A DNA stretch of 64,000 bases from Lepidurus packardi (lineage: Eukaryota; Arthropoda; Branchiopoda; Notostraca; Triopsidae), in NCBI GenBank assembly GCA_023053545.1, contig JAKZAN010000004.1, forward strand, positions 558,001-622,000, in the 5' to 3' direction. Every line of letters begins with the position of its first letter. Within the stretch, counting starts at the first letter, position 1. Of this stretch, positions 1 through 64,000 are shown one piece after another. The translations under genes and the position numbers were made by a program. Under the pieces are notes generated by a model, which ran no database searches, was not told the DNA's origin, and was given only the letters and a program-made list of their open reading frames with translations.

Positions 1-9
1 AAACCAACA

Positions 10-602
10 ATGAAGATCTTCTTGATCGTCGCTTTCTTGGCCGCTGCCTCCGCAGCTAGCCTGTACTCTGCAGCTTACTCCAGCAACGCACTCCGCCCGG
101 AGATAACCATCGTGAGCCAAAGCGATGTCCGCAACCCAGACGGAAGCAGCCAATGGAGGTAAGTTTCTTTTCACTGCATTTTTACGTCGTTTCATTTAGT
201 TGTTTTAAAATTATTCCCACTTAAAACTACGTGTTTTCTAGCTACGCTTCATCTGACGGAACGACCCGAGAAGAAGCTCAAGTCCAGAAGCTGATCGGCA
301 ACGAAATGGGCAACACCAACCGCGGATCTTCTTCTTTCATTACCCCCGAAGGGCAACGCATCGCTTTGACCTGGGTGGCTGACGAGAACGGATTCCGACC
401 CATGGGTGACCACTTGCCCGTCGCCCCCGAATACACCCCAGAAGTCGCCGCCGTCTGGGCCACCGTCCGTCCCCCAACCTATTCTGCCTCAGCTTATGCT
501 GCCCCCACCTATGCTACGCCCACCGTCTACCGTGCAACCGCTTATGTTGCTCCCGTCGCCTACCGTGCCTCCGCTGTCTACCCCGCCCCCGCCCGTTATT
601 AA
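10..602 (+). CDS. RR-1 cuticle protein, type A copy 1 (intact)
   Basis: Two exons (10-158, 242-602) joined by an 83-base GT-AG intron at phase 2 encode 169 aa. Residues 1-16 are a signal peptide (MKIFLIVAFLAAASA). A Rebers-Riddiford RR-1 domain follows, with SDGTTREE, SSFITPEGQRIALTW and the diagnostic DENGFRPMGDHLP. The tail is rich in Ala, Tyr and Pro (PTYSASAYAAPTY type repeats), as is usual in flexible parts of cuticle proteins. The family binds chitin in the extracellular matrix. The start is the first ATG, in context caacaATG as in its paralogs. Its promoter lies outside the window. It is the only one of the A-type copies here that reads without damage. The RR-1 assignment is firm; the stage and tissue of use cannot be seen. 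Confidence 0.93.
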
Positions 603-1470
603 ATTGCCAACAAATTGTCCCTAAATAGGAGATTTATTTATTAATACATTTTACAACGCAAAACACTTGTTTACATTGATTTTGCCTAGGCTACTCAATT
701 AGGATAATTTACAATGAAATTTGAAAGCAAGATCAAATTTCTTGTAGAGTTAATCGTTTTAATGGTCAAGTCAAATTGCGCATAAAACCAGCTTAAAATA
801 AATCTTTTGCCAATAAATTTTAGATTATAGTGCCAAAACCTTTTGGAGCCAAGGATCTTTGTAGTGCTGATCAGGCTCACCGAAAAGACTACTTGTTCCA
901 AAATCTTGCGATTTTTTTGCAGAAAAAACCCTTACATAGTTAAAAGTTATTATGAGATCAAATACGCAGAGGATCGTTTGATTGGCATTAATTCTTGCTA
1001 TAAAAAATACCAAGATTATACTATTTTCATAAATTCAATCAAATGTTAATGGACATAAAGTTAGTTATAGGTCCACAATATTAGTTTAATTGCATTAATT
1101 CTACTTCAAAATTACCTAAAAAGAATTAACTATTTTTATAAATTCAATCGTTAATGAAAATACCACTAGTAATAGGAAGTACTGTTCCCATTCGGATTTT
1201 AAAGAATCATAATGGAAGGAAATTGTAGCTCTAGTAATAGCATAGAAAAATTCTCGGCTTGATTTTTTATATGACTATTAGCACTTCGTCAAAGTGTATA
1301 GAACAGTTTCGGTACAGATTATAAACTATAGGAAAGTCTACAGATAATACACCGTCAATATTATCATAGGAAGAACTACTTCATATAAACGATACGCCTT
1401 CGTAACGCAAGTTGGCATGTCATGCAACTCCAGGGTAGGCAAAAGTAAAAGGGAAGCTTCCAATTTCAAA
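603..1470. other. Intergenic spacer shared with 27.16-27.56 kb
   Basis: No gene is seen. The stretch from about 850 to 1330 resembles 27160-27560, for example the shared blocks CAAGACTACTTG-like/CTTGCGATTTT and the later GTACTGTTCC. It therefore belongs to the duplicated cuticle gene unit. Confidence 0.6.
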
Positions 1471-1474
1471 CCGC

Positions 1475-1580
1475 CCTTCCCCGAGGCGAGCCCTATAACC
1501 GCCGGCAAAATACTGAACTTGCTCCAGTTATCTACGGTATAAAAGCACTGGCTGTGGTTCAGTCTAATCAGTTCAGTCTC
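1475..1580 (+). promoter_or_regulatory. Promoter of type B copy 1 cuticle gene
   Basis: The motif CGCCCTTCCCCGAGGCGAGC (about 1480) is followed by TATAAAA (1538-1544) and TCAGT initiators (1568-1577), about 30 bases downstream of the TATA box. The same arrangement precedes the B copies at 17752 and 29143. The 5'UTR is about 35 bases. Confidence 0.8.
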
Positions 1581-1605
1581 ACTCTCTGATCCCTCCAAAC
1601 CAACA

Positions 1606-2104
1606 ATGAAATTTTTCTTGATCGCCGCATTCTTGGCCGCTGCCTCCGCAGCCAGTGTGTACCCTGCAGCTTACCCAAGCTACGCTAAACACCCTGAGAT
1701 TACCATCGTGAGCCAAAGCGATGTTCGCAACCCAGACGGAAGCAGCCAATGGAGGTAAGCTTATTCAGTCATCTTTCTGATTCTTTAACTTCAAGTGTTA
1801 AATTTCTAGCTACGCCGGATCTGACGGCACGACCCGCGAAGAATCTCAAGTTCAGAAGCAGATCGGTTATGAATCTGGCAACACCAACCGCGGATCTTCC
1901 TACTGGGTTGCCCCTAATGGCGAACGTTTGACTTTGAGCTGGGTTGCTGACGAGAACGGATTCCAGCCCAAGGGTGACCACTTGCCTGTTTCTCCCCAAC
2001 ATACCCCAGAAGTCGCCGCCGTGTGGGCCACCGTCCGTACCCCAACCTACTCTGCCCCAGCTTATGCTGCACCTGCCGCCTACCCTGCCCCCGCCCGTTA
2101 TTAA
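1606..2104 (+). CDS. RR-1 cuticle protein, type B copy 1 (intact)
   Basis: Exons 1606-1754 and 1810-2104 (55-base intron, phase 2) encode 147 aa. A signal peptide MKFFLIAAFLAAASA is followed by the shared segment PEITIVSQSDVRNPDGSSQW and an RR-1 domain with SSYWVAPNGERLTLSW and DENGFQPKGDHLPV. The C-terminus ends YPAPARY. Type B differs from type A in having YWVAPNGE instead of SFITPEGQ and a shorter tail. AATAAA follows the stop at about 2145. Family role: chitin-binding structural protein of the cuticle. It is nearly identical to the copies at 17752 and 29143. Confidence 0.94.
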
Positions 2105-3350
2105 ACTGCTCTCGTAAGATTCCTGTACATATAGGGGATTTATTTATTAAATAAATGTCTGAAATGCAAACCCTTTGTAGGCTATCGTGCACTTTCAAAA
2201 ATACCTATTCTGTCTTTATTAATCTTTCCTAAACTAAATGGCAATGAACTTTCTTAAAATGTTTTGAACTTCATCATGTATTGAAAAAAACGTGCTTTAA
2301 ACGAAAAAAGTGCTTTAACCGTGTTTTTCTTCGAACTCCTTCGCGATTAAACCAACAACGACATTAGCTAATCGGTATGGGTATTTAAACCTGTCTTCCT
2401 TTCTTCTTTTTTAATCTACATTCACTGTTAAAATATTCGTATATATTATTAGACCTAACGATTATTAATCCGATTAATATTATAATCCGATAAATAATTG
2501 CTGGAAACAAGTATCAAAAGCTGTTGGTTTCTCGGGTAAAGTAAAACAACCCATTATAGTTTCCGTCCCGTAACCTAGATTCTAACCACAGCTGCTGAAT
2601 GCAAAAGTGCGTGGGATATTTTGAGAAATATATTTCTCAAAATATCCCACGCACTTCGCTTTTCGCGTCTATAGTTATAACTATAGACGCGAAAAGCGCA
2701 AACTCTCAACAATAATAGGTGGTAGTGCCGCGAAAAAAAGTAAAGGGCACTTTACGAAGTAATGACTTTCCTCATCGATGATCCACCGGTGAAGTAAGTA
2801 AAAATGATTTACATGACGAACGGATTTTCCTATTCATAATGTATTAACAGTACTACTTCCAATTTCGAGTCGCAGCCGAACGCACGGAACGAAACTGAAA
2901 CTTCCGATTGCGCGACCACTATTCCAATAAAGGATCGAAAGTCTGCCGGTATGCGTATTACATTACATCATGCAATGGGCCTTTAAAGCTATAATTTCCC
3001 GCAGGTACCGGCCTTGAAGTATCAATTCATTCGTCGAGTGATGAAAATGATTTGCCTACAAGTCCACCACGTTAGTAGTTAGTCATTAAGTTTTCGGGAA
3101 GTTTAAATTGTTTAATTTTAGGCAAAAAAAACAAAACTGTGGGGCAAGGATCGTTCGGTCATTACCACGGAGGGTAACTCACAGAAATTAGCTGATGCGG
3201 CATGTTCTTTGTCAGTTCCCGTGTCGTCGGATCTTGCTAATTCGTCGCAAAACTTCTCATAACCCAAATCTGATTGCACTGCATATGGGGCTGAAGGTGG
3301 CAACACATTCTGAAGTCTTTTCCTCTGCAAACCACAGCTTTTAGCATCTT
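2105..3350. other. Intergenic spacer, partly repeated at 18.43-18.61 kb
   Basis: About 2280-2480 matches the spacer behind type B copy 2 (about 18430-18610), for example the shared CCAACAACGACATTAGCTA. The paired palindromes at 2605-2698 have no counterpart there. No gene is seen. Confidence 0.5.
2605..2698. repeat. Two abutting perfect palindromes (52 bp + 42 bp)
   Basis: 2605-2656 is a perfect 52-bp palindrome (arm AAGTGCGTGGGATATTTTGA then GAAATA, no spacer). It is followed without any gap by a perfect 42-bp palindrome at 2657-2698 (arm CGCTTTTCGCGTCTATAGTT then A). Each half could extrude as a cruciform. There is no ORF or promoter over it. Confidence 0.9.
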
Positions 3351-3351
3351 G

Positions 3352-3483
3352 TTTCTATCTCAATTTTGAGATAGAAAGAGTAAAAAAAGTGCAGAAAAGA
3401 TAAATTTTACTGTCTGGGGAAAACTTTCTGTCCTATTTTCTAAAGATTAACAATTTTTGTTGTCTGGTGTCAACAAAAAATTG
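3352..3483. repeat. Two short hairpins
   Basis: 3352-3377 has perfect 12-bp arms (TTTCTATCTCAA) with a 2-base loop. 3451-3483 has 12/13-bp arms (CAATTTTTGTTG) with an 8-base loop and one bulge. Function unknown. Confidence 0.6.
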
Positions 3484-3620
3484 ACCGGGTTCCAGAAAAG
3501 AACAATGAAAAATTGCAGAAGGAAAAGGAGCTTCTGTTTTATGTTCCTAAGTTGGATTCGTTCTTCGCCATACCCCGACCCTGTTAACTGCCTAGGGGCC
3601 CTGGGTCCCTAAATCCGGCA

Positions 3621-4392
3621 CCACAGTATAAAGGTTTACACAGTATGGTAACAGGGGTATCTTCCAATGTTAAGGTTTTCTGACGACCTTCTCGGTCCCC
3701 AGAGTAATATTCAGGTAAAAGGCCAGAAAATGAAAGGGTACATTCGCAAACCTCCCAGTGCAGTTCAAAAAAGGTCACGACGGTTTACAAAGCGCGTAAT
3801 TTAAATCTATTGCTTTAAACTATGAAGCTTAAAATAAAAGCTTTAAGCTTAAAATAAAAGATGAATTAACTAGGTCAAAGCACAACACGTATACACATTC
3901 TAGACTATTTCGCGTTACCCAGGTTGCACCACGAGGAGGCAGTCTATTTTGCAACCCATACATAGGTGTTTTATAGTATACAGGTTTAACCCCATATACT
4001 ATAAAATACCCATGTATATTAATGTCTATGTGTTGTTATGACTATTTATGTCTATATACGAGTTATCCATTACATTGGTACTTTGCAACTGTTCCTAAAT
4101 GTTACTAACTTTTGCAAGTTTAGTATTTTTCTTAACACTTTCAAATGCGCGCGTTGCCGGTAGGACTCTACGTCAGCCCAAAACTCCCTAGAGTGCCCGA
4201 GAGAAAGGTCACCAGTCCCCCGTTTTCTGAATGTTTTCTTCTCTTCTCGAACCCTTCTTCTAGTAGATTTGGAATGCCTACTTCTGGGGTAGGATGGGCA
4301 ATTCTGTGAATCCATCCCTCCTATTTTCCTTGTTACCCCCACATCCTCTTGGGACCGAGAGATACCATACTGTGTAAACCTCTATACTGTGG
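3621..4392. mobile_element. Non-autonomous TIR DNA element (MITE-like), copy 1
   Basis: The left end CCACAGTATAAAGGTTTACA and the right end (reverse complement of about 4363-4392) match over about 30 bp with few differences, giving terminal inverted repeats around 772 bp. An internal near-palindrome lies at about 3957-4022 (TTTTATAGTATA arms). No transposase ORF is seen. Flanking bases show no clear target duplication, so the superfamily is unassigned. A shorter relative lies at 35943-36300, and partial ends occur near 26231 and 39697. Confidence 0.7.
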
Positions 4393-4587
4393 GCCAACCC
4401 TTTAACAGCCTATTTAAGTGATTTAAAAAAGAGAAGAGATGTTATTTTTATTTGTGAAAAATGGCTAAAAGAAGGGGTGAAAATTAATTGAAGAGGTTAC
4501 GAGAAATGTAGAGTAGACAGAAAAGGAGACAGAGGGGGAGGAGTCATATTCTGGGTTAAAGAAGGTATTTAGTGAGAGAAAATAAAT

Positions 4588-4965
4588 ATGAAAAGATACA
4601 ATAATTGGGCCTTAGAATTTATAGGAATAAAAGTATTGGGAAAAGGAAAGAAGCTTTATTTAGCTGGGCTATACCTACAGGAAAAAGATAAAGAACACCG
4701 AATCACAATAGCAGAGTATCAACGTTATATGGGACAAATTGGGAAAGGAAACCGTTTTTTGTTAATGGGAGATTTCAATTCTCACCACAGCATGTGGGGT
4801 AGCCGAATATCGGATAGGAGAGGAAGAATCCTTTTTGATTTTCTAGAGGAATGGGAGGAGCTCAAATTAGTAACAGCAAAAGGAAGTGAGACATATATTG
4901 GAGGAAACGGGAGAAACTCCACAATTATATTTCTTTATCTGCACAAAATCCAAAGTAAGCATTGA
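4588..4965 (+). pseudogene. LINE endonuclease, N-terminal half
   Basis: A 125-codon frame contains LYLAGLYLQ, the catalytic motif GDFNSHHSMWG and a DRRGRILFDFLEEW stretch, all typical of the exonuclease-endonuclease-phosphatase fold of non-LTR elements. It loses similarity after about 4922, where the tandem-repeat insert begins. The last 85 bases before the insert are repeated at 5712-5804 after it, where the endonuclease resumes. Confidence 0.75.
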
Positions 4966-5804
4966 AAGCAAAAACGCAGTTGCAGGAACAGAGTATATTT
5001 ATTCAGTGTTGTAGTTTCAGACTTGAAACTGTTCGATTTCCACGGGAAAAGAGAGCAAGTTGTTGCTATGGTGAGAGGGGCGGGAAAAGGGGGGAGGCTG
5101 GTACATTGGCGTTTGAAACGGACCCAAACGAGTGCCACTGTCCACCTCTCAGGAAAAATCGAACGTTTTTCGACAACTTAAATAATCTTGCATGGGGACG
5201 TAAGAGGTCGTGCAGAAGGGGGAGAAACCAAGCCAATGCTTGCGTCTAGGGATGGAGAGGAATTCGAACGTTTCTTAAAGCTGTTAAATTGGTGTTTGAA
5301 ACTGGCCCAAACGAGTGCCACTGTCCAAATTTCGGAAAAAATCAAACGTTTTTCGACAGCTTAAATAATCTTGCATGGGGACGTTACCAAGTCATGAAGA
5401 AGGGGGAGAAACCAAACCAATGCTTACGTCTAGGGAAGGAGAGGAAATCGAACGTTTCTCGTCAGCTTAACCAACCTTGCACGGTGCTGTATCAAGTCAT
5501 AGGATGGGTAGAGTCTAGGGCAATGCTTGTCGTGACTTGTCATTTGCCAATGCTGTGCGTATTCTGCATACAAGCATGCCCACTTTTACAACTGAAAATA
5601 CGGTATGCGGTTTGCAACGAACGTCGGTTAAAATGTGTACTACAAATTGTAAGAAGAAGGCTACTTTTAGCCGGTGGCTTATCTTGGAGCTGGCCGGGAT
5701 TGCAGAGTTACTCTTTGATTTTCTAGAGGAATGGGAGGAGCTCAAATTAGTAACAGAAAAGGGAAGTGAGCTATATATTGGAGGAAACGGGAGAAACTCC
5801 ACAC
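4838..5804. repeat. 85-bp direct repeats flanking an insert in the LINE
   Basis: 4838-4922 and 5712-5804 are near-identical (both contain TTTCTAGAGGAATGGGAGGA and GGAGGAAACGGGAGAAACTC). They bracket 4923-5711, which is unrelated to the LINE. The duplicated edge is far longer than a usual target site duplication. Confidence 0.8.
5111..5530. repeat. Tandem repeat of about 183 bp inside the LINE
   Basis: 5111 onward (GTTTGAAACGGACCCAAACG) is repeated from 5294 (GTTTGAAACTGGCCCAAACG) with shared CTTGCATGGGGACGT and GGGGGAGAAACCAA. A third partial unit runs to about 5530. It looks like a short satellite array carried into the LINE. Confidence 0.75.
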
Positions 5805-6052
5805 TAGATCTAACTTTTGCGACACCAGATTTAGTAACAACAACAACGGCCAGAAACGGGGCACCTTTACTTAGCGACCACTTACCGCAGTTAGTTCAGA
5901 TTCAAGAAAAATTAGTCACAACATACGAAACCTATACATATAAATGGATTTTTCAAAAGGCAAATTGGCAAAGTTTAGTGGAAGAGCTGAAGGGAACACA
6001 CATCCAAAACATAATAGAAAACGGATCGTTAGAAGAAAAATATAATACATAT
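5712..6052 (+). pseudogene. LINE endonuclease, C-terminal half
   Basis: The frame continues the endonuclease after the repeat insert: RNSTLDLTFATPDL at about 5791 and the conserved SDHLP motif at about 5873 mark the end of the domain. It is interrupted at 6053 by the LTR-like insertion; LINE coding resumes at 6528 (VEKLIEVCKRHIPLKGG) in the same reading frame. Confidence 0.7.
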
Positions 6053-6527
6053 TGTCACGCTTTAAACTTGCAAACGGTTTTATTCTGCAAGGTGAGCGTA
6101 GTTCGTTGGAAATGGTGGGTTTTGAACGTTGTATTATAAGTAAGTGGTCTAAGTAAGTGGGCTTTAAGTCGATTACAGTGTTCAGTGGTACAAATGCTCA
6201 ACTTGAGGTCTACAACAACCGACTCTCTAACCAGCGACCCTCTAACCACCGAGTCGACCACCACTCTAACACGCAACTCCCTTTTATACACAACGAGGGC
6301 CCCCTCGTTTCTCGCTGGAATGTCAACCAGAGCAAGGTTACTTGAGACGCCGGAACGGAGGTTCTCGGGTGCCCTATGCTGCAACATACAAAGCTTGCTG
6401 ACCCTACGCCAAGACTCGATGCCCCGTCAGCACATCTCACACTCGGAGATAGCTGACTAAGCACTGAATCATGTTGTAGGGACGCTGATCATGCAGAAAT
6501 TAAGCAATGACCTATTAGGCCGTGACA
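6053..6527. mobile_element. Solo-LTR-like insertion within the LINE (fossil)
   Basis: This 475-bp sequence begins TGTCACG and ends CGTGACA, has short inverted ends and is flanked on both sides by ATAT, as expected of a 4-bp target duplication. It lacks coding domains, so it would be a solo LTR or a small non-autonomous element. The family cannot be assigned. It is younger than the LINE that it interrupts. Confidence 0.5.
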
Positions 6528-8655
6528 ATATGTAGAAAAGCTCATAGAAGTATGTAAAAGACACATACCGCTCAAAGGAGGACCAAAGAAAAATAACCAG
6601 AAAGAGACTAGTAATAGGAAAATGTGGTGGAACGAGGAGTGCAGTAGGCTAATGGGCATAATGAGAAAATGTTACAGAGAATTCAAGAGAAATCCTTCAA
6701 AAACTAACTTCGAGAACTATAAAAAAGCACAAGCGCAATGCAAAAAGACCTTTCGTATCATCAAAGGGAGGGCATGGAGAGAAAAGGTAGAAAAGTTAGG
6801 GGGGCATACGAGTATGAAAGAGGTATGGAAACTTATTGGGAGAATGGAAGGCAGGGGAAGTAAGGGTTTAGGAAATGTAACAAAGGACAACGGGGATACG
6901 TGCGAAAAAGAAGAGGATATAGCATAAGCGTTTGCGAAACACTTTGCAAACGTTCAAAGCGGGGCACAACTACAGACGAGCAAGGGAAATGAAGGACAGG
7001 AAACGATTCTTAGGCACCAGGTAGAACAATTTATACAAGTAGCAGGTGGAAAGAATTGGAAAGGCCGTTCACTAAATGGGAGTTCAACGAAATTTTAACA
7101 AGATTACCCAGCACTAGCCAGGGGAGGGACTTAGTTCACTGCAAAATAATCAGTGACTTACCAAACAACTTCAGAGAAGCTTTGTATAACATATATAACC
7201 TGATACTAAGAGTAGGACAAGTACCCAAAGAGTGGAAAAACGCAACGGTAGCTCCGATATTAAAACAGGGGAAAAGCGCAGAAAAAGTTGAATCATAAAG
7301 ACCCATTTCTTTGATCTCGTGTCTAGCGAAAATTTTTGAACGTTTATTAGTAAAAAGATTAAATTGGATAACTGAAAAGTATAACATAATGTCAATATAT
7401 CAAACGGGGTTTACACCAGGAAGAAGTACAATAGATCAACTAGTCAGACTGAAGGAGGCGGAATCTATCCAGGCGGGAGACTGTACAGCTATACTCCTGC
7501 TAGATCTTAAACATGACTCGGTTTGGTCAAGCAAACTATTAGCAAAATTAGGGGAAGTAGGCTTTAAAGGAAAAATATTACAGATTATACAGGACAATGG
7601 AAGTCAGAATAGGTGCGACGACATCAAGAAAAGTAAACTTAAGTAAAGGTATACCACAGAGATCAGTTTTTAATCCATGGCTCTTGAATAGTATGATTAG
7701 TGATTTCCCGACAGATTTGTATAGAATGAACACCTTGATTTATGTAGTTGATATTGCCATCTGGACAAGGGACACAACTTCAGACAATGCTATGAGAAGA
7801 ATAGCTAACTCAGCGAAAGAGGCAGACAAATGGTGTGATATGAACGGTTTTGAAATAGCAGCCGAAAAAACGAAATGCCTAGTCATAACAAAGAAAAGAA
7901 AGACAGAAACAAAAGTTACAGTCAAAATCAGAGGAACGGAAAAAATAAAAGAAGGATAATTTTGGGGATCACTTTCGACAAAGAATACAATTTAAACAAC
8001 ACATGGAAAAGATGAGAGAAAGGGGAATGAAAGCTAATTTAATACTTCAAAAATTGAAAGGGACAAGTTGGGGAGCAAATAGAAAAACAATGCTAACGCT
8101 TTATAAGGGACTAATAAGAGCAAAATTAGAATATGCGGCAATAATTTTTAAAGAAGCCAACAAGAGCATGTTAAAACGCATCGAAACCATACAAAACAGA
8201 GCACTAGGAATAATTCTCGGGGCAATGAAAACCACGCCCATAGCTGTGTTACTGTGCTCAACAGGACTAACACCACTCAGAGATAGGTGGGAAGAACTAG
8301 CTTTAAGGTATCGCAACAGAATGATGGAACGTCATTATGAAGACGAGGTTGTATTCAGACTTCTACATCACAGAGAATTTTAAGAACGCTCTAAAACTTC
8401 AATCTGAACAAGAATTGGTACAAGCGGCCCTGTCCCTCAAACCGCAACCATGGCCAAAACACCCAAATAGAAGAGTAGCCGTAGCGCTCTTAAGAATAAG
8501 AAGCAAACATGCAAAGGTGGGTTGGTGGATGAAGAGATTTAAGCTTAAAGACACAGATATCTGTGAAAACTGTAGGGAACAAACAGACACGTGGAACACA
8601 GGTTGCTGTATTGCTCATCATACGGATACGAAAGAGAGAAATGGAGAAGAGTAGA
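6528..8655 (+). pseudogene. LINE reverse transcriptase region (broken)
   Basis: Several frames in the same direction cover the polymerase and its C-terminal extension. Recognisable parts are WKNATVAPILKQGKS (about 7230), SCLAKIFERLLVKRLNWI (about 7318), GIPQRSVFNPWL (about 7639), the degenerate active site YVVD (about 7741) and KLEYAAIIFKEANKSMLKRI (about 8124). The RT YADD motif has lost two residues and there are stops at 6925 and 7296 plus frame changes near 7640, 7957 and 8380. It cannot be functional. Confidence 0.8.
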
Positions 8656-9261
8656 ACAGATCGGAGTAACCTTTAACATGGAAAATGTATTAGGATTAGG
8701 GAAAATTGAACCAGAACAACAATATAAGTTAAGAAACTGTCTAGTAGACTACCCTAACGATACTTAGACTAATAGAAGTGGTGTAATTTTTTTTTGTTTA
8801 TTTTAAATAAAAAATAAGATCAATAGAAAACTTGTTTCAGAATAATAATAATCAGTTATAAAAAAAATATTAAATGGTCAGAAATAGTCGATAATGTGCA
8901 CAATTTTGTCGATGGCACAATTTTGACTAAAAACCGTCCAACAACAACAACAACATTACGCCCCTAGTTCTCGTAAAGCTTTTTTATGAATGCGCCATCG
9001 TTAACGGCTTTCACATTACTATCGTCCTGCCAGACATGATTTACTTCCGTCATTTTGCTTCTATCCTACGCTGCATGCCAGATTAGGAGAGAAAAAAGGG
9101 GCAAGCAAAACAAGTACATTAGAGCCTTGAAGTCCACTTACTGGTGTTTGTATGTATCCTTTTGGGCTTCGACCAGTGTAGTCTGCTTATCATTATTCTG
9201 GCAAAGGCTTGATATCTAAGAAGAACAGTGTTCACACCCTATTTTTCAGAATTGATAGATC

Positions 9262-9987
9262 ATGGAATTAAGCAATGTGGCTCTCACTAATGAAGACGAA
9301 CTACCTTTGGCGTTTTCTGTGTATTCCTGTGTCGTGGCATCTTCGTTATTCGTTTCGTCCATCTTTCCCTTCGCCACTTTTGTGATCTACGCAGTACTAC
9401 CTCAACTCCACGATGTACATGGCTTGAGCGTTATGAGCTACGTGGCTTCAACTTTTATCAGTTATATTCTATACTGAATACTCGACGGAACTGCGATATA
9501 CAAACTAAATGACGCCTATATGTGTATCGGTCATGGTAAAACTTTTAAGCCCATCGAATTATTAAAAGTTAAATGCAATAAGCTACTTAAGTAATTCCAC
9601 TAACTCTACAGGTTACCTGACTCTTTATTTTGCTCTTTGCGGCTATTCGTGGATGGGAGTTTTATGTTTTGATGCATTCTCGACTTTAGCGTAAGTCTAC
9701 CTTCCAAAACTGTAGTGGGTTTGAAATCACGGGAAGAACAGTAATTATGAGAATGATTTGTTTGTTTTCGTCCGGCAAAGAGCAAACTAGTGACTTCTTT
9801 ACACTTCCATTCATAGGTTTGGGTCCAGCGAAGACAGTGAAACCGGGCGCAATACAACCGAAGGGGATTTAGAATCACCTAGAATTGCATTGCAATCTCT
9901 TCAAGATTCGCCATCTGTTGGCAGTACCCAGACTTCCGACCCAACGCACGACAAGTAACTATGCCATTTCGGTAATGCTTCGGCATT

Positions 9988-10023
<36 letters not shown>

Positions 10024-10967
10024 CAACAACTATGCCATTTTGTTTGCAGCTAAGGTTATTAACACTCAAGGGAAGTTTTCTTCTAATCAAAACTATATAT
10101 ATTTTCAAAGCCATTATATTTTCTGCGCATCTAGATTGCCTAAAGAAGATTCTCGTATGAACTATTCTAAGACTATCGCGGTCGCTTTAAATGCAATGCA
10201 AAAGGAATCAGTGAATGCACTGATTCCTTTACCATGTATTTAGTAATGGAGTCCCGAAAGCCGCTCGAGCCAAACAACGTAGCCGATTCTTGAAATATTG
10301 CGTTTCGGGTTGGGGAATCCCTCTTACAGTTGTAGTCATTGGTAAGATCCTGGAATACGTGGAGGGCCTCCCAAATTGGATTGTCGTACCCAGCCTTGGA
10401 GCTAACAATTGCTGGTTTGAAAGTATTGCGTAAAAAAATATTGTTAATTTTTTAACCGATTTTATATTTTCTATCCTGTACCACCACTCTAAAAAGCGCA
10501 CACTGAAAGCCTTGTGTATTTGACTCTACCTTCTGTACTACTTTGGATAGTCAGCTTAGTTTTTATTATACTGGCTAACCGTTCCTTCAGTACCTATAAT
10601 GATGTTTTCCGAAAAAATGCTACACCCAGGTTTGTATCCCTGATCCTAATTTTAATTTTAAATTCTATTATGTTCAATGGAGTAACCAGACCATTAAAAA
10701 AATAGGATTCGTGCGGTAAAATGCGCACTTGCTATGCTGGGGATTACTGGCATCTTTGAAACAATTTCGTTTATCTCTTATCATATGTGGTCCATTATCA
10801 GTATCTTGTACGTGACTCAAGCTGTACTACTCTTCGTCGTCTTTGTCTATCCGCGTCGTGTACTCTGTTTACTGTACCGTCGCTCCCTACCCCTTCTTCA
10901 AGCATGGAGGAGAACGGTACCGGCAGTTATGGGATGTTCTTGCTGCGACCGTTATGCCTCGCTTTAA
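9262..10967 (+). pseudogene. Methuselah-like GPCR (no ectodomain, one in-frame TGA)
   Basis: Exons 9262-9535, 9612-9690, 9817-9954, 10244-10429, 10510-10629 and 10706-10967 splice in frame at consistent phases (1,2,2,2,2) and give seven membrane segments. Landmarks are FVIYAVLPQLHDVHG (TM1 to loop 1), GYLTLYFALCGYSWMGVLCF (TM3), SRFLKYCVSGWGIPLTVVV (TM4), YLTLPSVLLWIVSLVFI (TM5) and MLGITGIFETISFI (TM6), as in secretin-type Methuselah receptors. The long loop 2 (about 45-55 residues from exon 3, rich in Ser, Asp and Glu) is unusual. A TGA at 9475-9477 interrupts TM2 while the same frame continues cleanly. No extracellular domain is seen upstream; a 3' splice site directly precedes the ATG exon. 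Either a very recent pseudogene, a sequencing error, or read-through. Confidence 0.75.
10201..10230. repeat. Perfect hairpin in a GPCR intron
   Basis: Arms AAAGGAATCAGTG / CACTGATTCCTTT with loop AATG, 14 bases before the 3' splice site of the fourth coding exon. It might affect splicing; nothing proves that. Confidence 0.6.
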
Positions 10968-11880
10968 TAGAAGAAACTTGGTGGACTCTTCTTTACTCCT
11001 CTTTGTGTTTATTTTGAATAAAACTAAGTTTTTATTCAATTCCAGATTATTTCTAAGGAGTAGCACTGGCCTTTTACTGTCGGGTTGTTTGTTAAATGGA
11101 TTCACTGGTTGCGTGAACAAGATTTGAGTATTGACGCGGATTTTAGTGCTTCTGGAATGTTCCACCATTGGTTGGAAAATGATTCCAGCAGTAAAAACGG
11201 GATTTTTTTTCCCGACGGAAAAAAACTAAAATTCAGAAAGTATGATAGAAAAACAAATACATCGTCGAAAATTACATTCACATGGTAGGATTGCCGGAGT
11301 TCCAAGTTCAAGTGAGGCCCAACTGTTTAATTCACCATCTCGAGTGCCCACATTTTGACGGCTTGTTCCCTACAGAAAAATTTTCCTCCTGTTAGAAAGT
11401 CTCTTTCTTTTACAGTTCGGTTGTGATCTGGATTGTTCTGTCACCGCCATTTGGTACCATTGTCACGTATACTACTTGATCATCGTGTACTACTAGGTAC
11501 TACGGCATACGGAATCCACTTCATACGACTTCAGCATCTTTTAATCGCGTTAGTGCTTAACAAATGAGCACAGACTTTTTGAGCTCGAAATGCTGTTCAT
11601 GCCTTAGAAGATTACGGAACTTTCGTCCTTCCTGACTCGCCAGTAAAATTTCCAATACCGAAACAAGACATTCCTTCACAATTCCGCCCTCTGCGAAAGG
11701 TTTCTTCTTACGGGCCAAGATCCAGGCCACTTTATAGTTTGCGTAAGCTAAGCTTTCACTTACACGTAAGAGTGGTAACCTTAAAGTATTGTATGGTAAC
11801 CTTGGACTTCGCTTGGACCGTCTTTACTTGGACTGACCCCCACTGGGACTGATTAACTGACATTCCCTTGTACTTTTACT
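10968..11880. other. Gene-free stretch
   Basis: No supported gene. A short block around 11450-11500 (TACTACTTGATCATC with flanking matches) recurs near 23970-24000 downstream of cuticle gene C2, so part of the spacer is duplicated. Confidence 0.45.
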
Positions 11881-12290
11881 ATCTATATAAAAGACCATTC
11901 TTTGTAAATACAGGCAGTCTTACACTGAACCTTGATTACTTTACGTCGAAACAAAAACAACTTCAAATTTCGTCTCAAGTCTCTCTATTTCAATTGCACG
12001 AGCTGCCGTACTAGGTGGAAAATCGGTATCGACAGTCTTATGCTGACTGACGAAATGCTTCTTTAATTGTCAGCTTTCGTTTCATCAAAAGACTTGTTGC
12101 ATAGTAAACAGTGGGGTTTCTTGTTAACCTCGACAGCGACAGACTCTTCTACCCAGCTATCTTTGAATTTCCTTGAGACATTTTTCCAGTCTGTTTTTCG
12201 AAACTTGGCTTCGTGACTGGCTCCAGGACTAGAATCACTTTTAATACTTTGTTCGGCAACCCCTGACTTTTCTACTGTTGGTTACGAACA
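11881..12290 (-). pseudogene. BED-type zinc finger relic of a hAT-family gene
   Basis: The minus strand reads, from about 12260 downward, FRKTDWKNVSRKFKDSW, then HCLLCNKSFDETK, then a one-base frame change and KKHFVSQHKT. The pattern W...C-x2-C...H-x4-H matches the BED/hAT N-terminal finger. A charged segment (AARAIEIERLETKFEVV) follows, then stops. No catalytic or dimerisation domain is recognisable, so it is a fragment of an old DNA transposon or a domesticated gene. Confidence 0.5.
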
Positions 12291-13100
12291 CTCTTCAACT
12301 GACGACGCTTTCTTCCTTATAACAAACTTATCCATTTTACTCTACCATGGGCCAAAATTTTTATCAAGAATTCAGCTCTATCATTAAGGAAAACTTTTTC
12401 AAAACACGGGATCCCTTGTAGTCTGTAACAAAGGGTGACTTTACATGTAAACAGTAAGCTGCATGAACAGCAAGACATGACATGAACACAGTGAAGCTCA
12501 GGTGTCGCACTCCAGTGAAAATCGTTGCAACGCAAAACTTCGAATGGTACTACCAGTAAAAGTTTTTCGTTCAGCACTGGAACAAGTCGAGGGTGCTAAA
12601 GGAGATTCACCGTTTGAACTTACGAAATTAAGATCCTTTTGACCAGGTTTGTCTGTGAATTTCTTGGAATAGCCGATTCGCCAACATTTTCCGTCAATTC
12701 GCCAACGTATTGGTAAAATTGTGAAAAGAATTGGGGATTTAATCGAAACTTGACAATAATGTACGAAGAGACTGGCTTATGTTGTAAATACGGTCAGGCC
12801 TGTCCTTGAAACGATGCATAAGGAATCACGGATTCAAGAGTTCAAGTTCGTTTTTGGTATACTTTACAGTAACGACTTTGTATTATGTATATTTTGTCGA
12901 GTTTTTTTTACGTGGTTATGAATATATGACTTGGTGGACTGCTTGTAATAATTTCCTTGTCCAGGAAAAAAAATGAAGATTAGAGATATTACTTTGAGAG
13001 TGTAAGTCTTGCTCTACTGTATCTACTCGACTCGACCTATCTACTTGCTCTACTCGACCTTTCTAATGCAAACGTCGAACTTGGGTGTTTTGTTCACTAA
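12291..13100. other. Gene-free stretch
   Basis: Only short unsupported frames are present. No repeat or promoter is recognised here. Confidence 0.4.
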
Positions 13101-13109
13101 GGGCCATGA

Positions 13110-13382
13110 ACAGTTCCAGACGACCTTCACCCAATTGGTAAGGGCGGAAACTCTTCCACATTGCGGTTTTTCGACAAAGAGATGAACGAAAACTCTTCTG
13201 CATTACCAATGGAACAAACGAAAGTAAAAGCGAAATCCATCAGGGGTAAAGATCGCCCTTCACCGGAGGAAACTCCAGAGATGCTGGCAAAAGGTTGCGC
13301 GTGTTCCCGTTGACCCAGGTATAAAAGCACTGGCTGTGGTTCAGACTAATCAGTTAAGTCTCCCACTCTGAAGCCTTCAAAC
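13110..13382 (+). promoter_or_regulatory. Promoter of truncated type A copy, now separated from its gene
   Basis: It matches 27760-27990 over about 230 bases, including the GACCTTCACCCA module (about 13120), CGCCCTTCACCGGAGG (about 13254), CCCAGGTATAAAAGCACTGG (TATA at 13320) and the start-site region ending CTTCAAAC (13375-13382). The 5'UTR continues at 16008 after the hAT element, so the transposon split promoter from coding sequence. Confidence 0.8.
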
Positions 13383-16007
13383 TAGGGGTCGTAATCGATT
13401 AGGATTTCACTAATCGATTAATCGAAAAGAAAAAAAATTCGATTACCGATTAGTTAACGATTAGCACTTAATTTTCTTAATCGATTACTACTAATCGATT
13501 AGTTAGCGATTAGTGCCATTTTTAAAAAATTGATTACTAATATCGATTATTGAACTACGATTAATTATCGATTATCAACCACTGCAGTCCATATTTCCCT
13601 AACGACTAGCTCAACGATTAGCACTTTGTTAGGGCAATCGATTTGTTAGAGACTACTGTCACATTTTGTCACATTTTCTTAAAAGCGAACTATTTTTTAC
13701 TGAAAATTTCCGTTTATTTGCACCAAGTGGACATATGATTGTCAAAAGTGCGTAAAGAAAGCTTATGAAGTGTTTGTAGTTACTACAAGAAACAATTCAA
13801 GGAACACAACACAACAGGAACGCGTCACTCCCTATTTCTAAGAGCGAAAACGTCAAAGTGGCGCAGTGAGCTCCTTAGGAAAAGGAGATCATCAACTAAT
13901 TCTGGAGAAAGATTCGCCCGCTTTTTCGTGATTGTATTGCCAGCATCATTGAAATTTCTTTCAGAAGAAACAGATGTTGCGGGAACGCAGAGGAACATTT
14001 GTGCCAGCAAAGAAAGGCGAGGAAAGGTCGGTGAGTGATTCCTCCACCACTCTAGAGGATTTTCAGTTATCGTGACTTTTTTCAGTACTCTGTACTGGGA
14101 GATTTCGTCAACTGTTTCCTCGTCGTCATCGAAGGAGGCGTAAAACTGCGCCAGTTTGTTTTCAGTTGTGTGCAAAACTTGCGGCTCCTCCTTCGGAACC
14201 AGAATATCCAGTTGCTCCCTCATGTATTGCCAAATGCTTTCCTTTTCTTGGTCTTGTTTGATAAATACAAGATTCTTGAATCTTGGGTCAAGAGCAGAAG
14301 CGAGTAAAATGAATTTACTTGGCTCGTTGGTAAGCCATTTGTCTTGAATTACTCTGAGCATAACCTCGCTGCAATTCACAATTTCTGGGAGCAGCAGCGT
14401 TGATTCGTTGAGCTCCCTTAACCGCTTATGAAGCTCTAAAATCGTAGGATAGACGTACGAAACAGTGCTGTACGTATCACCACCTAGCTCCACCGTCACG
14501 TAGCTGAAGGGCTCCAAGATCTGTATAACTTGCTCTACAAGCATCCATTCTCGAGATCCGATCTTATACCTTTCATATACTCTTCTACTTTTAAAGTCAT
14601 TGCCGATAAGCCCTTCATATATTGGGAATGCATTCTGCAAAACCTTAATGCGCTGTAGCTTCTCGTATTCGGAGTTCCACCTTGTTTGTACAGATTGAAT
14701 GACGCTAAGCGGGTGGTTAGAAATTTTTTCGAGCTCTTGTGCCTTCTCCAGGATCTCTTTCTGTTTTGGAGAACGTTTAAAGATGGATACCAATCCCTTC
14801 GTCTTGTCTACCAACAGTTTTAATGGCTCCAGCCCTTTGTTGACAACTAACTGCAGCGTATGAGCTGCACAAACAAAATGTTCGATGTCTTCGAAATAAA
14901 AGTCCTCGAACGCCTTTTTCATGTTCGCAGCACCATCCGTTACTCCGGCAATAATCTTGTGCTTAATCTCTAGTCTTTCAAGCTCGTGAGAAAGTTCTTC
15001 AGCGATACTTTCCCCTGTATGGGGGCTTTGGATTTGCACTGTAGCGTAATTAACAGAGCGAAATTCAAAAATTTCCGAAATCCAGTGCAGCGTGATACTG
15101 ACATACGAATCATTTGCAACTGACGTCCATATATCGGACGTCATAGCCACTTTATTCGCTTCCGTTTCTAAAATCTTCTTGAGTTCCCTTCTTGCAAGAG
15201 CGGCGCAATTTAAAATTTCTTGCCTTGCGGAATGGACGGATGGCATTCGCCATTTTGGATTCAGCTTCTTTAAAAATGCATCAAAGTGAGGATTCTGTAG
15301 AATATGAAGTGGCTGCTGGTCGTCCACTACAAAGCGCAACAAACGGCGAGTATGTTGCATTTGAGACTTATCGGTAAACGGCTGCGCGTCTTTAACAGAA
15401 ATTGCGAGGGCCTGACGAATGTCTTGATTTCTGCTAAGAGGGCGTTCAACTCCCGATATTTTTTCTTCATGTTTTTCTTTACTGAGATGATGCCGGTACT
15501 GGAGATGGTTCATTTGGTTGGTTGTATTTCCTAAACATGCGCACGTTAGCCACTGTATTTTAAACCTAATCGTTAAATGTTACATGCTACCTTTCTTCTC
15601 AAGAACAGTGTTGCAATTTTGGTAGGTGCAGATTAGTTTGTTTACCATTGTAGGATGGGAGAGAAAGTTGTGGTGGACCCACGAGCGCTTAGCCGTTCGA
15701 CTACGCTTTGTAGCTGGCTCCGGTGTTTTTGAAAGCTCACTTTCCATAGAGGATTCGCTCTCTGACTCAGAATCACTTTGTGCAACTACCTGCATAGGTG
15801 TTTTATCTTTGCAAGACGCCATAAGGAACAATGGATTGCAACAATCACCAAAAACCGTGTAAAAAATGAGGGAAAAGTTGGATAAAGCTCTGCAAGAAGA
15901 TAGATTCGGTCAGGGTAAGAACTACTAATCGATTAGTCAACTTAGTAATCGATCATCGGTACTAATCGATTAATAATCGATGTCTGACCAATCGATTACG
16001 ACCCCTA
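13383..16007. mobile_element. hAT DNA transposon, apparently complete (2625 bp)
   Basis: The ends are inverted repeats beginning TAGGGGTCGTAATCGATT; both sides are rich in ATCGATTA motifs. It is flanked by perfect 8-bp target duplications CTTCAAAC (13375-13382 and 16008-16015), the length typical of hAT. It carries one two-exon transposase gene on the minus strand. The perfect duplication and open transposase suggest recent insertion. Confidence 0.95.
13825..15831 (-). CDS. hAT transposase (BED finger, RNase H-like, hAT-C dimerisation)
   Basis: Exons 15831-15591 and 15530-13825, joined at phase 1 over a 60-base intron, encode up to 648 aa. An acidic N-terminus (SDSESESESSMESE) precedes a BED finger split by the intron (SWVHHNFLSH, CTYQNC, HLQYRHH). 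The core has EANKVAMTSDIWTS, GVTDGAANMKKAFED and CAAHTLQLVVNKGLEPL, the conserved hAT catalytic-fold blocks. The C-terminus FLCVPATSVSSERNFNDAG...LSPELVDDLLFLRSSL is the dimerisation domain. No internal stop is seen, so the enzyme may be active. It is closest in style to ZBED/hAT-Ac proteins. ATG 15822 (MASCKDK) is an alternative start. Confidence 0.92.
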
Positions 16008-16020
16008 CTTCAAACCAACA

Positions 16021-16140
16021 ATGAAGTTCTTTTTGATCGCGGCTTTGTTGGCTGTTGCCTCCGCAAATAGCATGTACCATTCGGCTTCTTCCAGCACCTT
16101 TACTATAGCGCGCTTTTCAAGGTTAATGCGTCATAAGTGT
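16021..16140 (+). pseudogene. Truncated RR-1 cuticle protein, type A fragment
   Basis: ATG 16021 opens MKFFLIAALLAVASANSMYH, the signal peptide and first mature residues of an A-type copy, close to the pseudogene at 28026 (which shares NSMYH). Similarity stops at about 16098 and the frame closes after 43 codons. No RR domain follows before the next gene's promoter. The copy is thus both 3'-truncated and separated from its promoter by the hAT element. Confidence 0.8.
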
Positions 16141-16329
16141 GTCTTTTCGTAACTGACACTAGAATAATGTTACTACCTTAAACACGGGAAATGTGAATGT
16201 TATAAGAAAAGATGAAAATACAAAGTACGGAGGATGAACACAACATGGTCAAGACTGTCCTTGAAAACATGCATGAAGAAATCACGGACCTTATGATCAA
16301 GTCATAAGGTCTTGTTAAACTTAGGGAAA

Positions 16330-16500
16330 GGATGAACATACCTGTACCTGGACAAACGAAAGTAAAAGGTATGCCTATGACAAGATCACCTTTCCTGTAG
16401 GCGACATTGAAACCAAGGCACTTGTTCCAGGTTGCTCCACTTCCATCTCGCGCGAGGTATAAAACCAAGCGTCTTGCTTAGATCAAGCCAGTTCAGTCTT
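16330..16500 (+). promoter_or_regulatory. Promoter of type A copy 2
   Basis: TATAAAA at 16458-16464, a TCAGT initiator near 16493 (AGTTCAGTCTTC) and a start-proximal CTTCCAAACCAACA. The upstream region is diverged from the B promoters but has a related CACTTGTTCCAGG block. Confidence 0.7.
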
Positions 16501-16526
16501 CACCCTCTGATACTTCCAAACCAACA

Positions 16527-17139
16527 ATGAAGATCTTCTTGATCGTCGCTTTCTTGGCTGCTGCCTCCGCAGCTAGCCTGTACCCTGCAGCTTACTCCAG
16601 CAACGCACTCCGCCCGTAGATCAGCCTTGTGAGCCAAAGCGATGTCCGCAACCCAGTCGGAAGCAGCCAGTGGAGGTAAGCTTTTTATCTTTACAAAGCA
16701 CTTTAAGATTCTTTCCATTTAAATCTATGTATTTTATAGCTACGAATTATCTGACGGCACGACCCGTGAAGAAGCTCAAGTCCAGAAGATGATCGGCAAC
16801 GAAATGGGCAACACCAACCGCGGATCTTCTTCTTTCATTACCCCCGAAGGCCAACGCATCGCTTTGAGCTGGGTGGCGGACGAGAACGGATTCCGACCCA
16901 TGGGTGACCACTTGCCCGTTGCCCTCGCATACACCCCAGAAGTCGCCGCCGTGTGGGCCACCGTCCGTCTCCCAACAGGCTCTGCCTCAGCTTATGCTGC
17001 TCCCACCACCTACCGTGCGCCCGCTCTACCCGGCCCCTGTCCGCCAAGAAATTGGCCAAGAATTGAAACTGAAAATAGGAGATTTATTTATTTATACATT
17101 TTACAACGCAAAACACCTGTGAACACTGATTTTGCCTAG
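16527..17139 (+). pseudogene. RR-1 cuticle protein, type A copy 2 (broken)
   Basis: Exon 1 (16527-16675) starts MKIFLIVAFLAAASAASLYP but has TAG at 16617-16619 where the intact paralog has GAG (Arg-Pro-Glu). Exon 2 from 16740 retains a full RR-1 domain (SSFITPEGQRIALSW, DENGFRPMGDHLPVA). Near 17025 a frame change replaces the normal ending PAPARY, and the frame runs on to 17139 into the former 3'UTR. Splice sites remain. Two independent lesions support a pseudogene; a truncated 31-residue product is the only direct translation. Confidence 0.85.
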
Positions 17140-17599
17140 ACTACTCAATAAGGATAATTTACAATGAAATTTGAAACAAAATTAAATTTCTTGTAATAGT
17201 TACGATATTAAGATAATGGCAGAAAAAATCTCGGCTTGATTTTCTAGATGACTACTAACACTTCATCAAAGTGTATAGAACGGTCTACAAATCATGCACC
17301 GTCAATATTATCATAGGAAGCTATCATGGGTACACGGTTTTCTATTTCAAGTTTATACTCGATCTCATTCACGATCTCGAACAAATGTAGTGCGACACGA
17401 AACGAGGAATTTCTTAAGTCTTTTCAGGATCAAGGAGAAATATAACGCAGTCAATATTCAATACTGTGACGTCTTTCCCATGTCGTGTTTGAGATGCAAC
17501 CCACTCGCTTGAGTGGAGCAGCTACGCGTTCATAATGAAAGTAAGAGTGAACACACGTTGGCATGTCATGCGCCTCTAGGATAGGCAAAAGTAAAAGGG

Positions 17600-17725
17600 A
17601 AGCTTCCAATTTCAAACCGCCCTTCCCCGAGGCGAGCCCTACAACCGGCGGTAAAATACTGAACTTGCTCCAATTATTGACGGTATAAAAGCACTGGCTA
17701 TGGTTCAGTCTAATCAGTTCAGTCT
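17600..17725 (+). promoter_or_regulatory. Promoter of type B copy 2
   Basis: CGCCCTTCCCCGAGGCGAGC at about 17617, TATAAAA at 17684-17690 and TCAGT initiators at about 17714-17724, matching B copy 1 base for base over most of its length. Confidence 0.8.
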
Positions 17726-17751
17726 CACTCTCTGATCCCTCCAAACCAACA

Positions 17752-18250
17752 ATGAAATTCTTCCTGATCGCCGCATTCTTGGCCGCTGCCTCCGCAGCCA
17801 GTGTGTACCCTGCAGCTTACCCAAGCTACGCTAAACACCCTGAGATTACCATCGTGAGCCAAAGCGATGTTCGCAACCCAGACGGAAGCAGCCAATGGAG
17901 GTAAGCTTATTCAGTCATCTTTCTGATTCTTTAACTTCAAGTGTTAAATTTCTAGCTACGCCGGATCTGATGGCACGACCCGCGAAGAATCTCAAGTCCA
18001 GAAGCAGATCGGTTATGAATCTGGCAACACAAACCGCGGATCTTCCTACTGGGTTGCCCCTAATGGCGAACGTTTGACTTTGAGCTGGGTTGCTGACGAG
18101 AACGGATTCCAACCCAAGGGTGACCACTTGCCCGTTGCCCCCCAACACACCCCAGAAGTCGCCGCCGTCTGGGCCACCGTCCGTACTCCGATCTACTCTG
18201 CCCCAGGTTATGCTGCCCCCGCCGCCTACCCTGCCCCCGCCCGTTACTAA
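17752..18250 (+). CDS. RR-1 cuticle protein, type B copy 2 (intact)
   Basis: Exons 17752-17900 and 17956-18250, with a 55-base intron almost identical to that of copy 1, encode 147 aa. Signal peptide, PEITIVSQSDVRNPDGSSQW, RR-1 domain with YWVAPNGERLTLSW and DENGFQPKGDHLPVAP, and the ending PAPARY are all present. Differences from copy 1 are few and mostly in the tail (TPIYSAPGYAAP). AATAAA follows at about 18297. The strong conservation of intron and flanks indicates recent duplication or gene conversion. Confidence 0.94.
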
Positions 18251-19460
18251 ACTGCCTTCATAAGATTCCTGTACATATAGGGGATTTATTTATTAAATAA
18301 ATGTCTGAAATGCAAAACCCTTTGTAGCGTATCTTCTCTTTCGAAATACCCATTCTGTCCTTATTGAACTTTACTTTGCGAAACTAAATGGCAATGAATT
18401 TTCTTATATTTTTTTAACTTCATCATGTATGGAAAAAAACGGTAAGTGCTTTAACCGTGATTTTCTTCGAACTCCTTAGCGATTAAACCAACAACGACAT
18501 TAGCTAGTCGGTATAGGTATTTAAACCTGTCTTCCTTTCTTCTTATTTAATCTACATTCCCTGTTAAAGTATTCGGATACATTATTATTAGTCCTAACGA
18601 TTTTTAATCCGATTCAAATTTACAACGATTGCTAAAACAAAATGGCTTTGACCTTTCGTCAACTTTTTTTTTCTAGTGAAGAAAACGGAGGTTCGGGGTA
18701 AGTAACCTTGTCACAGAACTCTTTAGTGACAAAACCTACAACAACATTAGGTAGTCGGTAGTTATTTAAACGTGTCTTCATTTCTTCTCATTTTAATATA
18801 CATTCACCCTTAAAACTGCAGGATAAATTATTATTCATCCTAACGTTTTAACACTTATTTATTTTCCTCTGATACTATGTCATTAACATATATTTCATGG
18901 TCGTATAAAATTTCCAGGAAATCACCACGATACATTCAGTTCAAGAATGGGCCACATAAATATCTCTTTCTAAGCAGAGTTCACCCATGTGTAGAAGGTC
19001 CTACCTACCTTTTGCTCCATTTTCGTCAAAATTCATTTTTTCTCTTTTTCTTAGTAGTACAAGTAGTAAAGTAATAGTACAAGTGCTGATTGCATACGTG
19101 GTCACTCTCGTTGTTGTTTTGTTTTCCTTACAAAATATAAAGAGAAGAAGGTACTAAATTAACACAATGTTACATATATTTATACAACGGATCCTGAATG
19201 ATACATTCTCGGAAACGTCTAATCTTTTTACGAATAGCAAAATTTGTAAATCCACTGCAATGTTTATATGAGGAAGTGTTGGTCAAGTGCAAATATACCA
19301 ATTTCGATTTAACTAATTGGGGATCTAACAACTCTTGTGGGTCTTAAACAGCAGGCTCTTATTCCAACAGTTTCTAAGTTATTAAAGGGCAAAAAAATAA
19401 ACATGTAAAGTCCTTATGACAAAACCGGACGGCTTTGGAAGCGTTGAAAAGGACGTCTGC
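18251..19460. other. Spacer with internal tandem duplication
   Basis: About 18440-18610 and 18690-18850 are diverged copies of each other (both have ACCTGTCTTC/ACGTGTCTTC, then TCTACATTC/TATACATTC and TCCTAACG). The segment 18975-19010 (GTGTAGAAGGTCCTACCTAC) recurs near 29915. No gene is seen. Confidence 0.5.
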
Positions 19461-19745
19461 CTTTCCAAGGCGACCTTAACCCATTTATGAATGGAAGGAG
19501 CGTTATTTATATATGTGGTTTTGTCTGCGAGGGTAGTAAAGGAAGCTTTTCTCAAGTTCTCCTTTCCTGTAAGCTGTTACCTCGAGGCGCTAAGATGTTA
19601 GAATGGACGTTGGAATAGAAGCGTATGATCCAAATCCGCCTTACCCCAAGGCAGACTGGAAAAACTCTAAAAGCAAATGTTTACACCTGCTCAAAGCTTC
19701 ATCCAGCTATAAAAGGCTCCCTTCATTTTCAATTGAATCAGTTCA
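19460..19745 (+). promoter_or_regulatory. Promoter of type C copy 1
   Basis: A GACCTTAACCCA module lies at about 19470, CGCCTTACCCCAAGGCAGAC at about 19640, then CTATAAAAGGCTCC (TATA 19708-19714) and AATCAGTTCAGTTTC as initiator. The same order occurs at 22740-22985. Confidence 0.75.
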
Positions 19746-19776
19746 GTTTCATCCTCTGATCTTATAGCAAACAACA

Positions 19777-20252
19777 ATGAAATTCTTTTTGATCGCCGCT
19801 TTCTTGGCCGCTGCCTCTGCAGCTAGCTTGCCTTACGCCAGGCAGCCTGAAATCACCATCGTGAGCCAAAGTGATGTTCGTAACCCAGACGGAAGCAGCC
19901 AATGGAGGTAAATATCTTCCTAATCACCTTTTGAGAGTACCTTCGTAATGGTATGCCTGTGTGTTATAGCTACGCCGGATCTGACGGTACGACCCGCGAA
20001 GAGGCCCAAGTCCAGAAGCTGATCGGCAAGGATCTCGGCAACACCAACCGCGGATCTTCTTATTTCATCACCCCCGAAGGCCAACGCATCACTTTGACCT
20101 GGGTGGCTGACGAGAACGGATTCCAACCCAAGGGCGACCATTTGCCCACCCCCGTCCCCGTTCCCCAAGCCATTCTTGACGTCTGGGCCACCGTTCGTCC
20201 CCCAACCTACCAGGCTGCCCCCGCTGCATACCCTGCCCCTGCCCGTTATTAA
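19777..20252 (+). CDS. RR-1 cuticle protein, type C copy 1 (intact)
   Basis: Exons 19777-19907 and 19970-20252 (62-base intron) encode 137 aa. The signal peptide MKFFLIAAFLAAASA is followed by a linker six residues shorter than in types A and B (ASLPYARQPEITIV), then an RR-1 domain with SSYFITPEGQRITLTW and DENGFQPKGDHLP. The tail has TPVPVPQAILDVWATVRPP and ends YPAPARY. AATAAA follows at about 20295. It is nearly identical to the copy at 23011. Confidence 0.94.
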
Positions 20253-21430
20253 ATGATATATAAATGTCCTGTACATATGGGATGTATTTATTAAATAAAC
20301 ACCTGGATCGCGACTCTTTACTTAAATTTAATCCTTTACTCTCTTCTTTTCATAAAAATAGTTGAAGAATGTAATCTTTGCAATGATAAATATTCTACAC
20401 TTTTTTTAGTTCCTGTATCCCCAACTAATCTCAGGAAAGACTCAAAGTATCTAAAATAAAATTGCAGGCAAATTAAATTAAATTCCTAGACACCTACGAC
20501 CTATTCCAATAAACAAAACAATACAGTTAAAGAGTTATTGACGCTTTAGTTACAGCTCTGATTGATGATATTGACCCCTCCAATCTTGGACCACTCAAAT
20601 AGACGCTAAGCATACTGCATAAAATGATGTACAACTGTCTGCTACTGTGTAGTCATTATCACAGGCTTGTATAAGCTATAGCTATCGCGCCGGTCTTGGT
20701 TTCAAATGCCTCTTTCTGCGCTATGGAGTCACCACTTACGTGATATTTCGTAGGCAGAACCAACAATAAAAATAAAAGCAGAACCAAAAACAAATGTTAA
20801 ATTAAACAAGAAAGAAAAGCGTATAGAAAACTAGTACACATGCCCACTCGCACTCTTTGAAAGCATTCACCTATCCAGTGCTTCCCAGCCAGTCATCTTA
20901 GACCTCCGCATACAATCCAGCTAATACAAATAGAACGCGTGGTCACACCATTCTATGGTCACACAGCCGCACCCATCTCTTTTACCTTACGAAAAAAGAT
21001 TTTACGCGTCACAAGGACAATTGCATGCCAATAAAGTTTTCCCATTCTCTGCACAGCAAAGAATTTCAAAGTAATTGTACCATTAAATGTTACGTATTTT
21101 TTTCTGCTATGTCCATAAAACATTTATAAAATATCTGTAAAATTCCAGTATAAATACAGAAAACTAGACGCGCTTTTAATACAGAGATTTGTCAAAAAAA
21201 TTATAATAGAATTATGGAAATAGTCTTACAATGTAATATTGTGGGACCGTTGCGTCAGCAAAGAATTGTAGAAATAAAAAAAATACATTGGCATAATACG
21301 AAAATAGACTAAAAATGAGATAAATTTGCAATGGAATAAATAACGATTGGGATGAATACATTCCAATATTACAAGAATCCTTCTTTCTAAAAAGGGACCG
21401 TGTCCATTTCAAAGAAGTCAACCAGATCAT
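20253..21430. other. Spacer duplicated with the C gene
   Basis: About 20300-20700 aligns with 23530-23950 (for example CATTATCACAG and TATAAGCTA), so the duplication that made the C pair included 3' flanking DNA. The rest shows no gene. Confidence 0.5.
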
Positions 21431-21439
21431 CTACACTTT

Positions 21440-21740
21440 CTTGCAAAGACGTTCACATTCCCTGGTGACCTTCACCCACATGATTCGGACGAACTGAAGT
21501 CTCTTTCGCATCTCTAAAACGCACAGGATGAACCTTCTCTTCCTGACTTTCATGGACAAGTTTTCGATTTCTTATCTTTCGCCACAGTCGAAAGTAGAAG
21601 TGATTCCTAAATTAGAACACCTCCCTTTCTCTATACGCGAATTTGAAGACATTCACATCCGCAGGTAATATAAAAAGGGTCTTCCAAAGTGCAAATAAAA
21701 TCAGTTTAGTCTCGTCCTCTGATTTTGGTGATAGCTAAAC
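21440..21740 (+). promoter_or_regulatory. Orphan cuticle-type promoter
   Basis: CTGGTGACCTTCACCCACAT (about 21461), TATAAAAA (21669-21676), AATCAGTTTAGTCTCGTCCT (about 21704) and CTCTGAT reproduce the cuticle promoter plan, but no signal peptide or RR exon follows in the next 300 bases. It is probably what remains of a lost gene copy. Confidence 0.6.
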
Positions 21741-22690
21741 GTGCTTCAGGTTAAAATGGGTTACATTGCTGGAAAAGTCAGAAGTAACAACTTACTGATG
21801 CATATTTTGGCAATATCCGAACATGACACTGATGAAAAATGAGATCTGGTCTAAGTACCCAGGGACATTTACAGTACAGTTCCATAAAAGGCTCCAAAAT
21901 GGGTAAACGTAGGAAGTTCTTTTCAGTCAGGCAGGGCTCGTCACGTTTATATGGCTTGCCTCTCAATGGCCCAACAATGAAATAGACAGAACCGAGTGAA
22001 GCGTAGCAAAGAGTAGCAAACCTAAACAGCCGATGTCACTGCGAGAGATACAGCTTTCCTATTCTTGATTTCTTTCTCGTTCGGACAATGGAACCACATA
22101 AAATTCATTGATATTAAAACTGTCTACAACAACAGAAACAGAAAATCTCCGTTTTTACTAAGACTTTGTGTTCCAATAGTCTACTCGAATCTGTAACGGC
22201 TTTATATATAGAACAGTACACACAGTAAATAGGTTAGCTATATACTGTGATAGTAAATGAATTTCATGCATTTACTTAAATGCTCCTTCATATTGCATGG
22301 TTGAGTTACTGCGAGGCAAGTTGGAGTAAAGGTCCAAGCTGGGCCTCAACCAAGTCGCTTTCGCGGGTAACCTTTTCCTTGCCCTTACTATGGCAATTCC
22401 TGGGCGATCAAACTTCATCCCGTTAACTTTGTTTAAAAAAATGATGTAGGTCGGTAAAACACGTAAAGTTGATGAAATAGACCAGATGGAATAAATTTTA
22501 AAATTAGGTAAAGTTCGACAAAATGCATAATTAGGGACAGTTAGAGTTTTAGGTACAACATAAATATGCTAGGTTCAATTGTGTCTTTGAAATAAGGCTG
22601 TTGCGATTAATGCTTAAATTAAGGATTAACTTAAATTAAAGATTATTGCTTAAATAGCTTTACAAACGTTAGGAATGTAGTAACATATGA
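21741..22690. other. Gene-free stretch
   Basis: AT-rich sequence without a supported gene, repeat or promoter. Confidence 0.4.
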
Positions 22691-22729
22691 AAACGTTGTA
22701 ACGTATGAAAATAGGGAAGGGCAGTTTGG

Positions 22730-22985
22730 AGACTGTTCCAGACGACCTTTACCTACATATTTGGATGGAACTGCAAAGAAAAGAAGAGCGGTTCTTCGGC
22801 CTGTTTAAGCTTTTCCTATGGCGGTGATATGCATTTTGCGTTTACACACTAGAAAGGCGCTGCACGATGCAAGGCAAGTCCTTTCCCCAAGGCAAACTAG
22901 AAACTAAGTCAAATATGCTCCACTCGCTTCAGTTACGTTCAGCTATAAAAGGCTCCCTTCATATTCAGTTGGGTCAGTTCAGTTT
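22730..22985 (+). promoter_or_regulatory. Promoter of type C copy 2
   Basis: GACCTTTACCTA (about 22745), CCTTTCCCCAAGGCAAACTA (about 22882), TATAAAA (22944-22950) and GGGTCAGTTCAGTTTC initiators. Parallel to the C copy 1 promoter. Confidence 0.75.
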
Positions 22986-23010
22986 CATCCTCTGATCTTA
23001 GCAAACAACA

Positions 23011-23486
23011 ATGAAATTCTTCCTGATCGCCGCTTTCTTGGCCGCTGCCTCCGCAGCTAGCTTGCCTTACGCCAAGCGCCCTGAAATCACTATCGTGAGC
23101 CAAAGCGATGTTCGCAACCCAGACGGAAGCAGCCAATGGAGGTAAATATCTTCCTAATCACCTTTTAAGAGTACCTTCGTAATGGTATGCTTGTATGTTA
23201 TAGCTACGCCGGATCTGACGAGACGACCCGCGAAGAAGCCCAAGTCCAGAAGCTGATCGGCAAGGATCTCGGCAACACCAACCGCGGATCTTCTTATTTC
23301 ATCACCCCCGAAGGCCAACGCATCACTTTGACCTGGGTGGCTGACGAGAACGGATTCCAACCCAAAGGTGACCACTTGCCCACCCCCGTCCCCGTTCCCC
23401 AAGCCATTCTTGACGTCTGGGCCACCGTTCGTCCCCCTACCTACAAGGCTGCCCCCGCTGCATACCCTGCCCCTGCCCGTTATTAA
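23011..23486 (+). CDS. RR-1 cuticle protein, type C copy 2 (intact)
   Basis: Exons 23011-23141 and 23204-23486 encode 137 aa with the same intron length and phase as copy 1. Signal peptide, PEITIVSQSDVRNPDGSSQW, RR-1 domain (SSYFITPEGQRITLTW, DENGFQPKGDHLP) and tail PTPVPVPQAILDVW...YPAPARY are present. Only a handful of residues differ from copy 1 (for example KRP for RQP before EITIV, SDET for SDGT). AATAAA follows at about 23526. Confidence 0.94.
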
Positions 23487-24800
23487 ATGATATATAAATG
23501 TCCTGTACATATGGGATGTATTTATTAATAAACAACTGGATCACGTCTCTTTATGTAAACTGAATCTTTAATTAGCTTCCATTAGTAAAGATAAATAGAA
23601 AAGATAGGCTCGAATTAATTAAATCTTTGCAAAGTATTTTTCCCTTTTTTAGTTTCAGTATCCCCAATATGTTTCACAAAAGACAAGGTATCATAAAAGG
23701 ACTCAAAATATCTAAAATAAAAGTACATGAGAATTAAATTAATTTTCTAGACACCTATGACATTTTCAGTCAACTAAAAAACAATTACAGAGTAATTGAT
23801 GCTTTAATTACAGCTCTGATTCATGGTATTGACGCCTTCAATTTTGGACCACCGTTAAGCTTCTGCCATAATGATATACACTCGTCACGTACTGCGTAAT
23901 CATTATCACAGACTTCTATAAGCTAAAGCTATTCGATGGTCTTAGTTTGGGAGGTTCCAAGTTCTGTGTACCATTGTCACATACTACTTGATCATCACGC
24001 AGTACGCAAGGGACAACGACAGCAGAATCCGACAACGGCGAATTAAACTAATAAAGAATTACATGATTTATTAAACGAATCATTTTTAATTATACGACTT
24101 ACATTACAACTCTAAACAAATTAGATAGCGCAGTATTTCCTCTACTTACATGTCTCGCAACCAGCCAGCACTCTTTAACCTTTACAAATACTGCGCTGTG
24201 TTAATACAATGCGATGTAGACACGTGTGCCATTTCTATGTTTGCATTTTGTATCCAAGTAACTAATATACATATTGGGATTGCTAACTTGCCTGATTAAG
24301 GTCAGAATTTTGCTTAAAACACGCACGCCGTACTGCTGACTGACTACTCCGAAAACACCATTCTATTCATTGTGAATTGAAGCACAACAAAGCAATGGAA
24401 TTCTGAGGGTGCACTTTTTTAATTCGATCTTTTCTATGTCTAAAAAGCCATTCACTCTGCTTGTGCGACGCTAACACCTGCTTTGAGATGCTGGTCTAAC
24501 TGTGTTTAACCAGTTTATTTTTTTAATACAATCCGCAAAACCCTTTCTGTCTTGCATTGTTCAGTATTACTTGCTGAAGCATTGGAAACACTTTGGCAAG
24601 CATACGCTGTATTGTTTGTGTGCCAATAAATAGCCATGGCGACCATATTACTATGGAGTGTTTTTCATCCAAACACATTAATTTTAGCTACCAGCAATAA
24701 ACCAATAAAATCCCTCAGTCTTAGCTTGAGTATCACACTGATAACCTTCGCTGTCACAAGCGAAGTAGTGGTTCAAGTGAACTGATCCCCCTTTACGCGT
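23487..24800. other. Spacer after cuticle gene C2
   Basis: The first 450 bases are the partner of the 20.3-20.7 kb duplication. Beyond about 24010 no gene or repeat is recognised. Confidence 0.45.
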
Positions 24801-24804
24801 CATA

Positions 24805-26033
24805 ATGATTCTTGTTACTTTAACAAGGATTATTATCTTTGGGGGAATAATATCTACAACTACTCAGCTTACAACCTTTTTCACCTCAATTCCACAACAT
24901 CACGACCACAGACTTACAAGCGCCTATGGGAGTTCTACAATTGAAGTTCTTACTGGTAAAACTTGTTTATTTGCAATTCTGCTGAAGGAAAAGCCCAGTT
25001 TTGGGTTTTCCTCAACCAAATTTCTGGTTCCCATCATCCTTTAAACCAAGTTTCCATCATTTTTAAAGAACAAGGCTGTAATTCATGTTAACTATCCTTA
25101 CTTGTTCATTATTATAGACAATTATTAGTTTTATGTATCATATTTTCAGGTTTTAGCAGTTTTTTGACGTGTGGCTTGCAATGTTCTCAGAAATCGTTGT
25201 GTACTGCCATCAATTACTGCATTGCACAGGATGGCTCCTCCATCTGCGAGTTTCTGGCTACGGATATCTGCGTCAGTGACTACGACAAAAGCATTCTACA
25301 GTCAACGCCAGACTGCAGATTCTGGGATGTACTGAAAAATAGTTCTACTTGTATTATGCCTACGGCTCAGTTCTGTGCCACAATACTGCCTGGTTGTCAA
25401 CCCAAGGGAGGGTCGCTTTGTGACACTTGCACTAGGACATGCCGAGAGTACCACTTGCGATACAATTCCAAGCCGATTTCTCTATTGTATCACTTTTACG
25501 CTGAAATTTGGCCCAAAGGTATTTTGGGTCCTAAAATCAAAGCCGAGTGTGAATCGAGTAGCTATATGTATCTTTTTAAACGAGAATTTAACCCATTCAC
25601 AGGGCAGTTTACAACATGGAACTTTAATTTATCCCTCGAGCAGATTAGCAAAACCGTAGAAAGACGTATCTATTCAAAGATTTTAATCTATTTGGTTGGA
25701 AGCTACGCTGCAGCTACTTTTTATTCTGTGCAGTCTTTTCAAGAAAATGGCAGTTTGAGTGTAACGTTTCTTTCGAGTCGCGATAACTACGATGTCCTTG
25801 GTTTGAATGGAAAGCCATTAGTTAACGCTCCGTTTTTAAACGACAGCAATGTCAATCCTGAATGTGGTCCATTTTGGTTGCTTCCGGAGGGAAACTTATC
25901 CTGTCCAGGAGGTGAGCGATTTCGTTTCTGGGGTCCTGTCAAGTACAATGGATCTTATTGGGATACGGGCTTTCGCTGCGCTAAAGAAACTTCAGGCAGA
26001 GCTCATTTTGGAGTCATTCGCCTTGATCTATGA
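24805..26033 (+). CDS. Cys-rich secreted protein, family shared with 59 kb gene
   Basis: Exons 24805-24955 and 25150-26033 join at phase 1 over a 194-base intron and encode 344 aa. The first 20 or so residues (MILVTLTRIIIFGGIIS) look like a signal peptide. The mature part starts with a Cys-rich block (LTCGLQCSQKSLCTAINYC, a PAN/apple-like spacing), then CDTCTRTCREY, and a C-terminal module with CGPFWLLPEGNLSCPGG and WDTGFRC. The gene at 59033 has the same order, including GSFWLL and GCPGGG. I do not recognise a characterised family; a role outside the cell is inferred from the signal and cysteines. The second exon is unusually long and fully open. Confidence 0.8.
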
Positions 26034-27150
26034 TTTCTCTGAAATGCAAACCTTATCTTAGTACGCGCCATAGCATTCCACGATATCCTGGATTCAACAG
26101 CTCAAACGGAAAACACTAGCTAAAACTGATGACGCACTGACTTTATACTATGATTTATAATTTCTTGGCATTTGAGATCAATGGCAAATGTAATGCTTTT
26201 TTACATTAAGCCCGCAACAATTGAATAGATACGTCCACAGTATAAAGGTTTTTACCTTTTTGTTTACCTTTATAGTTAAAACCTTTTTGCAGTGATCAAT
26301 ACAAAATCTCCATAATAAGCTCATCTTTACTTTTATTTTGAATAAAATGAAGTTTTTATGACGGAATATTTCTATTCTATAACAATTGCAGATGATTTCT
26401 CTCTGTAAAGAGCAATGCTGTCCTATTCCTTACACGTTTAACTGTTTTTACCACCTTTACATAAAAAAAGGTATCGATTTGTTTTAGAGGGGCTCCAAGC
26501 TAATAACTTAATTTTATTACTTTCATTGAAATTATTTCAATTTTTAATAGTCTCAGACAACACGTTAATCTCTTGGGATTGCCAAACCACCATTTGGGGT
26601 TTCGAAATTTTCACTAGCCAATACTGTCCCTGATGACCATATGTTATCATACTATGTTTGTGATGGGCGCAAATCTGGCCTTCATAGTCGGCATATTAGT
26701 GCCTGTACCCAAACCACGAAGCTTGTCACACGAAAAGTACTGGATCCAGCGAACAGACATTAGCAACGTTCCCATCATGGTCCAATGGGTCGGCACAGTT
26801 TCTGAGAAACTTAAGAAAGACCTGAGACCTTTCGGCAATTCTTTTGTACTAAAGCGAGGGCTCTTCTTCGGAACATACAGTACCACGTATGCTGAAACAA
26901 TTTTGTAGGTACTTTGGATAACAAGACAGAAGTGCAACCCCCCGTACCCAGGAGGGACTAGGTAAGGGCCTTTTTCATTTTCAAGCACCAGAAAGCACCA
27001 GATTACTAGGCTAAGTTCAGGGAAAGGACATTGAAAAAGACAAGAGAAGTGAAACGAGCAAAAAAGGGAATGTCCCTGGGTAAGGGCCTGCATTGAACAG
27101 TATTGAACTATTAAAAAGGAATCAAAGGTTTTTAGTGTACAACAATACAA
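26034..27150. other. Spacer with an unassigned 91-codon frame
   Basis: A fragment of the CCACAGTATAAAGGTTTTTA terminal repeat lies at 26231. An open frame 26633-26908 (starts MTICYHTMFVMGANLAF, 91 aa) matches no family I know and lacks a promoter, so I do not call it a gene. Confidence 0.35.
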
Positions 27151-27159
27151 ACCACTATT

Positions 27160-27560
27160 ATTTTTAGTGTTTGATAAAGCTCGCTCACAAGACTACTTGC
27201 TAAAAATCCTTGCGATTTTATTGCAGAATAAATTCCTACATACAGTAGTTATAAATACTTATCGATCAAATACACAGAGTACAGTTTAAATCACATTAAG
27301 CCTACCTAAAACAAATTACAAAGAATTGAACTATTTTATAAACTAAAGTAAGAGCTAATGGAAATACATGTAGTATTTGCTAGTACTGTTCCTGTTCGGA
27401 GTTTTTAGGAATAACAATGAAAGGCAATTCATAGCTTTACTATACATCCAGGAAAGTTTTGCGAATCGATTTTCCAGGTGAACATTTAACACTTGGTCAA
27501 AGAGTAGCATAATTTTGGGTCTAAATTCTAAAATAAAGCCAAAAAGTCTTCGAATAATAG
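27160..27560. repeat. Cuticle-unit spacer, copy of 0.85-1.33 kb
   Basis: Diverged copy of the sequence behind type A copy 1 (shared CTTGCGATTTT, ATCAAATACACAGAG-like and GTACTGTTCC blocks in the same order). In this case it lies in front of an A gene, not behind. Confidence 0.55.
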
Positions 27561-27739
27561 GTAAACATATGTAGTACAACACGACAAGCAAAATTTATTC
27601 AGTTTTTACAGGTTCAAAATTAACAATGTCGACTTAAACCCAGCCAATCCTTTGTGACACTTTTACCACTTCGTGTTTGAGATCACAAATAAACTATACG
27701 CATGCATCTTACTGACAGTCATCACAACATGAAAATACT

Positions 27740-27990
27740 TCGCAAGGCCGTTTGCAGTTCCAAACGACCTTCCCCCAAAAGGTTTGATGGAACTCTTTCA
27801 CAATGCGGTTTTCTCGACTACGAGATGAACGAAAACTTTGCTGCATTTCCGAAGGAACAAAGTAAAAGTGAATCCTATGAAGGGTAAAGATCACCCTTCC
27901 CCAAGGCGAACTAAACAGATGCCGGCAAAGAGTTGTGCGTGCTCCCAATGACCCAGGTATAAAAGCACTGTCCATGGCTTAGACTAATCA
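27740..27990 (+). promoter_or_regulatory. Promoter of type A copy 3
   Basis: GACCTTCCCCCA (about 27770), ACCCTTCCCCAAGGCGAACT (about 27893), CCCAGGTATAAAAGCACTG (TATA 27958-27964) and AATCAATTCAGTCTC. It is the closest relative of the hAT-split promoter at 13110-13382. Confidence 0.8.
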
Positions 27991-28025
27991 ATTCAGTCTC
28001 ACTCTCTGAAACCTCCAAACCAAAA

Positions 28026-28595
28026 ATGAAGTTCTTCTTGATCGCCGCTTTTCGGCTGCTACCTCCGTAAATAGCATGTACCATGCGGCTTCTTCCAACA
28101 ACGCAATGCGCCCGGAGATCAGCCTTGTGAGCCAAAGCGATGTCCGCAACCCGGACGGAAGCAGCCAATGGAGGTAGGTTTCTTTTAACAAATAATTCGA
28201 TATTCTTTAAAATTAAATCTATGCATTTTATAGCTAGGAATTATCTGACGGCACAACCCGCGAAAAAGCCCAAGTTCAGAAGTTGATCGGAAACGAGATG
28301 GCCAACACCAACCGCGGATCTTCGTCTTTCATCACCCCAGAAAGGCCGACGCATCGCTTTGACCTGGGTTGCTGACGAGAACGGATTCCGACCCATGGGT
28401 GACCACTTGCCCGTCGCCCCCGCATACACCCCGGAAGTCGCCGCCATGTGGGCCACCGTCCGTCCCCCAACCTACTCTGCCTCAGCTTATGCTGCCCCCA
28501 CCTATGCTGCGCCCACCGTCTACCGTGTACACGCCTATGTTGCTCCCGTAGCCTACCGTGCCTCTGCTGTCTACCCCGCCCCCACCCGTTATTAA
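28026..28595 (+). pseudogene. RR-1 cuticle protein, type A copy 3 (broken)
   Basis: Exon 1 (28026 to about 28173) begins MKFFLIAAF, but bases are missing in the signal-peptide region, which shifts the frame into TAA within 17 codons. The 5' splice site reads AGGTAGGT. Exon 2 opens with TAG at 28234 (CTAGGAATTATC where the intact copy has CTACGCTTCATC) and has one extra base in CAGAAAGGCCG near 28342. The downstream frame still spells DENGFRPMGDHLPVAP and the long A-type tail to TAA at 28593. At least three lesions; a dead copy. Confidence 0.88.
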
Positions 28596-29000
28596 ATTGC
28601 CAACAAATTCTCCCTGAATAGGAGATTTATTTATTAATACATTTTACGACGCAAAACACCTCTGTACATTGATTGTGCCTACTCTACTCAATTCGGATAA
28701 TTTACAATGAAATTCGAAAGCAAGACTAAATTTCCTTGTCATAGTTACGATATTAAGATAATGGAAGAAAATTTTCGGCTTGATTTTCTAGATGACGAAC
28801 ATGCATCCTACTGACAGTTTTCGAACCTTATAGAAAATTCTTTGCAAGGACGGTAAACTGTTTCAAGCAACCTTCAATCATATGCTTTAGCAGAACTACT
28901 TCATATATAGCGATACGCGTTCGTAATGAAAGTAAGAGTGAACGCACGTTGGCATGTCATGCGACTCCAGGAGAGGCAAAAGTAAAAGTGAAGCTCACAA
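28596..29000. other. Spacer between type A copy 3 and type B copy 3
   Basis: The first 230 bases match the spacers after the other A genes (AATAGGAGATTTATTTATTA, ATAATTTACAATGAAATT). No gene. Confidence 0.5.
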
Positions 29001-29004
29001 TTTC

Positions 29005-29120
29005 AAACCGCCCTTCCCCGAGGCGAGCTCTATAACCGCCGGTAAAATACTGAACTTGCTCCAGTTATCTACGGTATAAAAGCACTGGCTGTGGTTCAGT
29101 CTAATCAGTTCAGTCTCACT
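29005..29120 (+). promoter_or_regulatory. Promoter of type B copy 3
   Basis: CGCCCTTCCCCGAGGCGAGC (about 29009), TATAAAA (29075-29081) and TCAGTTCAGTCTC initiators; near-identical to the two other B promoters. Confidence 0.8.
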
Positions 29121-29142
29121 CTCTGATCCCTCCAAACCAACA

Positions 29143-29659
29143 ATGAAATTCTTCCTGATCGCCGCATTCTTGGCCGCTGCCTCCGCAGCCAGTGTGTACC
29201 CTGCAGCTTACCCAAGCTACGCTAAACACCCTGAGATTACCATCGTGAGCCAAAGTGATGTTCGCAACCCAGACGGAAGCAGCCAATGGAGGTAAGCTTA
29301 TTCAGTCATCTTTCTGATTCCTTAACTTCAAGTGTTAAATTTCTAGCTATGCCGGATCTGACGGCACGACCCGCGAAGAATCTCAAGTTCAGAAGCAAAT
29401 CGGTTATGAATCTGGTAACACCAACCGTGGATCTTCTTACTGGGTTGCCCCTAATGGCGAACGTTTGACTTTGAGCTGGGTTGCTGACGAGAACGGATTC
29501 CAGCCCAAGGGTGACCACTTGCCCGTTGCCCCCCAACACACCCCAGAAGTCGCCGCCGTCTGGGCCACCGCCCGTACCCCAACCTACTCTGCCCCAGCTT
29601 ATGCTGCCCCCGCTGCCTACGCTGCACCCGCCACCTACCCTGCCCCCGCCCGTTATTAA
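29143..29659 (+). CDS. RR-1 cuticle protein, type B copy 3 (intact)
   Basis: Exons 29143-29291 and 29347-29659 (55-base intron) encode 153 aa. Signal peptide, VSQSDVRNPDGSSQW and RR-1 domain (YWVAPNGERLTLSW, DENGFQPKGDHLPVAP) are as in the other B copies. The tail has one extra repeat (YAAPAAYAAPATYPAPARY), which accounts for the six added residues. AATAAA lies at about 29704. Only the tail length and scattered silent changes separate it from B1 and B2. Confidence 0.94.
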
Positions 29660-30280
29660 ACTGCCCTCCTAAGATGCCTGTACATATAGGGGATTTATTT
29701 ATTAAATAAATGTCTGAAATGCAAAACCCTTGGTAGCGTATCTAAAATGCAAACCCTTTGTGGGCTATTGTCCCCTTTCAAAATACTATTCTGTCTTTAT
29801 TAGACTTTACTTTTCGAAACTAAATGGCAATGAACTTTCTTACATTTTTTTAAATCATGTATTGAAGAGAAAGGGAAGCAAGTGCTTTAACCGAGACCTT
29901 CTACACCTGTTCACCCACGTGTAGAAGGTCCTACCTACCTTTCGCTCTGTTTATGTTAAAACTAATTTTTTTCTTTTTTCGTAATAGTATAACTATTACA
30001 GTAATAGCAGTACAGTGCTGAATGCATCCATGGGTCACTCTCGTTTTTTTCCTTACAAAATATAAAGAGAAGCAACTACTAAATTACCCATGCATAAAAG
30101 CCATGACGAGTCCCAAAGACGTGGCTTATGAGCGCTTTGGTACGTTTCTGTTTGTTATTCAGTACTTGGACTTCTTCTAATGTTGGATCTCGAGGCAATT
30201 AAGAATAGAGAACCTCATAAACATAGGCTGATCCTTAATCAAGAAATTAAAACACACTCATTATACACAAACTTATAGAT
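29660..30280. other. Spacer between cuticle array and ionotropic receptor
   Basis: Contains the shared GTGTAGAAGGTCCTACCTAC block (about 29920). From about 30090 the sequence is the 3' flank of the receptor gene and recurs at 52020. No separate gene. Confidence 0.5.
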
Positions 30281-30283
30281 TGT

Positions 30284-33200
30284 TTAAGAGTAAGTCTTTG
30301 CACTGGTGCATGTGTCAGTTCTAGATTGGGGTTTCCTTTTCTTCCAAGTTCGCTCAGAGACGAACACAATAATAGAAGTAATCCAACCCATGGCTAAAAT
30401 AGCAAACACCGTTTGCACTTGAACGATTGTCAACGGAGTGTCTTCGTACTTTGGAAGTAGGTTGGCCATTTGGTAGCAGGGAATGTCTCGGCAGTAATTG
30501 CGGTAAAGATACCTTGTTACACCGCCTTCAAATGCCATCATAATCCTACGCAAAAGAAGGTTCATTGCCTTATCGTTTTTGTCCGAGTTTTATGAATTTA
30601 CTTTTTCTTGAAAGCCTGGGTCAAGGATTTGACGTCCTTCGATATGTACCACCCCGTAATCATAAGTTGTGAATCTTCGGGGAACCGGATTGCCAATTTG
30701 CATTTGCCACTGGAGAGAAAAAATTGCACTAGAAGACTTTCTGCAACCGGCAGTGCCTGTATGGAAAATTTTGACTTAAGGCTGCCGTATATCATAGCTA
30801 GGTATAGGCGATTAGCATGGTGAATTTCGGAACAACTTCTTCGTTAAAACTAGCACATTTCATAAAAAAAATTCTTTCAAAGTAAGTTTGAGCATATAGT
30901 GAAAAACCAATTCACCTGTTTTCCGATTAATAATAAATTAGTAGCATTCAAATTAAAGTTTGCAACTATGTGAAATACACTGCCTAAAATTAAGTCCCTT
31001 TAATTGGGCACTAGCTGCTAAAAAAAGCCAAAAAAAAATAGATTGATTTCAAATACGACAAGCCTTTTTCAAGAAATCGTGTTCCGAAAGTTCGACGACT
31101 CGATTTGGGCATTGCGCTGCTACAGCAAACTGCGTTGACAGGTTGTACTTTTCAGAAGCAAAACAAGCGTGGAAACTTGGCCGGCAATTAGCAATTTGTT
31201 TTTTTTTTACTTTCTTGCACCAGTCTCTCCCAAAACACTAGCAAAGATCAGTGACATCTGTGACTGTTTCGGATCAGTAAGCTAAAGTATATACGGGAGT
31301 CTTAAGAGTCTGCAGCAGCGAAGCCTGTGATCTCTCAGTCCGGGAAAAGCGACTTAGATATACATGTAGCAGAAAACCCCACTTTCTTAACATAAGTTGA
31401 TCTAAGCTATGATTAAAAATAACCTAACCTAGCGTTGCAACCGTATGACGTAACCAAATTTTCTAAGATTAGAATGTGAATCTAATCCCGGAATTTTGTT
31501 ACCAATGATCGAACTTGACTACATTAAGCAATTAAGGATAGTAGGTCGTTCTAAGAAATAGTTTTTGGCCTGTTTACAGTCATAACTTACTACAAGAAGG
31601 CCATATCCTCCTTTTGAAATCATGTCAATAGCGACTTCGTTGCTTGTGACGATGCACGCAGGACATCTGCGAAGCATATCACCCAGTTGCTTTTCGTAAC
31701 CAGATTTTGCTTGCTAATTAAAGAACAATTTTTAGCCTTTACCCTTGAAATGCTCCCAAGCTTACCAGGAGGCTAGTCGTAAAGTAGAAGTTTTCGTTCG
31801 AAACAGGTTTTACGGTGTCCTGAACGGCGAAATCCGCGAAATTCTTCACGGGGAAATCCGCTATGGGAACCGTTATGAAGGAAATCATGATTGAGGTGTA
31901 CCCAAACGCTATTACGAGGGCTCCAATATTCCAACCGGTTAAAAGAAATCGGCCAGCTAGGTTTCGTGGACTGAACCCTCCTATAATAGAAGATGTGCTA
32001 TGAAAAACATGAAGATTTTTTGGAAAAGAATACAATTTAATTTTTTGTCTGGACGAGGAAGAGGGAAGAAGTTATTAGGATGGGTTATTTGCGTTAAGAT
32101 TGAAATTTAGTACCTTGGCCAATGATTAGGGATAAGTTATAAAGTAGACTTAAGCTAAGTTCGTTTGTCATATTCAACCTCTTGGGAGCCAGCCATATAA
32201 TGACTGAAAGAATTAGGATGCTTAAGATGATTGCCAACCAAACCTGAATTAGACTGGTTCTTAGTGCTTAACGATCCATATCAGTGTTACTCACCCAACC
32301 CTGGAAGGGCTTTACATTCGAGAGCAACTCGTACTGTACTTTAGGTGGTGGCAGAACTATAACATAACTGCTGTAATAAGTAGGCCAGACAGTGTCGAAT
32401 ATGGTGGTCCGTTCGCTAGTGTATACAATTCCAGCGACCGTGATATCTGTCTCCTGGGCAATACCGAATGAAATAGTTACTAATGTACACACTTAAAATC
32501 TAAAGTTCCGGTATAGCTTCGCTTGTTATCCAACCCACCGTTAGATGGCGTGCACTGTTTTGTATGGATGCATCAACAGGTTCTCCAGTTTTGGAAATCC
32601 GAGATAAAAATGACACTAGTGTGTATTATGGTTTCAAAACGTTCTCGGAAAACGAGTGACAAACGGGTGTCACTCGAATTCAAAAATGGTAGTTGGATTG
32701 TAAATACATTAGTTTAGGTTAGGTTAGGTTAAGTTAGGATAGGTTAGGTTAGGTTAAGTTAGGATAGGTTAGGTTAGGTTTAGGTTAGGTTAGGTTAGTT
32801 TAGGTTTGATTAGGTTAGTTTAGGTTTGATTAGGTTAGTTTAGGTTTGATTAGCTTAGGTTAGCTTAGGTTAGGTTATTAAGTTAGGTTAGGTTATTATG
32901 TTAGGTTAGATTAGGTTAGCTTCACGATTCTCATCAATTTTCGTTGATGAGAGTCGCTAAAATTTTAATTTTCTTTCACTCCACTAGCTGAAAAAAGAAG
33001 AATTCATTGTTGGCCTATGACACACTACTGTCATGTTTTACCCAGGGACACTTTACGTACGTATGTAACTAAATCCGGAGAACGTGTTGGGATGCATAGA
33101 AACGCGCATTGCTTCTGCGTATAACTTTAGAACCATATCCTCAATTTGCATGCAATTTATCTTAAAAGTTATTTTAAAATAAGGTCAAGGGCGTAACAAG

Positions 33201-34404
33201 TTTCCAAATTCGCAGTTTTGCTTTTCTCGCCTAAAAATAATTTATATTTTTTAAACTAATGGAAGCAAAAATAAGAAAATTCAAACGACTTTAGCCTCCA
33301 CTACCTTAGCCTTTAGGTACTACCTAAATTACTGTCAAAGAATTAATTTAAGTACTATCTAAACTACTTCCGCGAAAATTTTGCACTTTTTATGTGTACG
33401 AGTGTTTCTGCCTTTACCATAGAAAGCTAAACTATACGGGAGCTTTAAGAGCATTTTTTTTCTTTTTGAGCTGAATGTCTACTTTATTCTTCATCATTTG
33501 GGCTGAATTCCGGTTTGGAATATTCAGGTCGAACTTATTATCGATGCTCGGGACGAACTCGTACCTAGGAAAAGTCAATTGTTACGTTCGGATGTAAATC
33601 GTTACGTTGGCATTGGAAAGGCAATCGTTACGTCAAGTTCATACTGTTCGCGACTGCAGTGAAAAGGTCTATTTCCACACCAAGCCAAACTGTTTTGTTC
33701 TGCTGCATTTCTTTATATAATGATGGCTTTGACTATGTATGAGACAAAATGGTACTAGGGTTGATGTTTGTTGTTGTGTTAAGTTTCGAGCAACTTACCA
33801 CAAAGGTGCCTACTCGCAAATGTGTTTTCTCCCAACTGTCTCTGGTACCGCAAGTCTTAAAACTGCTCTTTTTACGGAAACGTGACTTGGCTGTGCTATG
33901 TATTTCAGACAAGTTAGTACGTAACGATTCTAAGGGAATAATCTTCGTCAGGAACCCCAAATATGGTTGACAAGGATGTCCATCAATGAGCAGTACCCAC
34001 GCTGAAGTCGGGTACTGCAGTAATTTTGCTACGTACTCATGAGAAGAGAACGTTCGCCCCGCCTCACCAAACATTAGTATTATGGAATGCGAAGGCAAAT
34101 GGATGGTGTCCTCTAGAAACTTTAATTTAGAATAGAAGATTGAAAATTCATTGTGTAACTTTGTTGAGGTGCAAGTTGGATTTCGCTCATATTCGAAACA
34201 ACGTGTTCGATTTCGAAATTCCGTAGTATCAGCCTTGCGTGCGGGTCGTACTTCATTTCGCCTTTTGTTTCCATCTTGTTGGCATAAAATAAAACTACAC
34301 CAATTCAGTTTAAAACAAGTTCAGGGAGCCGAAATTTGTATACCTAAGGGTTTTGCCGCAGACAAGCTGACAAGTACGTGCACTAGAAATATAGTTGCTC
34401 GCAT
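30284..34404 (-). CDS. Ionotropic receptor (iGluR-related chemoreceptor), complete
   Basis: Ten exons: 34404-34344, 34274-33799, 33702-33632, 33564-33483, 32453-32295, 32243-32114, 31980-31766, 31713-31591, 30756-30602, 30545-30284. All junctions are GT-AG and phases agree, giving 577 aa with no stop. Residues 1-17 are a signal peptide (MRATIFLVHVLVSLSAA). The ligand-binding S1 lobe has THLRVGTFV, LGVEIDLFTAVANSMNLTYE and ITVAGIVYTSER. M1 is VWLAIILSILILSVIIW, the pore region YNLSLIIGQGGFSPRN and M2 ALVIAFGYTSIMISFITVP, then S2 (ESLLVQFFLSSGKCKLAIRF) and M4 (FAILAMGWITSIIVFV). Such proteins form cation channels in sensory neurons. TATAAAAG lies at 34448-34441. Intron 4 holds a TIR element. 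Confidence 0.9.
32712..32922 (+). repeat. Interstitial telomere-like (TTAGG)n tract
   Basis: About 210 bases of TTAGGTTAGG-type units with variants (TTAAG, TAGGA, TTTGA), G-rich on the plus strand. TTAGG is the common arthropod telomere repeat. It lies inside a bounded transposable element and not at a chromosome end. Confidence 0.85.
32925..32956. repeat. Hairpin next to the telomere-like tract
   Basis: Arms CGATTCTCATCAA and TTGATGAGAGTCG (one mismatch), loop TTTTCG. The same hairpin, with perfect 18-bp arms, borders the TAACC tract at 49854-49893. Confidence 0.75.
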
Positions 34405-34448
34405 TTTTTCGACACTGGTCTGGACGAAACAGATGGCGTCCTTTTATA

Positions 34449-35590
34449 AAGGTTCCTCAAAGTCAGATTCAGACAAATGCAAGATGCAACAGAGTTTTTT
34501 TCTGAAAACGTCTGACAGGGTTTAGCCGTTCAATTCATGGCATTTTTTTTAACATTTAGAGATTCTTTGTGAACGTTATTTTGCTAAAAGGTCAGCCGAC
34601 TTTCTTCTCTTATCGGTTAAATTATTTCAAGCATTGGAAATCCCCAAAAGTAAATAGATAATATTAGTGGCAACAATTTTGTTGGAACATTCTTGTCCAT
34701 TCTCATTAGTAATTTAAAAAACAATCTTGTCCGTGGAAGTTATTGTTCGTGCAAAATTTATCTTCCAACGAAGATTTCTGCAGTAATCAAGCTGCGTGCA
34801 GTAAAAGCCCAAGTTTATTCATGAACAGTCTTGTTTTATGGAATTACTTCCATAAAACAAGTTCATGGCTCGCTGTTCGCTCTGTGCGTATCCATGTTAC
34901 CCTCTGTGAAGTCCCCTGTCTAAAGTGCCCAGGGCTTGTCTTTCGAAAAAAACTTCTTGGCTTTGGACTGATATATCTCCAATTGTCCTTTTAGCTTTTG
35001 GTATTTCCTCAGTCAAGCGAACGATGCATCTTTGAAGAAGCTCGCAATATATTGGGGATTCATTACTGGCGAGACAGTACTGGATTCATTACTAGGGATT
35101 TATTACTGCGTCTTTTTGTTAATTAACACTTGGAAACCTATCTGAATTCGGGTTTGGCCACATCGATGATAAGAGGCTCTGCAACTATGACATATGCCAT
35201 CAAATTGTATTAAAATTGCTATCAAAAGCTATCATACAGTAACAACTGGCAACCAAGTTTCATACAGATGTAAACAACCGCAAAATATAAGCCCGGATTA
35301 TTTACTCGAAAAAAAACCTTAAAAAAACCTTTATCATACAGAAGGGAGCCCGGAAATGGCCAAATAAATCGTCATTGCCGAATGCCTTCAAATACCCGCC
35401 AAACCAAAGTTGTGGGTTGACTAATCACCGTGGTTGACAGCAGTGTTCGTATGTATTTTCGATAAGCACCATGGGTGGAGCTTTCGCTTTGCATAGCCTT
35501 GAATTTTCGAGTTGACTTCCCACAAACTTATTAAGTTTGGAGTACAACGAACGCGTGTAAGCGTTAGTCGATTCAAGTTGGTCTAGTCAA
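34449..35590. other. Intergenic stretch between divergent genes
   Basis: No gene seen. It contains a perfect hairpin at 34830-34861 (arms CTTGTTTTATGGAA, loop TTAC) with a short outer stem ATGAAC/GTTCAT. The receptor promoter (minus) and the Ig gene promoter (plus) lie at its two ends. Confidence 0.5.
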
Positions 35591-35592
35591 AG

Positions 35593-35599
35593 TATAAAT
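35593..35599 (+). promoter_or_regulatory. TATA box of the fasciclin-3-like gene
   Basis: TATAAAT lies 30 bases before the proposed ATG at 35623, which would make the 5'UTR extremely short. Other genes here also have short leaders (about 10-40 bases). Confidence 0.5.
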
Positions 35600-35622
35600 C
35601 GAAGGTGCAAAACGAAACGGCA

Positions 35623-38600
35623 ATGGATTCGCCATCGATAACACATTTAATTCTGGTTTGCCTTTGGTTTTGTAGTAAGCGTCACCCTCTCTTGTCCTTT
35701 TTTCCAAATAACTGACGGCAAATATTCGAAAGTGTATTTAACTTCATTAGCGCTCTCAAATCCTCTTCTTATGCTGTCCAGATTCTTTTCGTAACAGTTG
35801 CTTTACCCTGGTCGCTGTTTTCTAGCGACTTTAGTTACCCTCAAATCTGTTTGAAAACAGCAAAAGAATGCTCAAATGTACAGTTACTTTTTTCGGCGAA
35901 TATTCTGCAACATTTGCAACAAATTTGTCAGAATACAGCAAACCACAGTACATAGGTTTGCACAGTATAGGATAACAATAAGGGTATTTTCCAATGCACA
36001 GGTTCCAATGTACAGGGTATCTTCCAATGTACTTTTTCAGTCCTCAAGAATTGAGGACTGAAAGGTAAGAAATGTATAAAAGAATATTAGGTATGAAAGG
36101 TAAGAATATCAAATACATTCTCAAACCTTTCAGTGCGAATGAACAAAGTTTTGTGAAGGTTTTGTTCTTTTTCTGAACCCTTTTTGTAGGAGAAGACGAA
36201 TGCCTTGGACATGGGCAAGTATGGGCAAGTGAATCCATCCCTGCTACGTATGTACCCACAAACCCCCTGAGGACAAGTTTGTGTAAACCTATGTAGTGTA
36301 TGTCAAAATCTTTCCGACTGCTGGCAATTACTTTCCTTAACTTTGGTGTGTGCTAAAATTTATCTGCACAGGATTTCCTTTTTCCTATGGTTTCTTATCT
36401 CAAAAAAATTCCCCGTTTACTTTTATTGTTCCACAAAAAAATGAAATAACATATTTCCCCTAGAAACAAAAACCCACCTCAGTCCCATACCGCACATGCC
36501 ACTCGGTTAAATAATTTCAAGCAACTGTTGATATACTGTATAAGACGCCTTTGATTCGCCAGAAGTCAAGATATAGATAAGTATAGATATAGATATACTT
36601 ATCTAGATATACTTATCTAGATATACTTATCTAGATATACTTATCTAGATATACTTATCTAGATATACTTATCTAGATATATACTTATCTATATATAGAT
36701 ATACTTATCTATATATAGATATACTTATCTAGACTTATCTATACTGTCCAAGACAGAGCCACCTATGGAAGTACCGGGAGGGCAAAAGTGGGGAACCGCA
36801 GGAAGTGTACAGTAACGAACTTATTAATCGCGACAGGGACTTTGCAAATTGACCAGTCACATATGCTTATTCGCGGTTTATACCAATCCTGTCATTTCTA
36901 ACCTATTACTACGCTTAGGTAGGGTTCTCAACGCGATATCCGTTCTAAATTCACCAGTCCATTAAAGGAGCAGGTCATTCAATTAAATAAAAATTGTCCA
37001 TTTTGTCAGTGGAAGGATTATATTCGCTACTATATATACTATTACTATATATAACTACTACTATATAATTATACATACTATTAGGATTCATACGTATACT
37101 GTTTATAATCGATGTGTCTGACAAGCGATACCGATCTGTGTCTTAACGGCCAATCAGCACCTGATTCCCTCGTTGCACTATTTGACTCCTCCTTTTTTCG
37201 ACCTATTTCTTGATGACGGACTTGTACGCAGTGATGTTCCCTCTGTAGGTATCTTTACTCGATGTCATGACGTCACCGTCTTTTCTTATGACAAGGGCGA
37301 TTTAAATGTTAAGCTTTCAAAATTACATTAAAAATTGAGTAGAATTCCTAAAAATATAAACGTAGTCTCTAAAGTGGTACGTCTTTGCTCATTTTGAGAC
37401 TGGTCGCATCTTCCTAATGAGATTTAAAACCTCTGACTTAAAACCTCTGATTTAAAACCTCGGACACTTTGGTCGTTCAAAGTTTGGACTTTTTGTGCTT
37501 TTTTTTATAGTGGCCGGCTAAGTTCTCCACCATTGCCTTGATGGCTATTTAGAGACATTTTCTTTTAGTATCTCAGTTAAAATAAATATACTTTTTGATG
37601 ACAAATTGAACATAACGGACCTGCACTGCAACATTAGTGAAAGATAGTTTTAGAGTGTAGTTCCCCCCTTTGAAGATGATGGACTGAATGTGCGTGAGTA
37701 TTTCATAGATTTCGTTTCCCCCACAGGATTGGCGTATAGAGAAGTTAATATTACTGCAGTGAAACCTGTTCGACTGGGGGATACTTTCAGTGTGTCCTGC
37801 AAAGTTTCCAGTAAAATCACGCAATGCTTCTGGGAAATAAACGGAATCCTGAAGATGGCACCCGCACTGCGTGTTTTAGAACCGACTTCGAGCAAAGGAA
37901 CTTGGGAGTGCGGCGTTGAGGTAGGATGGCAACTATACACATTCTTTTTACTGAGCTTTCCAAACGTGTTTGGAGGCAGGCGGAGGCTACTGAAGATTTA
38001 AATGGTTCTTGGGTGTGCAAAGTCTTTACTGAATCTGGTGGCGGAGTTGCTCAGCAAGCTGGAACTACGGTTTCCATCATAAGTATACATGATTGTACTT
38101 GCTCTCCTATCAACACTTGTAATTGTCTATTTTCTGGAAGGTGTACCTGGTGTAAGCCTGCGCCCTGCAACCGTTCGTACGACAATTACTGCTGGTGAGG
38201 AAAAGCAAGTTACCTGCGTTGTCAAGGACGCGCTTCCCGTTCCAACTTTGGTCTGGAAGTCGGTAAATGCTAAACTATTTTAAGGCAAAGGCTGTTTTGT
38301 TTAAAGATAGTGTCTTAATCTTTGCAGGGGATATTGAAATTGATAGGAAGGATTATACAGTATCTTCACAAGTGGGCACTAACCCAAAAGCTACATTGAC
38401 CAGCATTTTGAAACGACGGTTCGCACCAGAAGATAACCATAAAGTATTACAGTGTATCGCTGAAGCCAACTGGCTTAGAAAAGAGGACAATACTACGGCC
38501 CAGACCACCTTGGATATCCAGTGTAAACAGAATTTCCATATAAATGATTCCAAAAATTCTAGGACTTTGATATAACATAGTGGCTCTACCTTATTTTCAG

Positions 38601-39070
38601 TCCCTCCGATGCCGCAAAAGGCCATCACCATCTATGACTTGCAGGAAAACAAGCCTGGTGAAGTGCGAGTTACAGTTCACGCTAATCCTCGTCCCTATCG
38701 TGCTTTCTGGATCTTGCCTACACCTTCCAGTGATAAAATAGAAGTGGAAGGAAAGCCAGTCGGCGATGTTGTTGCTAATAATTATGTAAGTCGTCTTGGT
38801 GAAGACAAAGGCAATGACACTTACACCTACCGTTTAAATATCGGTTCGGTGCAACAGAGAGACGCCTATCCTGGCATCGAATTCAAAGTCTTCACTACGG
38901 TGGGCACCAGCGAGGCGTCTGAGCAATAGTCGATCCAGGCTGTTACCCACCCGCGACCCGAACCGGTTCCACCAAATTCGGGCTCAACGGCACGTTGTGC
39001 TATCATTGGGCATTGGCCGAAGTTTTCCCCACTTCTTGGGCTTGCTTTTGCTGTTTTGCTAAGAGATTAG
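35623..39070 (+). CDS. Fasciclin-3-like Ig-domain adhesion protein
   Basis: Exons: 35623-35674 (signal peptide MDSPSITHLILVCLWFC), then after a 2.05-kb intron 37727-37920, 37980-38082, 38141-38262, 38328-38522 and 38601-38929. Ig-like features are LGDTFSVSCKVSSKITQCFW and LNGSWVCKVF (domain 1), GEEKQVTCVVKD...TLVWKS and VLQCIAEANWLRKED (domain 2), then PPMPQKAITIYDLQ and a third domain with RAFWILP. The order and the Cys-x-Trp pattern resemble insect fasciclin-3, a homophilic adhesion protein, but this is by eye. The 38262/38328 junction is off by one base in phase. The frame stops at TAG 38927, yet continues in the same frame to TAG 39068 with a GPI-signal-like tail. The link of exon 1 to the rest is inferred from matching phase. 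Confidence 0.65.
35943..36300. mobile_element. TIR DNA element (MITE-like), copy 2
   Basis: CCACAGTACATAGGTTTGCA at the left and TGTAAACCTATGTAGTG at the right are diverged versions of the ends of the 3621-4392 element. Internal stretches also align (TATCTTCCAATGTA, CAAACCTTTCAGTGC, GTGAATCCATCCCTGC). It is about 360 bp and has a perfect hairpin at 36035-36063 (arms TTTCAGTCCTCAA, loop GAA). It lies in the long first intron of the Ig gene. Confidence 0.65.
36570..36744. repeat. 14-bp minisatellite (ATATACTTATCTAG)n
   Basis: About seven head-to-tail copies of ATATACTTATCTAG followed by a 20-base variant (ATATACTTATCTATATATAG) twice. The unit is nearly self-complementary, so the array can fold on itself. 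Confidence 0.85.
37025..37465. repeat. Low-complexity AT stretch and short tandem repeat
   Basis: 37025-37090 is (ACTATAT)-type simple sequence. 37420-37465 holds three copies of AAAACCTCTGACTT-like units. Both lie in the first intron of the Ig gene. Confidence 0.5.
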
Positions 39071-41140
39071 GCTGTTTTAAATGATCTGCTTAACTGCCAA
39101 CTCTGGAATCATCTTGGTCTTCCTACTGAATACGCTATGGTGTAATCCAAAGTCACAATTAATTATGTCGACAACCTTGTGAGTCTTGAAGAGAACTGCA
39201 GTTGATTACTACTTACATTTCAGTGTAGTTCGTGTTAACCTCGCCTTTAAAAAGAATGCTTGACACCAGTAAAGAAATTATCCCTTGTATAGTAAACATA
39301 AAAGTTTGGAAATTGATTTGAAGTAAAACCGATTACATTAATAATGAGAGTGCAGATTTTCCAGTTCGTGACGACTTTCAAGCTAAGGAATGGTCCGACA
39401 GCCATTGTCCATATTTCTGGGCATTCGAAATTTTAGCTGTTATCGTAGATTGCTAGCTTTTTTCTTTCTCAAGGAAGCTAGGTATTCTGACAAGATTGGA
39501 CTAGTCTATGAAGTAATGTCACGCCTGTGTTATCTGTGACATACTTTCCTGGTTGATACTGGATTTCGAGGTGCGGATGACCAGGATCCGAATTTGGTGG
39601 TGAAGGACGCGAGGCGTAGTAGATGCTCGCTAAACCATATTACGTTTGACCGAATTGTTCAAAAGGGGCACGTAACAATTAATGACTTCTACATAGTATG
39701 AAGGTTTACAAACGTTTATAAAGGCCACCTTTGCATTGTGATTCAAGTGACAGTTTTGCTTTTCACTATCCTCCGTTTTGAATATTGTATTTCGTTTTGG
39801 TTCTTTCAACTTTTGGATCTCATTTTTCTAATCCTTCTGATTTCTTTATCTGCACCCTAGAGAAATCAAGGAAAACGTGTCTTAGTTGGTGGAACTGGCG
39901 GTTGGGTATTCTGTATTCTCAAATGTGGCGATAACGTTGTAATAGTCAGTTTAAATGGGATATAACAAGTTGTATTTATGACCGACTATTAACTGGCCCG
40001 GTACAGGTTGGTAAACAAGAGGATAAGGGTTCGCTTTAGGTAGCTCGGACTGCGGAGTAGTTGGATGCGGCTCGGGAGTGCAGCGGGCTCGGCTTCAGGA
40101 TTATCGCCCGGAGACCATGGAAACGATGATGGTTATAAGCAAAAATCGCCATTGCTGTGGCCAAATCTACGACTGTGCCACACTTTACTCCGCAAGCGTC
40201 GCAGTGTAGCCATGCCCTATCTATAGTATGTATGATCTAAGGTGTACTTCAAGAAGTTGATCATGTTTTGTCAGAAGGGGGCACTGATGTCATACCCGTT
40301 CTCAATGTAATTTCATAAGCTCCAAAAACGTTTTTAAAATAAGCAGAAAGAGATCATGGAAAAATTATGCTTTTTTAAATGTCTTAATAGGAAAATCTAG
40401 TCCAATCAGTTCCTACAGTTTGTGTATATGATTTATTTGAAGTTTTAAAAATATGACTCTAGATAAAAAAATTAATGGGAAAACGTATTAACAAAAGCTT
40501 ACTAGTTGCACAAGTAAATACATCCCGTGTATTACTGTCACAATATAATTTCATGATATTCCACAGATAATAAGAATGTTCGAATCCATGTTTGCTACAC
40601 AGCGCCACTAGAGGTTGGAGTACACCGTGGTCTTAAGGTATACAGGGGCCACTAATTCAATGCAGTATGGATGCTAACTTAACCCACTTAAAAACGAACA
40701 GCTTACCTAAGATTCTTCCTAAACTGTCCTGGGCTAGAAGCAGTACGACAAAACATTTCAGTAGCCTCATCGCGGACGCCCCGTTTAGTGTTTGACTATA
40801 TAGATTGTAGGGTTTGGAGCAGCTTGGCTTCTACTGGTCCGGGTAACTACGACAGCCACACCATTTATATACTCCCAATGTGCTGAGATTAGCTCATTAA
40901 TTAACCGCGTCTGTTCTAGCTAGTTGTCAGGAAATCGCCTGCGGGTAGGAGAACTCTCGGGATCTTCTGCTTAGTACTTAAAGTGGCATAATATCGTGCC
41001 TTATACCTTACTCCGCCCTTCAAGTTATACAGCTTTGGGCGCTCCCACGCTACCTATTAGAGGTGGATTTCAGTAAACACATTTCTAATGGATGTGATTT
41101 GGGGTTGGACTTTAGATCCTACCGTTTCGATCAGTTACCC
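39071..41140. other. Two-kilobase stretch without a recognised gene
   Basis: Only short frames. A TIR-like fragment (CATAGTATGAAGGTTTACA) is at about 39694. The GC-rich segment 40030-40150 stands out from its AT-rich surroundings but has no open frame or family match that I can name. Confidence 0.4.
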
Positions 41141-41143
41141 AAA

Positions 41144-42015
41144 TTATTCACCGGTGTTTTTTTCCTACAGAAATGAATGAGGTTGATTTGGTCCATGGTG
41201 AATTGGAGTTGTAAGCCAAGGCTTCATTTGGAGAGTAAAGAGAAACGTTTAAATTGTACTTGCTTTTACTAAAATATTCATAAAAATATCTGAACTTTTT
41301 AAGTCATTAATTTTGCTTCGAACTTTTGTAGTTACACAATTTTCTAAGTAAGCTTCACGTATTTTTACTTTTTATTTTTACGTTGTATGTAATTAGGAGA
41401 CCGCTCAACGCATAAAAAGTAGACTATAAGGTGGACCACAACTTTTATTTTCCCGTTTACTGCACTATAGGACTTGTTTGCTCCAAGCTGACTAAACCGA
41501 AGGCGACTTCCTAGAAAAATGCGTTTTTAAAATGTACAAAGAAAGAAGAAAACGCACAACTAGGTGTAACAAAATTATTAGACAGAAATTATTCACCGGT
41601 GTTTTTTTCCTACAGAAATGAATGAGCTTGGTTTGGTCCATGGTGAATTGGAGTTATAAGCCAAGGCTTCATTTGGAGAGTAAAGAGAAACGTTTAAATT
41701 CTTCTTGCTTTTACTAAAATATTCATAAAAATTACTGAACTTTTTAAGTAAATTAATTTTGCTCCGAAATTTTTTAGTTACACAAGTTTCTAAGTAAGCT
41801 TCACGTATTTTTACTATTTATTTTTACGTTGTATGTAGCCTAATTAGGATACCGCTCAACGCATAAAAACTATAGGGTGAACCACAACTGTTATTTACCC
41901 GTTTACCGACTATAGGACTTTGCTCTATGCCGACTAAACAGCAACCAACTTCCTAGATAAATGCGTTTTTACCATATGCAAAGAAAAAAGAAAACGCACA
42001 ACTAGGTATTATAAA
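41144..42015. repeat. 443-bp tandem duplication upstream of the CUB gene
   Basis: 41144-41580 and 41587-42015 align over their whole length (ATTATTCACCGGTGTTTTTT, GGTCCATGGTGAATTGGAGT, AAGTAAGCTTCACGTATTTT, GAAAACGCACAACTAGGT). The second copy ends in the functional TATA region (ATTATAAAAGGAG); at the same place the first copy has no TATA box. Confidence 0.9.
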
Positions 42016-42036
42016 AGGAGTGTGGTATCAGTCAGT
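42009..42036 (+). promoter_or_regulatory. Core promoter of the CUB-domain gene
   Basis: TATTATAAAAGGAG (about 42008-42020) is followed by TCAGTCAGTCGG (about 42029) as initiator and the ATG at 42056, leaving a leader of about 20-25 bases. Confidence 0.65.
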
Positions 42037-42055
42037 CGGCACAAGTATCGCAGCC

Positions 42056-43874
42056 ATGGCAGTGGTAAGTTATGAGGAAGGTTTTTGTGGAAAGTCAAGA
42101 TATTACGAGTTTTTAAACTTAATTTTAAAATGTACATTATTTTTTATTGCTTAGACTATGGAAAAGTTCATGTGGATTGTGGTGATCGTATGCCTGGAGG
42201 TAGTTTCAGCCGAGAACCGTGGCTGGGAATCGGACCCGAATACGGTTGGCAGTAATGTGACCTCTGATCCTCGTTCAGGCAAATGTAAGTGGATAGTTTT
42301 TCGCAAAAAATTGTGTTTGGTTTTAATTCGTTTTGACTTCGGCAGTCTTGTCACTGTTTTCCATCGTCAAGTTCAAAAATGACGCCTGCAAAGGCAGCAA
42401 TAGCTACAATGGGACGTGCTTAACTTCTGCAGAATGTTCTACAGCTGGTGGAACTGCGGCTGGCTCTTGCGCCTCTGGATTTGGAGTTTGCTGCACCCGT
42501 AAGACACATTTTGAACTAAACTAAGGGAGTCCAACGCTCAAATTTCACGTTTTAGTCATTATATCGAAATGCGGGCAAAGCACGTCGAGAAACTGCACGT
42601 ATTTCACGAACCCCGGTGGTGTGGGTACAACGTATTCCACCGGCGGTCAATGTTCGATGACGGTCAAGAAATGCGATGACAACGTTTGTCAATTGCGGGT
42701 GGACTTTATTTCGTTCAGTATCACACAGCCGACCAACAGCAGTAACAACCTTTGCCTTACGGACATATTCACGGTCAGCGGAGCTTCTAACAACGTGCCA
42801 GCAATCTGCGGTGACAATGCTGGACAACATAGTAAGGAATTACTATACGTGTTTCTTATTATTCCAGTATTTTGCACGCAGTACTCGTTTAGTTCATGAT
42901 TTTTTAAAATAATTTTTAGTGTATCTTGATGCGACGACTGGTCAGGAAAGTTGGACTCTCAACTTTATGCTTTCCGGAAGTTCGTCTCGAACGTGGAATT
43001 TGAAATTAACCCAGATTCCTTGCGACTCACGGCTTACAGGTGTGTAGACACGAATCCATTCATCTAATGACATCTAAATTTTGAATCATTCTGAATTACG
43101 TTTTATTCATACAGCGCCGAGCGATTGCCTTCAATACTTCACGGAAGCATCCGGGACCATTAAGAGCTATAATTTCGATTTCGTTCCTAATACCGATCCA
43201 GCGAGGCAGATTTCTAACCAAGACTACTCCATCTGCATCCGCAAAAACCAGGGGTTTTGTGGAATCTGCTACACCGCTTGTACGGATTCTGTGAATACAG
43301 CTAACCCGGTCTCGTTTACCATCAGTGAATCCATAGCGACCCGAAACTTTGCACGCAACGAACAAGCATTAGCGGTAGCTGCAGTAGCTGCAGTAGCTGC
43401 AGTAGCTGCAGTACCTGCAGTACCTGGAGTACCTGCAGTACCTGGACTAGCTGGGCCAACCAGCGATACTCCTGCCATTCCTGCCGTTCCTGCCGTTCCT
43501 GCCGTTCCTGCCGTTCCTGCCGTTCCGGGCATTCTTGGCGGTTGTGCCAAAGATTGGGTCTCGATTCCTTGCGGCACTGATCAAACTAATTCTGCATTAC
43601 TATCAGTTGTCGGAGATTACACAACTCAGTGCGTTGACAAGTTTTGTGGGAGATTCTTCAACCCGATCAATGGCCTTGCTACCAATGCAGCTGTATACAG
43701 TAAACATTGTCACATTTTAGCTTAATTACAATCTTAAAATGCTCCGTTTCCCTCGCAGGTTACCGGACTCCGTTCGAAATTCGCTACTACACCGACAGCA
43801 CGGAAACTGACGATGCTGCTAACATGGGTTTCTGCCTCAACTATGTTCAACAAGCCTGTACCTCGACCGGGTAA
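42056..43874 (+). CDS. Secreted CUB-domain protein with Ala/Val/Pro repeat
   Basis: Seven exons (42056-42064, 42155-42284, 42346-42498, 42556-42831, 42920-43039, 43115-43699, 43759-43874) splice in frame into 462 aa. The first exon encodes only MAV. Signal peptide ends near residue 22 (VVSA). A small Cys-rich module (NDACKGSNSYNGTC ... GFGVCC) of the kind found in arthropod CUB and clip-type secreted proteins comes next. Two CUB-like regions follow: CSMTVKKCDDNVCQLRVDF / NNVPAICGDNAGQH, and CLQYFTEASGTIKSYNFDF / QDYSICIRKNQGFCGICY. Residues about 314-368 are AVAAVAAVPAVPGVP-type repeats inserted in the second region. Function unknown; extracellular binding protein inferred. Confidence 0.88.
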
Positions 43875-44248
43875 TACGGACCAGCGATGAAAAGCCTTTG
43901 GGTGCGAATTAATCACCCTTTTGTAGAGCAATTTATTTATTCTTTTGCATGTTTTAGACGTGAAACCATTAGTTTATTCTGTACCACTTTTGAATTCTGT
44001 TGCAAGATAAAATCCTCCGCAGTACAGATGTGGTTTTGATGGTTACTTTCATTTACACTAAAAAAAAAAAAAGAAAAATTATGGTGTTTTAATCCACAGT
44101 TTGAGGGCGGCGTTTTTCCCCGAAAAAATGCAGCAAAAATAGAAACTTAGACTTCCGAGTAAAATTTTGTACAACTTTGAGTAGTAAGAATTTTACTTTT
44201 CCTGGTAGTGAAAACTTCTGAGATTAATTAATTTATCCATCACGTGAA

Positions 44249-44434
44249 ATGAAAGGACATTTTTACTTTTTATATTTACTGTTAATCATTATAATTCTTA
44301 GCCTTACAGGCCTTTTAGTCGTCTTTTATTCAACTTCTGGGGATCTATGGAATTGCACGACTGTCAAGGGCTATTTACGGAGTGAGTTTGTAAAAAGTTT
44401 CGATAGATTGGGTGGCTTTATTGACTTATTTTGA
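44249..44434 (+). other. Possible orphan type II membrane exon
   Basis: A 61-codon frame starts MKGHFYFLYLLLIIIILSL, a strong signal anchor, followed by a short stem with FYSTSGDLWNCTTVKGYL. Such starts are typical of Golgi glycosyltransferases, and the fucosyltransferase gene follows 1.2 kb downstream. No catalytic exon is linked to it, so it may be the remnant of a paralog. Confidence 0.35.
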
Positions 44435-44704
44435 TCGTAAGTTGTTGAAAAAGAAGACGTTGTTTTAGATTTTTGTCAGCACCCCGTAACTGGTTTGCTT
44501 GCTATGAACCGCGATTAACCCACGAAGCCCGCTACAGTATGCAGGTTCCTGGGTTACTGTTTAGTACATGGACGGTAAAGTGAACGAGTGCCCGTTTGTC
44601 GTTTGGTGAAATACCGAACGACAAAACGAGAAAAATGTGATGAGCCGATGGAGAGTCCCGACAAGTTTGTCTCCGTCTCGTCCATAAAGTCTCGTCTTAA
44701 GACA

Positions 44705-44895
44705 GGCCGTTATGGACAGTTTGTGCTGGCTGCAGGCTCCCGTATACCATAGCTCGGTATAAGCGGTTGGTTTGAGCATATAGTGAACAACCAACCCACC
44801 TTTTTTCCAATGAATAATAAATTATTTACTTTCAAATTAAAGTTTGCAACTGTGTGAAATACATTGCCTAAAAATATGCCCTTTGATGTTGCACA
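44705..44895 (-). pseudogene. Fragment of the ionotropic receptor intron 8 region
   Basis: It aligns with about 30750-30990 in the same orientation (GGCTCCCGTATACCATAGCT vs GGCTGCCGTATATCATAGCT; GTTTGAGCATATAGTGAA; AATTAAAGTTTGCAACT; GTGAAATACA). It covers intron sequence next to exon 9 and lacks an open receptor exon. Confidence 0.65.
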
Positions 44896-45659
44896 GTTGC
44901 TAAAAAAATGAAACTTTTGTTTAAATATGTGGACAATCTTTTTGTTCTTTTAGTTCTAGATTTTAAGCTATGGGGGCGTATTTGTGTTGCGTGGATGACG
45001 TGAACCTCTTTTAGGTTAGGTGATGTTGATGCACAGAATATCGCGTGACATAGAGCGCGATGCACGCAAAGATTGTGAACATTATCGAAGCTGAAAAACA
45101 ACTAAAAAATTCGTAATTGTCTTATTTTCCTTGACATTGGTGAGTTTTACCGATTTCCATACCCATTTTTTATACCATTCATGAAAGCTAAATTACATGG
45201 GTACTAATGATAATTTCAATTTCTTTAACAATACTTTTTATAAGCTAATTATCTTCACAAAGTCGAATTCCTTGAGGAAGTGACTATGTTGGATGGTATA
45301 TCAATTTTTTAAATATATATAGTAATAATGTCTTTCATCCCAATAATCAGCTTTAAAGTTAGAATAATAATTTGGAATTTTGAGGCCTTTTCAGTGCAGA
45401 ATTCATCAAGTTACAAATAAAATATTGTGAGCGACGCTAAAGGGGAGAAATGGGTGAAGAAATTTAATTAATTGTAATGGAGTGCAAACATGTTCTGCCC
45501 TATTATTTCTAGTACTATGATTATACCGACCTAGAGTGATAATAACTAACGCGCGAAATGAATTGTTGGCCTTGCATTGGCTGTAAAGTGAGAACTGTTT
45601 TACGTTCATAAAGCAGGTGTAAAAGGAAAAAAAAGCATTGAGCCACCTTTGCGAAAACG

Positions 45660-46982
45660 ATGTCCAAACCGTCAAAACTCTTGGTGGTCACCGTCCCTTC
45701 TGCATGGTTCCTTCGCAAATGGAAACGCATGGTTCTTTATAGCTATTTATTAGCGATTGCAGTCATTTCCTTTTTCTTGATCCTGGTCGTGCTAGCTGGT
45801 GCTCTCTACCCAAGCTTTAACCAGGTTGAGCGTATTTTAAATGGCAATTCTGTCGATAAACCTGGAATGGAGGTATTCACATTCTAATAGCTTGATTTTA
45901 ACATCTAAAGTAAATGCCTTGCAAAATTGATCTTGTTTATGAAGGATGGCTTAGCCAGGCCCAAGCTGATTCTCTATTGGACCAAATTCTTCGATGCGAT
46001 CGATTTCCATGTGGGGTTTGGCGAGAAACCGTTCAGTGGCTGTCCCGTCAAAAACTGCCTGTCGACCAACAACCGATCCATGTTGCATCTCAGTGATGCC
46101 GTTGTATTTCACATAGGCGACATTCGCTCTATCGATATGCCACCTTTTCGCCTCCCTCATCAGCGCTGGATTTTCTTCTATATGGAGCCCCCTCATCATA
46201 CCGTTCCTTTGCATAATTATGCCCACTTATTTAACTGGACCATGACGTACCGCGCCGATTCGGACATTTACCATCCGTATGGTAGAACATGGCCTATCAC
46301 TAGAAGGATCCCGACTCAGGTCAATACCGTGAAGGTGACCGAATTGATTTCGGATCTCAATGAATTCCGTCAGCTGAGAAATTCTCCCAGAGATGATGTG
46401 GTGAATCTGCGCTTCGATTACGACGCTTTTATTAAGCGTAAGACGAAAGGTGTAGCTTGGTTTGTTTCAAATTGCGTCACAACCAGCGGAAGAGAAAACT
46501 ATGTTCACAAGCTGAGGCAATTCATTGATGTCGATATCTATGGAAAGTGTGGTAACCTCTCCTGCGTCGGTCGCAATTCTTGCTCGGAAATGGCTGGTAA
46601 AGACTACAAGTTTTATTTGGCTTTTGAAAACTCCGTTTGTGTGGATTATGTCACTGAAAAGTTTTTCAATATGTTGCACCATGGAGTAGTACCCATTGTT
46701 TTCGGACTTGAGGCCCATAGCCAAATTGCACCGCCCAAGTCGTTTATTGATGCTGACTCGTTTGAGTCCCCCGAAGTGTTAGCACAGTATTTGCAGGTCC
46801 TGATGAACAATGATACACTTTATAAGGAATACCTCCAATGGAATGACAAATTCAAACCGAAAGTAGTAGGTGGATGGTGTACCTTTTGTCAAAAGCTTAA
46901 CGATCCCAATCAGGGTACGTCCATGTATAGTGACATTCATCAATGGTGGTTCAGCAAAGGTCATTGCGAACTAAGAAGCTAA
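45660..46982 (+). CDS. Alpha-1,3-fucosyltransferase (GT10), intact
   Basis: Exons 45660-45872 and 45945-46982 (72-base intron, phase 0) encode 416 aa. It is a type II Golgi membrane protein: a short basic cytoplasmic tail (KLLVVTVPSAWFLRKWKRM), a signal anchor at about residues 25-48 (YSYLLAIAVISFFLILVVLA), a stem, and the GT10 catalytic domain. Diagnostic motifs are GVAWFVSNCVTTSGRENYV, the family signature KFYLAFENSVCVDYVTEKFF (about residues 290-310) and HGVVPIVFG. The enzyme transfers fucose from GDP-fucose to GlcNAc-containing glycans. Conserved Cys pairs near both ends of the domain are present (GWCTFCQKL). The first exon start is the only in-frame ATG upstream of the anchor. Confidence 0.93.
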
Positions 46983-47948
46983 AGAGCGTAATGACCAGAG
47001 CATGGCGTGACAATTGCTTTTCGAATATGCGTGTTATGGGTTTCACCTTTGGTTTTGTAACTATGTTAATCTTGCTCAGAGAAGCGATCTATATTATTAC
47101 ACTTCCATAAAACATTGTCTTTAAAGCAAAAATATTGGAATGAGCCAAAACATTGAAAATGAACACGTCTCTGCGGATGATCCAGCAAGTTCAAATAAAA
47201 TCAGCCAAGTTCTGATTGAATTGGCATGGATTTTTATACCTTCTATTAGTCATATTTAGCCCAGTTTCAAGAATAACTGCAAAGCTGCATGAAAAAAAAG
47301 TACTGATTGTATGGAAATTGGGTGACTTAAAAAACAGCTTAAAAAAGACAAGTTTCAAGCTGAACGAGACAACTTTAAAAATTGACTCGTGTCAAACAGA
47401 CGTTGTAAACAAGTTGCAAGTTGGGACCATTTTTGCAGCTGATTCAAACTACAATGCAATCCGCTTATTTAAGTAGGCTCGGGACCGGACGGACAGCATT
47501 CAAATATGCGGAATACTAAAAAATACCAAGTTACCTTAGGTTTTACATTTCGTGATATGGGACTAAAACGGGACAGTAAAATTTTCTTTCAATTGGGCGG
47601 AATATTCAAATAACTGGAGTCCACGGTATACCAAATCAACTTAGTAAATGTAGCAAATTACTGTTCCCTGTGCAAAAGGTCGTCACTAATTTCATTCAAA
47701 ATGCTTCTACTCGTATTTCCTTGTTCTCGACATGTTCAATTAGTTTTATTGCTATAGATAATTACATCGTGTAATAAAGAAAAACACTGTGTACAACTTG
47801 AAAGCAAATCCAAACTATATACTGGATTGTAACTGAAAATTAGTTATATAGCAATGAATTAATAACACAAAATTACTTTGCAAGCTGAAACCTTCTAAGG
47901 GGTCTGTTCACGCATAAAAAATAATTGCAACGAAACACCTGTAGGCAA
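46983..47948. other. Spacer with one unassigned frame
   Basis: A frame at about 47216-47476 begins LNWHGFLYLLLVIFS (signal-like) but has no in-frame ATG and no splice partner that I can see. Nothing else is recognised. Confidence 0.35.
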
Positions 47949-48400
47949 ATTTTACTCAGCTGTACAGATTGCACATATATTTTTGTTTCATGATTACAGC
48001 CTGAGCGAATATGTACTACGTAGTCTGTTTAGTTCATACAGTTTTAATGATCAAAACCTTGTTATTAGATAATTTTAAAAAATTGACGTTATACTTATCG
48101 CTGCATGAGAAAATTGCTGTTTGTTCCAGTTTTACTCAGCTGTACAGATTGCACATATATTTTTGCATAATTACAGCTTGAGCGAATATGTACTACGCAG
48201 TCTGTTTAGTTCATACAATTTTTATGATCAAAACTTTGTTATTATATAATTACAGAGAACTGACTGTTATACTTATCGCTGCATGAGAAAATTGCTGTTT
48301 GTTCCAGTTTCACTCAGCTGTACAGCTTAAAAATAAGCAGCAAATTTGGATGTCATCCAGCCAATTTTCTCATGCAGCGATAAGTATGACAGTCAATTTG
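47949..48400. repeat. Tandem plus inverted repeats before a hAT relic
   Basis: A unit of about 178 bp (TTTTACTCAGCTGTACAGAT ... GAGAAAATTGCTGTTTGTTC) occurs at 47949 and 48129, with a third start at 48307. 48358-48400 is an inverted copy of the unit's end (CCAATTTTCTCATGCAGCGA). The last direct and inverted copies could form a hairpin of about 35 bp with a 60-base loop. Confidence 0.75.
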
Positions 48401-48429
48401 TCGTTTCTCTCCATTTTGCTAAAGAACTA

Positions 48430-49131
48430 TTCTCTCACTCACTCCCCCTCTTGGCAAAGTTCTCCAGTCTCCTGACTGTGATTCAGCTGCTGCTTGTGAT
48501 CATGTAGAAATTGTTTTAAAGAGGACGTTAGAGATGAGAGAGAATAACGCAGATAGTTATTTTGCTTCTATGGTTAGGGAATCAGAGCGTTTTGCTAAGG
48601 ATTTGGGTATTGAAATATCCCGCCCGCGCACAAGAGGTAGGTTCAGGCGACTCCAACTTTAGATTAGTTTTACAGGAGCACAGTATTCATTCCCTTCCTT
48701 GACCATTTCACAGCTGAGCTTGAACAACGAGTCGTTGCTCGCCGAAACGTTCTTTCCTCGCTTAGTGACATAATTCCATAAAAAATAGCACTGGCAGAAA
48801 TCGTGCTGTCTGGCGCGTAAAGTGGGAAACCGTCCAGCAAGTAGATAGGCCTTCTGCTATATCTGCAGTTCAGATATGAAATTCGGGATATTTCCCTAAT
48901 ATTTCTGTCCTACTTACGGTTATGGCCACATGGCCAGTTAGCACCGCTACTGCAGAAAGGAGTTTTTCTAGTCTAAGAAGACTTAAAACTTGGCTAAGCA
49001 ACTCCACTGGGGAGGAAAGACTTACAGAATTAGCTCTCCTTTCAATACACAGGAGTCTTCACATATCTCCTGAACAGGTTATAAATGTCTTCGCAAGGGA
49101 AAAAAAACGGCGGACAGATTTCGTACTGTAA
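48430..49131 (+). pseudogene. hAT (DUF4371) transposase remnants
   Basis: Three blocks in order: VLKRTLEMRENNADSYFASM...FAKDLGIEISRPRTRGR (about 48510-48640), VFIPFLDHFTAELEQRVVA (about 48681-48760), and the C-terminal dimerisation block WPVSTATAERSFSSLRRLKT...TGEERLTELALLSIHRSL ending at TAA 49129. The catalytic core between them is missing and stops separate the blocks. Confidence 0.75.
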
Positions 49132-49612
49132 TATTTAGATTTCTATGTCTTTTTACAAAAAAAAATTAGTTTAAGTATAGTAAGAGAAGCATGTTAGGAC
49201 TAATCAATTACTGCACTAATAATGATCTTTAGCAATTCAGTCAGTTTAATACTTTTAAGTCCGAAGTAATATTTTTATTTGCTTAAAGAGTGCTATTTTC
49301 CAACGTCAACTCCTCCCAGTGGTATTGGTGGGAAACAGCTCTGTCACATTGTGTAATGTAACGGAAAAATGGGGATACGAGCTCTACTACGTGGAACATA
49401 ACCCTCGTCAAAATGGCAGCCTAACGACGACACAGAAGTCTAAACTCATATATTAAGCAAAATTTATGTTTACACTATCATGTTTATACATATGTCCAGC
49501 ATATTTCTTCGATTAATCGACTTACACTATTAGAATAAAAATCACGTGGCTTACCAGGTTCAATGGCTAAAACACCACCCGAAACAAAATCCTGGATACG
49601 GCCCTGCCACTG
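48430..49612 (+). mobile_element. Relic of a DUF4371-type hAT transposon
   Basis: Coding remnants (below) are followed by an end sequence at 49591-49612 whose reverse complement, CAGTGGCAGGGCCGTATCCA, is typical of hAT termini (CAGTGGCGGATCC type). The left end was not found, and the internal part is short, so most of the element is deleted. Confidence 0.6.
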
Positions 49613-49752
49613 TATAGACGTTATTGGATGGATGTACATCCATCCATCTAATAACATTAATACCATATGTAATCATATGTAATAACAATAATCCGGAGAA
49701 CGTGTTGACAAATCTTACAGTCAGCGTCGCTTCTTCTTGTGTTTGTTCTGTG

Positions 49753-50060
49753 CAAAACGTCTCCGTATTTAGTGACAAACGGGTGCAATGTATCCGACGG
49801 TACAATTTGTTGAACATTTTCTTCAGCTAACGGAGTAAAAGAAAGTACAAGTTTTAACGATTCTCATCAACTTTCGTTGATGAGAATCGTTAACCTTAGC
49901 TAACCTAGCCTAACCTAAGCTAAAGCATTTCCAACCCAACTGCCAATTTTCAACTCGAGTAACACCTGTTTGTCATTGTTTTTCGGGAGAACGCTTTGCA
50001 ACAATTATACACACTGAGTGTCATTTTGAACTCTGGGTTCTGAAAATGGAGAACCTGTTG
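49753..50060. mobile_element. Diverged copy of the telomere-repeat TIR element
   Basis: It is the reverse-orientation counterpart of 32574-33089. The right end GGAGAACCTGTTG (50048-50060) and a decayed left end (CAAAACGTCTCCGTATTTAG, 49753) frame a hairpin with perfect 18-bp arms (49854-49893, loop TTTC) and a short TAACC tract (49894-49925). Aligned body segments include GACACT/AGTGTC and CGTTCTC/GAGAACG. No target duplication remains. Another isolated end, ATCCGGAGAACGTGTTG, lies at 49691-49707. Confidence 0.75.
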
Positions 50061-50310
50061 GGAAGTCTCTTTCTACCCTCTAGGCAGGGAGAGACCTCGG
50101 TAGCTTAATGAAATAGCTTAAAGATACCTCCAAATTCTGTTATGAAAGCAATTTCTGGGAAACAGCTGCAGGAATAATTGGTAAAGCATTATTACAAACA
50201 AGGTGCCGGTGTGATGCATGTATTAACCAGTATAGAATTGTGCACACAACTGCACACAGTAGCCCATACCCTGACTTGAAATTTGAGACCTAAGCTAATC
50301 AACAGTACGC

Positions 50311-50345
50311 ATATATACACCGTGCACGTAAAAGTTGTCAGTTTT
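50311..50345 (+). promoter_or_regulatory. Core promoter of the glycosyltransferase-like gene
   Basis: CATATATACACC (about 50309) and a GTCAGTTTT initiator (about 50337) precede the ATG at 50360 by the usual short leader. Confidence 0.5.
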
Positions 50346-50359
50346 AATAATAGTGAATC

Positions 50360-51610
50360 ATGAGACTAGACACGTTCATTAAAAACTCTGTTTTAACACT
50401 TGCCTTCTGCTTGTTCATTACCTGCTTGTTCTGGTATTTGAATCACAAATTAGACGCCTTGCCTCAGATGTCCTTCCCATCATTCAGATTGGCGAATCAA
50501 GTGACGGAACAATGCTCTTGTCCTCCAGAAAGTCGCATAACCGAGCGGCCCTCAAACATTGCAAGTCCGGAAAGTCTGTGTCAACCCGAAGTAGCTGACA
50601 GAGGATTGCACCAAAGAGTTGTTTCGTACTGCTTGGAGGGTGACGTAACTAACGAAAAGATCTTAGACCATTACTTTCGTTTCATTAACCAAGTAGCGCA
50701 ACAAGTAGCTGATATCTACCCAGGTTAAGAAACTATCTTATTAGTAACTCAAGACTGAACTTTTAATGCTTCGCTTCCAACAATATACAGGATGGGTCAT
50801 GCGGATTTACCACAAGTACAACTCAACAAATCCTGCGTTTAAGGAACATCTCTGTAAGACCTACTGCCAACACGCACACGTTGACCTGTGCAATGTCACC
50901 TATCTGGCGTTGAAGTCACCAGACCCTTTGACTAAGGATGTTGCAGACACTTTTCTCATGATGTGGCGGTTTTTACCGATGGCTGATCCAACCGTGGACG
51001 TTTTCTTGTCCCGCGACTTGGATAGTTCTGTGACGATGCGAGAAGGTGCAACTGTACGTGATTGGCTTTATGACGCAAAGGCGACGTTACAAGTCTTGCG
51101 AGATAATCCTGGTCATCTGAAACCCATCATGGGAGTTGCATCAAGAGCTATTTTGGCAAATGAATCTGGAAGTTAATGAGTAAAGTGTTTGTAGGAATGT
51201 GGGGAGCTCGTTCGGACCTTGGTAGACGAGGCGAACTTCGACAGATCTTTCTAGAAATGAAAACACAATCCTTCTCTCGTCCTAAAAGATACGGAATCGA
51301 TCAAATTATGTTGACCCGGTTGCATTCAGCAATTGGAATGGTAGACTCGGTAAATATTAACTTACTTTATTAAAGTTATTGAAGTTATAAATAATCTAAA
51401 CAAACAAAATAATAGAAAATAAACAAATAATTACAGGTACGTTACGAATCGTACCATTGTACCGAGTTTCCGAATATAACAAGACCGTATCCTACGCGGA
51501 GAGAGGGATTTAATTTCGTTGGATCCAGAGTGTTCCAGGAAACCAAACGGTTGCCTAATTGTCCAATTGAGTGTCGTCCACCTCAACACGAAGATTGGGA
51601 GCATTGTTAG
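50360..51610 (+). CDS. Type II Golgi glycosyltransferase-like protein
   Basis: Exons 50360-50723, 50791 to about 51135, 51195-51349 and 51437-51610. The N-terminus has a signal anchor (VLTLAFCLFITCLFWYL). The catalytic-like part has YHKYNSTNP, then FLSRDLDSSVTMREGATVRD, where the DLD/RE pattern matches an arthropod family of putative nucleotide-sugar transferases; HLKPIMG and MWGARSDLGRRGEL should be adjacent in that family. The intron between them (about 51136-51194, 59 bases, ends TAG) has no usable GT at the expected place, leaving a one-base conflict, so either the donor is damaged or the exon ends differently. Exon 4 is Cys-rich and ends EDWEHC. Substrate unknown. Confidence 0.65.
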
Positions 51611-52020
51611 ATATGGTCCTACACTTTTGCTCTTGTTTCTTCATAAATTTTAAGATTGCGGGTGTTCTGACGCAGTTGTTTAATTCGCACCAGTATAGAT
51701 TGCTCGAGCTTGTTCACTGATGTATGTGATCTATTAAAAACGCGAAAATTTTACTACCTTAGAGTTGTTGAGTTTCTACTTTAAACTGAAACCCAAGGTA
51801 GACGTGGACAAATCACTTTGATCAATTTAGGTTAGAGTATCTTTTGTCTAGAGCATCAGCCAATCACCGAGTGATTGGCTGGTAAAAGACGCGTTTGTAT
51901 GAAAGAGCTTGTAATAAATCTTACTTTATTTTTTTTCGTTTTTATAAATAATGTTGGTGTTATTTTCTATAGTAAGTTACATAGTTATTTTCCGTCCCCT
52001 AAGTTGTGAAAGTAGACAAC
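51611..52020. other. Spacer with a perfect hairpin
   Basis: 51857-51881 has arms CAGCCAATCAC / GTGATTGGCTG with loop CGA. No gene. Confidence 0.5.
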
Positions 52021-52550
52021 AACATTTGCAATGCACAAAAGCCATGACGAGTCCCAAAGACGCGGCTTATGAGAGCTTTGGTACGTTTCTGTTTGTTATT
52101 CACTACTTGGACTTCTTCTAATATTGGATCTCGAGGCAATTAAGAATAGGGAACGTCATAAACATAGGCTGATATTTAATCAAGAATTAAAAACATATTC
52201 ATTATACACGAATAGATTGTTTAAGAGTAAGTCTTTGCACTGGTGCATGTGTCAGTTCTAGATTCCAAGTTCGCTCAGAGACGAACACAATAACAGAGGT
52301 AATCCAACCCATGGCTAAAATAGCAAACGCCGTTTGCACTTGATTGTCAACGAAGTCAACGATTGTCAACGGAGTGTCTTCTTACTTTGGAAGTAGGTTG
52401 GCCATTTGGTAGCAGGGAATGTCTCCTATTGGTACCACCTACATTTCTGTCAATAAGTTCTGCGAAAATTTTGCACTTTGTATGCGTACAAGTGTTTCTG
52501 CGATCACCATAAAAAGGTAAACTATACGGGAGCTTTAAGGGCTTTTTTCT
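52020..52550 (-). pseudogene. Fragments of the ionotropic receptor locus
   Basis: 52037-52430 matches about 30100-30490, that is the 3' flank and the last ~200 coding bases of exon 10, with deletions (TTCTAGATTCCAAGTTCGCT lacks 14 bases). 52450-52550 matches about 33375-33480 in intron 4 (GCGAAAATTTTGCACTTT, TAAACTATACGGGAGCTTTA). Pieces 3 kb apart in the intact gene are adjacent here, so it is a deleted duplicate. Confidence 0.8.
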
Positions 52551-52809
52551 TTTCATTCTTTTCATCAGCTTTTTTCTGTTCATCGATAAAAGTTCCTTGG
52601 CCTACTCTTGTTCGTTTTCTAACTAAATTAGTACAATATTGGAATTTCTTGTATGCTATTTCATAACCAGAATTTAGGCCACATATTGCGCCACCATGAG
52701 CTCGCTCATAAGGTGAAAGCGCAGGGAACGCCTCCAATATTGATTTGTCGGTATTTAGTCGAACTAAAGAACACGTGCTTTTCCACGAGACCAAAGTCAA
52801 AAACAACAA
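52522..52809 (-). CDS. Hypothetical 95-aa protein, doubtful
   Basis: The frame starts MLFLTLVSWKSTCSLVRLNT (weak signal peptide) and has an even, protein-like middle (LSPYERAHGGAICGLNSGY, then KKFQYCTNLVRKRTRVGQG) with three cysteines. Its Lys-rich end (KKALKAPV) lies in the duplicated receptor-intron sequence, where the same ending KKKKNALKAPV occurs at 33430. The 3' end is thus borrowed from a repeat, and the frame may be a truncated exon of an unknown gene. Confidence 0.35.
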   Translation of the reverse strand: MLFLTLVSWKSTCSLVRLNTDKSILEAFPALSPYERAHGGAICGLNSGYEIAYKKFQYCTNLVRKRTRVGQGTFIDEQKKADEKNEKKKALKAPV

Positions 52810-53059
52810 AATAACGGTTTGAGAGTTTTATGCGATGAAGTAGATACAAAATGTAAGCTTAACGGCATTTTATCATTGTTAACAGGTGGCTTAATTCCTT
52901 CTTTCAAGTTGGCTACAAAAAGGACCTAGAAGTTAGTGATTTGTATCAAATCTTACCGGAAGACTCGTCAAAAACATTAGGAGACTCTTTAGATAGGTAT
53001 AAGATCCGCTACAGGTGTATATAATCAAAATCTGAAATGTTAAACATCATTATAGAGAA

Positions 53060-53097
53060 TGTGGAACCTAACCTAAACTAACCTAAGTTGTTCCACA
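53060..53097. repeat. TAACC repeats between short inverted repeats
   Basis: TGTGGAAC (53060-53067) and GTTCCACA (53090-53097) enclose CTAACCTAAACTAACCTAA. Perhaps a miniature remnant of the telomere-repeat element class. Confidence 0.5.
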
Positions 53098-53229
53098 GAG
53101 GCCGGATAACAGCATAACAGGGTGTTTACAGTGCGTCATGGAAGTGCGCTCTTTTGTCCCCTTCCCAATCCTTAGTTTGGAAAAACAAATAAGCTCAATT
53201 CTCGTATCTTTTTTAGAATTATACAAGCA

Positions 53230-56200
53230 ATGTGTTTGGGTCAGTTGGTGAGGTCGTTTCAGCCAGGTTCCACTATCCAGACGTGGGAAGCTTACCTGTT
53301 TGCAACAGGTGTAGCAGCTTCTTTCCTTTTCTACATTTTCACACATCATACCTACTTCCAAGGGGTTCAACCTGTCGGCATGGAAATTACGCATTGCGTC
53401 GTGCTCGCTCATCTATAGAAAGGTTTCACTTCGGTTCAAATCGGCGATTTTTAATTGACAGTTTTTCTAATCAATTTTGTAGTCTCTGAAGCTTAGCAAA
53501 AGTGCTTTAGGGCAGATAACAATCGGGCAAATGGTCAACTTACTGTCCAATGACGTGAAGCGCTTGGAGTTTTCGGTCCTGTTCCTGGGTTGGACCTATT
53601 CAAACTGCCATCACTTTAGGATTGCTTTGGTATGAACTGTTTGGCTGGGCTTATCTTGCTAGTCCGCTACGTACTGTTCAAAGTCTACAAAGTCAAATGA
53701 ATTTGCTACAATCTGTCATTCCGTAATTACCATTATTTTCCCTAACAGCCTGGATTTGCAAGGTTTCTTCAGAAATTAGGATCAAAACTGCCACGCGAAC
53801 TGATGAGCGTATTCGCATTATGAATGAAATTATTACGGGAATGCGAGTACAAAAACGTGCACTTGGGAAAAGCCCTTTGCGAGTCTGGTTGAACTTTGTC
53901 GCAAGTAAAAATCATGGAAACTTATCATTTTAAGCTTAAATGTTGGTTGTATAGGAAAGAAGTTGGTGTTACTAGGAAACCTTCATACTACCGTGCATTG
54001 TTTGTGAGTTTGTTTAACACTTCTTCCAAATGAATCCTATTTGTCACGCTCCTCACCTTTGTACTGGAAACACACTTACAGCCGAAAAAGTAGGCTATTT
54101 TAACTTATTTGTACGAGTTCACCTAAAATTCAATTTGGTCTTCGTGATAGTTCTCAGGTCTTAGTTCTTGCGCTGTACAACAACGTTCGGTTGACCATGA
54201 CGTTGTTTTTTCCAAGCGCCATGTGTATGGCTGCGGAAACCATGGTTTCCATTGAAAGATTAGAGGTAGAATTTAACCATTGAATTCAACCCGCAAGTGA
54301 CGTTTTTATTATTTTCAGAATTTCCTTTTACTGGGAGAGAAAGAAACTGAAACGTAAAAAGATTCTGCTGCTACGATGAGAAATGCGACTGCCAAGTGAT
54401 TAAAGGAAGCAGATGAACCTATCTTGTCTTGCATTTCTCGCTCGGGTAAAACCCGGTCAGCTGTTATATGGTGGGACCCGTTGGCCCAGGCAAAGTATTG
54501 CTTTAATACTACATCGATGTTTTTCACTCATTCCGTTTATTGTTGCAGACTTCGTTGCTTCATGGAGTACTCGAGGAAATGCCTATATCTGAGGGTGGAT
54601 TACCAGTCAAGGGTCAAAATGGCTTATGCGTCACAAGAACCATGGGTATTCTCGGGTACTGTGCAGCAAAATATAGTATGTGGCCAACCCTAAAGTGCTA
54701 TCAGCTAGTTCTCAAAGGCTGCGCTTTGGACGAAGACTTGACTTTGCTTCCCCATAGTGACAAAACACATGTGGGTGAAAAAGGAGTCTCTCTTTCTGGT
54801 GGGCAAAAGGCTCGTGTCAGTTTAGCGAGGTGAACTTCCCTAATTTCCTGTCCGTTTTTACTGCAATGCTACTCTTGTTAATTTGCAAGGCGTTGTACTT
54901 GGACGCAGACATTTATTTATTAGACGATCTTCTTTCAGCCGAGGATACGCATTTGGGAAGGCATCTCTTCGATTGCAGCATAATGGGATTGCTCAAAGGC
55001 ACAGCACGTACCTTGCTTACCCATCAAGGATAGTACCTCAAAGAAGCAGATCAAATCCTGTTCTGAAACACGCAAGTTTCGTTATTTTCAGTATGTCAGT
55101 TTCTTACGTGTCTGGTTGTTCTGGTTTAGGGTAAAATGGAAGCTCTGGCTACCTTTACAGTGTTGCAGACACAGGGGATAGACTTTGCCGAGCGTAGCTG
55201 AAAAAGAAGAGGAAACTGACGATGAAAGACTTATTGAGGCCAACTGGAGCAGGCGGTCATTCGAAACTCTTTTCGACAGCGCCTCAATTCATGTATGTCT
55301 CACCGTTCTGCCTCAATCTAAAAGAAGACGTGAGGAAGATAAAGGAGACGTGAGGAAGCCGTTTCAGCTCGTGTAATACAGTTGTGTAATTCCTCACATG
55401 TTCAAGGAAGCTACGCCAGTCCAGAAACTAGATCGAAAGGCAGTGTTTCAAACAAAGTTTACGTGGATTACTTCGCAGTTGGTGGAGGATGTCTAGCTGC
55501 GTTCTTTGTCATTTTGCTGAATATTCTTACCCAACGCTGCTTTAGTGGCTCACTATATACCTTTATATATATATTTATTTATATATATATATACCTTTGC
55601 TCATAATGACTTCTTAAGTCTAACTTTTTATTTTTGCTATACATTAGGACGAATGGCGAAGAAAGAAGAGTAAGGAGTTTGGAAGCGTTGGCCAATCTCA
55701 CTTCAGAATCTCTTGTGCATGATTTAGGCTACGATGATCAGTTTGCGTCTTCTACGGTCACAGCTCCTATCAATCATAGCATTATTCCCGACGTGCAGTC
55801 CATCTTGTCAGGATTCTTGCAAAACGTAGACACCTATGTGGGGATTCATGTTTACACGGGCATTATGGGCGGGTTATTTGTATTTTCCGTGCTCCGGACC
55901 ATTATGTTCTTCATACTTTGTATGAGGTCGTCTGCATCAATCTGCATAACAACATGTTCAACGCTGTGCTTCGCATGCCGGTACGCTTTTTGACTCAAAT
56001 CCTGTCGGTAAGCAAGCTTCCCTTTTTTCTGAACCAAATCTAAACAAGTCATCCGTGTACTTCAGGTCGCACATTGAATCGATTCGCCAAAGATATTGGA
56101 ACAATGGATGAAATGCTTCCGACGCCGTTGTTCAACGTTATTACGGTAAATCTTTTCCTACAAGAAATATATACGAGTGCAGTTACTAACTTTCGCTGTT

Positions 56201-57930
56201 TCAGATATTCTTAAACGCGGTCGGTATCCGCATTGTTGTTGGATTAGTGAATCCCTGGCTTGTGCTACCTTGTGTGGTCCTCGGAGCCGTCTTTCATGAC
56301 TTACGATCCTATTACACGGCTCGAGACGTTAAACGCTTCGAGGGTGTGAGTGAGTGAAATCTGACGAAACCTTGATTGAATGTGAAAATAATGTTATTTG
56401 TTAGCTCTTTCCCCTGTTTTCTCACATTTGTCTGCCCCGTTGATGGGTCTGACCACACTACGGTCGCATGGAGCGGAAGATTGATTTCAAGTCGAGTTTG
56501 ATTTACATCAAGATTTCCATTCATCATCCGGATACTTGTTCGTGTGCACCGCGCGCTGGTTTGGAATTTGGCTGGACTGGATTTACGCAATATACCTTGC
56601 TTGTGTCACCTACGGGTGCCTCGTAATGAGTGAAAGTAAGTTTCAGCAACGCTATACATTTGAATCTTATGCTTCCTATTGCCTTAGTGAGTAAGAGCAG
56701 CGATGCTGGGTTACTTGCACCTTCAGCAATGGGAATGATGGGAGATTTCCAATGGGTGACAGTCAGTCAGCCGAAATGTAGAATCAGATGACGTCCGTGG
56801 CGCGAGTTATGGAGTATAGCAAGTTGCCACCAGAAGCCCCAATGGAATCCGCACCAGGTATTTTCTTAAAAATGTTAACGCTGCAGTTTTGACATGTTTT
56901 GTAGGTAAAAAAAACGCCCAGAGACTGGCCAACACAAGGATTAATTGTGTTTGAGAATATCTCGCTGAGATACTCGGAGTTGGAAATTCCTGTGCTGCGG
57001 GAAATCACATGCACCATTCGTCCTCAAAAGAAAGTATATTTTTTCTTGGGTGTTTTTATTTTAATCCTTATTTTCATTACGGCTGTTGTACTTTAGGTCG
57101 GAATCGTGGGAAGAACTGGAGCTGGAAAATCGTCTTTAAATCGCTGCCCTGTTTCGAATGGCTGAACCAGAAGGTGTGATTCGAATTGATGGCATCGTAA
57201 GCAAAGAAATCGGCCTCCTTGATTTGAGATCGCGTTTATCCATCATTCCCCAAGATCCTGTGTTATTTACGGGTACTTTGAGAAGAAATCTGGACCCGTT
57301 GCGGGAGTTTGCAGATGATTCTTTCTGGAAAGTACTGGGAGAGGTATAATGAGAGTGTTTTTGCAATCCGTTTCGTACCAAATTAAGCTTTTTTGTTGTC
57401 TCGTAGGTGAAACTGAAAGATGCTGTAGGAGATCTGACGAAGGCACTAGAATACGTCATAGCAGAAGGAGGGGCACGCTTTTCAGTAGGGCAAAGACAGC
57501 TTGTCTGTCTGGCCACAGCTATTTTGCGACAGAACCGAGTACTTGTTCCCCGGCTACTGCCAACGTGGATCCCAAGTATGAGCAGACTTCACAATTGGTC
57601 TTTGGATTTGTTATTAACTTTCTACTTCTAGGACGGATGAGCTGATGCAAGAAACAATCAGAGATACATTTCAACATTGCACTGTTCTTGCGATCGCCCA
57701 TCGCTTGGATACGATTATGGATTCAGATCGTGTAATGGTCATGGTTTCTGGATTACTAAGTGAGTTTCAAACCTTGCATACCTGTGGCATGTAATATTCG
57801 TGTATTCTGCAGGAATTTGATGAACCGTCCGCGTTGTTAGAAATGAAGACGACTCCATTTTACAGATGAGTTGAACAAAGCGGGAAGGATGAAGTACACT
57901 TGATAGATATTGCCAAACAAGTAATTTTAT
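53230..57930 (+). pseudogene. ABCC (MRP-like) transporter, decayed and 5'-truncated
   Basis: Blocks follow the ABCC order. First membrane domain: WEAYLFATGVAASFLFYIFT (about 53280), ALGQITIGQMVNLLSNDV (about 53505), RTDERIRIMNEIITGMRVQK (about 53797), MTLFFPSAMCMAAETMVSIE (about 54199). NBD1: [15 protein letters not shown] (about 54620), [13 protein letters not shown] (54793-54831), IYLLDDLLSAEDTHLG (about 54908). Second membrane domain: IHVYTGIMGGLFVFSVLRTI, AVGIRIVVGLVNPWLVLP. NBD2: VGIVGRTGAGKSSL (about 57098), [15 protein letters not shown] (about 57237), VGQRQLVCLATAILRQNRVL (about 57488), [19 protein letters not shown] (about 57690). Frame changes, for example near 53405, 53595, 53850, 54450 and 57140, break it and the N-terminal region is missing. 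The intact family exports conjugates across membranes. Confidence 0.88.
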
Positions 57931-58119
57931 TGCTTTCATAGTGATATATTTGTTTGGTTGTCTAGGCGGCAGCAAAGCGTGTTATTGCAATCAGAAGTTC
58001 TGTCTTTACCCCAAATTCATGAGGAAGTAATTCCTCTGAACGAGATTTCACTAACACTTATGGCAATTTCGGAGTTTACACTGTATTATTGCAATTTTCG
58101 GAGTGTACACTTATTTACT

Positions 58120-58265
58120 ACGTTCTAGGGCTGAAAACGGTTCGACTCGACTCGTCAAACTTCCAAACCGAGTCGAGTCCGAGTCGGTTTGTCGCCAAAC
58201 CTAACCGAGTCCATGTGGGACTCGGTTGTCAGACCGAGCCAAGTCGATACCCGTGTGTCAAGCCG
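58120..58265. repeat. GAGTC-rich repeat block
   Basis: Multiple direct and inverted copies of CGAGTC/GACTCG (CCGAGTCGAGTCCGAGTCGG, GGGACTCGG) within 130 bases, starting TAGGGCTGAAAACGG. It resembles the end of a hAT-type element but no matching second end was found. Confidence 0.5.
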
Positions 58266-59005
58266 ATTCTTAAAAGAAGAATTAAAATGAAAGTCCTGAA
58301 ATGAAAACTCAAGTACATTGAAATAAAACAAAACGATAAACAGAGAGTAGTGAAGGATAATTTTTGGCCATAAATACAAACGGCTCACCTCAATACCCTA
58401 CAAAATATACGACCTGAGTCTATTGAGTCTATTGCCTACACCGATATCGCACCTTGAACTACATAACCTTTTCGGAAAGTTTTAAATATTGGGGATCGTA
58501 TTGATTGGTCTAATACACTCAGATCACTCAGAAATTCATTCTATTCATTTAATTCAATTATTTTAAAGAAATGCGTCTAAGGATATACAAACTTGAAGTG
58601 AAGAGGTCACAGAATGCGACACACGGACAAAGGGAACAGGTAGGAATATAGATTAGGAAAGGCAGGGTACTTTGTGCTTTAATTTACAACTTTGTCCAGA
58701 AAACGAAGGTATTAAATGAGCCATACTAAAGAAAATTACAGTTCTGGGCCATATTTCTTTGACGTACGGAAGTTTTACGGTTAGGGGATGGCATTAGAGC
58801 ATTCGACCTCAGCTTTAAAGGTATTGGTAGATGGTAGCTATGAAAACAGAATCAGACAGAAAATTCTACCGTGTTAGACAGAGTGCATGAAACATTGTAC
58901 GAATCTAGTCCACTGTTCTTAAACTTACTAGAGGGGATATCAAAATTCTTCAATAAAATAACAGCTTAACAATTGCGTTATTCGAAAGCGAAAACTTTTC
59001 GAAAA
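58266..59005. other. Gene-free stretch
   Basis: AT-rich spacer; no gene or repeat recognised. Confidence 0.4.
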
Positions 59006-59032
59006 TGAGGCCTCTGATATATAGTAATAGTT

Positions 59033-60355
59033 GTGCTTTTGACAGTGGGCATGAATACTACGCTTGGCGTTTTACTTCGGAATCCGTCTGCTAGTACTAT
59101 TGATAGCACGGCTGATAGTAGTCTTGATAGTACAACTTATAGCACCGCTGATAGTACGCTTGGCTATAAGACTGTAAGTGCGCCACAAACTACGGCCGTA
59201 AAGGTGAGGGAATGGGGTGCAATGGCAACCAGCAAGCACTACATCAATAGCAAACTTGTGCTCGAAAGTGTCAGCCCATTCAGCCTGCAGTACATCAGCA
59301 AAAGTAATAACCCCTTAAAAATGTTGCTTACATTCTGCAATGACTTCTGGTTTGACTTTTAATTAAATAAAATATAGGCTACTCGGAAGGCACTGCCAGA
59401 ATGGTTTGTGGCAAGGTTTGCGCATCCCATGCCAACTGTCAAGCCTTTAATTTGTACCCTACAAATTTGCACTACGTTTGCGAGTATCTGCACGAGAATT
59501 TTTGCTTTCCACGACAAAGAATGGCTTTGCAAGCCTTGCCTGGAGGAACCGTCTGGGATAAGTTAAAACCAGGAATGACTCGAGCTTGTATTGACCAGAA
59601 ATTCGCGAACCAAACTAACACGACCTATTGCGGAATTGGACGGTTTGGTTGTAGGAGTATATGGCCTAATTGCGACACCTGCGTAAAAACTTGCAATGAT
59701 TGCCAAAGCGTCTATTCCCAAGCTGGTAAAATAGCGATATGTGGATTGTAATTAGAATTTTAAATTATTAGCACAGTCGGCCCAATCTGATTAATTAACA
59801 GGTTTTTACAACTGTACTTTGTGGCCTGAAGATGTTTTCCGTCCACCCATTTTTGCCTTTTGTTGGGACCAGGCAACCTATTTAATTCAAAGACAGATAA
59901 ATTTCTATGGATATGGAGGCTATGCATTGCCAAATTATCTCATGTCCTTCCCAGATATGTTTCGTCTGTGCAAAGTCCAAGTTTACACGACCTTAGATTT
60001 TTACTTTCAAGCATCCGATGGCACGAAATATTATGTCACCTATAAAAACTTCATGATCGATGCCAGCGGAACCTTAATGAACATGACATTCAAGTCCGGT
60101 GATGACGGTTTCAATGTGAAAAGCACCCCACTCAAACCTTCCCCTTGGATCATAACCAATTCTTACTGTGGATCCTTTTGGCTGCTGAATTCTACTCAAG
60201 GAAGTGCAGCAACCATGGGTTGCCCCGGTGGAGGAGTCAACATGTTTGGGGACATCTATGCCGATAATACTACCAAGAGATCAGGCATCCGCTGGCCTAA
60301 GGCTACATCTGCTTCTAAAACTGTTATTTATGCTGATACCAAAATGAATCTGTAG
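59033..60355 (+). CDS. Cys-rich secreted protein, paralog of 24.8 kb gene
   Basis: Exons up to 59303, then 59378-59725 and 59802-60355, join at phase 1 each. The first in-frame ATG is 59051 (MNTTLGVLLRNPSA); no signal peptide is visible there, so a short upstream exon may exist (ATGAGGCCT at 59006 with GTAATAG is one candidate). A Ser/Thr/Asp repeat (STIDSTADSSLDSTTYSTAD) precedes the conserved part: MVCGKVCASHANCQAFNLY, CDTCVKTCNDCQS, FAFCWDQATYLIQRQINFYG, CGSFWLLNSTQGSAATMGCPG. Cysteine order and the GxFWLL...CPGG module match the gene at 24805. No known function. Confidence 0.7.
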
Positions 60356-61980
60356 TACAACTTTATTAAATCAATTTATTGTCGAGCAGAGTGCGTTTTG
60401 TGTAATTTCACGCTAAGGATAAATACCCCGGCTAATATATCCAAAGCTTCAAAATTCCACATTCGATTATATACAACTATATCTGCCAGTACAATAACCA
60501 AAATAGCAAATCCCGGAGCACTAATCATAGCGTAAATTCATATTGCACTAATCATAATCACTAATCACTAATCATATGGCACTTATTTTGTTGCATACAG
60601 CAAATCTGATCAACTATAACTACACTTATCGCTTTGAACTTAAGAATTTATTATATAAGTATATTTATTACCTGGGATATTAAATGTCAAGTGTGCTCTT
60701 TACAAGGCATGCTTGGGTAGATAAACTATGTCTGTTCTAATTTATGCCTTTGACCTTCTTTCGTGAGGTACGTACGGTACTAGTCATTCCAGAAAAGGCT
60801 CCAAGGAAAGCCGTCACTGAATTATGAACACTGTCCGGGTTTATTACTGAACAGGTATATTACTCTCTTAGAGATGAAGATTTTGAACCGGACGACGAAT
60901 ATGAGGACACAGAGTCGGACATTTCACCCATGAACGAGTACATTATGTATTGATTCGAAATTTGTTCTTTTAAGAAAGCATTTACTTATAAGGTACAAGC
61001 TCTTTAATTTCACCTTTTGATTTAAAGAACTAGAGAACCCTAATTTCCGGTTTTTGAGAGTTATACAGTTAGTTGCGAACTCTCTTTGTTTTTTCCACTC
61101 ATCAAATTCCGTCCCTTTATCGGCTTCTGTCCAAATACTCGCTTTCATCCGATGAAAGCGAGTATTTGCCATTTCTTCTGCCATTTATTTTCTTTTAGGA
61201 ATCTCAATTCGACACTTTGTACACACGAAATACAGGGTCGGAGCGTCCAGGAAACATCACCGATATTACGTCACGTGACCAGGATGGCCAATGGCAAAAA
61301 CGCCCGATTTGAAATTTAGACTTCTTATTGTCTTAATATCTCAGTTGTTACTTCGCATAGGGTAAAAAGAACTACACCGAAACCTAAATTCTGTACTCTT
61401 TTTTAAGACAAAATTGTTTTCTGCTGGCTTCAACCACAAAGAGAAGATACTACTTACTAGTATTAGATATTACTTAATAGAAGCTAATACTAAATGAGTC
61501 AAACTAATTCGTCGACAGGCTGTATAACCCACTACAATACCAAGATAACCTCCAAAGCATAAAAGGTACAGTAATGGAACTAAAAAGCTGTAACATGGGT
61601 GCTAGCAAGGGAAACCAATATATGGCATCGTTTTCCGGATCATTTAAACTTGCAAACATCCCTTCACGGTTATTTTTAGTTTCAGTCGCTCAACCTTGTT
61701 AATGAACGAAAATGGCTGTAGCTCTTATCCTTGATGTATCATAAGATTTGCCTTGAAATGATACACTACCGGTTTTAGTTTGACAAGTTATTTCCGTTGA
61801 CCGAACCCTAGCGGAAAAACTGTCGAACCAGTCAATGCCTATAGACAGTCGTTGTCCTTTCCACGTGCGTACTGTTTAGTTCCTGTTAAAGGAAAAGAGT
61901 TAGTCAAGGTAACTAAAAGCTGCTGCGTAACAAGCTTTGTCCGAATATTGCAAAAAAGCGCAGTTTACTTCCTACCCACG
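60356..61980. other. Spacer with a perfect 17-bp hairpin
   Basis: 61132-61168 has arms CAAATACTCGCTTTCAT / ATGAAAGCGAGTATTTG with loop CCG. Short frames on both strands (60924-61184 minus, 61086-61319 plus) owe part of their similarity to this hairpin. No gene is called. Confidence 0.55.
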
Positions 61981-61987
61981 GGAGCAA

Positions 61988-62476
61988 TTAAAACTTGTTT
62001 ACTTTGAACCCGTCTCCTGCGTAGGTTAGATTTCCTCTTAAAAAAACCCAAGAAAGTAGTAGAGTACATTCATTTTGTACTCCAATCTGAAGAACACGTT
62101 TAGTTCCATCAATTTCGTTCGACTTGAGTTTAACCCCTAATATCGTAATATTCGTGTTGGTTAAATGCATACGACGACAGATTTGTTGCTTCCGCCATAT
62201 TACTATTTTTTTCAACCTCGACAGTAGGAATGTGATAAAGAAACTGTCCTTCCCGTTCCGGCGAGTCAACCTCGCCGGAGGTGACATAGGCAATATGTGC
62301 TCACAATTAAATGAGTAAGTAAAGTGAATAAATGAAAAAAGAACAAGTTCCGCAAAAGACAAAACAGACATTGCCAAACTTGTTTTGCCGGACAAAAATA
62401 CCCACAGGATTTCAAGGTCTAGGTAAAGAAGTCGTGATGGAATCGTGATTACGCAATAGAGGGAGAAACCCCTCAC
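61988..62476 (-). other. Unassigned 162-codon open frame
   Basis: The longest frame in an otherwise empty stretch. It starts MRGFSLYCVITIPSRLLYL and includes hydrophobic runs and MHLTNTNITILGVKLKSNEI. I recognise no domain, and no TATA box or splice context supports it. It may be chance or part of an unknown element. Confidence 0.2.
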
Positions 62477-63150
62477 TTACGGATGCTTTCATCCAGGCGC
62501 CAATAAGGAAGGAACTGCAAGCTGTAACGCAGTTCGTTCATTGTTGTCGTAGGGTCATATGTAACACGAGTTTCCCAATATGATAACGGACGGACTTTAT
62601 GATACGATAAAAGGACAGGCCATGGCCGCGTTACGTTGCGGAAAACTTCCGTTTAGACATTAAGAACAACCCAGTTAAGCAAGGCAAGCGAAAGTTATAG
62701 CAGACGAAGGTCTCCGGCCTATTCACGCTGTTATGAGAGACCTTGGTTATACGGTTCCTGAGCGGTACCCTCATCAGGATCAGCCTTACAGTATAATCCC
62801 GACTATTTCACGCAAAGCAACACGACACGGACAGTTCTCTCGGTGCATTTGTTTTTGATATACCATTCGGAATACCTCCATTTGGAAGAAAGATGTACGC
62901 CGAAACGTAAGTTCGTTATCCATTTAGGACTAAAAATAAAGTGATTTTTTATTATACGCAGAATTTTGGCGATTATAGTGGTCATTTCCATAGGTACGAC
63001 GAGTCGATTGTTTCTATTTCCTTAATTAAGGATTTTTTAAATTAACAATTAACGATTCTTTAAGCCTTGTGTGGAGTGTTAGCTTTGATGTGCCATTCCA
63101 GTGAAGAGCGAAGCGGAAGCAGTCATATTTCTTCCAATTTATTCTACTTG
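62477..63150. other. Stretch with possible exon pieces
   Basis: Plus-strand fragments such as EGLRPIHAVMRDLGYTVPER (about 62711) and VFDIPFGIPPFGRKMYAET before GTAAGT (about 62906) look protein-like but cannot be linked into a gene. Confidence 0.25.
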
Positions 63151-63153
63151 CCG

Positions 63154-63367
63154 ATGGATAGTGAAAGTCAGGGCCATAATAATTTGTCGTTTATGGAAGA
63201 TTCGCCAACGGTATGCGTAATGTCGGTACCCACTACTCTATCAATCCAACCCGCTAAGATTCATTGCACGGTAAGATTTAAAAAAAAAAAAAATTTATCT
63301 ATTTTGAAACCAATTCTTTGTCTTTCTTTGCGCATTTTAGCCAAGACCCATCTTCGTTCAGGATTAA
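63154..63367 (+). CDS. 3' end of an unrecognised gene (two exons)
   Basis: Exon 63154-63270 (MDSESQGHNNLSFMEDSPTV...IQPAKIHCT) and 63341-63367 (PRPIFVQD) join at phase 0 over a 70-base intron with GTAAGA and TTTTAG ends. The frame is open upstream to 63067, so the true start may lie further left. No domain is recognised. Confidence 0.3.
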
Positions 63368-63766
63368 ACGCCTATTGTCTGTAAAGTTATATTGACCCGA
63401 ATGCCGGGGAACTGGTTTCGAACTTCAAAACATCAAATTATGTAAATCTACAGGGAGAAAGTTTTCCTAAAACTGCATACTCATTTCTGCCACATATGCA
63501 AAGAATAAAAATTGTTACCTCGCTTGTTACGTATGCTAATAAAAGTTTTTAATAAATATGGACCTACACCCATGACCATACACAAATTGTATTCCTCTAG
63601 ACTGAAGATACAGTTGGCCAACTTTTACGCAACTTTCTCATAACTTTTGTGTTTCGTAATATGACGCTCAACATTTTTACGATAAAAGGGAATTAATGTA
63701 CCTGTGAAATGGAGCAAAACCGAACGAAAGCTACACCGTCGTTAATAGCCGAGAATTTGTTACCTG

Positions 63767-64000
63767 TTAGGATTCCAAACAATCACGAACGTACACGCCC
63801 TTGCCTACAGCCATGATTGATGTCCAACGACCACATCCTCCAACCACTGCAATTGACAGTGAAAGGATACTCAAAACAAATCTAAAAGCTATACTGTAAT
63901 TACCTGCCAGATAACGTTCCACTTGGCTCCTTTCAGGGCACAAAAAACGGCTTCCAAAGTAATAAACAACAACAAGAACAACCGGGACTCGTAAAACCAC
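63767..64000 (-). CDS. Partial membrane protein gene at window edge
   Basis: Exon 64000-63904 continues beyond the window. It encodes a hydrophobic segment (LRVPVVLVVVYYFGSRFL) and a stem-like SQVERYLA, followed over a 57-base intron by 63846-63767 ending GVYVRDCLES and TAA. The anchor-plus-stem layout and the SQVER-x-L string recall the start of the fucosyltransferase at 45660 (NQVERIL), but the short second exon does not. The call is weak. Confidence 0.35.
   Translation of the reverse strand: MVLRVPVVLVVVYYFGSRFLCPERSQVERYLAGNYSIAFRFVLSILSLSIAVVGGCGRWTSIMAVGKGVYVRDCLES

What the first reader, a model, noticed from the sequence alone, without database searches (positions are those of the whole stretch)
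32574..33089. Transposable element that carries telomere-like TTAGG repeats and a hairpin
Ends, target duplication and contents can all be read directly: 13-bp inverted ends, perfect 8-bp GGATGCAT duplication, about 210 bp of TTAGG-type repeats and a hairpin beside them. A second, inverted and diverged copy at 49753-50060 keeps the same order (end, body, tract, hairpin, end). Interstitial telomere-like arrays in this genome could therefore be spread by a cut-and-paste element, and not left by chromosome fusion. I know of no described family with this layout.
Basis: partly seen in the sequence, partly recalled or inferred. Interest (0 to 1): 0.8.

Follow-up and report, generated by a model that had tools for sequence, protein, structure and literature searches.

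The report
Jumping element carrying telomere-like repeats
A short mobile DNA element without genes of its own, apparently moved by a KDZ-type transposase encoded elsewhere in the same genome, carries a stretch of the chromosome-end repeat (TTAGG) and has scattered it along the chromosomes, so most internal telomere-like patches in the sampled part of this genome sit in jumping or dispersed DNA and are not scars of chromosome fusion.

Summary
The observation at 32574-33089 holds: 13-bp inverted ends (12/13), perfect 8-bp duplication GGATGCAT, 211-bp TTAGG-type tract, hairpin. It is one copy of a large MITE family. Of 40 parsed rows (39 places), 28 have perfect 8-bp duplications and 4 more have them plus one extra C.

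The likely parent is a KDZ (Kyakuja-Dileera-Zisupton) transposon. C5:11226548-11234991 has the MITE's exact 25-bp right end at both termini, encloses a PF18758 match and a zinc-ribbon gene, and is flanked by AATTTCTT twice. A tempting hAT parent proved to be a nested insertion.

The fetched long KDZ stretches lack the tract. Diverged MITE copies mostly carry short tracts; 31 young copies carry 140-375 bp although their flanks lie 0-2.7% from consensus. I read it as a repeat that grew on the element and travels with it.

Of 42 (TTAGG)3 clusters listed on contig C1, 28 lie just inside ends of this family, 11 in other mobile or dispersed repeats, and 3 are unassigned.

MITEs carrying tandem repeats are known; a KDZ MITE carrying the telomere motif, and several unrelated elements doing so in one genome, did not appear in my literature listings.

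The parts
32566..32573 (+). left target-site duplication GGATGCAT
   Evidence: sequence; other copies have other perfect 8-mers
32574..32586 (+). left terminal inverted repeat CAACAGGTTCTCC
   Evidence: with up to 1 mismatch (so both ends counted) 721 genome hits vs 92 control
32635..32676 (+). inner subterminal repeat CAAAACGTTCTC..TGACAAACGGGTGT, like the zinc-gene-side end of the long KDZ element L071
   Evidence: in an older-type MITE copy the 40-column alignment to L071 has 33 identities, 5 mismatches and one 2-nt gap; similarity of the MITE left part to L071 beyond the TIR exceeds all 300 shuffles
32674..32711 (+). pre-tract stretch, like the leader and start codon of the zinc-ribbon gene of L071
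   Evidence: two older copies score 42-43 against L071, 0 of 1000 shuffles reach it; the window copy scores 30 (3 of 1000 reach it); against the C5 element ends none of the three is above chance (85-438 of 1000)
32709..32919 (+). TTAGG-type tract
32925..32956 (+). hairpin beside the tract
33016..33089 (+). right subterminal region and end, homologous to the termini of KDZ transposons; outermost 25 bp identical
33077..33089 (+). right terminal inverted repeat GGAGAACGTGTTG
   Evidence: 285 exact genome hits vs 2 control
33090..33097 (+). right target-site duplication GGATGCAT
49753..50060 (-). older, incomplete copy: left end 50048-50060, short tract, hairpin 49854-49893; far end not a TIR, no duplication found
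49695..49707 (+). isolated right end GGAGAACGTGTTG with a diverged subterminal stretch to its left
   Evidence: sequence, by eye

Best explanation
It is a non-autonomous miniature (MITE) derivative of a KDZ-superfamily DNA transposon. Its right end is that of an about 8.4-kb two-gene KDZ element (KDZ transposase at one end, a small zinc-ribbon protein convergent at the other). Nearly everything between the ends was lost; a short TTAGG-type stretch and a hairpin sit where the genes were. The KDZ transposase presumably mobilises it in trans, with 8-bp target duplications. The tract is probably a passenger: it lengthened on the element from a few units to dozens and is seeded at each new site by transposition, producing interstitial telomere-like arrays without chromosome fusion. 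Shown here: ends, duplications, family size, long KDZ elements sharing the right end, tract hypervariability, absence of the tract in the fetched long KDZ stretches. Inferred: mobilisation in trans, the growth (not shrinkage) direction, slippage or unequal exchange as the cause of growth, and the passenger role.
For: Different perfect 8-bp duplications in 28 of 40 rows (26 distinct; mispaired control 8 of 1560), 4 more with an extra C, 2 with one mismatch. C5:11226548-11234991: the exact outer 25 bp of the MITE right end at both termini, PF18758 inside at 11228547-11228987, zinc-ribbon gene inside at 11234298-11234791, perfect duplication AATTTCTT. L090: the same 25-bp end followed inward by frames of which one hits PF18758, E 3.4e-16. 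Independent route: the 9.4-kb TIR pair C1:4227345-4236729 was listed from end coordinates (note) before the KDZ search, and a KDZ hit fell inside it; by my arithmetic (16 hits x 9385 / 108,557,554) chance is about 0.1%. Tract 140-375 bp among 31 young copies whose flanks lie 0-2.7% from their consensus. Tract length rises with identity to the window copy (24 of 30 loci usable, chosen by an exact left end and not by tract; rho 0.69, p 2e-4). Longest exact TTAGG run in five fetched stretches with long KDZ elements is 1-2 units. Copies with only 2-4 units also have perfect duplications (L046, L056, L059).
Against: 14 of 16 KDZ matches, the C5 one included, contain at least one stop codon (introns or decay), so no working transposase is shown. 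The MITE's outer left end (first about 60 bp) was not found on a long element beyond the 13-bp TIR, apart from a MITE-like piece in L071; similarity to the C5 element is clear at the right end only, and the pre-tract stretch matches L071 but not C5. The hairpin was found only in a MITE remnant beside L070, and the adjoining roughly 60 bp gave only matches of 12-18 nt. The L072-type KDZ element shares only the 13-bp TIR with the MITE (beyond-TIR score not above shuffles) and shows no duplication. 6 of 40 rows lack a recognisable duplication. Within the parsed, mostly young set, tract length does not track divergence (rho 0.02, n 32).
Confidence: 0.8

Rival explanations
1. The tract was captured as true telomeric DNA (telomerase or telomeric filler at a break left by abortive gap repair when the parent lost its genes) and has since shortened and decayed in older copies.
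For: The genome's own telomere appears to be TTAGG (C3 ends in 13 pure units). Tracts sit between the two halves of the MITE and in the centre of several other elements. Vertebrate interstitial telomeric repeats inserted at double-strand breaks are in print (PMC8537989, PMC2246262; starts of abstracts in the listing).
Against: The copies least like the window copy (left flank under 86% identical) have only 2-5 exact units yet keep the same anchors; the one long value among the 10 diverged usable copies (L032, 271 bp) spans a tandem copy.
Confidence: 0.3
2. The arrays are relics of chromosome fusions or other rearrangements.
For: They have the telomere motif and occur far from contig ends.
Against: 28 of 42 clusters on C1 lie just inside ends of this family (null mean 0.15; one by inspection) and copies have target duplications; 11 of the other 14 lie in other mobile or dispersed repeats.
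Confidence: 0.03
3. The MITE is a hAT derivative (8-bp duplication).
For: 8-bp duplications; a transposase-like ORF, which I took for hAT by eye (no Pfam match at E 0.001), lies between the ends of one copy (L061).
Against: That ORF belongs to a nested element with its own ends CAGGCCCGTA.../...TACGGGCCTG and its own duplication GGTTATAG inside the tract; a longer copy of it elsewhere (L068) has none of the MITE ends within 2 mismatches. The termini CAACA do not fit the hAT pattern (recalled).
Confidence: 0.03
4. The tract is functional: it binds telomere proteins or the transposase and aids transposition or targeting.
For: The 31 young parsed copies all carry it, with expanded length.
Against: Older lineages with 2-4 units also transposed with duplications (L046, L056, L059). 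A roughly 100-bp copy without tract (L044, duplication GGGTTTTT by eye) is no proof, because a later deletion between GTGT repeats would give the same product.
Confidence: 0.1

Closest known systems
KDZ (Kyakuja-Dileera-Zisupton) DNA transposons
   Same: KDZ domain (PF18758) in long elements with the same right end; CA..TG termini; 8-bp duplications, as stated for Zisupton and Dileera in PMC12730594 (passages read)
   Different: The MITE has no gene; the long elements carry a second zinc-ribbon gene with no Pfam match over the cut-off (weak DZR, E 0.007-0.014). Subgroup not determined.
MITEs carrying internal tandem repeats: Xenopus Xmix/Xstir, lepidopteran (GTCY)n mobile microsatellites, Xenopus tropicalis miDNA4
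   Same: A short non-autonomous element gives rise to or spreads a tandem array (as summarised in PMC9659126, passages read; the primary papers were not read)
   Different: Here the unit is the host's telomere motif and the parent is KDZ.
Satellite-like arrays carried by Helentrons in Crassostrea gigas (PMC7492417)
   Same: Dispersed short tandem arrays carried by non-autonomous elements (title and start of abstract)
   Different: Rolling-circle elements, not the telomere motif.
Short interstitial telomeric sequences inserted at double-strand breaks in vertebrates
   Same: Short interstitial arrays of the telomere motif, not fusion relics
   Different: Those are inserted during break repair (starts of abstracts in the listing); here the arrays are dispersed by transposition with target duplications.
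TRAS/SART telomeric non-LTR retrotransposons of insects
   Same: Mobile DNA associated with TTAGG (passages)
   Different: Those target telomeric repeats; this element carries the motif and inserts elsewhere.

Membership tests
MITE (non-autonomous class II element) | short, terminal inverted repeats, fixed-length target duplication, many copies, no transposase gene | tested here: met
   no frame of 130 aa or more overlaps the window copy
KDZ superfamily | 8-bp target duplication (Zisupton, Dileera) | tested here: met
   MITE; long element C5 AATTTCTT; none seen for L072; criterion from PMC12730594
KDZ superfamily | KDZ transposase domain inside elements with the same ends | tested here: met
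   (same right end; stops inside 14 of 16 matches)
KDZ superfamily | subterminal sequence shared between MITE and KDZ element beyond the TIR | tested here: met
   right end: L070, L090 and C5 element; left part: L071; not met for the L072 type, and not for the pre-tract stretch against C5
KDZ superfamily | mobilisation in trans by the KDZ transposase | not testable with these tools
   needs a transposition assay
KDZ superfamily | placement within Kyakuja, Dileera or Zisupton by transposase phylogeny | not tested
   no tree was built
hAT superfamily | hAT transposase bounded directly by the same termini | tested here: not met
   nested insertion with its own ends and duplication
P element superfamily | P-type transposase inside TIR pairs | tested here: inconclusive
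   28 PF21787 matches; I compared only those on C1 and C2 by eye with the listed ends; one lay about 5 kb from an end, about what chance gives; no enclosing pair seen
MITE with riding tandem repeat | internal tandem array varying in length between near-identical copies | tested here: met
   140-375 bp at 0-2.7% flank divergence (31 young copies)

The most novel reading that the evidence does not exclude
Several unrelated DNA transposon types of one genome (two KDZ types, an IS1595/Merlin-like element with the tract in a probable transposase intron, a dispersed palindromic family and another palindromic element) have each independently gained telomere-motif tracts, often in their centre. This would point to one recurrent process, telomerase or telomeric filler acting at transposon break repair, that stamps telomere repeats into transposons, which then seed interstitial telomeric sites genome-wide.
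Probability: 0.3. Interest if true: 0.8.

Novelty: new variant of a known kind. Interest (0 to 1): 0.6.

Why it matters
Interstitial telomere-like arrays are often read as fusion scars or break-repair footprints. That mobile elements containing telomeric repeats could spread them has been proposed (Bolzan 2017, as cited in PMC9693754). Here it can be read at sequence level: ends, duplications, likely parent transposon and tract change in one genome. Cytogenetic TTAGG signals inside chromosomes of such species should not be taken as fusions without checking for these elements. It also gives a KDZ element with two genes and an abundant MITE progeny.

Tried and rejected
hAT parent: held, dropped after (nested insertion). 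P elements: no enclosing pair seen on C1 and C2 (by coordinates). Fusion relics: not supported for 39 of 42 clusters. L069 (long palindrome) first looked like a chance match of the TIR; later found about 97% identical to KDZ element L072. Covariation test of the hairpin: not run; by eye the two hairpin versions differ without compensating changes, and the loop occurs in both orientations, which suggests a DNA palindrome more than a conserved RNA. On re-checking I withdrew the claim that L044 proves transposition without the tract (a later deletion explains it) and therefore lowered the main confidence from 0.85 to 0.8 and raised the functional rival from 0.07 to 0.1.

The end-pairing script paired some copies through the inner repeat and so lost at least four copies with perfect duplications seen (L038, L046, L056, L059); counts are therefore low. 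Rows dropped: 54 of 94 candidate pairs (left end over 1 mismatch or the inner repeat, reverse orientation, right end over 2 mismatches, length under 150). One place, C1:7971071, is counted in both orientations among the 40. 8 of these 40 could not be split into flank, tract and hairpin, leaving 32, one of which (C1:11473892) is an old 23%-diverged copy. In one search, 6 of 30 loci were not usable (L044, L048, L051, L054, L055, L059: hairpin missing, or copy cut or nested); L032 and L056 have inflated lengths, and L052/L053 are two halves of one composite. Clusters are from the first 100 of 458 listed places only (C1, 1.18-11.96 Mb), and end lists were exact matches only. Literature statements rest on ten searches, seen as listings, and passages of four papers.

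Full report
OBSERVATION. The stretch 32574-33089 has the ends, the perfect 8-bp duplication, the 211-bp TTAGG-type tract and the hairpin described. The second copy is real but incomplete: left end, short tract and perfect hairpin, but no proper right end and no duplication found.

FAMILY. The window lies in an unnamed 108.6-Mb genome of 344 contigs. The element search gave 577 first-look candidates, of which the tool scored 40. Of the 30 best loci, 23 show perfect 8-bp duplications at the match ends. Of 30 loci chosen only by an exact left end (first listed on C1), 13 show a perfect 8-bp duplication at a right end within 1.5 kb, 2 more have it with an extra C, 2 have one mismatch, 3 have none and 10 have no right end in reach. 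The two sets overlap. In the joint parse 28 of 40 rows are perfect, 4 have an extra C, 2 have one mismatch and 6 have none; mispaired flanks agree in 8 of 1560. Among 26 distinct duplications position 1 is a purine in 20 and position 8 a pyrimidine in 20; otherwise no strong preference. Copies also occur in tandem and head to head with 8 bp between them.

PARENT. A transposase-like ORF inside one copy (L061) suggested a hAT parent, but it lies in a nested element with its own ends and duplication GGTTATAG. I then paired distant ends by coordinates. Three long pairs (L069, L070, L071) encode related zinc-ribbon proteins near one end, and cysteine motifs in L070 suggested KDZ to me. The test was a search for PF18758: 16 matches, 15 over the cut-off, one of them inside the 9.4-kb pair on C1 noted beforehand; 14 of the 16 contain stop codons. 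In L090 the exact 25-bp MITE right end is followed by frames with a KDZ match. Finally C5:11226548-11234991 has that 25-bp end at both termini, a KDZ match and a zinc-ribbon gene inside, and AATTTCTT on both sides. KDZ and zinc-ribbon matches face each other about 5-6 kb apart at five further places (C16 twice, C38, C3, C1); on C58 and C100 neighbouring matches lie on the same strand. The MITE's right end aligns over about 74 nt with both termini of the C5 element, the outer 25 being identical. Its inner left repeat and pre-tract sequence match the zinc-gene end of L071 up to the start codon in older copies, more weakly in the window copy; the pre-tract stretch does not match the C5 element above chance. 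The outermost left part of the MITE was not found on a long element beyond the TIR.

TRACT. The fetched long KDZ stretches have no TTAGG run beyond 2 units. In loci chosen only by an exact left end, identity of the left flank to the window copy correlates with tract length (24 usable of 30, rho 0.69, p 2e-4): 9 of 10 diverged copies have 20-114 bp (the tenth, 271 bp, spans a tandem copy), 14 close ones 55-377 bp. Among 31 young parsed copies the flanks lie 0-2.7% from consensus while tracts span 140-375 bp. Variant units keep a shared order at the tract start, so tracts are copied with the element and then change length fast. The direction (growth) is inferred; shrinkage in old copies is not excluded.

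WHERE INTERSTITIAL TTAGG LIES. (TTAGG)3 occurs 458 times, its reversed control once. The contig C3 ends in 13 pure units, consistent with TTAGG telomeres. The first 100 places form 42 clusters on C1: 27 lie within 450 bp inside an exact element end (null mean 0.15, maximum 4 of 1000), one more is an old copy (L034), and one has the end of the L072-type KDZ element, one mismatch (L073). Four are related to each other; one of them has coding stretches on either side of the tract, of which the second hits the ISXO2/IS1595 transposase domain (PF12762, E 5.2e-13) and the first has no Pfam match, so the tract looks like part of an intron; two fetched copies on C4 and C6 are identical to C1 copies over hundreds of bases. 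Five share a dispersed palindromic family (a direct repeat at the ends was seen in one at most). One is a palindromic element with a 7-bp direct repeat (L077). Three (L074, L076, L084) are unassigned.

MECHANISM. Most likely: KDZ transposase acts in trans on a deletion derivative; insertion makes 8-bp duplications; the TTAGG stretch is carried along and lengthens by slippage or unequal exchange. Copies with only 2-4 units have duplications too (L046, L056, L059), so a long tract is not needed; whether any tract is needed is open. How the first units arose, from a seed in the element or from telomeric filler at break repair, is open; recurrence in unrelated elements makes the second worth testing.

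KNOWN. [quoted passage not shown] KDZ duplications of 8 bp are in PMC12730594 (passages). In the listings of ten searches (named in Tried and rejected) I saw no KDZ MITE with telomeric repeats and no genome in which several DNA transposon families carry the telomere motif; most subscription papers, and Repbase, were not searchable.

Noticed in passing
C5:11226548-11234991, C16:1152167-1158215, C38:49864-56120, C1:4227345-4236729 (L072): KDZ transposons here carry a second, convergent gene for a small zinc-ribbon protein with no Pfam match over the cut-off; in the C5 element both genes begin with the same ATGAATAAAAGGAATATTA about 200 bp from the ends.
   Followed up: partly
L085, L075, L079, L081, L087, L088: An IS1595/Merlin-like transposon has a TTAGG tract between two coding pieces (probable intron); relatives with (TTAGG)6 are 100% identical over hundreds of bases on C1, C4 and C6, suggesting recent spread.
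   Followed up: partly
L078, L080, L082, L083, L086: Dispersed palindromic family (arms with GACACAAGGACGAC-like sequence) with TTAGG units in the centre.
   Followed up: partly
L061:797-2830: Internally shortened transposon (ends CAGGCCCGTA, duplication GGTTATAG) nested in the TTAGG tract of a MITE copy; longer relative in L068.
   Followed up: yes
L044 (C1:3556634): A roughly 100-bp MITE remnant between copies of GGGTTTTT, ending in GTGTTG only; looks like an internal deletion between GTGT repeats (by eye).
   Followed up: no
C5:12032190-12033266 and C1:4181971-4182808: Head-to-head MITE pairs; in the first the 8 bp between them is the reverse complement of the outer flank, in the second the outer flanks are inverted copies of each other.
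   Followed up: no
C1:3190203, 3349826, 7971467, 9885520: MITE copies in clusters at several places share the same 8-mer AAATTTCC as duplication.
   Followed up: no
L069 (C1:8354078-8359048): Palindromic KDZ relative whose flanks share 7 bp (CAACCGG), not 8 (by eye).
   Followed up: no
L031-L060 hairpins: The hairpin loop occurs in both orientations among copies, as if the palindrome had flipped; in some copies it is missing.
   Followed up: no
window 13825-15513 (-): Open 562-aa hAT transposase frame (PF05699, E 4.2e-19).
   Followed up: no
window 204-29700: Cluster of about eight similar small genes starting MKFFLIAAFLAAASAA, perhaps cuticle-like secreted proteins (my guess).
   Followed up: no
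window 45927-46982 (+): Open fucosyltransferase frame of 351 aa (PF00852, PF17039).
   Followed up: no
L089 (end of C3): A repeated subtelomeric unit ending in TTAGG units lies directly before the terminal pure TTAGG array.
   Followed up: no
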